Of a stretch of 64,000 bases of DNA, positions 1 through 64,000 are shown piece by piece. This DNA is from Halobacillus karajensis (GTDB lineage Bacteria > Bacillota > Bacilli > Bacillales > Halobacillaceae): NCBI RefSeq assembly GCF_900108515.1, contig NZ_FNWW01000001.1, positions 558,001 through 622,000 on the forward strand, read 5' to 3'. How positions within the stretch are numbered: the stretch's first letter is position 1; each line of letters starts with the position of its first letter. The position numbers were made by a program, and so were the translations under genes. Below the pieces are notes generated by a model that was given only the letters and a program-made list of their open reading frames with translations, did not search any database and was not told where the DNA came from.

Positions 1-59
1 CCTCAACGATAGTCCATTTTCTTTATTTTACCATAGGTATTTAGCAGACGGAAATTTTG

Positions 60-596
60 TCAAAAAATGGCGTTTAATCCTAATGCGCATAAAATACTTC
101 CACCTAGAAGTTCACTGTACGTACCGAGCAGGCCTCCTGCTCTCCGGCCAATAATGAATCCCATCCACGTCAATACCATGCTAAACAAACCGAATGAAAG
201 AACAGATATATACACTTCGGCCTCTCTTAGGCCTAAGCTGAACCCGACAGGGAAACTATCAATGCTGACACTCAAGGCGAACAACCAGATCCCCCACCCC
301 GTCATTCTGTAGGATACAGAGTGTTTCTCTGTGAATGAAGCCAAAACAGCATAAGCTCCAAGTCCAAACAACATGACACCACCTGCTAGTGTAGCCCATT
401 CACTTGCACTATCAGACAACCACTTTCCAAGAAGGATTCCCAATCCCGGCATAAGTATATGAAAAGCACCAATAACAATCCCCGTGTAAAAGGCATGTCT
501 CAGCCGCACAGATTGCAAGCCCATACCTAATGAAACTGAGAAAGCGTCTAGACCTAAGGCAATCGATAACAAAATTAATGAAGTGAGCTGTTCCAA
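60..596 (-). CDS. mntP: Manganese efflux pump MntP
   Basis: Integral membrane exporter that protects the cell from excess Mn2+. The 178-residue product has about six hydrophobic segments and two related half-repeats. Each carries an acidic transport motif, LGLDAFSVSLGMG near the N-terminus and SIDSFPVGFSLG in the second half; these Asp residues are family hallmarks. The start is TTG, chosen because a strong GGGGGG ribosome site lies 8 nt upstream. It follows ywlC by 58 nt, the same neighbour as in Bacillus subtilis. No yybP-ykoY-type Mn riboswitch fits in that gap, so control would have to act at an upstream promoter. Confidence 0.93.
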   Translation of the reverse strand: MEQLTSLILLSIALGLDAFSVSLGMGLQSVRLRHAFYTGIVIGAFHILMPGLGILLGKWLSDSASEWATLAGGVMLFGLGAYAVLASFTEKHSVSYRMTGWGIWLFALSVSIDSFPVGFSLGLREAEVYISVLSFGLFSMVLTWMGFIIGRRAGGLLGTYSELLGGSILCALGLNAIF

Positions 597-654
597 CTGA
601 ATATCCCCCCTCGGACATGCTATATCATGGTATGCATGGGAGGAGGGTGGTATG

Positions 655-1695
655 TCAGCAGGTCTGGATCTTTTTGACAGCAGCTTTGTTAAGGCGGTTC
701 ATTATAGCCGCACCGACGCCTTTTTCAGGAAATGACTCACATAAGATGACATCAACGTCTGATTTTTTAAACTCTCTTAAAGCCCCGTATAATCTTTCCG
801 CCACCTGCCTGAGCTGCGTCCGTGATCCGCATCGGATGAGCGGTTGATGATCCATTTGATCCGCTAATTCGTCGCTTGCAATCACACCAACCCTTTTTCC
901 ATCTACCTTTAATTGGTCGAGCTGCCGCATGAAGAATTCATCTTTCCCGTCAATCAACCATAACGGTGATTCTGGTGCATAATGTGTATACTTCATACCA
1001 GGAGATTTAGGCTTCTCTTTTTCATTCGCAAGGGCTGGATCAATCATGACTTGGGGAAGTACCTCTTCCAAGTCTTCTTTCGTAATACCGCCAGGGCGCA
1101 GGATGATGGGGACCTCCGTTGTACAATCTATTACGGTGGATTCCAGCCCCACTCCTGTGGGTCCTCCATCGAGAATTCCTGCTATTCGTCCGTCCAAATC
1201 CTGGTAGACATGATCAGCGGTCGTCGGACTAGGACGTCCGGAACGATTTGCACTTGGAGCTGCGAGCGGTTTGCCTGCAACTCGAAGCAACGTAAGCGCC
1301 AGTGGATGATCAGGCATACGTACGCCTATCGTGGACAACCCTGCCGTTACATTTTCTGCGGCTGTGCCATTACTATTAAGGACAAGCGTCAGCGGCCCAG
1401 GCCAAAACTGATCCATCAATTGACGGGCCATCGGTGGAATTTCCGATACTAATTCCTCTACTTGCCGCATATCCGCCACATGAACAATTAACGGGTTATC
1501 AGAAGGGCGTCCTTTGGCTTCAAAGATCCGTTGGACAGCTTCCTTTTCTGTGGCGTCTGCCCCTAGTCCGTAAACGGTTTCGGTTGGAAAAGCGACCACT
1601 TGCTTCTCTTGAAGTAATGCTGCCGCTTCTTTTATCGATCCATCTGTTTCCGCAGGGTCATTTACTTTTTTCCACAATAACGTTTCCATGCTCAT
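655..1695 (-). CDS. ywlC: L-threonylcarbamoyladenylate synthase (Sua5/YwlC type)
   Basis: Makes threonylcarbamoyl-AMP from threonine, bicarbonate and ATP, the first step of t6A37 tRNA modification. Residues about 15-200 form the YrdC/SUA5 domain (for example FPTETVYGLGADA, KGRPSDNPLIVH and the SANRSGRPSPTTA segment). A linker containing PGMKYTHYAPESPL joins a C-terminal Sua5 domain, so this is the long Sua5 form, not the short TsaC form. I use ATG at 1695 because AAAGGGG lies 8 nt upstream; an in-frame ATG at 1725 lacks a good ribosome site. The resulting 346 residues match the family length. The DnaA-box cluster lies directly upstream. Confidence 0.93.
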   Translation of the reverse strand: MSMETLLWKKVNDPAETDGSIKEAAALLQEKQVVAFPTETVYGLGADATEKEAVQRIFEAKGRPSDNPLIVHVADMRQVEELVSEIPPMARQLMDQFWPGPLTLVLNSNGTAAENVTAGLSTIGVRMPDHPLALTLLRVAGKPLAAPSANRSGRPSPTTADHVYQDLDGRIAGILDGGPTGVGLESTVIDCTTEVPIILRPGGITKEDLEEVLPQVMIDPALANEKEKPKSPGMKYTHYAPESPLWLIDGKDEFFMRQLDQLKVDGKRVGVIASDELADQMDHQPLIRCGSRTQLRQVAERLYGALREFKKSDVDVILCESFPEKGVGAAIMNRLNKAAVKKIQTC

Positions 1696-1768
1696 CGTAC
1701 GTACCCCTTTTTCATCTCTTATCACAATCTATTATGAGTAATTCTACAAAATATCGCAAATTTAGACA

Positions 1769-1943
1769 TTATTCACAAGATGTCCTCAAGTTATCCACAA
1801 TATTACCCACATATCCAAAGTTTCCGTTAGTAAGTTTCGTACTTCAGAAAAAATATTCACAAGTTATTAACAGTCAATACCCAATTTGTGAATAACTAAC
1901 CTATTTATTCACAGTTAGTTGTGATTAATTTCATATATCCACA
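1769..1943. other. DnaA-box cluster between ywlC and a ywlB-like gene
   Basis: Four exact TTATNCACA 9-mers occur at 1769-1777, 1791-1799, 1887-1895 (reverse) and 1905-1913. One-mismatch copies lie at 1803-1811, 1853-1861, 1864-1872, 1920-1928 (reverse) and 1935-1943. The density over 175 bp is far above chance for AT-rich DNA. From memory, B. subtilis has a chromosomal DnaA-binding cluster in the ywlC-ywlB interval, the same position. Such clusters outside oriC are thought to titrate DnaA or regulate genes. No origin-type unwinding element or dnaA gene is present, so I do not call it an origin. Confidence 0.8.
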
Positions 1944-2226
1944 ATCTTTTTTCGACATCTTTTCTCTTAAACTGTTGATGTTGCAAAAGAAAGTCCAGGG
2001 TATCTGAATGACTTTCTACATGGAGTTCGGAAAAACCCGTCTCTTCCACATAGGATTGGATGATCTCGAAGAGCTCAAGAATTCTCCCTGGTGAAATGTG
2101 GTCTTTCACTTGAAGTTGCTCGAGTTTCCCCGCTCCTCCGGCCAGTTGAATCAGCCTGAAGGAACCGATCGATTGACCCTCTTTTTTCAATTGGTATAAC
2201 TCGCCTTCTACTTGTTCGATATACAT
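1915..2226 (-). CDS. Degenerate GNAT-like protein, YwlB position
   Basis: Small protein of 103 residues. The middle and C-terminal part (LEQLQVKDHISPGRILELFEI, then GFSELHVESHSDTLDFLLQ) resembles strand 4/helix 3 and strand 5 of a GNAT acetyltransferase, but the acetyl-CoA-binding Q/RxxGxG/A loop is not recognisable. It sits where ywlB (a predicted acetyltransferase) sits in B. subtilis and is shorter. I use ATG at 2226; GTG at 2238 is only 1 nt from the AAAGGGG ribosome site. The last codons overlap one DnaA-box-like sequence. Function unknown; a binding or relic role is possible. Confidence 0.6.
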   Translation of the reverse strand: MYIEQVEGELYQLKKEGQSIGSFRLIQLAGGAGKLEQLQVKDHISPGRILELFEIIQSYVEETGFSELHVESHSDTLDFLLQHQQFKRKDVEKRLWIYEINHN

Positions 2227-2281
2227 AGTAGAATCCACACCCCTTTCGTTCTACTCTATGAAAAGGGATGTGGATGATATG

Positions 2282-2896
2282 CTAGGAAAAGATACTTTCC
2301 CATATTTTCACGACAAAGAATTTAACCTCTTTCTCTTCTTCCTGTTGCTTTTCTTCCTCAGTATGTTCCTCTTCCGGACGTTCCTCTGCTTCCGCTACGC
2401 TTGTACCGTTGGAGAAATCAAGAAAACATAAAGGTGGAAATAGTACACACCACCAGTTGTCCCCTTTCCCCTCCCCTAATGTGATCAGGATCGCTTCATA
2501 TTCGCCGGCAGGGTATATAAAGGAACCATACAGCTTTGTCGGGAACAGAACATTTGTATCATAATCCACTTGGTAGCTTTGCTTTACACCTTCACTTTCC
2601 AAGGTTTGTCCAACGATGGTTTCAAGTTCAGGCAAACGGCTTTGGATTAATTCCCTCGCCGCTTCAACAGAAGTTAACTCTTCCACCCACTTTGTAATCT
2701 CGGCATTTACTTCGTCCCTTACTTTACGCTTCACTTTCTGGTCTGTCTCATCATTACTGTCTGCTAATATTCTCAGACGAATGGCTTCATCTGGGATAAC
2801 CTGATATTCCTGTTGTGCTTTGGATTGCTGTTGTCCCCACGGGAGGACCGTAATAATAATGGATAAAGATAATAATAATAGCCAACTATTTTTCAA
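2282..2896 (-). CDS. spoIIR: Stage II sporulation protein R
   Basis: Forespore-secreted signalling protein that triggers SpoIIGA to process pro-sigma-E in the mother cell. A signal sequence covers about residues 1-27. The SpoIIR core follows, with IPDEAIRLRILADSNDETDQ and the highly typical GDNWWCVLFPPLCFLDF. The C-terminal tail is very rich in Glu. The start is TTG at 2896, with GGGAGG 8 nt upstream; a 10-bp hairpin covers part of that site (separate entry). It follows prmC by 72 nt. Sigma-F control is expected from the family; I could not identify a convincing sigma-F promoter. Confidence 0.93.
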   Translation of the reverse strand: MKNSWLLLLSLSIIITVLPWGQQQSKAQQEYQVIPDEAIRLRILADSNDETDQKVKRKVRDEVNAEITKWVEELTSVEAARELIQSRLPELETIVGQTLESEGVKQSYQVDYDTNVLFPTKLYGSFIYPAGEYEAILITLGEGKGDNWWCVLFPPLCFLDFSNGTSVAEAEERPEEEHTEEEKQQEEEKEVKFFVVKIWESIFS

Positions 2897-2904
2897 TTTC
2901 TATT

Positions 2905-2944
2905 CCTCCCTGTCCCTCTACTAGTCGCTAGTATGGACAGGGAG
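2905..2944 (-). promoter_or_regulatory. Hairpin over the spoIIR ribosome site
   Basis: On the minus strand, arms 2935-2944 and 2906-2915 pair perfectly over 10 bp, and an inner ACTAG/CTAGT pair closes the loop. The 3' arm includes the GGGA of the GGGAGG ribosome site of spoIIR. There is no U-tract, so it is not an intrinsic terminator. It may limit translation, or it may act as an intercistronic stem after prmC. Confidence 0.45.
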
Positions 2945-2968
2945 AACAGACTTTAAACCATCAATCTA

Positions 2969-3844
2969 TTAATCTTCTATCTTAGAATTCAAAAAGGCAA
3001 AAACCATACGGTCTTTTTGATTGATGTCTTTGCGCACTTCCGTTTGGTATCCAGGCAGATATTCATGAATGATCCTGCTAACCGCGGAACCTTGCTGGTA
3101 ACCAATTTCAAAAGCAATACATGTTGGTTTCTGCTTCTTTCTGGACAGTTGTTGAACAATCGTCTTATAAGCGGCCAATCCTTCTTCTTCCGCAAACAGA
3201 GCCATGAACGGATCGAAGTCCAACACGGTATCATTCATTAATTCCTTTTCCGATTGGGCTATATAGGGTGGATTGGAAACGACGATATCTATTGATTCAT
3301 CCAAAAGTGGTTCTAAGAAATCACCTTGAATAAAATCAACATCCGTCCTGTGCACACTCGCATTCTTTCCAGCTACCCTTAAGGCTTCTTTGGACAGGTC
3401 TACCCCAGTCACCTTGCTTTCAGGTATCTCTTTGGCCAGTGTGATGGCAATGACCCCACTCCCTGTTCCAAGGTCTACAATTTTCACTTCCTTTAGCCCA
3501 GAAGTACGCACGTAATCCAGCACTCCAAGCACCAGTTCTTCCGTCTCCGGTCTCGGGATTAATACATGCTTATTCACATGGAAATCCCGGCCGTAAAAGT
3601 GTCCCCAGCCTGTAAGGTGCTGGACAGGAATTCCTGTCTCCGCATGGTCCTGAACAGATTTTATGAACGCTTTTTTCACTTCAGCAGAAAGGGGCTCCTC
3701 ATCAAACGCAAGTATTCGGGACGGCGTCCAATTAAGAAAATGTTCCAACAACAAATCTGCGACCCGTGTTTCCCTGTTGTGTTTTTGTAAAAAAAGAGAA
3801 GCCCAGCGGCGGGCTTCCCGAATCGACGTAAAAGTAGGTTGCAT
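2969..3844 (-). CDS. prmC: Release-factor glutamine methyltransferase PrmC
   Basis: Methylates the glutamine of the GGQ motif in release factors, using S-adenosylmethionine. A helical N-terminal domain comes first, then a Rossmann methyltransferase fold with DLGTGSG (about 124-130) and the catalytic NPPY (about 191-194). It lies immediately after prfA, which encodes its substrate. The prfA stop is 1 nt from the chosen ATG at 3844; GGTG within the end of prfA provides the ribosome site. A TTG at 3856 would make an 11-nt overlap and is an alternative. Translational coupling with prfA is likely. Confidence 0.93.
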   Translation of the reverse strand: MQPTFTSIREARRWASLFLQKHNRETRVADLLLEHFLNWTPSRILAFDEEPLSAEVKKAFIKSVQDHAETGIPVQHLTGWGHFYGRDFHVNKHVLIPRPETEELVLGVLDYVRTSGLKEVKIVDLGTGSGVIAITLAKEIPESKVTGVDLSKEALRVAGKNASVHRTDVDFIQGDFLEPLLDESIDIVVSNPPYIAQSEKELMNDTVLDFDPFMALFAEEEGLAAYKTIVQQLSRKKQKPTCIAFEIGYQQGSAVSRIIHEYLPGYQTEVRKDINQKDRMVFAFLNSKIED

Positions 3845-3845
3845 A

Positions 3846-4916
3846 CTATTCACCAATCTGCTCTAGTTTCTTAGTCTGCTCTTCAATCAATAAAGCATCG
3901 ATAATTTCACCCAGGTTCCCCTGCAAAATCTGGTCAAGCTTTTGCAATGTTAACCCGATGCGATGATCTGTCACCCGGGTTTGAGGGAAATTATACGTAC
4001 GAATCCGCTCAGAACGGTCGCCTGTACCAACAGCGGACTTACGACTTTCATCATACTCCGCTTGAGCCTCCTGTTGAAACTTATCATAAACTCGGGCACG
4101 AAGAACTTTCATGGCCTTTTCTTTGTTCTTAATCTGAGACTTCTCATCCTGACAGGACACAACAATCCCCGTCGGCTCGTGAGTGAGACGAACAGCTGAC
4201 ATTGTTGTGTTTACACTCTGGCCGCCGGGTCCGCTGGAAGCGAATGTATCCACACGAATATCCTTGTCGTGAATCTCCACTTCCACTTCTTCCGCTTCAG
4301 GCATGACCACAACGGTCGCCGTAGACGTATGAATTCTGCCTCCGGATTCTGTTTCCGGTACCCGTTGAACGCGATGAGCTCCATTTTCAAATTTAAGCTT
4401 AGAGTAGGCCATATCACCTGTCACCATGAAGATGACTTCTTTGTAACCACCCACATCGTTTGCGTTCGCTTCAATGATTTCCGTCTTCCACCCTTGTGTT
4501 TCAGCATAGCGCGCATACATGCGATACAAATCTCCAGCGAAGAGCGCAGCTTCATCTCCACCTGCTGCTCCGCGTACTTCCATAATAACGTTCTTATCAT
4601 CATTCGGATCTTTTGGAAGCATGAGCACTTTCAGGCGTTCTTCAAGCTCCTGCTTACGTGTAGAGAGCTCGTGGATTTCTTCTTTGACCATCTCTGCCAT
4701 ATCGGCATCCAACTTGTCTTCAAGCATGACTTTGGCATCATCCAACTGTTCTGTCACTTCTTTGTACTCACGATAGGCGGCCACGGTTTCTTGTAAACCG
4801 GACTGTTCTTTAGAATACTCACGCAGTTTATTGGTATCAGAAATAACTTCGGGATCACTAAGTAATTCATTCAGTTTTTCATATCGATCTTCTAATGTTT
4901 GTAAACGTTCGATCAA
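3846..4916 (-). CDS. prfA: Peptide chain release factor 1
   Basis: Recognises UAA and UAG and catalyses peptidyl-tRNA hydrolysis on the ribosome. The 356-residue length equals that of B. subtilis RF1. The GGQ motif is at 231-233 and the codon-recognition PxT tripeptide is PET at about 187-189, which marks RF1 and not RF2. The start is TTG at 4916, 7 nt after AGAGGTG; an upstream ATG at 4943 would add nine residues not found in the family. It has its own promoter just upstream and is coupled to prmC. Confidence 0.96.
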
Positions 4917-4947
4917 TGGTATGCACCTCTTTCTCCATAACATTCTA

Positions 4948-4976
4948 ATTATATTATAGAGAGGTCACGGTTACAA
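4948..4976 (-). promoter_or_regulatory. Sigma-A promoter of prfA
   Basis: On the minus strand TTGTAA (4971-4976) and TATAAT (4948-4953) are separated by 17 bp. The start would fall near 4941, about 25 nt before the TTG start of prfA. A second overlapping TATAAT exists at 12-bp spacing. This promoter lies downstream of the structured RNA at 5050-5145, so that RNA is not part of the prfA leader made from here. Confidence 0.65.
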
Positions 4977-5049
4977 CCGCTCATCATCCCGCTTTACGAA
5001 AATGCTGCTTCACATCTTTATAATAGGGAAGGCTCTCCTTTCGTTTCAT

Positions 5050-5145
5050 GGAAAAGGCCGGAGAAACGAGCGTTATACCCATGAAGAATGGCCCCTTTCT
5101 GTTAAGGGGCTCCGACTCTACATTCTGCGTTTCCCCGGCCTTTCC
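5050..5145 (-). ncRNA. Unassigned structured RNA candidate
   Basis: The minus-strand transcript would fold into three stacked helices. P1 pairs 5128-5145 with 5050-5068 (18 bp, one bulge), P2 pairs AGAAUG (5121-5126) with CAUUCU (5085-5090), and P3 pairs GCCCCUU with AAGGGGC (5104-5110 with 5091-5097). Asymmetric internal loops of about 10 and 16 nt separate them. The one irregular P1 pair is G-U on the minus strand but C-A on the plus strand, which favours minus-strand transcription. There is no U-tract after P1. It does not match any riboswitch consensus I recall. Confidence 0.5.
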
Positions 5146-5182
5146 TTTTCACTTAAGAAATTACCCAAGCGGCACTTCCCAT

Positions 5183-5584
5183 TTATTTAATCTTCACATG
5201 AATATCATAACGTGGAACTGCCTGGTAGATAGCTTCCTGTATCTGAGACGTCCAGTCCGCTCTCTCTTCTTTAGATAAATCCTCTTCTCCATCTACGTGA
5301 ACGGTCACCCACGCCTGGTTGGATTCTAAGATCACACGTTTCACTTCAACCCCTGGCACTTCTTGAGCCGCCTCTTTCATCATTTCGCGATCCTGTTTCA
5401 GCCCCCAAGTATCGCCAACTTTGTTTATGGTGCGGGGGTTCTCCGTCTCTCTTGTCACTTCGTTGTTATACCCCATATTCTCGACGTCGTCTCGGTTTGT
5501 CATGCCTTGATATTTTTCGCCTTGAAACCCACATGCACTTAAAAACATGAGGGCTAGCACCGTAAAAAGAATCCATCGTTTCAT
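5183..5584 (-). CDS. YhcN/YlaJ-type sporulation lipoprotein
   Basis: Predicted spore-associated lipoprotein. The N-terminus is a short lipoprotein signal ending in the lipobox LSAC, with cysteine 18 as the lipidation site. The rest resembles the YhcN/YlaJ domain: repeated alpha/beta core with VPGVEVKRVILESNQAWVTV and a C-terminal YDIHVKIK. Members are found in spore inner membranes and affect germination or outgrowth. I use ATG at 5584 because AGAGGTG lies about 7 nt upstream; a GTG at 5593 overlaps that site. It is followed by the structured RNA candidate. Confidence 0.75.
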   Translation of the reverse strand: MKRWILFTVLALMFLSACGFQGEKYQGMTNRDDVENMGYNNEVTRETENPRTINKVGDTWGLKQDREMMKEAAQEVPGVEVKRVILESNQAWVTVHVDGEEDLSKEERADWTSQIQEAIYQAVPRYDIHVKIK

Positions 5585-5701
5585 TCCAAACACCTCTCTT
5601 TTTACGGTTATTGTCTCCGAAAGAAAGACGATTATGCCTAATTACGCTCAAGCACTTTTCCTTTCACTCTCCATCCGTATTCCAAAGAGAGGAAGGAATG
5701 G

Positions 5702-5737
5702 AAAAATAAAAATACCAAGTGACAACCACCTGGTATT
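5702..5737 (-). terminator. Intrinsic terminator
   Basis: Stem arms 5727-5737 and 5711-5721 are followed on the minus strand by UUUUUAUUUUU. It begins at the stop codon of the small gene at 5737, which supports that gene being transcribed. Confidence 0.75.
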
Positions 5738-5910
5738 TAACCCCTTTTACTCCTGATTTCTAACTTATATTGTTGGGGAATAATATTTGCCTGCTTGATT
5801 CTTTTTAAGTATTGTTCTGCTTCCGCATACTCTTGGAAAACCAACTCCTTATTATCCTTTCTAAATTCAAGAACGATTTGATGACTGTCTCTCCCAACTA
5901 TACGATACAG
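5737..5910 (-). CDS. Small hypothetical protein
   Basis: Unrecognised basic/acidic mixed protein of about 57 residues, ending QQYKLEIRSKRG. The upstream part of the open frame crosses a strong terminator (5941-6004), so translation should begin after it. AAAGGAG lies 8 nt before an in-frame CTG at 5910, which is my best start; the only ATG near that site is out of frame and reads 16 codons. A terminator follows the stop. The start is uncertain and no domain was recognised. Confidence 0.4.
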   Translation of the reverse strand: MYRIVGRDSHQIVLEFRKDNKELVFQEYAEAEQYLKRIKQANIIPQQYKLEIRSKRG

Positions 5911-5940
5911 TGTGCATGCTCCTTTCCTAAATGAGGCTCT

Positions 5941-6004
5941 AAAAATAAAAAAAGCCGAAAAGCACCCAAATTCCAGTAGGTAAGATGGGTACTTTTCGGC
6001 TTTT
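5941..6004 (-). terminator. Strong intrinsic terminator
   Basis: An 18-bp stem pairs 5987-6004 with 5950-5967, with one U-G wobble. On the minus strand it is followed by UUUUUUUAUUUUU. It lies about 250 nt past the DUF2294 gene and before the small gene at 5737. Confidence 0.8.
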
Positions 6005-6136
6005 GTCATAGCTCTATTGTCCAGATCAATTTTACCGAATCCTATATTAAAATGTTTCATTATAAATTCAAAAAAGTTAAGGACGAAACGGGTTGTCGCC
6101 TAGTCCCTATTCCTATGATAGTACAAAAACCCTCCC

Positions 6137-6277
6137 ATGAAAACCGTCCGCCAAAAGGTTTCTTTACTATTCGAACTCTTTAAAGCGGTTGGAGGACTCT
6201 ATCATCATCACATCTACAAAAAACTACTTCTGTTGTTTTGTATTCTTACACCTTTTGTAGTCATGGTTTTAAAATGA
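6137..6277 (+). CDS. Possible 46-residue membrane peptide
   Basis: An open frame starts at ATG 6137. A basic, amphipathic first half contains VGGLYHHHIYKK and is followed by one hydrophobic segment, LLLLFCILTPFVVMVLK. Base use at third positions looks coding. No ribosome site precedes it and its 3' end overlaps the convergent DUF2294 gene by 17 nt. It fills most of an otherwise empty interval. I cannot name it; it may be fortuitous. Confidence 0.3.
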   Translation: MKTVRQKVSLLFELFKAVGGLYHHHIYKKLLLLFCILTPFVVMVLK

Positions 6278-6944
6278 GAACCAAATAACTTCGATCTTTA
6301 TCAAAGTCCCAGTCTAAAAAAGCATCTTCCACCTTTTTCTCAAGTACCTTTTCAAGTGTCGGAATGTGTAAGAGACGTTTTTCCAACTTCCGTTTAGAAA
6401 GTTTTAATGGCTGTTCATAACCAGAGTTGATCAGTTCTTTTTCAATGGCTACAAGGATCCCAGTCCGTTCGACAAGTAACGTACGTTCATTAAGGGGGAA
6501 GGATTGAATGGAAAGTGGTGTTTTCTCCGCTTTCCAACTCATCCGTTCCACCTCTTCATGGACTTTTTCCTGATTCTTATAGGAAGCTGAGGCTCCGTCT
6601 TCCCGCTCCCCATCCTCTATAAGGCCGATGATGACACCTGTTCGGTTAGATAACGACCAGTCATAATAAAGTGCATCAAGATGGATTCCTGCGATTGCTC
6701 GAAAAGAGGCTTTTATATCGGGGATTAACTCCTTCATCAGAAGGTCCCTTGTCTCTTCTACTTTCTTATCATTTTCCTGGCCGACTAATACTCGTTCCAT
6801 TGGCGCAAGAAAATCCTTCACGTATATCGTCAGAAAAGCCCCTTCTATCGAAACAAAAACCGAAGAAGGACCCTTTCCGAAGTGATCACGCAATTGTTTG
6901 CCAACATAACTTGACATTTCAGATTGAATTGAACGTTTTTCCAT
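6261..6944 (-). CDS. DUF2294 (MpsC-like) domain protein, two copies
   Basis: Cytoplasmic protein of 227 residues. Residues about 8-110 match the DUF2294 pattern (GKGPSSVFVSIEGAFLTIYV, then DLLMKELIPDIKASFRAIAG). The second half looks like a diverged copy with LNERTLLVERTGILVAIEKEL and a final DWDFDKDRSYLVLILKP. DUF2294 is sometimes called Na-translocating or MpsC-like because of its association with bicarbonate/Na+ transporters. The biochemical role is not established and no transporter gene is adjacent here. Confidence 0.7.
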   Translation of the reverse strand: MEKRSIQSEMSSYVGKQLRDHFGKGPSSVFVSIEGAFLTIYVKDFLAPMERVLVGQENDKKVEETRDLLMKELIPDIKASFRAIAGIHLDALYYDWSLSNRTGVIIGLIEDGEREDGASASYKNQEKVHEEVERMSWKAEKTPLSIQSFPLNERTLLVERTGILVAIEKELINSGYEQPLKLSKRKLEKRLLHIPTLEKVLEKKVEDAFLDWDFDKDRSYLVLILKP

Positions 6945-7122
6945 TATTCTCCCTCACCTTATCGCTTCATCTGCCTTTAAATTACCACACCTTTATGGTG
7001 TTTAAACAAAAGGAAGCCTAATGGACAACCTTTCGCTCTCCTATATAAAGGACAAAAGCTCGGGCGTCTTGCTCTCTCAACACTTAGGATCCGGGGGACA
7101 GGTGCTGAAACTGAACGAATAT

Positions 7123-7149
7123 AAAAAAGCAGCTGAAAGTGTCAGCTGC
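7123..7149 (-). terminator. Terminator of tdk
   Basis: GCAGCTGA and TCAGCTGC (7129-7149) form a perfect stem, followed on the minus strand by UUUUUU. It lies 16 nt after the tdk stop. Confidence 0.85.
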
Positions 7150-7164
7150 TCATTCAATCATTGG

Positions 7165-7794
7165 TTATGTCGTTTTTTCTGCATACACTTTTTTTATTTC
7201 TTTTTGCCTGGGTTTATTTGGTACCTCGTGATGATGGCGGCATCTCGGTTCGTATGACTCTGATGCACCGACCAGGATGATCGGATCGTCATAGGAAGCG
7301 GGCTCACCATCGATCAATCGCTGTGTACGGCTTGCCGGTGAACCACAAACAGGACAGATCGCATTCAGCTTTGTCACACTTTCACTTAGCGCCATCATGT
7401 CAGGCATTTTCCCAAAAGGCTCGCCACGAAAATCGGTATCAAGTCCAGCGACGATGACGCGTATGCCTCGATCCGCCAAACACTCGACAACCTCTGCGAT
7501 ATGTTCGTCAAAAAACTGTACTTCATCAATCCCTACGACATCGACGTCATCCGTCACATGATGAAGAATATCCAATGAGCTTTTCACAGGACGGGCCATT
7601 ACTGAAGTACCATTATGGGATACAACCGCATCTTCTTTATATCGATCATCAATCGCAGGTTTATATACACGGACAGTCAAATGACCGAAAGTCGCCCTTC
7701 TCACACGGCGAATCAACTCTTCTGATTTTCCGCTAAACATACTACCACAAATGAGTTCGACCCATCCGCTTTGTTTCATTACATACACGTCCAC
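7165..7794 (-). CDS. tdk: Thymidine kinase
   Basis: Phosphorylates thymidine for dTMP salvage. Type II (TK1-like) enzyme. It has a P-loop [10 protein letters not shown] (about 17-26), the Walker B-like segment [10 protein letters not shown] with its catalytic glutamate, the lasso-associated [11 protein letters not shown], and a structural zinc site made of CPVCG plus a C-terminal CRHH. The start is ambiguous: GTG at 7794 has GGGAG 5 nt upstream, and GTG at 7788 would give an N-terminus like that of B. subtilis. Gene order rho-rpmE-tdk is conserved. An intrinsic terminator follows. Confidence 0.94.
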
Positions 7795-7998
7795 TGTCGC
7801 TCCCTTCTCACTCGATCAAGCTTCCATACAAGCAGGATCCCCTGCAACCTAACGATCTATTTCAACAAAAAAGAGCTCCCTTGTATACCGCGATTAAGCA
7901 GCGGCTTGCTTCAACAAGGATAGCTCCCCTTATTTATTAAATCATGGAAAGAGGATAAGTGTGGGTGTCCCAACTTCCTTATACCTCTATTTTTTGAC

Positions 7999-8038
7999 AA
8001 AAAAACAGGCAAACCTCTGAGACAATTTGCCTGTTTTT
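7999..8038 (-). terminator. Terminator after rpmE
   Basis: Arms 8001-8013 and 8026-8038 form a 13-bp stem with a minus-strand U-run. A second, smaller stem (8056-8074, CCCCCTC/GAGGGGG) lies between it and the rpmE stop. The stem is followed by U's on both strands, so it could also act in reverse. Confidence 0.8.
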
Positions 8039-8082
8039 GTTCAAAATGATGAAGTCCCCCCTCAAAAGAGGGGGTATCATGA

Positions 8083-8328
8083 TTATGAAAGGTTATATTT
8101 CTTCTTGAAGCGATCGACACGGCCGCCAGCTTTATCAGCTTTCTGCTTACCTGTGTAGAACGGGTGAGACGCAGAACTAATCTCTACGCGGATCAATGGA
8201 TATGTGTTTCCATCTTCCCACTCAATTGTTTCTTCAGAAGCCTTAGTAGATCCTGTTAGAAACTTGAAATTAGAACTAGTGTCTAGGAATACAACTTTAC
8301 GGTATTCTGGATGAATTCCTGCTTTCAT
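8083..8328 (-). CDS. rpmE2: Ribosomal protein L31, type B (zinc-free)
   Basis: Large-subunit protein at the central protuberance. The 81 residues match type B L31: [19 protein letters not shown] and [13 protein letters not shown], with the usual VDRFKKKY ending. There is no CxxC pair and no cysteine at all, so it cannot bind the structural zinc of type A L31. In B. subtilis the zinc-binding RpmE occupies this rho-tdk position and the zinc-free form lies elsewhere. I see no Zur box upstream. Confidence 0.93.
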
Positions 8329-8505
8329 GTTCTTCCACTCCTTTTTGCCCTGAATCCTTTGGAAACAGAGTTATTGTAAGAGCCGTCGAAGGTTCGTGAT
8401 AACACCTTGTACTGAAACTCACATAGAACGATTATAACAGGGGCTCCCCCCTGATGCAACATCCAGTTTTTGAAAAGTAAGATTCAATCTCGCGGCTCGA
8501 CTTCT

Positions 8506-9792
8506 TTACCTCCGGGCAGGCGTAGATTTGCCTTTCATTTCTTTATCCATGAGGTCGAAAAACTCATCATTGTTCTTCGAAGCTCTTAAACGACGTAAGA
8601 ATCGATCTGTGAAGTCCTGAGAGTCGGACATGGACTTGCGGATCGCCCAGATCTTGTCCAGGTGGGACTGCGGCTGAAGCAGTTCTTCTTTCCGTGTCCC
8701 TGAACGGAGAATGTCGATGGCCGGGAAAATCCTACGTTCAGCAAGACTACGATCAAGGTGAAGCTCCATATTTCCGGTACCTTTGAATTCTTCATAGATG
8801 ACATCATCCATACGGGAACCTGTATCCACGAGAGCCGTCGCAAGGATGGTCAAACTTCCACCTTCTTCAATGTTTCGAGCTGCCCCGAAGAATCGCTTCG
8901 GCCGGTGGAAAGCGGCAGGATCAATTCCTCCTGAAAGCGTACGGCCGCTTGGCGGGATGACAAGGTTATACGCACGCGCTAAACGCGTAATACTGTCCAT
9001 CAATACAATAACGTCACGTTTATGCTCAACAAGACGCATGGCCCTTTCTAAGACTAGTTCAGACACTTTAATATGGTTTTCAGGGACCTCATCAAATGTC
9101 GAACTGACCACATCAACATCAGGGGCAACCGAACGTTCGATATCAGTCACTTCTTCCGGACGCTCATCAACAAGAAGAATAATTAATTTTGCATCAGGAT
9201 GATTGGTCGAGATACTGTTTGCCATTTGTTTCAGGAGCATCGTTTTCCCTGCTTTTGGAGGGGCTACAATTAACCCACGCTGGCCATATCCTACAGGAGA
9301 CATTAAATCCATAATACGTGTGGAAAGTTTCTTCGTTTCCGTTTCCAGCTTCATTTGACGATCCGGATAAAGAGGGGTCAATGCCGGAAAGTGAACCCTT
9401 TCTTTAGCAGAATCAGGATCCTCCCCATTGACAGCATCTACGTGCAAGAGACCATAGTAACGCTCATTTTCCTTCGGTGGCCGAACTTTACCCGATACTT
9501 TATCGCCATTCCTTAAATCAAAACGTCGAATTTGAGACGCGGAAATATAAATATCCTCTGCACTTGGGGAGTAGTTGATGGGTCTTAAAAACCCAAATCC
9601 TTCTGATGGAATGATTTCAAGGATTCCGTCCATGAAAAGGAAACCATCTTTTTCTGCTTGAGCTTTAAGAATCGCGAATATCAATTCTCGCTTGGTCAAT
9701 TTGGCATAATAGGAAACTTTATATTGCCTTGCTTTAGCATAAAGTCCTTTCAAAGTCATTGTTTCTAGGTTGGAGATTGTTAAATCTGCCAC
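8506..9792 (-). CDS. rho: Transcription termination factor Rho
   Basis: Hexameric RNA-dependent ATPase that ends transcription at Rho sites. Rho_N (about 5-45) is followed by the cold-shock RNA-binding domain containing GFGFLRP (about 50-125). The RecA-like ATPase domain has Walker A PPKAGKTM (about 178-185), the catalytic glutamate/Walker B region LIILLVDERPEEV, and R- and Q-loop segments. The start is GTG at 9792. A 350-nt leader precedes it, which fits the family's autoregulation by Rho-dependent attenuation. Confidence 0.96.
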   Translation of the reverse strand: MADLTISNLETMTLKGLYAKARQYKVSYYAKLTKRELIFAILKAQAEKDGFLFMDGILEIIPSEGFGFLRPINYSPSAEDIYISASQIRRFDLRNGDKVSGKVRPPKENERYYGLLHVDAVNGEDPDSAKERVHFPALTPLYPDRQMKLETETKKLSTRIMDLMSPVGYGQRGLIVAPPKAGKTMLLKQMANSISTNHPDAKLIILLVDERPEEVTDIERSVAPDVDVVSSTFDEVPENHIKVSELVLERAMRLVEHKRDVIVLMDSITRLARAYNLVIPPSGRTLSGGIDPAAFHRPKRFFGAARNIEEGGSLTILATALVDTGSRMDDVIYEEFKGTGNMELHLDRSLAERRIFPAIDILRSGTRKEELLQPQSHLDKIWAIRKSMSDSQDFTDRFLRRLRASKNNDEFFDLMDKEMKGKSTPARR

Positions 9793-10225
9793 ATGATCAC
9801 CACTTTTTATTAATATTCTTTGTCTTTAAGAATTTCAAATAAGACGCGAAAGACTTGCGCTTAAAGTGCCATGCCTTTTCTACACGTAAACAGACAAACA
9901 ATCAATCTGGTGTCTGTGTGAATAAAGCATAAGCATTTATTTTTCATAAAATCGTAAAGACTTCTCTAAAGGATATTTGAATTGCTCTGTAACGAAAGAG
10001 GAAAATGCTGTTGCTGCATGCTCTCCCTGTATCCAAAGATCATATTACAGAAGCTTTTTTAAGAAGAATTAGAAGAAGTTATGTGAAGTCAGTGAATATA
10101 GAAGAATAAGGAGACTTGCGTCATTACCTTCTATCATAATCAAACAACCTTTATTGTACTCCTGTCTTTGCACAGTTTCAATGCTAATTTGAGAAATATT
10201 TCGGAAGGTAGTCTTTTGTAGATGA
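9793..10225 (-). other. Long rho leader and promoter region
   Basis: No gene is supported in this interval. On the minus strand a promoter lies at 10153-10181 (next entry), giving a leader of about 350 nt. I saw no intrinsic terminator inside the leader. A plus-strand 34-codon frame at 10005 was rejected. Confidence 0.6.
10153..10181 (-). promoter_or_regulatory. Sigma-A promoter of rho
   Basis: On the minus strand, TTGAAA (10176-10181) and TACAAT (10153-10158) are separated by exactly 17 bp. The start would be near 10146. Confidence 0.6.
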
Positions 10226-10255
10226 AGAGGAAGCTGCATGACTGCAGCTCCCTCT
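10226..10255. terminator. Stem-loop after glpX
   Basis: Arms 10226-10238 and 10243-10255 form a 13-bp stem with one wobble. U-richness is weak on the minus strand (UCAUCU) and moderate on the plus strand (UUUCUUUG). It is probably the end of the glpX transcript, but not a textbook terminator. Confidence 0.5.
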
Positions 10256-10279
10256 TTCTTTGATGAAGGACTTTTTCAA

Positions 10280-11248
10280 TTATGGTTTGATTACCAGATT
10301 TGGCTTTTTCTTAAGGCTATGGTCACCATCAATAAAGCGAACCGTGCCCGATTTTGCTCTCATTACCAGCGTCTGTGTCGTGGCTTTCTGCCCTTTAAAC
10401 TGGACACCTTTCAGGAGTTCTCCATCCGTGACACCAGTGGCTGCGAAGATGGCATCCTCTCCTCCGCAAAAGTCTTCCATATATAAGACTTTGTCCACAT
10501 CATCAATGCCCATCTGTTCACAACGGTTTCGTTCCTCATCATTGGATGGTAAAAGTTTCCCCTGGATTTCACCACCAAGACATTTAAGTCCGACTGCTGC
10601 AAGAACGCCTTCTGGTGCACCCCCAGAACCGAATAAAATGTCCACACCGGTGTGATCAAAGGCTGTGTTGATGGCAGCAGCCACATCCCCGTCCGGGATT
10701 AACTTAATCCTTGCGCCAGCTTCGCGGATCTCCTCAATAATCCCCTGGTGGCGTTCACGGTTCAATACTACGGCTACGACGTCTTCCACATCCTTATTTT
10801 TAGCCTTTGCTACTGCCTGCAGATTTTCTGTGATCGAAGCATTGATGTTCACTTTACCTACTGCTTCAGGACCGACTGCGATTTTATCCATATACATATC
10901 TGGGGCATGCAGCAACTGCCTATGGTCCGCAATGGCAATGACCGCCAACGCATTCCATGTCCCTTGAGCAACGATGTTTGTCCCCTCCAGTGGATCAACG
11001 GCTACATCCACCCGGGCTCCATACCCATTGCCAAGCTTTTCTCCAATATAAAGCATCGGAGCTTCATCCATTTCACCTTCTCCGATGACCACTGTCCCTT
11101 TCATCGGAATCGTGTCGAAAACATCGCGCATGGCAGAAGTAGCCGCATCATCGGCCTCCTCCTTCTTTCCTCTCCCCATCCAGCGCGCAGATGACAATGC
11201 TGCTGCTTCAGTGACTCTAACTAATTCCATCGATAGACTTCTTTCCAT
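10280..11248 (-). CDS. glpX: Fructose-1,6-bisphosphatase, class II
   Basis: Hydrolyses fructose 1,6-bisphosphate to fructose 6-phosphate in gluconeogenesis. The 322 residues carry the class II metal-site motifs [10 protein letters not shown] (about 55-64) and DPLEGT (about 85-90), and a phosphate-binding [13 protein letters not shown] segment. Lithium-sensitive phosphatases share this fold. GGGGAG lies 7 nt before the ATG. It sits between murA and rho, next to fba and tal, so sugar-phosphate enzymes are clustered here. Confidence 0.95.
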
Positions 11249-11305
11249 GGTTATCTCCCCATTCTAAACAGTTTTTTCCTCATCTCCCCATGGAAATACG
11301 TGTAA

Positions 11306-12592
11306 CTATGAATTTTGGAATTGTTCGATCTCTTCGTCTGACATCTCCTCGTACCAGACTTTCGCACCTAGTTCAATCAGCTTGTTCGTAATGTTTTCAT
11401 ATCCTCGTTCAATGTGGTCGACACCCGTAATTTCCGTAATACCCTCAGCCATCAAGCCTGCAATGACAAGTGCAGCTCCTGCCCGGAGGTCTGTAGCTTT
11501 CACTTTTGCTCCTTGAAGCTTCGTCGGCCCTGTCACAATTGCCGAGCCGCCCTCTACCTTGATAGAAGCATTCATCCTTCTCAACTCATCCACATGTTTG
11601 AACCGGGCTTGATAGATGGTATCTGTGACAACACCCGTCCCTTGTGTTTGAGTGAGTAAAGAAGTAAACGGCTGCTGCAAATCAGTCGGGAAGCCTGGAT
11701 AGACAAGTGTTTTAATATCGACACTGTGCAGCTCTTTTCCTGGTTTTATATAGAGCTGTTCATCATTCTCCTCAATCGTTACGCCCATTTCTCTCAACTT
11801 TGCTAACAGAGATTCCAAGTGCTGAGGGATAACGTTGTCAATGATCATCTCCTCCCCTTGAGCGGCAGCCATAATTGTATACGTTCCCGCCTCAATTCTG
11901 TCTGGGATGATTGTATGGAGGCATCCTTTCAACGTCTCCACACCTTCTATTCGAATGACATCTGTCCCTGCACCTTTAATCTTTGCACCCATACTTGTTA
12001 AGAGTGTAGCTACATCAATGATTTCAGGCTCCTTAGCAGCATTTTCGATCACTGTTTTCCCTTTCGCGCGGACAGCAGCAAGCATAATGTTGATCGTTGC
12101 GCCCACACTGACCACATCCAGATAAATACGTGCCCCGCGAAGTTCTCTTGCCCGAAGGTATATGGCTCCTTGTTCATTCGTCACTTTCGCTCCCAGAGCC
12201 TCAAAACCTTTGATGTGTTGATCAATCGGCCTCGGTCCTAAGTGACATCCTCCAGGTAATCCAATGACAGCTTTATTGAAACGACCGAGCATCGCTCCCA
12301 TAAAATAATAGGAAGCCCTTAGCTTCTTAACTTTTCCATTCGGTAAAGGCATGTCGACCATTTCAGAAGGATCGATATGTACGGTCCGTCCATCTTTCCG
12401 AACCGTTCCACCAATCTCTTCTAATAAATCCGACAAAATTCCGACATCAGAAATGTTCGGAAGCCCCTCAATCGTCACAGGTGTCTCAGCCAAAATTGCT
12501 GCCGGCAATAAGGCTACCGCACTGTTTTTGGCACCGCTGACGCGCACTTGGCCCCGTAGAGGTCTCCCGCCTTCCACTAATAGTTTATGCAT
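11306..12592 (-). CDS. murA: UDP-N-acetylglucosamine 1-carboxyvinyltransferase
   Basis: First committed step of peptidoglycan synthesis: transfers enolpyruvate from PEP to UDP-GlcNAc. It is 428 residues long and built of two inside-out alpha/beta barrels. The catalytic cysteine is Cys116 in [20 protein letters not shown], so it should be fosfomycin-sensitive. The [13 protein letters not shown] segment at about 22 provides the conserved Lys-Asn. GGAGGAG precedes the ATG. By position next to tal and fba it corresponds to the second Gram-positive copy, murAB (murZ). Confidence 0.95.
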
Positions 12593-12661
12593 GTAAAACT
12601 CCTCCGCTTTAAGGTGAAGATTATGACTTTAGTATGTGCATTTTTTTCCATTCCACACCTA

Positions 12662-13303
12662 CTATTTTTGATTATTCCAGTCATTTAGGAATTTTTCAAT
12701 CCCTTGATCCGTCAGTGGGTGCTTCACGATCTGACTGAGCACTTTAAATGGAATGGTAGCGATATGAGCCCCATGTAAAGCAGCTTCAGTTACATGGACC
12801 GGATGACGGACGGATGCTGCGATAATTTCCGTATCAATGGCATGGCGGTCGAAGATTTCTGAAATCTGTGCGACGAGTTCCATCCCATTATGCCCAATAT
12901 CATCGAGCCTTCCTAGAAATGGAGATACATAGGAGGCGCCTGCTCTTGCCGCCATTAATGCCTGATTGGCAGAAAAAATCAGCGTCACGTTCGTTTTGAT
13001 ATTCAGATCACTAAATGCTTTTACTGCTTTCAAGCCTTCTAGAGTCATCGGGACTTTTACCGTAATATTCGGCGCGATTGCGGCAAGGCTTTTCCCTTCT
13101 TGAATCATTCCTTCTGCATCTTCCGAAATAACTTCCGCACTGACAGACCCTTCTACCTCATCTGTAATTTCTTTCAAACGATCATGAAAAGAAACCCCTT
13201 CTTTTGCCACAAGGCTCGGGTTTGTCGTTACACCTGCCAATAACCCTAATGCATTTGCTTCTCGAATATCTTCAATATTTGCTGTATCAATGAAAAATTT
13301 CAT
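12662..13303 (-). CDS. tal: Transaldolase / fructose-6-phosphate aldolase family
   Basis: Class I aldolase of the TalC/MipB group, 213 residues. It interconverts sugar phosphates by Schiff-base chemistry; the likely lysine is in [11 protein letters not shown] (about 83-85). Other family segments are [28 protein letters not shown] and the C-terminal MTDQGIEKF-like [17 protein letters not shown] use ATG at 13303, 7 nt after GAGGAG; upstream in-frame residues do not belong to the family. Transaldolase versus aldolase activity cannot be told apart here. Confidence 0.93.
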
Positions 13304-13381
13304 ATCCCCACTCCTCTTCGCTTCATTTTGATGCTCCAAGTTGATGAAAATTGTCGAATGATGGCGTTTTCATAAACGATT

Positions 13382-13412
13382 AAAAGGAAACCGCTACGAT
13401 GTAGCGGCTTCC
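13382..13412 (-). terminator. Terminator of fba
   Basis: A 12-bp stem pairs 13401-13412 with 13386-13397, followed by UUUUAAU on the minus strand. Confidence 0.75.
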
Positions 13413-13422
13413 TCTTACTATT

Positions 13423-14286
13423 TTACGCTTTTTGAGAAGATCCGAATTCACGCATCTTACCAATCACTGTTTCCTTAATCGCGTCACGACCAGGTCCCAG
13501 ATATTTACGAGGATCGTACTGTTCAGGCTGTTCTGCAAGAACTTTGCGAACAGCTTCCCCTTGAGCCATTTGGTTCTCGGTATTTACATTAATCTTCGCT
13601 GTACCGAAAGAAATAGCTTTCTTGATATCAGCTGTTGGGATGCCTGTACCACCGTGAAGAACAAGCGGCTTATTAACAATTCCCATGATTTCTTCCATGC
13701 GGTCAAAGCCAAGGTTAGGCTCACCTTTGTAAGGTCCGTGTACAGAACCTAGAGCTGGCGCAAATACGTCAACGTTTGTTTCGTCTACTAGTTGTTTACA
13801 CTCAGACGGAATCGCATACGCAGCTTCCGCGTCATCTACGATAATATCGTCTTCCTGTCCACCTACACGGCCTAGTTCTGCTTCAACAGAAACACCGTGA
13901 ATGTGTGCAAGTTCAACAACTTTTTTGGTAACTTCGATGTTTTCTTCAAGCGGATCGTGGGAAGCATCAATCATAACGGATGTGAATCCAGCATGAATCG
14001 CTTCTGCACACTTCTCGAAGCTGGAACCGTGATCCAAGTGAATCGCAACAGGTACAGTAGTACCGTAAGATTTCATAAGTGCTTTCACCATGTCAACAAC
14101 AACATTGAAACCACCCATGTAACGGCCTGCCCCTTCAGATACACCCAGGATTACCGGGGACTGCTCTTCTTCGGCAGCTTGAAGAATCGCTTGCGCATAT
14201 TCTAGGTTATTAAGGTTGAACTGACCTACACCGTAGCGCTCTTCCTTAGCTTTTTCTAGCATTTCTTTCATTGATACTAGTGGCAT
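13423..14286 (-). CDS. fba: Fructose-bisphosphate aldolase, class II
   Basis: Zinc-dependent aldol cleavage of fructose 1,6-bisphosphate. The 287 residues include the metal-binding [11 protein letters not shown] segment (about 82-92), [29 protein letters not shown], and the second zinc histidine region [18 protein letters not shown] precedes the ATG. It forms a sugar-phosphate block with tal and glpX, and spo0F lies immediately upstream, as in B. subtilis. Confidence 0.96.
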
Positions 14287-14444
14287 GAAAGAATCCTCCT
14301 TTAGTTAAACGTGCTATTCCTATTTACAAGCCTGTTTCCATACGAAAACACACCATGTAAGTTTGGTTACAGTAATAGAATACCAATACCCTTCTTATGG
14401 TGCAACATCAGGAGAATTATATAACGCTTACATATAGAAAAAAG

Positions 14445-14816
14445 TCATGAACGGCTGTGAATGAGGGTTCCATTAACCATTTCTTTCAAATTATGGATGT
14501 CAAATGGCTTGGTTATGATGTCGGTTACAAATGGATAATCGGCTTCTTTTTCCATAGAATCTTTGGATGCCCCTGTAATAATGATGACAGAAGAATGGAA
14601 GTCCATTTCTTCTAGATAGTGCAGCACTTCTCTACCATGCATGACCGGTAAATTATAGTCCATGATGATGAGGTCCAGATCATGGGCTTCTACAAGGTCG
14701 CAAGCCTCTCGTCCGGTTTTTGCGCAAATGGTCTCATACCCTTCTGTTTTCAAGATTTCTTCCAATAGGAGGCGGATTCCTGGCTGGTCGTCAACGATTA
14801 ATATCCTATTAGTCAT
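14445..14816 (-). CDS. spo0F: Sporulation phosphorelay response regulator Spo0F
   Basis: Single-domain receiver that takes phosphate from sporulation kinases and passes it to Spo0B. It has the acidic pair Asp9-Asp10, phosphoacceptor Asp53 (IIMDYNLPVM), switch threonine 81 and Lys103 in ITKPFDI. No output domain follows. The identity rests on this lone receiver, its fba-pyrG position and a sigma-H promoter upstream. The loop after Thr81 reads TGASKD where B. subtilis has TAYG, so partner-contact residues may differ. Confidence 0.88.
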   Translation of the reverse strand: MTNRILIVDDQPGIRLLLEEILKTEGYETICAKTGREACDLVEAHDLDLIIMDYNLPVMHGREVLHYLEEMDFHSSVIIITGASKDSMEKEADYPFVTDIITKPFDIHNLKEMVNGTLIHSRS

Positions 14817-14884
14817 GCTTTTACCTGCCCTTCTATTTGTTCATATTGTATGGTCTATTCCCCTCAACTCGTCTCTATCCTTGT

Positions 14885-14936
14885 ATTTTCTATACACTCT
14901 TTGCAGATTCCTGCGTACGAGGTTCTGTTTGTCAAA
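14885..14936 (-). promoter_or_regulatory. Sigma-H promoter and 0A-like box of spo0F
   Basis: On the minus strand, GCAGGAATC (14906-14914) matches the sigma-H -35 RNAGGAWWW except at its last base. ATAGAAAAT (14885-14893) matches the -10 RNNGAATWW with one mismatch, and the spacer is 12 bp. A TTTGACA box (14930-14936), a common variant of the Spo0A box, lies just upstream. B. subtilis spo0F is controlled the same way. Confidence 0.65.
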
Positions 14937-15005
14937 AATTCTGCAAGAAACTTGAGTTCTCATAAGTGGCCAAAAAGCACCCTAAATTTCAGCCGGGATT
15001 TTCTA

Positions 15006-15044
15006 ATAAAAAAGAGACGATGCCTCTTTTTAGACATCGTCTCT
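15006..15044 (-). terminator. Terminator of pyrG
   Basis: Arms AGAGACGATG and CATCGTCTCT (15013-15044) are followed on the minus strand by UUUUUUAUU. Confidence 0.85.
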
Positions 15045-15055
15045 GGTTATAGCTA

Positions 15056-16690
<1,635 letters not shown>

Positions 16691-16802
16691 TTAGTTATTC
16701 ACTAATCCGTATCATTTGATAAGGGGCTTTTACAGAAATGCACGACTCCCCGGACTTTTTACTATCTTAAAAAGCCTGGAAGCTTGAACATGCAATAGCA
16801 CA

Positions 16803-16828
16803 GGCGCCTTAGCCAAACCTAAGGCGCC
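16803..16828 (-). other. Second perfect stem-loop in the pyrG leader
   Basis: GGCGCCTTAG (16803-16812) and CTAAGGCGCC (16819-16828) form a perfect 10-bp stem with a 6-nt loop. It lies downstream of the attenuator, at about +84 to +109 of the pyrG transcript. It has no U-tract on either strand. The role is unknown; it may protect the 5' end of the read-through mRNA. Confidence 0.6.
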
Positions 16829-16842
16829 GTCTATGTTCTTAT

Positions 16843-16880
16843 AAAAAACAAAAAACGCTCCCCTCTTTCGGGGAGCGTTT
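16843..16880 (-). terminator. pyrG leader attenuator
   Basis: Arms 16870-16880 and 16853-16863 form an 11-bp stem (AAACGCTCCCC/GGGGAGCGTTT), followed by UUUGUUUUUU on the minus strand. The 5' arm contains the pyrimidine tract CUCCCC. In B. subtilis, extra G residues added at the GGGCUC start when CTP is low pair with such a tract and prevent termination. It also probably ends read-through from rpoE. Confidence 0.85.
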
Positions 16881-16905
16881 GGAAATTTCGTTTCAGGAAA
16901 TTAAA

Positions 16906-16947
16906 GAGCCCAAATAAGATTTTACTGATTTGACTTTTAAAAGTCAA
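16906..16947 (-). promoter_or_regulatory. pyrG promoter with GGGCTC start
   Basis: On the minus strand TTGACT (16942-16947), a 17-bp spacer, TAAAAT (16919-16924) and, 7 nt on, GGGCTC beginning at 16911. The GGGC start is the sequence on which polymerase slips in the B. subtilis pyrG mechanism. The -35 lies only about 6 bp beyond the start of the rpoE 3' end. Confidence 0.85.
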
Positions 16948-16952
16948 CCACC

Positions 16953-17489
16953 TTATTTATCTTCGTCGTCATCTCCAATAAAGCTGACGTCGTCTTCGAC
17001 GATTTCTTCCTCTTCTTCATCAAGGTCATCTTCCTCGTAGTCACCTTCAAAATCATCATCATCATCATCAAGATCCAGATCTTCATCTGTGAGCTCAAGA
17101 TCATCCTCAAGCTCCTCTTCATCTGCATCAAATTCAGAAACACCCAATTCGTCTTCAAGCAGCTTGGAAGGCTTTTTCTTCTTCTTTTTCTTTTTGCGTT
17201 TTTGTGGAAGGTTTGCAATTTCCTCTTCCATTTGTTCTACCGGATACCATTTCTTCAATCCCCAACGGTTCGTTCCAATGGTCATGAACTGACCGTCGAT
17301 ATTCATGTCCGTATAGAACTGGGCAATATATTGTTCTTTTTGTGCATCAGTAAAGTCCTTCATTGCTGCAATGCGGTTAAAGATTTCGTTGAAGTCAATG
17401 GCTTCACGTTCATCTTCTAGAATTTTAGTAGCCAGCACAATCATGGAAGTTTCTTGAATTTGCTCTTGGCTCATTTCTTTTAAGCTCAC
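16953..17489 (-). CDS. rpoE: RNA polymerase delta subunit
   Basis: Gram-positive RNA polymerase accessory subunit that speeds recycling and raises sensitivity to initiating NTP. The N-terminal winged-helix HARE domain (about 1-95) contains TKILEDEREAIDFNEIF and NRWGLKKWYPVE. A run of eight to nine lysines follows, then a C-terminal tail almost entirely Asp/Glu. The start is GTG at 17489, 9 nt after AAAGGAG; upstream in-frame codons are not family-like. Because the tail is so repetitive, other frames here look open by chance. Confidence 0.94.
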   Translation of the reverse strand: MSLKEMSQEQIQETSMIVLATKILEDEREAIDFNEIFNRIAAMKDFTDAQKEQYIAQFYTDMNIDGQFMTIGTNRWGLKKWYPVEQMEEEIANLPQKRKKKKKKKKPSKLLEDELGVSEFDADEEELEDDLELTDEDLDLDDDDDDFEGDYEEDDLDEEEEEIVEDDVSFIGDDDEDK

Positions 17490-17675
17490 GGTCCAGCACT
17501 CCTTTATATAGACAAAATAGATAAATGACCTCATAGGCATACGAATCACATTTAATCATACCATCCATTATATGAGTTGGCTTTACAAAAATCAAATCGG
17601 TTCTCCCTCTTCCTTTTTTAACCAAACTTACATGAAAATAAACTTTCTATATAGAATAGAAATTAGACATAAATG

Positions 17676-17704
17676 TTGGTGTTCCTGCCAATTTATCTTA
17701 AAAT
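17676..17704 (+). promoter_or_regulatory. Putative promoter of the small membrane-protein gene
   Basis: TTGGTG (17676-17681) and TAAAAT (17699-17704) with a 17-bp spacer. The start would be about 25 nt upstream of the GTG start codon. Confidence 0.45.
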
Positions 17705-17736
17705 AAAGGTAGCATGGATAGAAGGAGAGACGAATT

Positions 17737-18054
17737 GTGAAAAAACATCCTTTTAATTGGATCGCTACAACTATTGCTGTACTCGTCATCGGGATATGGC
17801 TTTTTACCAGCTTCGGCATGATCCACGAGGAACACAAGGAAGAAGCTGAGGTCACGTCTAAAACCCATAATGATGAAGGTTACTTTATTGAGATTGACGA
17901 TAAGGAAGTCCATGTCAAAGATACGAGTACATGGATGCTTTTAGAAGAAGGGGAAACCTATAACATCACCTATGAATGGTATGGAATGAAAAAACCTTAT
18001 GTCACGGATGTGAATCAGGCCCACGACGACGATCAGGTCGGCGGCGGTCACTAA
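17737..18054 (+). CDS. Small membrane-anchored hypothetical protein
   Basis: Unrecognised protein of 105 residues. One membrane segment (about 8-27) is followed by an outward-facing or soluble domain rich in Glu, Asp and His: HEEHKEEAEV, then a beta-rich YFIEIDDKEVHVKDTSTWMLLEEGETYNITYEW, and the ending HDDDQVGGGH. The start is GTG with AAGGAG 9 nt upstream. It is divergent from rpoE and convergent with icmF, sharing a terminator. The fold looks like a small OB- or Ig-like strand domain, but no family is assigned. Confidence 0.7.
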   Translation: MKKHPFNWIATTIAVLVIGIWLFTSFGMIHEEHKEEAEVTSKTHNDEGYFIEIDDKEVHVKDTSTWMLLEEGETYNITYEWYGMKKPYVTDVNQAHDDDQVGGGH

Positions 18055-18057
18055 TAG

Positions 18058-18091
18058 AAACGCCCCCGCCTATGGTTGAGCGGGGGCGTTC
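18058..18091. terminator. Bidirectional terminator
   Basis: CGCCCCCGC and GCGGGGGCG (18061-18088) form a very stable stem between the convergent small membrane gene and icmF. Flanking AAA and TTT runs are short. Confidence 0.75.
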
Positions 18092-18113
18092 CTCATGTCA
18101 TCGTCCATTTACA

Positions 18114-21100
18114 CTACATATTCCTTCTATACTGTCCTCCAACTTCATAGAGAGCATTGGTAATTTGGCCGAGACTGGCTACTCTAACCGTCTCCATCAG
18201 TTCTTCAAAAATGTTGCCGTCGTTTGCTGCGACCTGCTTTAATCGCTCAAGTGCCTCACCAGCTTCCTTTTCATGAGCTTTCTGGAAGTTGCGCAACTCA
18301 GTGATCTGGTGTTCTTTTTCTTCTTTGGATGCGCGGGCAAGCTCCATTGAATCAATTTCCTCTTCAGAAGGTGGATTTGGGTTCAAGTAGGTGTTTACGC
18401 CAATAATCGGCAATTCACCTGAATGCTTTTTCCCTTCATAATAGAGGGACTCTTCCTGAATTTTCCCTCTCTGGTACTGACGCTCCATCGCCCCAAGAAC
18501 ACCGCCACGGTCGTTGATCCGTTCAAATTCCTGCAAGACAGCTTCCTCGACCAGGTCAGTCAGCTCACGGATAATATAAGATCCCTGGAGCGAGTTTTCG
18601 TTTTTCGTCAGGCCGAATTCTTTACTAATGATCATCTGAATAGCCATGGCTCTTCGGACGGATTCTTCTGTCGGTGTCGTAATGGCTTCATCATAAGAAT
18701 TGGTGTGTAATGAGTTACAGTTGTCCTGGATCGCAATCAGTGCCTGGAGTGTGGTACGAATATCATTAAAGTCGATTTCCTGAGCATGCAGGGAGCGGCC
18801 CGAAGTTTGAATGTGATACTTCAGTTTCTGACTCCGCTCATTCGCTCCATATTTGTCACGCATTACAACGGCCCAGATGCGGCGAGCGACTCGACCGAGG
18901 ACCGTGTATTCTGGATCCAATCCATTGGAGAAGAAAAAGGACAAGTTTGGTGCGAATTTGTTAATGTCCATTCCTCTGCTCAAGTAGTACTCGACATACG
19001 TAAAACCATTGGCAAGTGTAAAGGCGAGTTGGGTAATGGGGTTAGCTCCCGCTTCTGCGATATGGTAACCAGAAATAGAAACCGAATAATAATTACGCAC
19101 TTCTTTGTCGATGAAGTATTGCTGAATATCCCCCATCATACGTAAAGCAAATTCTGTAGAAAAAATGCACGTGTTTTGACCCTGGTCCTCTTTTAAGATA
19201 TCCGCCTGAACGGTACCTCTTACTGTGTTAATGGTTTGAGCTTTGATGGAAGCCGCTTCTTCCGCATTGGGTTCACGTCCGTTTTCTTCCGTAAATTTCT
19301 CGAGTTGCTGATCGATGGCCGTATTGAAAAACATCGCCAGAATGATCGGTGCCGGACCGTTGATCGTCATCGATACAGAAGTGGATGGGGCGACAAGGTC
19401 AAATCCATCATAGAGTTTTTTCATATCCTCCAATGTACAAATATTGACACCACTTTCCCCAACTTTCCCGTAGATATCTGGACGCTCATCCGGATCTTCC
19501 CCATATAGTGTTACCGAGTCGAAAGCGGTGCTTAGACGCTTGGCTTCATCCCCTTCGGATAAATAATGGAAACGCCGGTTTGTACGTTCTGGGGTTCCTT
19601 CCCCGGCAAACTGCCGTTTCGGATCTTCTCCTTTTCGTTTGAACGGAAAAACTCCGGCAGTAAATGGGAAAGCGCCTGGTACATTTTCTCGCAAAAGCCA
19701 TGTGAGACGATCCCCCCAGTCTTTGTATTGCGGAAGCGCGACTTTAGGAATCTTAGTCCCGCTCAGACTTTCAGTGGTAATATCCATGGTGATTTCTTTA
19801 TTCCGTACTTTAAAGGTGTAGGTATCTCCACTATAACGTTCGTGAAGACTCTTCCAATCCTCCAACTTCTCTTTCGTTTCATTGGAAAGCTGACGTTCGT
19901 AATCATGAATCAAACGCTGAAGGCTTTCCCTTGCCCCTTCATCTTCCACCAGCTCAGCTGTTCCTTTCAGCTGATAGAGCTTACGAGCTTTTTCTGCCTG
20001 GCTTTCTGTTTCCTCATGGTAATGCCGTACAGCTAGAGCGATATCCCGTAAATATTGTTTACGTTCATTTGGAATGATTACATTTTGCTTTTCTACTTTC
20101 TCCGCGGTAGAAAAAGCCGTCTCATCCTGCCAAGAGAATTTTTCATTCATCTTATCGACGATCGCTGCAAACAAAGTGTTCGTCCCCGGATCGTTGAACT
20201 GGCTTGCTATAGTACCGTACACCGGGAACTTGCTGTCATCTTCATGGAATAACATGTGGCTGCGCTGGTATTGTTTTTTCACTTGATTAAATGCATCTTC
20301 AGAACCTTTCTGTTCAAACTTATTAATTACGATAAAGTCGGCAAAGTCGATCATATCGATTTTTTCAAGTTGGGATGGGGCGCCGAATTCGGCGGTCATG
20401 ACGTACATGGATAAGTCCGTGATGTCGGTAATGGCTGCATCGCCCTGGCCGATCCCGCTCGTTTCTACGATAATAAAGTCCACGCCTGCTGCTTTGACCA
20501 CTTGGATCGCTTCTTCTACCGCCGAGGAAAGTTCTGAACGGGCCTCCCTTGTTGCGAGTGAACGCATATAAACTCTTGGGTTGAAGATGGCATTCATACG
20601 AATCCGGTCCCCAAGCAGTGCACCGCCCGTTTTCTTTTTGGTCGGGTCAACAGAGAGAATGGCTATCTTCTTATCTGGTATTTCATTCACAAAACGACGT
20701 ATCAATTCATCTGTCAGAGAGCTTTTCCCCGCTCCTCCCGTCCCTGTAATACCGAGGACAGGAATCGTTTTTTCCTGAACCTTCTCCACGGCGGACTCAA
20801 AAGCGGCTACCGCTTCCCGCTCCTTTTTTGGAGTATTCTCCACATAAGTAATGAATCGTGCGATGGACTGATGATCACCCGACGAAAGCCCTTCGACTCC
20901 TTTTTCAACATCAAGCGGGGGAAGGAAATCACATTCTTCGATCATTAAATTAATCATCCCCTGCAATCCTAAGGAACGTCCGTCTTCTGGTGAGAAGACG
21001 CGGGCTACTCCATACTCATGAAGCTCTTTGATCTCTCTCGGGATAATGACTCCTCCGCCGCCTCCATAAACGCGAATGTGGCCAGCTCCTTTTTGGTTTA

Positions 21101-21359
21101 AGAGGTCCACCATATATTTAAAATATTCTACATGCCCTCCTTGATAAGAAGAGATGGCAATCCCCTGTGCATCTTCCTGAATCGCCGCATTCACAACTTC
21201 TTCGACGGAACGATTATGCCCAAGGTGGATGACCTCTGCTCCTGTCGATTGTAAAATTCGCCTCATAATATTAATAGAGGCATCATGACCGTCAAAAAGA
21301 CTTGAAGCCGTCACAAAACGGACCGGATTATTCGGCTTATAAATGGTCGGTTGTTCCAT
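18114..21359 (-). CDS. icmF: Fused isobutyryl-CoA mutase IcmF
   Basis: Adenosylcobalamin enzyme that interconverts isobutyryl-CoA and n-butyryl-CoA, with its own GTPase chaperone. Domains in order: B12-binding (about 12-145, cobalt-ligating His25 in LFDGHDAS); MeaB-like G-domain (about 195-450, P-loop GTGGAGKS 206-213); mutase TIM barrel (about 540-1081). In the substrate pocket, Gln728 ([12 protein letters not shown]) replaces the arginine that binds the carboxylate in methylmalonyl-CoA mutase (VRNTYIYPP), which supports the isobutyryl specificity. It is the last gene of the thl operon, 15 nt after tetR. Confidence 0.95.
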
Positions 21360-21374
21360 ATCCGATCTTCCTTT

Positions 21375-22013
21375 CTATTGAAGTGTTCCTTCTACTTCAC
21401 TATCGAGACCTTTCAACAACAATTGAACCTGTGTATCGATATACGTATCAATGGTGAACGTACGCTGGAGAATCCATCTGCGGAACCCCCACATCTGTCC
21501 TTGAACAAAAATATTGTTGGCAATCAATTTCACATGCTCTTCTGGACGCTCCCCCGGGAAACTGTTGATGATTACCTCCTCAAGCATGGCCACCATGTCA
21601 CGCTCTTTCTTCAACACATAGTCTTGCGCATCACGGGAGAGCGATTTTACTTCCTGGTACATGACAAGCACTTCATCCTGCATATCATCCATCAATTGAA
21701 AATAGGAACGGATCGCATGGACCAGACTGTTGATACTCGTTTGGCTGGGATCGATGGAATCTTCCATCCGCTCCTTTACGCGCTGATAAATAGAATCACA
21801 GACGAGAAACAGAACGTCTTCTTTCTTACGAATATATTCATAAAGGGTCCCGATACTGAACCCAGAAGCTTTCGCTATTTCACGAGTGGTCGTCTTATGA
21901 AACCCTTTTTCGATAAATAGGCTAACCGCGCCTTTAATCATCTGGTTTCTTCGTTTAATAACGAGCGCTTCATCTTTAATGGTCGAGGGGACTTGTTTTT
22001 CAGCCAATGTCAC
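21375..22013 (-). CDS. TetR-family transcriptional regulator
   Basis: Likely local repressor of the acyl-CoA cluster. The N-terminal TetR helix-turn-helix (about 20-66) reads KGAVSLFIEKGFHKTTTREI and ASGFSIGTLYEYIRKKED; the C-terminal ligand domain is typical of acyl-CoA-sensing members. The start is GTG at 22013, overlapping the meaB stop in GTGA. It lies inside the operon between meaB and icmF. The two similar dyads upstream of fadF and thl are the natural candidate operators, and an acyl-CoA is the natural candidate inducer (inference). Confidence 0.85.
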   Translation of the reverse strand: MTLAEKQVPSTIKDEALVIKRRNQMIKGAVSLFIEKGFHKTTTREIAKASGFSIGTLYEYIRKKEDVLFLVCDSIYQRVKERMEDSIDPSQTSINSLVHAIRSYFQLMDDMQDEVLVMYQEVKSLSRDAQDYVLKKERDMVAMLEEVIINSFPGERPEEHVKLIANNIFVQGQMWGFRRWILQRTFTIDTYIDTQVQLLLKGLDSEVEGTLQ

Positions 22014-22948
22014 TCACCCTTCCTCACCCATTCCTTAAACCAGGAACGAGCCAACTGATAAGGATCAGCCTCTGGATTTTGAAGGACTTCCATCTTTTGG
22101 TGATCCTTTGCTATCTCGTCTTTGACTTCCCGCCAAATCTCTTCACGAATTAAATCATACACTTCCATCCGGAACTGCTCTTTCCTACGTTCCACCCCTT
22201 TATCTGTCCGGTATAAAAACTCGCGGTGCGTTCTCATTTTTTCATAAAGCTCAGCCATCCCTTTGGCTTCGGTGGATACCGTTTGGACGATCGGGGGCTC
22301 CCAACCTTCAGGCTGGACGATCATCATATATTCTCTTAAAGTAGATTTTAGTTTCCTAACTCCCGGTAAATCTGCTTTGTTAATAATGAAAAGATCGGCA
22401 ATTTCCATGATTCCTGCTTTAAAAATCTGCAGGACATCCCCACTGTTCGGAGTTAATACAAGACCCGTCGTATCTACAACTTTCATAATATCCAATTCTG
22501 ATTGACCGACACCGACGGTTTCAACGAGAACCACATCAAATCCATAGGCATCACAAACACGGATGGTATCTTTAGTCGCCCGCGCCAAGCCTCCAAGACT
22601 CCCCCTTGTAGCCATGCTCCTGATGAAAATACCAGGGTCGAGGAAATGCTGATTCATCCTCGTGCGGTCACCAAGTAATGCGCCTCCACTGAACGGACTT
22701 GTCGGATCTACCGCTATGACAGCCACCGTAAGGTCCTGCTGTCTTAAATAAGTAAGCAGCTGGTTAATCAATGAGCTTTTCCCTGCTCCTGGAGAACCGG
22801 TAATTCCAATGTAATGAGCCTGTTTCTGTATGGAAAAAACATCGCTCATCAATGAAAGCTTATCTTCTGTCTCATTCTCAATCAGCGTTATGGCTCTGGC
22901 CAATGCCCTCATATCCTGTTTCTGTATTCGTTCAGCAAGTGAATGCAT
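22010..22948 (-). CDS. meaB: MeaB/ArgK GTPase chaperone of B12 mutases
   Basis: G3E-family GTPase that loads and protects adenosylcobalamin in acyl-CoA mutases. The P-loop is GSPGAGKS (51-58), followed by the [19 protein letters not shown] switch region and VETVGVGQSE, and the base-specificity NKAD. Stand-alone MeaB normally serves methylmalonyl-CoA mutase; here the only mutase in view, IcmF, already carries a fused G-domain. A methylmalonyl-CoA mutase elsewhere in the genome is therefore possible. The ribosome site is weak, suggesting coupling to the preceding acyl-CoA dehydrogenase gene. Confidence 0.92.
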   Translation of the reverse strand: MHSLAERIQKQDMRALARAITLIENETEDKLSLMSDVFSIQKQAHYIGITGSPGAGKSSLINQLLTYLRQQDLTVAVIAVDPTSPFSGGALLGDRTRMNQHFLDPGIFIRSMATRGSLGGLARATKDTIRVCDAYGFDVVLVETVGVGQSELDIMKVVDTTGLVLTPNSGDVLQIFKAGIMEIADLFIINKADLPGVRKLKSTLREYMMIVQPEGWEPPIVQTVSTEAKGMAELYEKMRTHREFLYRTDKGVERRKEQFRMEVYDLIREEIWREVKDEIAKDHQKMEVLQNPEADPYQLARSWFKEWVRKGE

Positions 22949-22960
22949 ATCTCACACGCT

Positions 22961-24100
22961 CTACTTTGTGACCATACGCCCGACTACGAGCCGTTGGATT
23001 TCCTGTGTGCCTTCATAAATTTGAGTGATTTTCGCATCCCGCATGTAACGTTCAACAGGATAATCTTTCGTATAACCATATCCACCGTGTACTTGGACGG
23101 CTTCTGTCGTTACCTTCATCGCCGTATCTCCTGCAAACAATTTAGCCATAGCAGAAGCTTTGGAATAAGGGAGCCCTTCTGATTCAAGATAGGCTGCTTG
23201 ATAGGTAAGCAAACGAGAGGCTTCAATCTCTGTGGCCATGTCAGCGATCTTGAAAGAGATCCCCTGGAGTTTGGCAATCGGTTTTCCGAATTGTTCGCGC
23301 TCTTTTGCATAAGCAACGGACTCATCAAGCGCGCCTTGCGCAATCCCTACGGCCTGGGCAGCGATGCCATTACGGCCTCCATCAAGGGTCATCATGGCTA
23401 CTTTGAACCCTTGCCCTTCTTCACCGAGCAGGTTTTCTTTCGGAATCTTGCAATCTTCGAAAATTAATTCAGTCGTTGGTGAAGAGCGAATACCTAGTTT
23501 CTTTTCTTTCTTCCCTGTAGAGAATCCCGGCGTATCTTTCTCAACAATGAACGCACTGATCCCTCGGTTCCCCTGTTCTGGATCCGTTTTAGCAAAAACA
23601 ATGTAGATATCTGCCACTCCACCATTTGTGATCCATACTTTACTTCCATTCAACACGTAGTGATCGCCATCAAGTTTGGCTTGTGTCCTCATCGAGGACA
23701 CATCGCTGCCGGCTCCTGGTTCTGATAGTGCATAAGCCCCCAGCGCTTCTCCTGTCGCCAATTGGGTCAAATACTTCTTTTTTTGTTCTTCATTTCCGAA
23801 TTTAAAAATCGGCCAGCTTGCTAAGGAAATATGGGCAGAAAGGGTCACCCCTGTGGATGCACAGACTCTGGAAAGTTCCTCAACGGCGATCACATAACTG
23901 ACGAAATCAGATCCAATGCCACCGTATTCCTCCGGCCAAGGGATTCCTGTTAAGCCAAGCTCCGCCATTTTGTCAAAAATATCCCTGTCGAACCGTTCTT
24001 CTTCATCACGCTCAGCCGCCGTAGGTTCTACTTCATTCTTGGCAAAATCACGCACCATTTTTCTCAGCATTTCTTGTTCTTCTGTCAATGTAAAATTCAT
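22961..24100 (-). CDS. Acyl-CoA dehydrogenase
   Basis: FAD enzyme of 379 residues that forms the alpha-beta double bond in acyl-CoA and passes electrons to ETF. It has the flavin/substrate motifs [15 protein letters not shown] and KVWITNGG, and the catalytic base Glu363 in [11 protein letters not shown], the short-chain/general position. Closest in style to B. subtilis AcdA/MmgC. AGGAGG precedes the ATG. A second paralogue lies 12 nt upstream, so the two arose by duplication or serve straight and branched substrates. Confidence 0.93.
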
Positions 24101-24112
24101 TCTTTCATCCTC

Positions 24113-25258
24113 CTAATCTCTAAGCAGATGGTTGCCGATGACAATTCTTTGGATCTCACTTGTACCTTCATAAATTTCACATACTTTCGCATCCCTGAAA
24201 AACCTTTCAACCGCATAATCTTCCGTATATCCATAGCCCCCATGCACTTGCACAGCTTCAATCGCTGTTTTGACGGCTGTTTTTGATGCCATTAATTTCG
24301 CCATGGATACTTCTTTTCCACATTTCTTTCCTGCTGCCTGCAGGGATGCCGCATGATAAACAAGCAGTTTAGACGCTTCTAATTCTGTAGCCATATCCGC
24401 TAATTTAAAGGAAACTCCTTGAAAGTCGGCAATGGGACGGCCAAACTGCTCACGGTCTTTAGCATAAGAAACCGCATGTTCAAGTGCCCCTTCAGCAATA
24501 CCCAGGGATTGGGCTGCAATACCAATTCGACCGATATTCAGGTTGGCGAGAGCAATTCTATAACCTTCTCCCTCTGCACCAAGACGCTGGGAGACAGGAA
24601 TTTTACATTGGTCAAAGTTCAAAGAAACCGTACTTGAGCCGTGAAGCCCCATTTTCTTTTCCGCTTTTCCAATAGAAAATCCAGGAGTGTCCTTTTCTAC
24701 AATGAATGCACTCAAGCCTTTTTTTGTCTCGACATCAGGGTTTGTACGGGCAAAAACGATGAATGTATCTGCATTTCCTCCGTTAGTGATGAACACCTTT
24801 GACCCGTTAAGAATGTAATGATCTCCTTGCCTGCCTGCACGAGTCTTCAGGCTACTGGCATCAGAACCAGCACTAGGTTCTGTTAAAGCGAACGCCCCTA
24901 AATACTGCCCTTTGGCAAGCTTCGGAATATACTTATTCTTCTGTTCATCCGTTCCAAAGTATAAAATCGGGTTCGTTCCGACAGATGTATGGACTGATAA
25001 AATGACGCCAAGTGTAGCGCTTACTTTAGATATTTCATGGATAGCGATAATGTAAGAGATATAATCCATCTCTGCACCACCATACTTCTCCGGGATAGGC
25101 ACCCCCATCAACCCTAGTTCCCCCATCTTTGGAATCAGCTCAGAAGGAAAGCGGTCTTCTTCCTCCATCCGCTCTACAGCAGGAGCCACCTCTTTTTCCG
25201 CAAAATCGCGGACCATTTTTCTCATCATTTCTTGTTCATCCGTGAAATGCAAATTCAT
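24113..25258 (-). CDS. Acyl-CoA dehydrogenase, second paralogue
   Basis: 381-residue FAD dehydrogenase, clearly related to the downstream gene. Motifs are FALTEPSAGSDASSLKT and KVFITNGGNADTF, with catalytic Glu364 in EIYEGTSEIQR. I use ATG at 25258, after AAAGGGGAG; 33 upstream in-frame residues read into the end of the hydroxyacyl-CoA dehydrogenase gene and are not family-like. The gene follows hbd by 20 nt. The substrate chain length cannot be read from sequence alone; butyryl-, isobutyryl- or 2-methylbutyryl-CoA would suit the pathway. Confidence 0.93.
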   Translation of the reverse strand: MNLHFTDEQEMMRKMVRDFAEKEVAPAVERMEEEDRFPSELIPKMGELGLMGVPIPEKYGGAEMDYISYIIAIHEISKVSATLGVILSVHTSVGTNPILYFGTDEQKNKYIPKLAKGQYLGAFALTEPSAGSDASSLKTRAGRQGDHYILNGSKVFITNGGNADTFIVFARTNPDVETKKGLSAFIVEKDTPGFSIGKAEKKMGLHGSSTVSLNFDQCKIPVSQRLGAEGEGYRIALANLNIGRIGIAAQSLGIAEGALEHAVSYAKDREQFGRPIADFQGVSFKLADMATELEASKLLVYHAASLQAAGKKCGKEVSMAKLMASKTAVKTAIEAVQVHGGYGYTEDYAVERFFRDAKVCEIYEGTSEIQRIVIGNHLLRD

Positions 25259-25278
25259 TCTCGTCTCCCCTTTATACG

Positions 25279-26130
25279 TTAATCGTAGGTGTAGAAACCA
25301 CGGCCTGATTTCTTCCCGAGCCATCCTGCTTTGACGTATTTCCGTAAAAGCGGGCACGGTCGGTATTTACTATCTCCGAACCCTTCATGAAGCACTTCCA
25401 TGATATATAAACATGTATCCAAGCCAATAAAATCAGCGAGAGTCAATGGCCCCATCGGGTGGTTCATCCCAAGTTTCATCACAGCATCCACATCTTCAGG
25501 CGATGCAACACCTTCATGTACGGTATAAACGGCTTCGTTAATCATCGGCATTAGAATACGGTTGGAAACGAACCCTGGAAAATCTTCCACTTCGACTGGC
25601 GTTTTCTCAAGCTTCTTCGTCATGTCTTCAATTGCCTGATATGTCTCATCACTTGTCTGAATGGCACGGATAATCTCAACAAGCTTCATGACAGGTACCG
25701 GATTCATGAAGTGCATCCCGATCACTTGCTCGGGCCTTTGCGTAGCTGCGGCAATCTCTGTAATTGGCAAGGAGGATGTATTCGTCGCTAAAATCGCATG
25801 GGATGGAGCAATTTCATCCAACTGTTGAAAAACACTTACCTTCACGTCCATGCTCTCCACAACTGCTTCCACAACAAGATCGCAATCCGCTGCGTCCTTT
25901 AAATCGGTTGTTGTAGAGAGAAGTTCTGTTATAGCTTTACGCTCTCCTTCTGTCATTCTTCCTTTTTCCACTGCCCGGCCCAAACGCTTTTCTATTCCTA
26001 ATAGCCCCTGATCCAATGCATCTTGGCTCATATCATTCATCTTCACATTCAATCCAGCCTGGGCAAAAACTTGAGCAATCCCTGCACCCATCTGCCCTGC
26101 TCCAATGACCATTACATGGTTGATTGTCAT
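25279..26130 (-). CDS. 3-hydroxybutyryl-CoA dehydrogenase
   Basis: NAD(P)-dependent oxidation of 3-hydroxyacyl-CoA, 283 residues, single-function short form (Hbd/MmgB). The Rossmann site is [13 protein letters not shown]; the catalytic histidine lies in [17 protein letters not shown], with Glu/Asn partners in [11 protein letters not shown] and [15 protein letters not shown] use ATG at 26130, after AAGGAGG; the ORF extends upstream into thl. Together with thl and the acyl-CoA dehydrogenases it covers short-chain beta-oxidation, but no enoyl-CoA hydratase gene is in the cluster. Confidence 0.94.
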
Positions 26131-26143
26131 TCTGTCATCCTCC

Positions 26144-27331
26144 TTATTGTTTTGGTACTTCAATCAGTACAGCATCTCCTTGGCCCCCGCCAGAACAAAT
26201 GGCCGCAATGCCAAGACCGCCGCCTCGACGCTTCAATTCGTGAGCGAGTGTGAGAAGGATACGCGCCCCACTTGCACCAATCGGGTGACCTAGAGCAACA
26301 GCCCCGCCGTTTACGTTCACTTTCTCATGGTCAAGACCTGCAATCTTCCCACTTGCCAATGAGACAGCCGCAAAGGCTTCATTCACTTCAAAAAGATCTA
26401 TATCCTCAATAGTTTTCCCTGCTTTTTTCAACAGCTTATTTATGACAAGCCCGGGAGTCTGCGGGAAGTCCTGAGCTTCTACTGCGATTTCATCATGTGC
26501 TACAATCGTTGCTAATGTCTCTGCACCCAACTCTTCTGCTTTCTCATCAGACATAAGTACCATCGCACAAGCACCGTCATTAACCCCTGGTGCATTCCCA
26601 GCTGTAATGGTTCCAGTCTTATCGAAAACGGGCCGAAGTTTAGCCAAGGATTCAACAGTCGTGTTCTTTCTTGGCGCTTCATCTGTATCGATCACTTTTG
26701 GATCGCCTTTTCTTTGCGGCACTTCAACAGCCGTAATTTCATCTGCTAACTTTCCTTCCTCAATCGCCGCTATAGCTCTTTGGTGACTCTGGTAAGCCCA
26801 TTCGTCTTGAGCTTCCCTTGTTAATTCGAATTCTTCAGCTGTACGATTTCCATAATTACCCATGTGTACGTTTTCGAAGGAGCAAGTCAAACCATCGTGA
26901 ACCATCATATCCTTAACAGCCGCATCTCCCATCCGAAGCCCCCAGCGTGCTTTCGGCATAAAATATGGCGCATTGCTCATACTCTCCATTCCGCCGGCAA
27001 CAATGATCTCTTCTTCGCCTAAACGGATAAATTGATCCCCCATCGTTACACTTCTCATTCCAGAGGCACAGACTTTGTTAACAGTTTCCGTTTTTACATC
27101 CCAAGGAATGCCTGCTTCTCTTGATGCCTGACGAGAGGGAAGTTGGCCCTGACCGCCTTGCAAAACAGTCCCCATAATAACTTCATTCACATCTTCTACT
27201 TTTACATTTGCACGTTCCAGAGCTCCTTTGATTGCGATGCCCCCAAGCTGGGCTGCAGTTAAGGGCGCAAGTGAGCCGCCAAATTTACCAAAGGGAGTCC
27301 GGGATCCAGCAACAATTACAGTTTTACTCAT
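26144..27331 (-). CDS. Acetyl-CoA acetyltransferase (thiolase)
   Basis: Thiolase II of 395 residues; cleaves or forms acetoacetyl-CoA. The nucleophile is Cys88 (NKVCASGM). The second cysteine is Cys379 ([10 protein letters not shown]), with the GHPIGASG histidine near 349. It is the first gene of the operon (MmgA position). GAGGAGG precedes the ATG. Upstream lie a cre site and a TetR-type operator, so carbon source and acyl-CoA signals probably both act here. Confidence 0.94.
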
Positions 27332-27349
27332 AGTTATTCCTCCTCATAT

Positions 27350-27363
27350 TGATAACGCTTTCA
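27350..27363. promoter_or_regulatory. cre site upstream of thl
   Basis: TGATAACGCTTTCA matches the CcpA consensus TGWNANCGNTNWCA at every fixed position. It lies 19 nt upstream of the thl start codon. This suggests glucose repression of the whole thl-icmF unit, as known for the B. subtilis mmg operon. Confidence 0.7.
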
Positions 27364-27373
27364 AAATAACGAT

Positions 27374-27387
27374 TGAACGCTCGCTCA
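27374..27387. promoter_or_regulatory. TetR-type operator upstream of thl
   Basis: TGAACGCTCGCTCA is an inverted repeat (extendable to TTGAACG/CGCTCAA) with a CT centre. It closely matches the dyad in the fadF promoter (29749-29762). No clear promoter elements could be placed around it. Confidence 0.55.
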
Positions 27388-27401
27388 AAATCGTCCCATA
27401 A

Positions 27402-27433
27402 GGAAAGTGTACATAAAATGCTGTACACTTTCC
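27402..27433. other. Perfect 12-bp stem-loop between fadF and thl
   Basis: GGAAAGTGTACA (27402-27413) and TGTACACTTTCC (27422-27433) with an 8-nt loop. There is no proper U-tract on either strand. It may be the 3' end of the fadF message or an extra operator. Confidence 0.5.
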
Positions 27434-27490
27434 ACAATTTTCATACTATTTCTTCTTTAATCGCACAAGTTCGATGGGTCTTTTTTTTGG

Positions 27491-27502
27491 TCAAACGTTT
27501 GA
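27491..27502. promoter_or_regulatory. TCAAACGTTTGA palindrome after fadF
   Basis: A perfect 12-bp palindrome touching the fadF stop codon. The 15-mer TTGGTCAAACGTTTG (27487-27501) recurs exactly at 39543-39557. The role is unknown. Confidence 0.4.
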
Positions 27503-29635
27503 TTAAGCTGTCTTTTCTTCTGCATTCTCAAACATCGACTTCGCTAAAATTTCTGCGATATCCATGGTGCTGACGTCCTCTTCCACTTCTTTCGCTTTCG
27601 TACCATCCGATAACATGGTCAGACAGAATGGACATCCACTGGAGATCATTGTCGGTTCCACTTCAAGTGCTTGTTCTGTACGGGCGACGTTTACACGGTT
27701 TCCTGATTTCTCCTCCATCCACATCATTCCGCCACCAGCCCCGCAGCACATCCCGTTTGAACGGTTTCGTTTCATTTCGACCACTTCAACCCCTGGAATC
27801 ATTTCAAGTACTTCTCGCGGCGGCTGGTACACTTCGTTATATCTGCCGAGGTAGCAGCTATCATGATAGGTAATTTTCTCATTGACGATACCTTCCGGCT
27901 TCAGACGTCCTTCTTTCAACCATTCTGCAAGCATCTCCGTATGGTGATAAACTTCTGCTTCAAGCCCGAAGTCTGGATACTCATTTTTGAAAATGTTGTA
28001 AGCATGCGGATCAATCGTAATGATCTTTTTCACATTATGCTTTTGAAACTCTTTCATGTTCTTTTCAGCAAGTTCCTGGAAAAGGAATTCATTCCCCATC
28101 CGACGAGCCGTGTCTCCGGAATTCTGTTCTTTGTTGCCAAGGATCGCAAATTTAACGCCTGCTGCGTGCATGAGCTTCGCGAACGCCATCGCAATTTTTT
28201 GACTGCGATTATCATAGGATCCCATGGAACTCACCCAGAATAAGTAGTCAAATTCTTCTCCGGACTTCTTCAATTCTTTTACGGTAGGGATTTGAACATC
28301 TTCATCAAGTTGTCTCCAATCCTCACGTTCCTTTTTAGAAAGTCCCCAAGGATTACCCTGACGTTCAATGTTCATCATGGCACGTTGACCATCCGTATCC
28401 ATTTTTCCTTCTGTTAATACTAAGTACCTCCGCAGATCGATAATTTTATCTACGTGCTCATTCATAACCGGACAGGCATCTTCACAGTTCCGGCATGTTG
28501 TACAAGCCCAGAGCTCTTCCTCTGTAATGACATCTCCGATCAAGCTCTTGTTGTTCACAGCATCAAGGGTGGCTGCCGCTTCATCTGTCCCTTTTGAACG
28601 AGACATCTGTGCCAATGTATTCCCTTCAGTACTAGAGAACGCGTATGAGGGTACCCAAGGGGACTGTCCTGTCACGGCTGCGCCTTTCTCTGTAAGGTGA
28701 TCTCGCAGCTTAATGATTAAATCCATCGGTGACAGCATCTTCCCCGACCCAGATGCAGGACAAACATTGGTACAGCGTCCACATTCGACACATGCATAAA
28801 AATCGATCATTTGGAGCTGATTAAAGTCTTCAATCTTCCCTACACCAAACGAAACATCGTCTTCGTCGGCGTCTTCATCTATTTCAAAGTCAATCGGCTT
28901 AAGCTTTCCTGGAGGCTCTTCTCTGCTCAGGTAAACGTTCACCGGTGCAGCAAGCAAGTGGGCGTGCTTCGATTGAGGTACATACACTAAGAATGTCAGC
29001 AAAATGAGCAAGTGAATCCACCACATAATAAAAAATACCGTGGTGGCTGCTACAGGAGGCATCCAACCGAAAGCGCTTGCAATTCCAGACGCAACAGGTT
29101 CTGTCCATGATCCTTCATGGCCATGCCAGATGATTCCCATGCCGTTTCCAACAAGAACTGTGACCATCAATGTTCCGATAAAAATAAGGACAAGCCCCGC
29201 TTTAAAACCTCGCTTCAAGCGGACCAATTTCTCAATATATCGACGGTAGAAGGCCCAAATGACAGCAACAAGAATAGTCAATGTCACGATTTCCTGAAAG
29301 AATGTAAATCCTGGATAGAAAGGTCCTAAGGGCAGATGTGAATCTGGGGCTAGTCCTTTCCAGATAAAGTCGATTGCTCCAAATTGTACGAGAATAAATC
29401 CATAAAACATCATCACGTGAATGATGCCTGATTTTTTATCTTTCAACAGTTTCTTTTGACCAAAAACATAAATCCAAATCTTCTTCAGACGCCTTTTCAA
29501 CTGTCTGTCATACTCGAACTTCTTCCCCATTTTAATGTAAGCGATGCGAGTCTGTACGACACGGACGAACAAGTAAAGGCCGTAGACAAGCACGCCTAGG
29601 AATAAAATCCAGTTTGCCACCAACAACGGATTCAT
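27503..29635 (-). CDS. fadF: FadF-type Fe-S acyl-CoA/ETF-quinone oxidoreductase
   Basis: Membrane protein of 710 residues thought to carry electrons from acyl-CoA dehydrogenase/ETF to quinone. The N-terminus has about five membrane helices (nitrate-reductase-gamma-like). Two [4Fe-4S] motifs follow, CVECGRCTNVCP and CTTCRNCEDACP. The C-terminus has two CCG domains as in heterodisulfide reductase (HDSCYLGRYN, MCCGAGGGMMW and SGCPFCLTML). The start is ATG at 29635 after AGAGGGGGAG; the 18 upstream codons are not family-like. Its promoter contains a TetR-type operator. Confidence 0.93.
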   Translation of the reverse strand: MNPLLVANWILFLGVLVYGLYLFVRVVQTRIAYIKMGKKFEYDRQLKRRLKKIWIYVFGQKKLLKDKKSGIIHVMMFYGFILVQFGAIDFIWKGLAPDSHLPLGPFYPGFTFFQEIVTLTILVAVIWAFYRRYIEKLVRLKRGFKAGLVLIFIGTLMVTVLVGNGMGIIWHGHEGSWTEPVASGIASAFGWMPPVAATTVFFIMWWIHLLILLTFLVYVPQSKHAHLLAAPVNVYLSREEPPGKLKPIDFEIDEDADEDDVSFGVGKIEDFNQLQMIDFYACVECGRCTNVCPASGSGKMLSPMDLIIKLRDHLTEKGAAVTGQSPWVPSYAFSSTEGNTLAQMSRSKGTDEAAATLDAVNNKSLIGDVITEEELWACTTCRNCEDACPVMNEHVDKIIDLRRYLVLTEGKMDTDGQRAMMNIERQGNPWGLSKKEREDWRQLDEDVQIPTVKELKKSGEEFDYLFWVSSMGSYDNRSQKIAMAFAKLMHAAGVKFAILGNKEQNSGDTARRMGNEFLFQELAEKNMKEFQKHNVKKIITIDPHAYNIFKNEYPDFGLEAEVYHHTEMLAEWLKEGRLKPEGIVNEKITYHDSCYLGRYNEVYQPPREVLEMIPGVEVVEMKRNRSNGMCCGAGGGMMWMEEKSGNRVNVARTEQALEVEPTMISSGCPFCLTMLSDGTKAKEVEEDVSTMDIAEILAKSMFENAEEKTA

Positions 29636-29689
29636 CGGTTCTCCCCCTCTTTGTTGTTGTCGCTCAATAGCGACTTCCCTTTTCTCCAA

Positions 29690-29724
29690 TCAGAAAATCT
29701 GCATGTAAACTTGCAATTTTCTGA
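29690..29724 (-). other. Inverted repeat in the fadF leader
   Basis: TCAGAAAAT (29690-29698) and ATTTTCTGA (29716-29724) pair perfectly. The element lies between the fadF -10 box and the start codon, so the mRNA leader would carry this 9-bp stem. Confidence 0.45.
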
Positions 29725-29737
29725 ATCTTATAGCTTT

Positions 29738-29767
29738 ACTATAAGTTATGAATGAGCATTCAGTCAA
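29738..29767 (-). promoter_or_regulatory. fadF promoter with embedded TetR-type operator
   Basis: On the minus strand, TTGACT (29762-29767), 18-bp spacer, TATAGT (29738-29743). The dyad TGAATG-CT-CATTCA (29749-29762) fills the spacer and touches the -35, so a bound repressor would block polymerase. It is shorter than the B. subtilis FadR box as I recall it (TGAATGANTANTCATTCA). Confidence 0.7.
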
Positions 29768-29845
29768 CACATTTTCATGTTTTTCCTTTTGAAAAATGTC
29801 TTTTTGGGGAACCTAAACGGAAGACACTTCATGGAGGGATCAACT

Positions 29846-31030
29846 ATGCTCATCACCATTATTCTATTTATCCTTTTAATCTTTTTATTACTTTATATGG
29901 ACATCAAAATGGGAAGGGCGAACCATCTCAAGCAGACCAGGACCCTTCTTTTCCCTAAAACAACAGGAGATTATCAGCTTTATAAGAACGGTTCTGTCCT
30001 CTATGAGGAAATGTTTCAAGAGATTGCGGGAGCCACATCCCAAGTCGATATCTGTCTCTTTTTAATTGATAATGACCCTTTTAGCGACCAGTTCTTAGAG
30101 ATACTCAAGAACAAGGCCCGCAATGGGGTTCCCGTCCGGTTACTCATTGACCGATTAGGAGGATATAAACTCAATAAAAAAAGGCAAAAAGAACTGCAGG
30201 AAGCTGGAGTTAAATTCTACTTCGCCGAACCCCCGGGGTTTCCCTTCTTTTTTTATAAGATGAATCGCAGAAACCATCGAAAAATCACGGTCATTGACGG
30301 AAAGATAGGCTATACAGGCGGTTTTAACATTGGCAAGAACTATATTGGAGAGTCAGCAAAGTTTGGAGAGTGGAGGGATTACCACCTGCGATTGACAGGT
30401 TCTGTTGTTTCGCAAATTCATAAAGTCTTCCTTGATGATTGGTACTTGGCTTCCGGTGAGTCCAGTCCTCCTTGCGAACCTCCCGAAGATGGAGATTACA
30501 AATTAAATGTTGTAGCCACTGATGGGGTTGAACTTGAAGGAAAATTTGAAAAGATGATTACTTCAGCGCAGGATGAAATCCTTATCGGCACCCCTTACTT
30601 TATACCGACAGAACGTTTACAAAAAGGTTTGCTGCAAGCCATCGAACGGGGAGTGAACCTGCATGTGTTGGTTCCAATGAAAGCCGATCATCCATTTGTG
30701 AAACCAGCAGCTATCCCTTACTTAAAGGAACTCTATGATAACGGGGCAACAATACGACTGTTCGATGCTGGATTTTACCATTCAAAAGTTATTATGATTG
30801 ATCAAAAGGTGGCTGATATCGGCACCGCTAACTTCGACCGCAGAAGTTTTTTCTTAAACAAGGAAGTCAACCTCTATGTTTTCGATGAAGCTTTTATCAA
30901 GGACCTAAGAAAAGCCTATTTTGAAGATGCCGATGATGCTCTTCCATTTGATGAGCACTGGCTCAAGCACCGTTCTATGACAACACGATTCAATCAGCGG
31001 ATTGCTGTATTTCTCCGCCCCTTTTTATAA
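29846..31030 (+). CDS. cls: Cardiolipin synthase-family phospholipase D protein
   Basis: Condenses two phosphatidylglycerols to cardiolipin, or a related transphosphatidylation. One N-terminal membrane helix (about 2-19) precedes two PLD domains with HKD motifs H144-K146-D151 and H312-K314-D319. The 394-residue length matches B. subtilis YwjE, which has the same neighbour fadF. I use ATG at 29846, 7 nt after GGAGGG; the preceding in-frame residues lack a ribosome site. It is divergent from fadF. Confidence 0.9.
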   Translation: MLITIILFILLIFLLLYMDIKMGRANHLKQTRTLLFPKTTGDYQLYKNGSVLYEEMFQEIAGATSQVDICLFLIDNDPFSDQFLEILKNKARNGVPVRLLIDRLGGYKLNKKRQKELQEAGVKFYFAEPPGFPFFFYKMNRRNHRKITVIDGKIGYTGGFNIGKNYIGESAKFGEWRDYHLRLTGSVVSQIHKVFLDDWYLASGESSPPCEPPEDGDYKLNVVATDGVELEGKFEKMITSAQDEILIGTPYFIPTERLQKGLLQAIERGVNLHVLVPMKADHPFVKPAAIPYLKELYDNGATIRLFDAGFYHSKVIMIDQKVADIGTANFDRRSFFLNKEVNLYVFDEAFIKDLRKAYFEDADDALPFDEHWLKHRSMTTRFNQRIAVFLRPFL

Positions 31031-31040
31031 ATCTTTACAT

Positions 31041-31068
31041 GGGCGGCTCCTTACCTCTTAGCCGCCCT
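31041..31068. terminator. Stem-loop between cls and xapX gene
   Basis: GGGCGGCT and AGCCGCCC form a stem, followed on the plus strand by UUAUUAC. It probably serves both convergent genes. Confidence 0.55.
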
Positions 31069-31070
31069 TA

Positions 31071-31250
31071 TTACTTGAAAAATTCCGGAAGCATTGGACC
31101 GACCCATGCCATAATTTTAAACCCAAAGTAAATCCCGATGATACCTGCAACCCCTGCAAAAGCTGGCGGTGCTGGAATTGGCAGTTTGAATGCCGCAAAA
31201 ACAATTCCTACGATTAAGCCGGTAATAAATGCGAGCAAGATCTCTTTCAT
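31071..31250 (-). CDS. XapX domain membrane protein
   Basis: A 59-residue protein made of two membrane helices joined by the family signature FKLPIPAPPAFAGVAGIIGIYFG. XapX proteins are small inner-membrane proteins of unknown function, often named after the E. coli xap locus. I use ATG at 31250, 11 nt after AAAGG; GTG at 31259 is too close to that site. It is convergent with cls and about 200 nt downstream of argS. Confidence 0.8.
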   Translation of the reverse strand: MKEILLAFITGLIVGIVFAAFKLPIPAPPAFAGVAGIIGIYFGFKIMAWVGPMLPEFFK

Positions 31251-31453
31251 TATTTCCACAACCTTTCAAATATGTATAACCTTAGCTTTTGCTTGCCTGC
31301 GCCTTGTCATGCAGGTATCTTTTTTATATTACGAAAAATTCCCCATAAAATACTTACTCCATTCCTAATTAAATGGAAGAGAGGAACCATAGAGCATAAA
31401 AAAAGAACGCCCCTGCTCCCTTAGCAAAGACGCCCTTTTCCCAGTATATGAAA

Positions 31454-33121
31454 TTACATTTGATTCGGTGCAGACACACCAATTAAACGAAGTGCATTAC
31501 TCAACGTTGTGCGGACCGCTTTCATCAAGGCAATTCGAGCAGCTGTCAACTCAGGGTTCTCTTCATCAAGCACTTTCACCGCATTATAAAAACTATGCAG
31601 ATTGGATGCAAGGTCAAACGCATATTGGGTTACACGGTGAGGCGTACGTTTTTCAGCAGCATCGGCTATTACTTGCGGAAATTCACCTAAACGTTTGAGA
31701 AGGTCCTCTTCTTTTTCAGCTGTTAACCAGCTGCCATCGTAAGAATCCTTCACTAACCCTTTTTCTTCCGCCTGCTTCAACATTGTACAGATGCGGGCAT
31801 GAGCATATTGAACGTAATAGACAGGGTTTTCATTCGATTCCGAACGGGCAAGATCCATATCAAAGTCCAGATGAGAGTCGCTTGAACGCATGGAGAAGAA
31901 GTAACGCATGGCGTCAATGCCGACCTCTTCCATCAACTCGCGAAGAGTGACAGCTTTACCTGTCCGCTTACTCATCTTCATCTTTTCACCATCTTGGAAC
32001 AAATTCACCATTTGAATGATTTCCACTTCAAGTGTCTCTTTTTCGTAACCAAGTGCTTGAATAGCCGCTTTCATTCGCGGGATGTAACCGTGGTGGTCTG
32101 CTCCCCAAATATTGATTAACGTATCAAATCCGCGGTCCAGCTTGTTTTTGTGGTAAGCGATATCTGGAGTCAGATAGGTGTATGTGCCATCATTTTTGAT
32201 TAGAACACGGTCCTTATCATCACCAAACTTGGTTGTTTCGAACCATGTAGCCCCATCTTTTTCAAATACGTACCCTTGATTCTTCAGCACTTCCAAAGCA
32301 TTCGTAATTTGATCATCATGATATAGAGACGTTTCAGAGAACCATTCATCAAATGGAACACGGAACTCTTCAAGGTCTGTCTTAATTTTATTTAATAGGA
32401 ATTTCAACCCGTATTCACGGAAAAATTGGAGGCGTTCTTCTTCCGCAACATCGACCCATTTTTGTTGATCTTCGCTTACCAGTTGTTCTGCAAGTCCCAC
32501 AATGTCCTGACCGTGGTAACCATCCTCAGGCATATCCCACTCTTGCCCTAAGGCCTGCATGTAGCGCGCTTCCAAAGATTTCGCTAAATTTGCCATCTGA
32601 TTCCCAGCATCGTTAATGTAATATTCGCGGGAGACATCATATCCAGCTGCATCCAGAACGTTGCATAACGAATCACCTACAGCTGCTCCACGTGCGTGAC
32701 CTAAGTGGAGTGTTCCCGTCGGGTTAGCAGAAACGAACTCGACCTGGACCTTATGTCCATCGCCACTGTTGCTTTGTCCATACTCTTGTCCAGCCTTGAG
32801 AATAGCCGGTACAAGCTCCGTCAAATATTGATTATTCATGTAAAAGTTAATGAATCCCGGGCCGGCAATTTCGATTTTCTCAATCGATGCTTTCGATTTG
32901 TCGAATTGCTCAACTAAATCTGTCGCAATAGCTCGCGGATTCTTCTTGGCTACGCGTGCCAATTGCATAGCCATATTCGTGGCATAATCTCCGTGCGCTT
33001 TGTCCTTCGGCTGCTCAAGGATAACTTCAGGCATTTCTTCTTCTGAAGCAAGTTCAGCAGCTAGAACGGAGCGGACAATTTCTTCTTTCAGCTTTTGTTC
33101 CATTTGTTCCACGATATTCAT
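31454..33121 (-). CDS. argS: Arginyl-tRNA synthetase
   Basis: Class I synthetase charging tRNA-Arg. The 555 residues show the N-terminal Add-1 tRNA-binding domain (about 1-95), the HIGH motif as HLGH in [18 protein letters not shown] (about 130), KMSKR (about 380), and the DALR anticodon domain with the final [12 protein letters not shown]. Its start overlaps the end of ywiB by 4 nt, so the two are translationally coupled. I saw no T-box leader. Confidence 0.97.
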
Positions 33122-33558
33122 GAATCGTTCTCCTCCTCAAACGTCAATGTCAAGCGGTGGGCTTGAGTCACTTCGTGATTTAACGTCATTGTATAACGCA
33201 AATGCAGTCGTCCTTGTGTAGATTCTTCTAAAGAGCGGAAATCCACTCGTTCTGTAAAAGTTTTCATATGAAAATCACCGTAAGTATGGTGATATAAATT
33301 TTCCGTTTCCAAAGATTCTTGAAATACCTGGCGCATCTCTACACCGCCGCTACGCTTAATGCTGACATGGGCAGGCTTAATTGTCACCATCGTGCTGATC
33401 GGATCTCCTTCTTCAGGGTGCTCGGTAAAGGTGAGCACTTGAGTATCGCCTCGCGTGAAAAATTGCCCAGGTTCCTGGATCTCCATCGTTTCTTTTCGAT
33501 CCTCATCCTGTATTTCCGTAACAAGCTGCACCTGAACGTCTTTTGCATGACTTGGCAT
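33118..33558 (-). CDS. ywiB: DUF1934 protein YwiB
   Basis: Beta-barrel (calycin-like) protein of 146 residues, conserved next to argS in Bacillaceae. Family features are the [20 protein letters not shown] start, [18 protein letters not shown], and the C-terminal [21 protein letters not shown]. The function is unknown; the fold suggests ligand binding. GTGGAG precedes the ATG. It forms a two-gene unit with argS. Confidence 0.88.
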
Positions 33559-33642
33559 CTTGACTCCACCTTTTCTATCGCTGTTTTTACGTACAAGATA
33601 TAACTAATATATTATAAGAATTCGCGTCGGAAAACGCAAGCA

Positions 33643-34089
33643 TCATTCAAGAAGGTGGTCAACATATTGATGGACTTCAGCTATTTGAGTGACATGGGCA
33701 GGAACAGAATAGGCCGCATATAAGACAAGGATAGCCAAAATACTCGTCATGTACCACTTGAATGATAGATTTTTTTTGAATGGGCGGCGTTCCGGGACAA
33801 TGGCAAAGAGTATAAATGGCAGTAGAATACCGATTACTAGGACATCCGTCTTCCATTGTTTATTTTCGACAGATACAGCGAGGGTGAACTGCAGAAGCTC
33901 ATTCATACGGTCTTGAACATTCACTTCAGCCACTTCCTCTTCGCCAAGCCCTTCCTTGATTACAAGTGTCTCACCATCCAAATCATAGGATATGTTGGAA
34001 GGATTCCAATTTGCACCATAAGTGAGGAGGAGCAGGGGAAGCATAATGAGAATATAAATCCCTGCGACTCCAATCGTCTTTTTATTCAA
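33643..34089 (-). CDS. Hypothetical membrane protein
   Basis: 148 residues. One helix at the N-terminus (about 6-24) is followed by an extracytoplasmic loop of about 55 residues and two more helices. The loop contains ISYDLDGETLVIKEGLGEEEV. No domain recognised. The start is TTG at 34089, about 9 nt after AAAGGAG. It stands between ywiB-argS and the speE-speB pair. Confidence 0.65.
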   Translation of the reverse strand: MNKKTIGVAGIYILIMLPLLLLTYGANWNPSNISYDLDGETLVIKEGLGEEEVAEVNVQDRMNELLQFTLAVSVENKQWKTDVLVIGILLPFILFAIVPERRPFKKNLSFKWYMTSILAILVLYAAYSVPAHVTQIAEVHQYVDHLLE

Positions 34090-34220
34090 AACAAAGCGCT
34101 CCTTTGTAAAATGTCTTTCCTTCTCCTTTTATTAACGATGATCACCCAATTTAATAAAAGTCATAGAAATAGAAAAGCCACTATGACGGGCTCTCACAGC
34201 GGCTGTTTCTATTTTATCAT

Positions 34221-35093
34221 TTATTTCACGAACCCTAAAAGCATTTCGCGGATGAATTTGCTTGCTGCGATCTGTGTCTTCTCTGTCGGATCATAAGCAG
34301 GGGCCACTTCTACAAGGTCGGCTCCCACGATGTTCAAGTCACTCGCTGCTAAAGCGTGTATACTTGCAAGTAACTCTTTCGATGAGATCCCTCCCGCTTC
34401 AGCTGTCCCTGTACCTGGTGCGCAGGCAGGATCAAGCACATCAATATCGATGGTTACATAAACAGGGCGGCCGGTAAGCTTGGGGAGAACCCTTTTCAAA
34501 GGTTCCAAAACTTCAAATTTACTCATATGCATCCCGGAATCTTTGGCATACTGAAACTCTTCACGCATGCCGGAACGTATACCGAATGAATAGATGTTTT
34601 CAGCGCCTATCAGCTCACATGCCTTTCGAATAGGCGTAGAGTGCGACAACACTTCCCCTTCATACTCTTCACGAAGATCGGCATGGGCATCTATATGAAT
34701 GACGGCAAGGTCTGGGTGTTTTTGATACATCGCTTTAAGAACCGGCCATGTAACGAGATGCTCTCCGCCAAGCCCGAGCGGAAACTTTCCTTTTTCTAAA
34801 AGTTCACGAATGTATCCTTCAATGATATCAAGGCTGCGGGCAGCATTGCCGAATGGAAGCAAAAGATCCCCGGCATCATGATACTTCACTTCTTCTAAAT
34901 GCTTGTTAAGATAGAGACTGTACTCTTCCAAACCGATGGATGCTTCCCGAATTCGATTCGGCCCAAAACGTGAACCCGGGCGGAAGCTGACTGTCCAGTC
35001 CATCGGCATCCCATAGAGGACGATATCTGCTTCGTCCTCAGTGGCCCGGCTCATAATGAACACTTTTCCAGAGTAGGCTTCATCAAAACGCAT
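34221..35093 (-). CDS. speB: Agmatinase
   Basis: Ureohydrolase converting agmatine to putrescine and urea. The binuclear Mn site is visible: GGEHLVTW, HIDAHADLR, and DIDVLDPACAPGTGTAEAGG. The length is 290, as in B. subtilis SpeB. I use ATG at 35093, 8 nt after AAAGGAG; upstream in-frame residues come from the end of speE. It follows speE by 5 nt, so polyamine synthesis from agmatine to spermidine is one transcript. Confidence 0.95.
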   Translation of the reverse strand: MRFDEAYSGKVFIMSRATEDEADIVLYGMPMDWTVSFRPGSRFGPNRIREASIGLEEYSLYLNKHLEEVKYHDAGDLLLPFGNAARSLDIIEGYIRELLEKGKFPLGLGGEHLVTWPVLKAMYQKHPDLAVIHIDAHADLREEYEGEVLSHSTPIRKACELIGAENIYSFGIRSGMREEFQYAKDSGMHMSKFEVLEPLKRVLPKLTGRPVYVTIDIDVLDPACAPGTGTAEAGGISSKELLASIHALAASDLNIVGADLVEVAPAYDPTEKTQIAASKFIREMLLGFVK

Positions 35094-35098
35094 GGGAC

Positions 35099-35929
35099 TC
35101 ACTCCTTTGTCAGATCTTTGACGAACTTCGGAAGGGCAAAACAAGCATGATGAATTTCGTCCGTGTAATATTTTGTATTCATCGTTGTAAAACGATCGGC
35201 AGATACTTGCAAGGGATCATAAATTTTACTGCCAATGGTAAATGTCCAAAGTCCGCTTGGATAGGTCGGAATGTTCGCTGTATATACCTTTGTAATCGGG
35301 AACGTTTCCTTCACATCCCTGTACACCTGGCGAATCAAGTCAGCTTTGAACCAAGGGTTATCTGTTTGTGCAACGAAAATGCCGTCCTCTTTCAATGCTT
35401 TGGCAATCCCCTCATAAAAACCTCTGGAAAAAAGACTTACAGCTGGGCCTACAGGTTCTGTCGAATCAACCATGATGACGTCATATTCCTGCTCACTTTC
35501 TGCGATGTGCATGAAACCGTCCGCCACTTTCACTTCCACACGCTCATCTTCAAGTGCGCCTGCAATCGAAGGCAGATACTGTTTCGAATATTCGATGACT
35601 TTCCCGTCGATTTCGACAAGTGTGGCTTTCTCTACCGTTTCATGCTTTAATACTTCCCTAATCACACCGCCATCTCCGCCACCGACGACGAGCACATTCT
35701 TAGGATTGGGATGGGTAAATAACGGCACATGGGCGATCATTTCATGATAAACGAATTCATCCTTTTCTGTCGTCATGACCATATCATCAAGGACGAGCAT
35801 TTTCCCCCACTCTGCTGTTTCTAACATCTCTAGATCTTGATAGTCCGTTTTCTCATTATGAAGGGATCGATTGACCTTTGCTGTAATTCCGAAATGATCG
35901 GTTTGTTTTTCTGTAAACCATGTACCCAT
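35099..35929 (-). CDS. speE: Spermidine synthase
   Basis: Aminopropyltransferase that makes spermidine from putrescine and decarboxylated SAM. The 276 residues include the nucleotide-binding [18 protein letters not shown], the acid [16 protein letters not shown], and catalytic [10 protein letters not shown] use ATG at 35929 because GGAG lies 8 nt upstream; ATG at 35935 is too close. The gene is divergent from pbpG, the same arrangement as in B. subtilis. Confidence 0.95.
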
Positions 35930-36078
35930 GTGCATTTCTCCTTTATTTATCTATGAAAATTCATTAAATTCACTATGACTTGCGGGATTTATTAGTCACA
36001 AGAAGTTTATTTTACTACGTATTCTCACATAATAATAGCAGTCTTTATACATTCTTAACAGTTGGGAGTCTAAAAGAA

Positions 36079-38127
36079 ATGCGATCACTATTTAGAAAGA
36101 CTTACCGATGGATGGTCCGGGGGATAAAGCTTGTCCTATTCACTACGATTGTCGGCATTGTCGGTGTCATCGGAATTCTTATCTATGCCATCACCCAAGG
36201 TCCTCCCTCTTTAATAACAGAACAAAACACCGTCCTCTATGGGGGAGACGGCGAAATCATAGGTGAAGAACAAGGAGCCGAAGAACGGTATTGGATCAAT
36301 ATTGAGGAAATGCCGGAATCTATTAAGGAGGCTACCCTCGCTATCGAAGACAGGCGTTTTTATGACCACTTCGGATTCGACTTCAAACGAATCGCTGCTG
36401 CTGCGCTTACAGATATTAAACAAATGAGAATGGCGGAAGGAGCCAGTACCATTACACAGCAGTATGCCAGAAACCTTTATCTCTCTCATGATAAAACATG
36501 GAAAAGGAAAATAAACGAGGCAATATATGCGTTACGGTTAGAAATTTTTTATAGCAAAGAAGAGATTTTAGAAGGCTACTTGAATACGATTTACTATGGT
36601 CACGGTGCCTATGGAATCGAAGCGGCAAGCCGTCAGTACTATAATAAGCACGCTGAAGACCTCACTTTGACGGAAGCAGCCATGCTCGCAGGCGTCCCTA
36701 AAGGGCCAAGCTATTACTCTCCCCTCGCGAATGAAGAACGTGCGGAAGAAAGACAGCAGCAAATTTTGGCGGAAATGGAACGGAACGGGTATATTACTTC
36801 ATCTGAAAAAAGAGAAGCTGTAGCAGCAAGCCTGGTTTATGCCGAGGGTCAGGAAGAAGATACTCAGGAAATCGCTCCCTATTTCCAGGATCATGTCCTA
36901 ATAGAAGCGTCTGAACTACTGGGGATCGATAAAGAAAGTGTGCAGACAGGTGGTTACCACATTCACACCACTCTGATTGAAGAACACCAGCGTATTTTAG
37001 AGGAACAAGTGAACAAGAACATTCCCGAAGACGAGGAGATTCAAGTGGCCTCTGCAGTTATGGACAGCCATTCAGGAGCCATTACGGCGCTTATCGGTGG
37101 AAAGGATTATAAAGAAAGCCCTTATAATAGAGCAACCCAAGCCAAGCGCTCAGTCGGATCGACCATCAAACCTTTCCTTTATTATGCGGCCCTTGGAGAA
37201 GGATACTCACCGGTAACGATGAAGGAAGTTCAGCCTATTGAAATTAAGGTCGACGGGCAAGAGAAGCCTTATGTCCCGTCAAACTTTAATAATCAACATT
37301 CAGAAAAACCCCTTTCCATGGCGCAAGCTCTTGCGATTTCTGATAATATCTACGCTGTAAAGACACACATGGACATTGGTCCAGATAAATTAGGAGCTAC
37401 TATGAAAACGTTTGGTGTGGAGGGAACGTTCACCCCCCACCCATCCCTCGCCTTAGGATACTCTTCCATTTCCCTATTGGATATGGTTAGTGCGTACGGC
37501 AAAATGGTGAAAGGGACAGAATCACTGGAAGGACATACCATCGCCAAAATTACAGACCGGCATGACAACGTGTTGTATGAATACAAGCCGACATACAACA
37601 AAGAAAAGGCTATAGATAAAGATCGGGCATTTACTGTAACGCATATGATGACAGGGATGTTCGATTCTGTACTAAACGCTGACTATGCGGCTGTAACCGG
37701 TCGTCCAATCAAAGGTAAGCTGACTCGTATGTACGGAGGGAAATCTGGTACTACTGATAACGACAGCTGGATGATCGGGTTCAGCCCTCAATACGTTTCC
37801 GGTGTGTGGGTTGGTTATGATAACGGTCAGAAACTAAAAGATTTCAATGATCACAGATACGCTAAAGCGGTTTGGGCGGATACGATGGAAAAAGTACACG
37901 AATCCGAACCCACAGCAGCCTTCACTCCCCCACCTGGAGTAAAGGGTGTTTATATTGATCCTGAGACCGGTTATCTGGCTGGACCCAACTGCCCTCAGGA
38001 GCGGCTGGTTTATATGGAGAAATCGGATATTCCTGAGCAAGTATGCGGAGGTGACGACAGCAAAGACCTTGACGATGAATTTAAAAATGACCCATGGTTT
38101 AAGGATGTCGTCGACTGGTTCTTTTAA
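36079..38127 (+). CDS. pbpG: Class A penicillin-binding protein (PbpG/PBP2d-like)
   Basis: Bifunctional wall polymerase. A membrane anchor (about 16-38) precedes a GT51 glycosyltransferase domain (catalytic Glu90 in AIEDRRFYDHFGFD, and EGASTITQQYARNLYL). The transpeptidase domain has serine 361 in STIK (361-364), SDN (421-423) and KSGT (555-558). Position next to speE matches B. subtilis pbpG, a forespore gene. I use ATG at 36079 after GGGAG; 33 upstream in-frame codons lack a ribosome site and are not family-like. No firm sigma-F/G promoter was identified. Confidence 0.92.
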   Translation: MRSLFRKTYRWMVRGIKLVLFTTIVGIVGVIGILIYAITQGPPSLITEQNTVLYGGDGEIIGEEQGAEERYWINIEEMPESIKEATLAIEDRRFYDHFGFDFKRIAAAALTDIKQMRMAEGASTITQQYARNLYLSHDKTWKRKINEAIYALRLEIFYSKEEILEGYLNTIYYGHGAYGIEAASRQYYNKHAEDLTLTEAAMLAGVPKGPSYYSPLANEERAEERQQQILAEMERNGYITSSEKREAVAASLVYAEGQEEDTQEIAPYFQDHVLIEASELLGIDKESVQTGGYHIHTTLIEEHQRILEEQVNKNIPEDEEIQVASAVMDSHSGAITALIGGKDYKESPYNRATQAKRSVGSTIKPFLYYAALGEGYSPVTMKEVQPIEIKVDGQEKPYVPSNFNNQHSEKPLSMAQALAISDNIYAVKTHMDIGPDKLGATMKTFGVEGTFTPHPSLALGYSSISLLDMVSAYGKMVKGTESLEGHTIAKITDRHDNVLYEYKPTYNKEKAIDKDRAFTVTHMMTGMFDSVLNADYAAVTGRPIKGKLTRMYGGKSGTTDNDSWMIGFSPQYVSGVWVGYDNGQKLKDFNDHRYAKAVWADTMEKVHESEPTAAFTPPPGVKGVYIDPETGYLAGPNCPQERLVYMEKSDIPEQVCGGDDSKDLDDEFKNDPWFKDVVDWFF

Positions 38128-38133
38128 TCCAGA

Positions 38134-38161
38134 GCCACTTTCATATGAAAGTGGCTTTTTT
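38134..38161 (+). terminator. Terminator of pbpG
   Basis: A perfect 22-bp palindrome (GCCACTTTCAT and its complement, 38134-38155) followed by TTTTTTT. Confidence 0.9.
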
Positions 38162-38216
38162 TAAAAGTCATTCATAATCATCTTCATCTGGGCAAAAAAA
38201 GGGGACTCCAGGATTG

Positions 38217-38266
38217 AAAAAAAAAGACAGAGAAAACGACCGGCAGAACCGGTCGCTTTCTCTGTC
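38217..38266 (-). terminator. Terminator of the YolD-like gene
   Basis: An 18-bp stem (38249-38266 with 38226-38243) followed on the minus strand by nine U's. It lies about 120 nt past the stop codon. Confidence 0.85.
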
Positions 38267-38387
38267 CTAGTAAACATGTATAACCCATGTGTTACTTAAT
38301 ATATTACCACTTTCGCTTATTCGTCAAGATTCGCCGTCCGAATTCCGGAAATTTTTAATGAACATTTTGTGAACAAATAGTGAACAC

Positions 38388-38729
38388 CTATCGAATAGTA
38401 AGATCCGCAATATCATCTAAAGGAAGACGAATGGTTTCTTTTGTCTCCTCATTCACTCCTGAGACCGTATGGGTTGACCTGTTAACATGACTAGGTTTCA
38501 TGCAGATCTCTTCATAATCAAAACCATTATGAATTCTTATCTGTACCGTTAAATGATCACTGAGTGCTCGCTGCAAAAGAAAGTCGATTTCCACTGCTTT
38601 TTGCTCATCCATTATCCCTTTTTCAACTCGTTGGTCTTCCTTCCAAAGTTTCTTCACCATTTCTACATGCTCCGGCAGCATAAGCGATGTCCATTTGATC
38701 GTCCCACGATCACGATTGCGATTATCCAT
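38388..38729 (-). CDS. YolD-like protein, SOS-controlled
   Basis: 113 residues matching the YolD-like family: DRGTIKWTSLMLPEHVEMVKK and the Q-rich middle DEQKAVEIDFLLQRAL. YolD proteins usually pair with a Y-family polymerase (UvrX, YqjW) and are LexA-regulated in B. subtilis. Here no polymerase gene is adjacent. I use ATG at 38729, 7 nt after AAGGAGG. A LexA-type box overlaps the start of transcription (next entry). Confidence 0.85.
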   Translation of the reverse strand: MDNRNRDRGTIKWTSLMLPEHVEMVKKLWKEDQRVEKGIMDEQKAVEIDFLLQRALSDHLTVQIRIHNGFDYEEICMKPSHVNRSTHTVSGVNEETKETIRLPLDDIADLTIR

Positions 38730-38748
38730 TACCACTCCTCCTTAACCA

Positions 38749-38791
38749 CGAACATTTGTTCTTATTCTATCATAAAAGAGCCTCCCGTAAA
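38749..38791 (-). promoter_or_regulatory. Promoter and LexA box of the YolD-like gene
   Basis: CGAACATTTGTTCT (38749-38762) keeps the GAAC-N4-GTTC core of the Gram-positive SOS box CGAACRNRYGTTYC. On the minus strand, TTTACG (38786-38791), 16 bp, TAGAAT (38764-38769) precede it, so LexA would sit just after the -10. Confidence 0.7.
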
Positions 38792-38860
38792 CTGGAATTT
38801 TCATACTTGGAAAAGTAAACCTGCTTTTAGCTTGAGAAAGGTTCGAGAAGAACAGGAAAA

Positions 38861-38895
38861 TAAAAAAAGAGAGGAACGTTTATTTTCCTCTCTTT
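38861..38895 (-). terminator. Terminator of ywhD
   Basis: AAAGAGAGGAA and TTCCTCTCTTT pair (38867-38895), with seven U's following on the minus strand. About 20 nt past the ywhD stop. Confidence 0.85.
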
Positions 38896-38913
38896 CTAAT
38901 ATGCTGATCCCCG

Positions 38914-39456
38914 TTATTGTACACCCAGGGAGTCTTTCAACTCCTGAGCTGTGTTCTCCCATAGTTCAGGTTTAAATTCACGCAGATATTCCCCCAGAAG
39001 TCTTTTCGCTTTGTCATCAAGATGATCGACAACGAAGCGTCCTTTCAAGGATTTATCCATATGATTGACGTGCTCCGGCATCAACTTATAACCTCTTTTG
39101 ATAGAACGATCGACAACGATCTCACTGGCGGCGACTCCATGGTAACATGGTTTACCTTCTTTATAATCAACGGTTACCCAGGCAATCCAGTACTGCAGTC
39201 CATTTTTCACAACTTCCCGGTCTGTAATGAACTTGATGCGTTTTTCTACTTTACTGCGAGCATGAAGGGCCCCCATATCGACATAGGCTTCCTCTTCATT
39301 TGGATCAACGATAACCGGGGTCATGTTTTCGAGACTAATGGAGCCAACACCATAGCCTCCGTGACCATCTGTAGAATCGTCTTTAATTATGGTGAATTGG
39401 TTCTTCTTTTTATCGTTGCTTTCCCCTTTATTTTTGAACTGGTCGAATTCTTTCAT
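38914..39456 (-). CDS. ywhD: YwhD family protein
   Basis: Conserved Bacillaceae protein of unknown function, about 180 residues. Family segments are KKNQFTIIKDDSTDGHGGYG, GSISLENMTPVIVDPNEEEA and YVDMGALHARSKVEKRIKF. I moved the start to ATG 39456 because GAGGAGG lies 8 nt before it. An earlier TTG (39510) or ATG (39498) has no ribosome site, and the extra residues seem not to be in the family. A short palindrome lies about 90 nt upstream. Confidence 0.82.
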   Translation of the reverse strand: MKEFDQFKNKGESNDKKKNQFTIIKDDSTDGHGGYGVGSISLENMTPVIVDPNEEEAYVDMGALHARSKVEKRIKFITDREVVKNGLQYWIAWVTVDYKEGKPCYHGVAASEIVVDRSIKRGYKLMPEHVNHMDKSLKGRFVVDHLDDKAKRLLGEYLREFKPELWENTAQELKDSLGVQ

Positions 39457-39542
39457 CAGGCGATCCTCCTCATCTGTCCACCTCTTATTTTGTCCCATTT
39501 TAACATACAAAACGCTTCTTGTTAGAAGAGACGCTCTGACTA

Positions 39543-39557
39543 TTGGTCAAACGTTTG
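39543..39557. promoter_or_regulatory. Second copy of TTGGTCAAACGTTTG
   Basis: An exact repeat of the 15-mer at 27487-27501, centred on the palindrome CAAACGTTTG. It lies upstream of ywhD and beside the acetyltransferase remnant. Possibly an operator for a regulator encoded elsewhere. Confidence 0.35.
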
Positions 39558-39567
39558 TTTAATCGCT

Positions 39568-39703
39568 TTAAACTCCCGATTCAGTATAAGAAACACAGTA
39601 TCCTGAGTTCTCCCCATCAAAGTCTCTTTCTCTCCGCACCCCTTCTTCACGAAAGCCAAAATTACGTTTATGAAACCGGAAGAATCCGATGACTTCCCCC
39701 TTT
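39568..39703 (-). pseudogene. Remnant of a GNAT acetyltransferase C-terminus
   Basis: Reading from about 39697 to a stop at 39568-39570 gives a peptide containing RFHKRNFGFREEGVRRERD, the typical end of a GNAT domain (RFHEKxGFREEGVxRE). The same frame has two stops just upstream and no start codon. The rest of the interval 39704-39830 shows other broken frames. I read it as a decayed gene. Apart from this, the palindrome above and the ywgA terminator, I see nothing else between ywhD and ywgA. Confidence 0.45.
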
Positions 39704-39837
39704 TATTTTCAAGTACTCAGGGGATTTCCTTCTTGTTATCCCTCCAATCTTTCCTTCATATCCTGTGTCATTTCTTCCACAGGCTTTATAGAATCTGACA
39801 GCCATGACCCCTCCAGTAATAAAAAAGACCATATAAC

Positions 39838-39866
39838 AAAAAGGTGTACGATCCTCGTACACCTTT
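39838..39866 (-). terminator. Terminator of ywgA
   Basis: AAAGGTGTACGA and TCGTACACCTTT (39840-39866) form a 12-bp stem. A short minus-strand U-run follows, 10 nt past the stop codon. Confidence 0.8.
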
Positions 39867-39875
39867 CCTTTCATC

Positions 39876-40376
39876 TTAATGAATGGAACGCAAATATTTA
39901 ATAAATTTCCATCCCTCATCAATATCTTCTTGTGTATAATTTTGAGCGCTCTTTACGGTGAACACTTTCTCTGCAATTTCCTCTTTTGGCAAATGCTCAA
40001 AGAAAAGCATCGTGGAAACCAGCTCAAGGAAACGCGAGCTTCTTCCGTTCATTTCATCGATATGCTCATTCAGCGGCGGCAGATCCATCTCATAATGGGT
40101 AAGAAACTCTCTCCCGCTATCCGTTAAACGATAGCGATATTGGTAATAATTTTTCTTTTCTTCTCTCGTTTCGCTGACGAAACCCAAGTTGCACATTTCC
40201 TCCACTCTAAGAGTCAGCTCTTCTGAATAAGGCCCGTAAAAGTGGAACTGATAACGTTCTTCAAAGGGGATTTCACACTTTTTCAGTATGTAAATCATCT
40301 TTTGTAACTTCTTTCGCCCAATGATTTCATCTGTGCTTGAGAAAAACTGCATCAACTTCGCATGATTCTCCAACAT
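39876..40376 (-). CDS. ywgA: YwgA family protein
   Basis: 166-residue cytoplasmic protein of the YwgA family. It starts MLENHAKLMQFFSSTDEIIGRKKLQKMIYILK and contains FHFYGPYSEELTLRVEEMCNLGFV, then a YRYRLTDSGREFL winged-helix-like stretch. The fold resembles DNA-binding or antitoxin-like winged helices (SocA/Panacea type), but no function is established. It lies 6 nt after ywfO, so the two are co-transcribed, as in other Bacillaceae. Confidence 0.82.
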   Translation of the reverse strand: MLENHAKLMQFFSSTDEIIGRKKLQKMIYILKKCEIPFEERYQFHFYGPYSEELTLRVEEMCNLGFVSETREEKKNYYQYRYRLTDSGREFLTHYEMDLPPLNEHIDEMNGRSSRFLELVSTMLFFEHLPKEEIAEKVFTVKSAQNYTQEDIDEGWKFIKYLRSIH

Positions 40377-40382
40377 GGAGGT

Positions 40383-41684
40383 TCACTCCTTATCAAACAA
40401 AATTTCCATAATCCGTTTTTTCGTTTTACTTCGATTCGACATTTCCTCGAGTCGATCAAGAGGAAAATATAATTTATGGTCCGTACGTTTTTTACCAGAA
40501 ATCGATTCAACAATATCAGAAAGCCTGGATAATTCCTTCAGTTCATCATTCGGCTGAAGAAGATGGATGGGAAGGCGTTCCCCTTCCTCTCCCGGTCGGT
40601 AAAAGTCATAAGGGAGATCGGAGCTCGAGTCGACAACGAGGTAATAATCTGGATTCAACCCAGCTTTTACAAACAGTTTATACAGCTCCATCCATTCGTT
40701 CATTTGGGCATTCGGGTTGAATTCAATATATTTGAATAGGCGTCGGTTTACAAAACGATGACATAAATCACTCAGTACCGTATCCTCTTCCTCCATCCAC
40801 GTTTGGAAGTAATATAGAACAACCGATTCATCAAGGGCCAAGTATTCTTTCAATGTAGGTTGACCCGAAAAGAAAGATAAGAAATGTATAGGTTCCAGCT
40901 TAAACGTGTACCCTTCTTCATACAGTTCTTTGGTACGGTGAAGAATCTTCGTCAGGATCACTTCTGCACTTCGGGTCACGGGATGGAAATAAACTTGCCA
41001 ATACATTTGATAGCGGCTCATAATGTAGTCTTCCACGGCATGCATTCCACTCTCTTTAACCACCACTTGGTCTTCCATAGGACGCATCACCCGGAGAATA
41101 CGCTCCATATCAAAATGACCATAGCTGACCCCTGTAAAATAGGCATCGCGCTGCAAATAGTCCATTCGATCTGCATCAATCTGGCTGGAAATGAGACTGA
41201 CAACAAGCTTATTTTCGTAAGTCTTATTAATGACGTCGGCTACCTTTTTCGGGAATCCTTTTTCCACTTTACTCAGAACCTTATTCACTTCAGTATCTCC
41301 AAGTAAAATCGCTTGGGTAAAATCCTCATGATCAAGTTTGTACACTTTTTCAAAGGAATGAGAAAAAGGGCCATGGCCTAGATCATGCAATAATGCAGCA
41401 CAAAGACAGAGCAAGCGCTCTTCTTGATCCCAATTCGGACGGGCTTGAAAGTTTTCGATAATCCTTCTGACGATTTCGTAAACACCCAAGGAATGATTGA
41501 AACGACTATGTTCTGCCCCATGGAACGTCAAATAGGAAGTTCCAAGCTGCTTGATTCGGCGAAGACGCTGAAACTCAGCCGTCCCAATCAAGTCCCAGAT
41601 CACACGCTCACGCACATGAACATAACGATGCACAGGGTCTTTAAAAACCTTTTCTTCACTTAACTTCTCATCACGGTAGGCCAT
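40383..41684 (-). CDS. ywfO: HD-domain dNTP phosphohydrolase-like protein YwfO
   Basis: SAMHD1/dGTPase-like metal phosphohydrolase of 433 residues. HD motif residues are visible: His59 and His64 (AEHSRFNHSLGV), His100-Asp101 (LLHDLGHGPFSHSFE) and the distal Asp in SQIDADRMDYL. It probably hydrolyses deoxynucleotides; activity is inferred from the family. I use ATG at 41684, 7 nt after AAAGGA. Coupled to ywgA downstream. Confidence 0.88.
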   Translation of the reverse strand: MAYRDEKLSEEKVFKDPVHRYVHVRERVIWDLIGTAEFQRLRRIKQLGTSYLTFHGAEHSRFNHSLGVYEIVRRIIENFQARPNWDQEERLLCLCAALLHDLGHGPFSHSFEKVYKLDHEDFTQAILLGDTEVNKVLSKVEKGFPKKVADVINKTYENKLVVSLISSQIDADRMDYLQRDAYFTGVSYGHFDMERILRVMRPMEDQVVVKESGMHAVEDYIMSRYQMYWQVYFHPVTRSAEVILTKILHRTKELYEEGYTFKLEPIHFLSFFSGQPTLKEYLALDESVVLYYFQTWMEEEDTVLSDLCHRFVNRRLFKYIEFNPNAQMNEWMELYKLFVKAGLNPDYYLVVDSSSDLPYDFYRPGEEGERLPIHLLQPNDELKELSRLSDIVESISGKKRTDHKLYFPLDRLEEMSNRSKTKKRIMEILFDKE

Positions 41685-41873
41685 CAGCTTGTCCTTTCTA
41701 CACGACATTTTTATCTATTATATACCTTAAATTCCGACAAAAAAACATCTTGACAGGCAAAAAATGACAGATCATTACCTGAAACCTGCCTTCAAGCATG
41801 TGGGATGGAGATGATTTTTATCCATGGCAGATTTTACAGCCGTTCCTCCATTCATGCAAGAGCCTACTTTTGG

Positions 41874-41879
41874 TATAAT
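41874..41879 (+). promoter_or_regulatory. Extended -10 of lipL
   Basis: TGGTATAAT is a perfect extended -10 (TGN-TATAAT) about 33 nt upstream of the lipL start. The -35 is poor. Confidence 0.55.
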
Positions 41880-41911
41880 GAATGGTGCTATTAAAAAGGA
41901 GAACGAATGTT

Positions 41912-42754
41912 ATGAATGAACTACATCCATTATTAAAACCAGACACCTATCGATTCATTGACCAAAGTAATTTAGGGCCAGGATTTTCGGCTTTACAGTC
42001 TTTCGCAATGGATGATGCCCTCTCTATCTCTGTCGGCGAGAGAATCAGTCCCACAACAGCAAGGCTCTGGGTCCACCATGATACCATTGTCCTTGGCATC
42101 CCGGATGCCCGTCTTCCTTATATCAAAGAAGGAATCGAATTTTTAAGATCCAATGGTTACGATATTGTCGTCCGTAATTCCGGTGGACTTGCCGTTGTTT
42201 TAGATAAGGGGGTTTTAAACCTTTCCCTAATCTTCCCGGATTCAAAACAAGTGAACATCCATGAAGGTTATGAAGCGATGGTTTCTTTCATCCAACACCT
42301 TTTTTCTGATTTAACAGACGGAATTGAAGCCTATGAGATCACACAATCTTATTGCCCAGGCACCTACGATCTAAGCATTAACGGAAAGAAATTCGCCGGT
42401 ATTTCTCAACGTCGCGTTAAAAATGGCTCTGCTGTTCAGATTTATCTGGATGTAAGCGGAAGTGGCGCCGAACGTGCCTCTCTTCTTAAGCGTTTCTATG
42501 AAATAGGCAAACAAGGAGAGGACACTCGTTTCACCTATCCTCATATTGAACCGAATGTGATGGCTTCCTTAAATGAATTATTAAATACGACTTTAAGCGT
42601 TCTTGATGTCCGCGACCGGATTTTAATGAAATTACATGAGCTTTCAGGAAATCTTATTACCCATGCATTAGACGGGAAGGAAATCGACTGGTTCCATAAA
42701 CGATTTGATCAAATGATCAAACGCAATGAAAAAGCGCTCGACAACCTTGAGTAA
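41912..42754 (+). CDS. lipL: Octanoyl-[GcvH]:protein N-octanoyltransferase
   Basis: Transfers octanoyl groups from GcvH to the E2 subunits of 2-oxoacid dehydrogenases during lipoate synthesis. The BPL/LplA/LipB fold shows RNSGGLAVVLDKGVLN and SYCPGTYDLSINGKKFAG, with probable nucleophile Cys148. The length is 280, as for B. subtilis YwfL/LipL. I use ATG at 41912, 10 nt after AAGGAG; the earlier ATG at 41882 overlaps that site. The pta gene is convergent. Confidence 0.92.
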   Translation: MNELHPLLKPDTYRFIDQSNLGPGFSALQSFAMDDALSISVGERISPTTARLWVHHDTIVLGIPDARLPYIKEGIEFLRSNGYDIVVRNSGGLAVVLDKGVLNLSLIFPDSKQVNIHEGYEAMVSFIQHLFSDLTDGIEAYEITQSYCPGTYDLSINGKKFAGISQRRVKNGSAVQIYLDVSGSGAERASLLKRFYEIGKQGEDTRFTYPHIEPNVMASLNELLNTTLSVLDVRDRILMKLHELSGNLITHALDGKEIDWFHKRFDQMIKRNEKALDNLE

Positions 42755-42772
42755 GGAGATCGAGCGCTTTCG
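42729..42772. terminator. Bidirectional terminator lipL/pta
   Basis: AAAGCGCTCGA (42731-42741) and TCGAGCGCTTT (42760-42770) flank the lipL stop codon. U's follow on both strands. Confidence 0.8.
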
Positions 42773-42798
42773 TTTTGGCTTTAAAGTTATTTTTCCTA

Positions 42799-43770
42799 TT
42801 AAACGGATTGTGCTGCAGTGATTAGGGCAAGCTTGTATACATCATCAGCATTACAACCACGGGACAGATCATTCACCGGTTGATTTAACCCTTGAAGGAT
42901 TGGTCCCACAGCATCAAAGTTTCCTAAACGCTGAGCAATTTTGTAACCAATGTTTCCTGCCTCAAGGCTTGGGAATACGAATGTGTTCGCCTCCCCTTTC
43001 AAAGGAGAATCAGGCGCTTTCTTCTCAGCTACGGATGGGACAAATGCCGCATCAAATTGGAATTCACCATCAATGAGAAGATCGGGATTCTGTTCTTTTG
43101 CAATAGTGAGAGCCTCTGTAACTTTTTCTGTTTCGGGCGACTTGGCCGAACCTTTTGTAGAAAAGCTTAACATCGCTACTTTCGGATCAATATCGAAAAG
43201 TTGTGCTGTTTCTGCACTTGCAAGCGCAATCTCAGCTAAATCCTGGCTATCTGGGTTGATGTTGATGGCACAGTCAGCGAATACATATTTTTCTTCGTCG
43301 CGCACCATAATGAATACACCAGAAGTCTTCTTAATCCCAGGTTTAGTCTTGATGATTTGTAAAGCTGGACGTACAGTGTCTGCTGTAGAGTGAACAGCAC
43401 CACTTACAAGGCCGTCTGCTTTCCCCATATAAACAAGCATCGTTCCAAAGTAGTTGCCGTTTTGCAAGATTTCACGTGCTTGCTCTTCGGTTGCCTTTCC
43501 TTTCCGGCGCTCTACAAAGCTGGCCACCATATCATCAAATTCAGCATAATCAGCTGGATCTAAGATTTCCGCAACAGAGATGTCCAGGTTTAGTTCCGAT
43601 GCTTTCTGTTCTACTTTTCCTTTATTACCAACTAGTACAGGTGTAAGCAATCCTTCTGCACCCAATTGACTGACAGCTGTAAGAATTCGTTCGTCTAATG
43701 CTTCAGGAAATACGACTTTCTTGCCTTTTCCAACCACTTTAGACTTCAAAGTATCAAATAGGTTACTCAT
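42799..43770 (-). CDS. pta: Phosphate acetyltransferase
   Basis: Converts acetyl-CoA and phosphate to acetyl phosphate in overflow metabolism. 323 residues of the short Pta type: VVFPEALDERILTAV at the N-terminus, DGLVSGAVHSTADTVRPALQ, and the C-terminal GPILQGLNQPVNDLSRGCNADD. I use the second ATG (43770) because GGAGG lies 7 nt upstream. A cre-like sequence with two mismatches occurs at 43855-43868; in B. subtilis CcpA activates pta. Confidence 0.95.
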   Translation of the reverse strand: MSNLFDTLKSKVVGKGKKVVFPEALDERILTAVSQLGAEGLLTPVLVGNKGKVEQKASELNLDISVAEILDPADYAEFDDMVASFVERRKGKATEEQAREILQNGNYFGTMLVYMGKADGLVSGAVHSTADTVRPALQIIKTKPGIKKTSGVFIMVRDEEKYVFADCAININPDSQDLAEIALASAETAQLFDIDPKVAMLSFSTKGSAKSPETEKVTEALTIAKEQNPDLLIDGEFQFDAAFVPSVAEKKAPDSPLKGEANTFVFPSLEAGNIGYKIAQRLGNFDAVGPILQGLNQPVNDLSRGCNADDVYKLALITAAQSV

Positions 43771-44035
43771 CATTAACCCTCCATTTTTTCATTCTGTTAT
43801 ACATGATAAGACGTTTTGTGTTTAAAAGAAAGTAGTTCGAACCAAGTTTTCCAATTGAAGCGATTTCATTTTAACTTTACCCTATTTCATCAAAGATGAT
43901 ACTTCTGTTTCGCCCCTGCTATTATTCACAAAATCGTAATAGACGCTTCGTTATCTATCGAAAAGTAAATGTGTTATATTAATGGAGGATGATTTATTAG
44001 TACAATACTTCAATGTAAAAGGAGCGATCGATCCC

Positions 44036-44773
44036 ATGCCAGAAGCAGTAGTTACCATGGACGGTTGGTATTGTTTGCATGATTTTCGTTCTGTCGATTG
44101 GACAGCATGGAAGTATGCATCAAATGAAGACCGCGAACAGGCAATCAGTGAATTTAAACAATTGATTGGTCAATGGGAAGAAACAGAACGCAGCAAAGAA
44201 GGAAGTCATGCTTTATATACAATTGTCGGTCAGAAAGCTGACTTTATGATGATGATTCTCCGCCCGACAATGGAAGAGCTGAATGAAATTGAAACAGCCT
44301 TCAATAAAACCAAGCTGGCTGAATACACGAAGCCTGCATATTCGTATGTATCGGTGGTTGAACTATCCAATTACATGGGAAGCGCCAACGAAGATGACCC
44401 TGAAATTCAGGCACGTCTCCACCCGACACTTCCTAAATGGAACCATATTTGTTTCTACCCGATGGACAAGCGCCGTCAGGGCAATGACAACTGGTATGTG
44501 CTCGAGAAAGATGAGCGCGCGAAATTAATGTATGCTCACGGAATGACCGGGCGTCAATATGCTGGAAAAATCCGTCAGATCATTACAGGTTCCATTGGTT
44601 TCGACGATTGGGAATGGGGCGTCACACTATTTGCTCACGATGTCCTTCAGTTTAAGAAGCTCGTATATGAGATGCGCTTTGATGAAGTAACTTCGCGCTA
44701 TGGTGATTTTGGATCATTCTATATTGGGAATATCCTGAAACCGGATGCTGTCGATCAATTTTTGCATGTTTAG
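44036..44773 (+). CDS. hemQ: Coproheme decarboxylase HemQ
   Basis: Last enzyme of the Gram-positive coproporphyrin heme pathway. A chlorite-dismutase-fold protein of 245 residues. The catalytic tyrosine is Tyr141 (CFYPMDKRR) and the proximal heme ligand is His168 ([11 protein letters not shown]). The [29 protein letters not shown] tail is typical. I use ATG at 44036 after AAAGGAG; the earlier ATG at 43982 has GGAGG too close. Divergent from pta, as in B. subtilis (ywfI). Confidence 0.94.
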
Positions 44774-44778
44774 GAAGG

Positions 44779-44811
44779 AAAGCTGTCAGGACTCACTGGC
44801 AGCTTTTTTTG
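44779..44811 (+). terminator. Terminator of hemQ
   Basis: AGCTGTCAG and CTGGCAGCT (44781-44804, one wobble) followed by TTTTTTT. Confidence 0.9.
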
Positions 44812-44844
44812 TACCCAATCAGACCACGCCCTTTCGTTCTCTTC

Positions 44845-45081
44845 CTAAATCTTGAACCGTGTTCCGTTTACCAGATAAGTGTGAGGACGGCAGGGAAAAC
44901 TGTTCGCTTCCCGCGGTGTTTGCAGATCCTCCCCGAACTTATAGTCCGGTGAAGTTTCGCCCCCCATTCTTTCCCGGGAACGCGCGTGATCCTGTTCGAA
45001 ATCATCGGCTAGTGAGACTTCCCTCAATTCTGTATGATGACCTTTCCTTTTCCACCCTATCCCCATCGTTAATGAAGCCAT
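44845..45081 (-). CDS. Possible small hypothetical protein
   Basis: A 78-residue open frame from ATG 45081, with GAAGG about 7 nt upstream. It is polar, with no membrane segment: SLADDFEQDHARSRERMGG and GEDLQTPREANSFPCRPHTYLVNGTRFKI. Not recognised. It is the only coding candidate in the 400-bp stretch between hemQ and the cwlJ remnant; the opposite frame is also open, which lowers confidence. Confidence 0.3.
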   Translation of the reverse strand: MASLTMGIGWKRKGHHTELREVSLADDFEQDHARSRERMGGETSPDYKFGEDLQTPREANSFPCRPHTYLVNGTRFKI

Positions 45082-45234
45082 CCACCTACCTTCCATTTAT
45101 TCGAATAAACTTGTGATCAATCCTTAAGGGCATTTGTTGTCCACCAGATATTTTTTATTCATATCTACATAGGCGTGTCACATATAGTGTTAAAGAACAT
45201 ACAAACATGCCTTTCTTAAAAGTGAGGTGACAGC

Positions 45235-45555
45235 ATGGCTGTTATTTCCTTCCATCCAATGACTTCTCACGTCTTCGGCTAAAGGAAGCTGAAGTGGAAG
45301 GTAAAACAAGGCGTGCTTATGGTCTGGAATACCAGAGTCAAACCGTGTCCGTGGGGAATGTATCGATTTTTTCGATACGCTTCGTAAAATGGTGGACCAA
45401 AGTCTAAGCGGCTGCTGCCGGCACGTCTTACTACTTTGGTTCTTTACGCCCTTAGGAGGCTGCCCAGCCCAGTGGTTCGGCCAGTGGAACACGGGAAGAT
45501 ACAAACTCATTGTTTCTTTTCCCCGACTCGGTCTGACTGTCCTAGTGTTTATTAA
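45235..45555 (+). pseudogene. cwlJ: Degraded spore cell-wall hydrolase gene cwlJ
   Basis: Fragments of CwlJ run in order but in shifting frames. They are MAV after GAGGTGA (45235), RLRLKEAEVEGK (about 45270-45305), QGVLMVWNTRVK (45307-45342) and NRVRGECIDFFDTLRKMVDQ (45341 on). About 35 codons are then missing (the GGFEA...GYFYQ region), followed by GGCPAQWFGQWNTGRYK (to 45505) and, one frame over, THCFFSPTRSDCPSVY and the stop at 45553-45555. At least four frame changes make it non-functional. CwlJ normally degrades spore cortex in germination and needs GerQ, whose intact gene starts 21 nt later. Confidence 0.85.
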
Positions 45556-45576
45556 TTCCAATAAGGAGTGATTCAG

Positions 45577-46086
45577 TTGGCAGAAAAGAAACCACAAATG
45601 GGAGGACAGGGTCAAGGACAGCAGATGTATGGCCAATCCCCTTCCCCGTATTACGGCCAGAACCCTTATATGTACTATTATCCAAGTGGACCCATGGCTA
45701 ACCAAGGAATGGGGATGCCACAACAACAACCACAATTCCAGGGTCAACAAGCTGGCACTCAACCCCCTCAAATGCAGCAAACGCAAACGACAGGTGGAGT
45801 AAATCCACCCAATATGCTTCCATCTGAGGAGTCCTACATCGAAAATATTTTACGTTTAAATGCTGGGAAGCCTGCAACGGTTTATATGACGTTCGAAAAT
45901 AACGATCAATGGAATGCAAAAGTATTCAAAGGGATTATAGAGGCAGCAGGAAGAGATCACATTATCCTCAGTGATCCACAAACCGGAAAGCGTTATTTAT
46001 TGCTAATGGTGTATCTTGATTACATTACATTCGATGAAGAAATTAACTACAACTATCCGTATGGAAGTGGCACCGGCCAACGTTAA
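45577..46086 (+). CDS. gerQ: Spore coat protein GerQ
   Basis: Coat protein that anchors CwlJ and is cross-linked by transglutaminase Tgl. The N-terminal 80 residues are rich in Gln, Tyr, Pro and Met. The conserved C-terminal domain contains SYIENILRLNAGKPATVYMTF and RDHIILSDPQTGKRYLLLMVYLDYITFDEEI. I use TTG at 45577 (MAEKKPQM), 8 nt after AAGGAG; the GTG at 45568 overlaps that site. N-terminal lysines are potential cross-linking sites. Its usual partner gene cwlJ is a wreck just upstream. Confidence 0.93.
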   Translation: MAEKKPQMGGQGQGQQMYGQSPSPYYGQNPYMYYYPSGPMANQGMGMPQQQPQFQGQQAGTQPPQMQQTQTTGGVNPPNMLPSEESYIENILRLNAGKPATVYMTFENNDQWNAKVFKGIIEAAGRDHIILSDPQTGKRYLLLMVYLDYITFDEEINYNYPYGSGTGQR

Positions 46087-46118
46087 AAATTGACTCATTT
46101 CCCGTTCCTAACCAAGCA

Positions 46119-46150
46119 AAAAACTCGCTATTTCGATAGCGAGTTTTTCC
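46119..46150 (+). terminator. Terminator of gerQ
   Basis: AAAAACTCGCTAT and ATAGCGAGTTTTT pair around a TTCG loop. It also shows that the following small gene must start later than the first ATG of its frame. Confidence 0.9.
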
Positions 46151-46215
46151 ATTCAGATCAGACGGTCTTTACGTTTTTAAATACTGGCCTGGCGCCAAAT
46201 GAAAAGGGTGAACAG

Positions 46216-64000: not shown

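Follow-up and report, generated by a model that had tools for sequence, protein, structure and literature searches.

The window analysed here, a 64,000-nucleotide stretch of a Halobacillus karajensis contig, contains a gerQ gene that is directly preceded by the remains of a cwlJ gene. The remnant lies between hemQ (chlorite dismutase family, 43982-44773) and gerQ, in the conserved hemQ-cwlJ-gerQ order that is also found in congeners, and the locus comprises the following features:

45152..45211, + strand: promoter-like block before the dead cwlJ (TCATATCT ... CATATAGT), conserved among congeners
45235..45555, + strand: cwlJ pseudogene, the gerQ-linked copy (CwlJ1), with frame changes, stops in every frame and about 35 codons missing
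45563..45570, + strand: gerQ ribosome-binding site AAGGAGTG, ahead of the most likely start, TTG 45577
45577..46086, + strand: gerQ, intact, 169 aa from TTG, with profile and structure matches; the mechanical open reading frame begins at GTG 45568

Structurally, the cwlJ copy linked to gerQ is a genuine pseudogene in this strain. Searching the window by tblastn with the intact CwlJ of a congener (genome G012, locus L085) returned two overlapping matches in different frames (45341-45505 and 45493-45552) with a joint E of 2.6e-19, far beyond chance, and both ends of the former gene can still be located by alignment, its start codon at 45235 and its stop at 45553-45555. Measured against the intact congener G011, the body of the remnant contains eight indels, six of which change the frame; as a reference, the other intact rows in the same alignment have none (six of six). 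Two of the 106 gap columns are insertions, which leaves about 104 bases lost, and the three frames hold three, three and four stops, with no open frame over the CwlJ domain at 45235-45555 and no Hydrolase_2 match there in a profile scan of the genome. The initial annotation had described a decayed cwlJ upstream of an intact gerQ and its ribosome site, with a missing block of about 35 codons and a frame change at GRYK-THC, near the C-terminus; every part of this description holds, the GRYK-THC frame change being real by tblastn, and gerQ itself showing AAGGAGTG and domain matches above curated cut-offs. These are Pfam Spore_GerQ (3e-45, 152.5 bits versus a cut-off of 25) and NCBIfam spore_gerQ (150.3 bits versus 88.95), and the protein also matches the GerQ structure PDB 8zra (1.6e-43).

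Within the genus, 21 of the 22 Halobacillus genomes (own included) have a gerQ match, and the linked cwlJ is open in 16 of these and not in five (our genome, G000, together with G003, G008, G009 and G013). Comparison with sister strains, which the initial annotation had proposed as a check, therefore yields four congeners in which the linked cwlJ is likewise broken or deleted. The copy in H. litoralis SL-4 (G008) is interrupted by two in-frame stops without any shift of frame, that of G013 has one stop in common with G008 plus frame changes, that of G009 has lost 145 bases (a single gap as aligned), and H. dabanensis (G003) keeps the last ten codons only; G000 has its own set and, other than the stop shared by G008 and G013, lesions differ among the losers. 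Evolutionarily, a genus tree of seven neighbouring proteins, which leaves out G018 (no gerQ found), gives four changes in the state of the linked cwlJ, with a range of three to four over 90% of 200 bootstrap trees and two forced by starred branches alone. For G008 and G013, dN/dS of cwlJ1 against two intact neighbours is 0.70-0.94, and for intact cwlJ1 pairs it is 0.04-0.10 in the three of seven that were measurable (the other four gave no dS); these ratios indicate that in the recent losses (G008 and G013) decay is nearly neutral. In the older lineages the values are lower, 0.23-0.25 over 99 readable codons for our remnant (versus G001 and G011, dS 0.77-0.81) and 0.16-0.20 for G009 (dS ~1.5); they would fit a gene still under constraint along most of these branches, and alone are no demonstration of neutrality.

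The same comparison bears on a technical explanation, in which faulty sequencing or assembly would have put the frame changes into a cwlJ that is really intact, as might be suspected of a draft genome in 24 contigs. Against this stand the ~104 missing bases and six frame changes within a single gene, the broken or deleted copies in four other congeners, two of which (G009 and G013) are assembled in two contigs each, and the stop common to G008 and G013 with its accompanying dN/dS. We consider such an error hardly credible, and as the sole cause it is ruled out by the sister genomes' own lesions.

Upstream of gerQ, conservation is uneven. The 46 positions that lead into gerQ (the cwlJ end and the ribosome site) are identical to G011 at 43, and the promoter-like block of our genome is identical to G011 at 52 of 60. 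In the four of five decayed Halobacillus loci with an alignable cwlJ body, differences from G011 in the block versus the body amount to 8/60 versus 78/304 in G000 (one-sided Fisher p 0.025), 2/60 versus 47/408 in G008 (p 0.033), 8/60 versus 82/249 in G009 (p 0.0014) and 0/60 versus 49/401 in G013 (p 0.0007). In H. dabanensis (locus L088) the body is deleted, and the block survives as a 51/60 copy whose end lies 58 nt ahead of the ribosome site of gerQ. The TCATATCT ... CATATAGT block resembles a mother-cell sigma-E promoter, and the simplest reading would be that the promoter region of an old cwlJ-gerQ operon has been kept as the gerQ promoter, in which case the dead cwlJ would be a mere leader of gerQ. 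In five further loci from several genera (L019, L042, L054, L076 and L014), roughly the last 10-24 cwlJ codons alone are recognisable directly before gerQ, by weak matches, as if kept as a gerQ lead.

Beyond the genus, we surveyed the best 80 of 240 GerQ relatives, a selection that favours close kin of the window, Halobacillus included (the top 14 named gerQ loci are all Halobacillus). The linked cwlJ is intact in 50 loci, a remnant in 12 and not seen in 18, so that 30 of 80 are without an intact copy, a count that includes L043 and L067, whose single lesions might stem from sequencing error, as well as two of the 18, L029 (close to the end of a contig) and L079 (from a MAG); among the 12 remnants, L019, L042 and L076 are weak (profile hits of 12-18 bits) and L014 is a ten-residue match. 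One locus, L021, was omitted from alignment A1. The GerQ core is open in all 80 loci, including all 30 without an intact linked cwlJ. On a tree of the 80 named genomes there are 14 changes, 11 of them forced by starred branches, which we read as losses of the linked cwlJ. A dead linked cwlJ beside a live gerQ is thus common and not very surprising. A full-length open CwlJ lies elsewhere in 30 of 30 genomes that lost the linked copy versus 40 of 50 in which it is intact (Fisher p 0.006, ignoring kinship; 0.008 when L029 and L079 are left out). An association between loss and backup was not upheld by a kinship-aware pair test, likewise without those two loci, in which on average 2.3 of 11 independent pairs were informative and the median p was 0.5. 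As a side observation, the record of L067 is named Roseburia sp. 1XD42-34, and its gerQ region is Virgibacillus-like and groups with Virgibacillus, so this is probably a mislabelled or mixed assembly.

Genome-wide, a profile scan of our strain finds two Hydrolase_2 matches, one being SleB and the other an intact, unlinked CwlJ of 146 aa at G000:C16:18498-18935 (hereafter CwlJ2), which is the sole CwlJ there, the count at E <= 1e-15 being exactly one. CwlJ2 has one Hydrolase_2 domain, full-length, and keeps the residues that are invariant in 18 aligned CwlJ, among them Glu21 (18 of 18), which falls on a Glu when CwlJ2 is aligned with the SleB of PDB 4f55 (E 1e-4). It is not SleB, because its score of 47.7 against the SleB equivalog falls under the cut-off of 236.5. 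The 21 other Halobacillus genomes each have an open close match, 72-86% identical, so that with our own the total is 22 of 22. For CwlJ2 the median dN/dS comes to 0.060 when genomes that lost cwlJ1 are compared with one another (7 usable pairs of 10), to 0.058 when the near intact ones are (6 of 10) and to 0.080 when G000 is set against all (4 of 20), medians that omit saturated pairs and come from pairs that are near saturation themselves (median dS 1.0-2.0); judged by these ratios, CwlJ2 is under purifying selection. In its upstream region all 22 rows keep TCATA, 18 have CATANNNTA and 11, G000 included, have the longer TTTTTTCATACAATA. This element resembles the -10 element of a mother-cell promoter, and CwlJ2 would be expected to be made in sporulation.

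As to the surroundings of these paralogues, the 53-kb CwlJ2 contig includes genes that look, by eye, like potassium-transport, regulator and ABC genes, and 18 kb of it matched plasmid records at a single place, 465 bases long and in one record; the idea that CwlJ2 resides on a plasmid was therefore set aside. Over those 465 bases, CwlJ2 plus a short upstream stretch (L155:467-931) shares 78% identity with a gene labelled 'cell wall hydrolase' that sits on a Peribacillus frigoritolerans plasmid of 16 kb (NZ_OY970404.1), and CwlJ2-type genes may travel. A third CwlJ (CwlJ3) occurs in nine other Halobacillus genomes and is flanked by PAP2-like and yuiD-like genes in the two of the nine whose neighbours were inspected; beside the yuiD-like gene of our own genome (L157, G000:C9) no CwlJ3 remnant was seen.

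Across the order, GerQ is found in 380 and CwlJ in 381 of 397 genomes, where CwlJ denotes a match at E <= 1e-15, counted as a match and not as a checked intact gene. No GerQ genome is without a CwlJ match (0 of 380), one genome (G316) has CwlJ without GerQ, and 16 have neither. SpoIVA is absent from 15 of those 16, which are probably not spore formers, and the 380/380 co-occurrence is weak on its own because the double absences mostly follow loss of sporulation; for that reason we dropped it as decisive evidence. The remaining one of the 16, G371, has SpoIVA, CotE and a SleB-sized Hydrolase_2 protein, yet no GerQ or CwlJ. In G316 (L159, G316:C22:41800-44500), a spore former with SpoIVA and CotE, cwlJ is open and no GerQ match is found genome-wide; a PhoD-type phosphatase-like gene (judged by eye) follows cwlJ at the place expected for gerQ.

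From a functional perspective, we posit an ordinary replacement by a paralogue, in which CwlJ2 together with SleB-YpeB would hydrolyse the cortex and gerQ would be kept for CwlJ2 in trans, a reading to which we give a probability of roughly 0.77. Coat-side hydrolysis would be carried by CwlJ2, SleB-YpeB would act from the inside as a backup, and GerQ would hold CwlJ2 in the coat instead of the product of the adjacent gene. By analogy with B. cereus CwlJ2, the Halobacillus protein may answer Ca-DPA. In B. cereus 10876 the Ca-DPA response is reported to be abolished only by losing both CwlJ1 and CwlJ2, loss of CwlJ1 alone making it much slower (PMC12331253), and in a ywdL (gerQ) insertion mutant of B. 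cereus ATCC 10876 it is reported to be completely blocked (PMC3161080). Taken together, the need for a double loss and the ywdL block suggest that B. cereus CwlJ2 also needs GerQ, a conclusion that is ours and is stated in neither paper, and GerQ could by analogy localise CwlJ2 in the coat of our strain as well. The ywdL argument is weakened because the response without CwlJ1 is much slower, so that a slow, GerQ-independent response of CwlJ2 could have been missed in the mutant assay. GerQ is described as assembling into bowls of nine subunits, where models place a docked CwlJ although such contact is unproven (PMC11405398), and CotE is described as a helper of CwlJ placement (PMC11841064); CotE is present in our genome. 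Two observations count against the proposed dependence on GerQ: CwlJ2 shares no more than 54-57% identity with three congeneric CwlJ1, so that its fit to GerQ is putative, and the cwlJ of G316 persists in a genome where GerQ was not found.

The initial annotation had offered three ways out of a dead cwlJ beside a live gerQ, namely another cwlJ copy, a second role for GerQ or germination through SleB alone, and had proposed searching for a second cwlJ and for sleB. Both searches succeeded, and CwlJ2 on contig C16 shows the first option to hold. Intact sleB and ypeB are adjacent open reading frames (L001) that match full-length equivalogs (TIGR02869, 326.5 bits; TIGR02889, 422.7 bits), and in B. 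subtilis either enzyme is reported to suffice (PMC11841064), so that cortex hydrolysis via SleB alone, with gerQ as a leftover awaiting decay, has something to recommend it. We dropped it as the leading reading, with CwlJ2 intact, and hold it to be very unlikely: the genome has an intact CwlJ2 under purifying selection, the GerQ domain is open in five of five loser genomes (154-156 bits), and GerQ median dN over the losers' 10 pairs is 0.022. The GerQ core median dN/dS is 0.006 among losers, where one of 10 pairs was unsaturated, and 0.005 in the near intact group, from 6 of 10 pairs.

The remaining option, in which a coat-structural role of GerQ without any CwlJ would alone explain the retention of gerQ, draws on the fragile exosporium reported for B. 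cereus ywdL mutants (PMC3161080), on the nine-subunit rings and filaments that GerQ is reported to form alone (PMC11405398) and on the GerQ core staying open in all 30 named loci where the linked cwlJ is not intact. Such a role is not needed, since GerQ always occurs with at least one CwlJ match (380/380), and G371, the sole SpoIVA genome among the 16 without CwlJ, is also without GerQ (a single case). We consider the option improbable, and it is similarly doubtful that a coat function independent of CwlJ maintains GerQ in these lineages, such that the repeated losses of linked cwlJ would record genes parting rather than a change of partner.

Replacement by CwlJ2, the reading we prefer, involves nothing unusual in itself, the loss of one of two paralogues being an ordinary event. 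Searches of the open-access literature gave no paper that treats the loss of cwlJ in Halobacillus. What the losses offer is a natural experiment on GerQ, in which the linked cwlJ died about four times in Halobacillus and 11-14 times among the 80 relatives (Halobacillus counted among them), and gerQ stayed. If GerQ is a docking scaffold for any CwlJ, Ca-DPA germination in such strains should need both gerQ and the unlinked CwlJ, which makes the service of GerQ to CwlJ paralogues in general testable. For annotation, the losses caution that no cwlJ beside gerQ does not mean no CwlJ in the genome.

Among known systems, B. subtilis cwlJ and gerQ (PMC11841064, PMC11405398) provide a likeness in that the GerQ family is the same, the protein here matching 8zra; in our strain, unlike B. 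subtilis as described there, the linked cwlJ is broken and a divergent paralogue, CwlJ2, would have to serve. Another is the arrangement reported for B. cereus, where a cwlJ1-gerQ (ywdL) operon is accompanied by an unlinked cwlJ2 (PMC12331253, PMC3161080): in both organisms one CwlJ gene lies beside gerQ (here as a pseudogene), a second, single-gene CwlJ lies elsewhere, and sleB is present too. In B. cereus, however, both CwlJ copies are reported to be functional and the linked one to matter more, whereas in H. karajensis the linked copy is dead and the unlinked CwlJ2 is the only CwlJ found.
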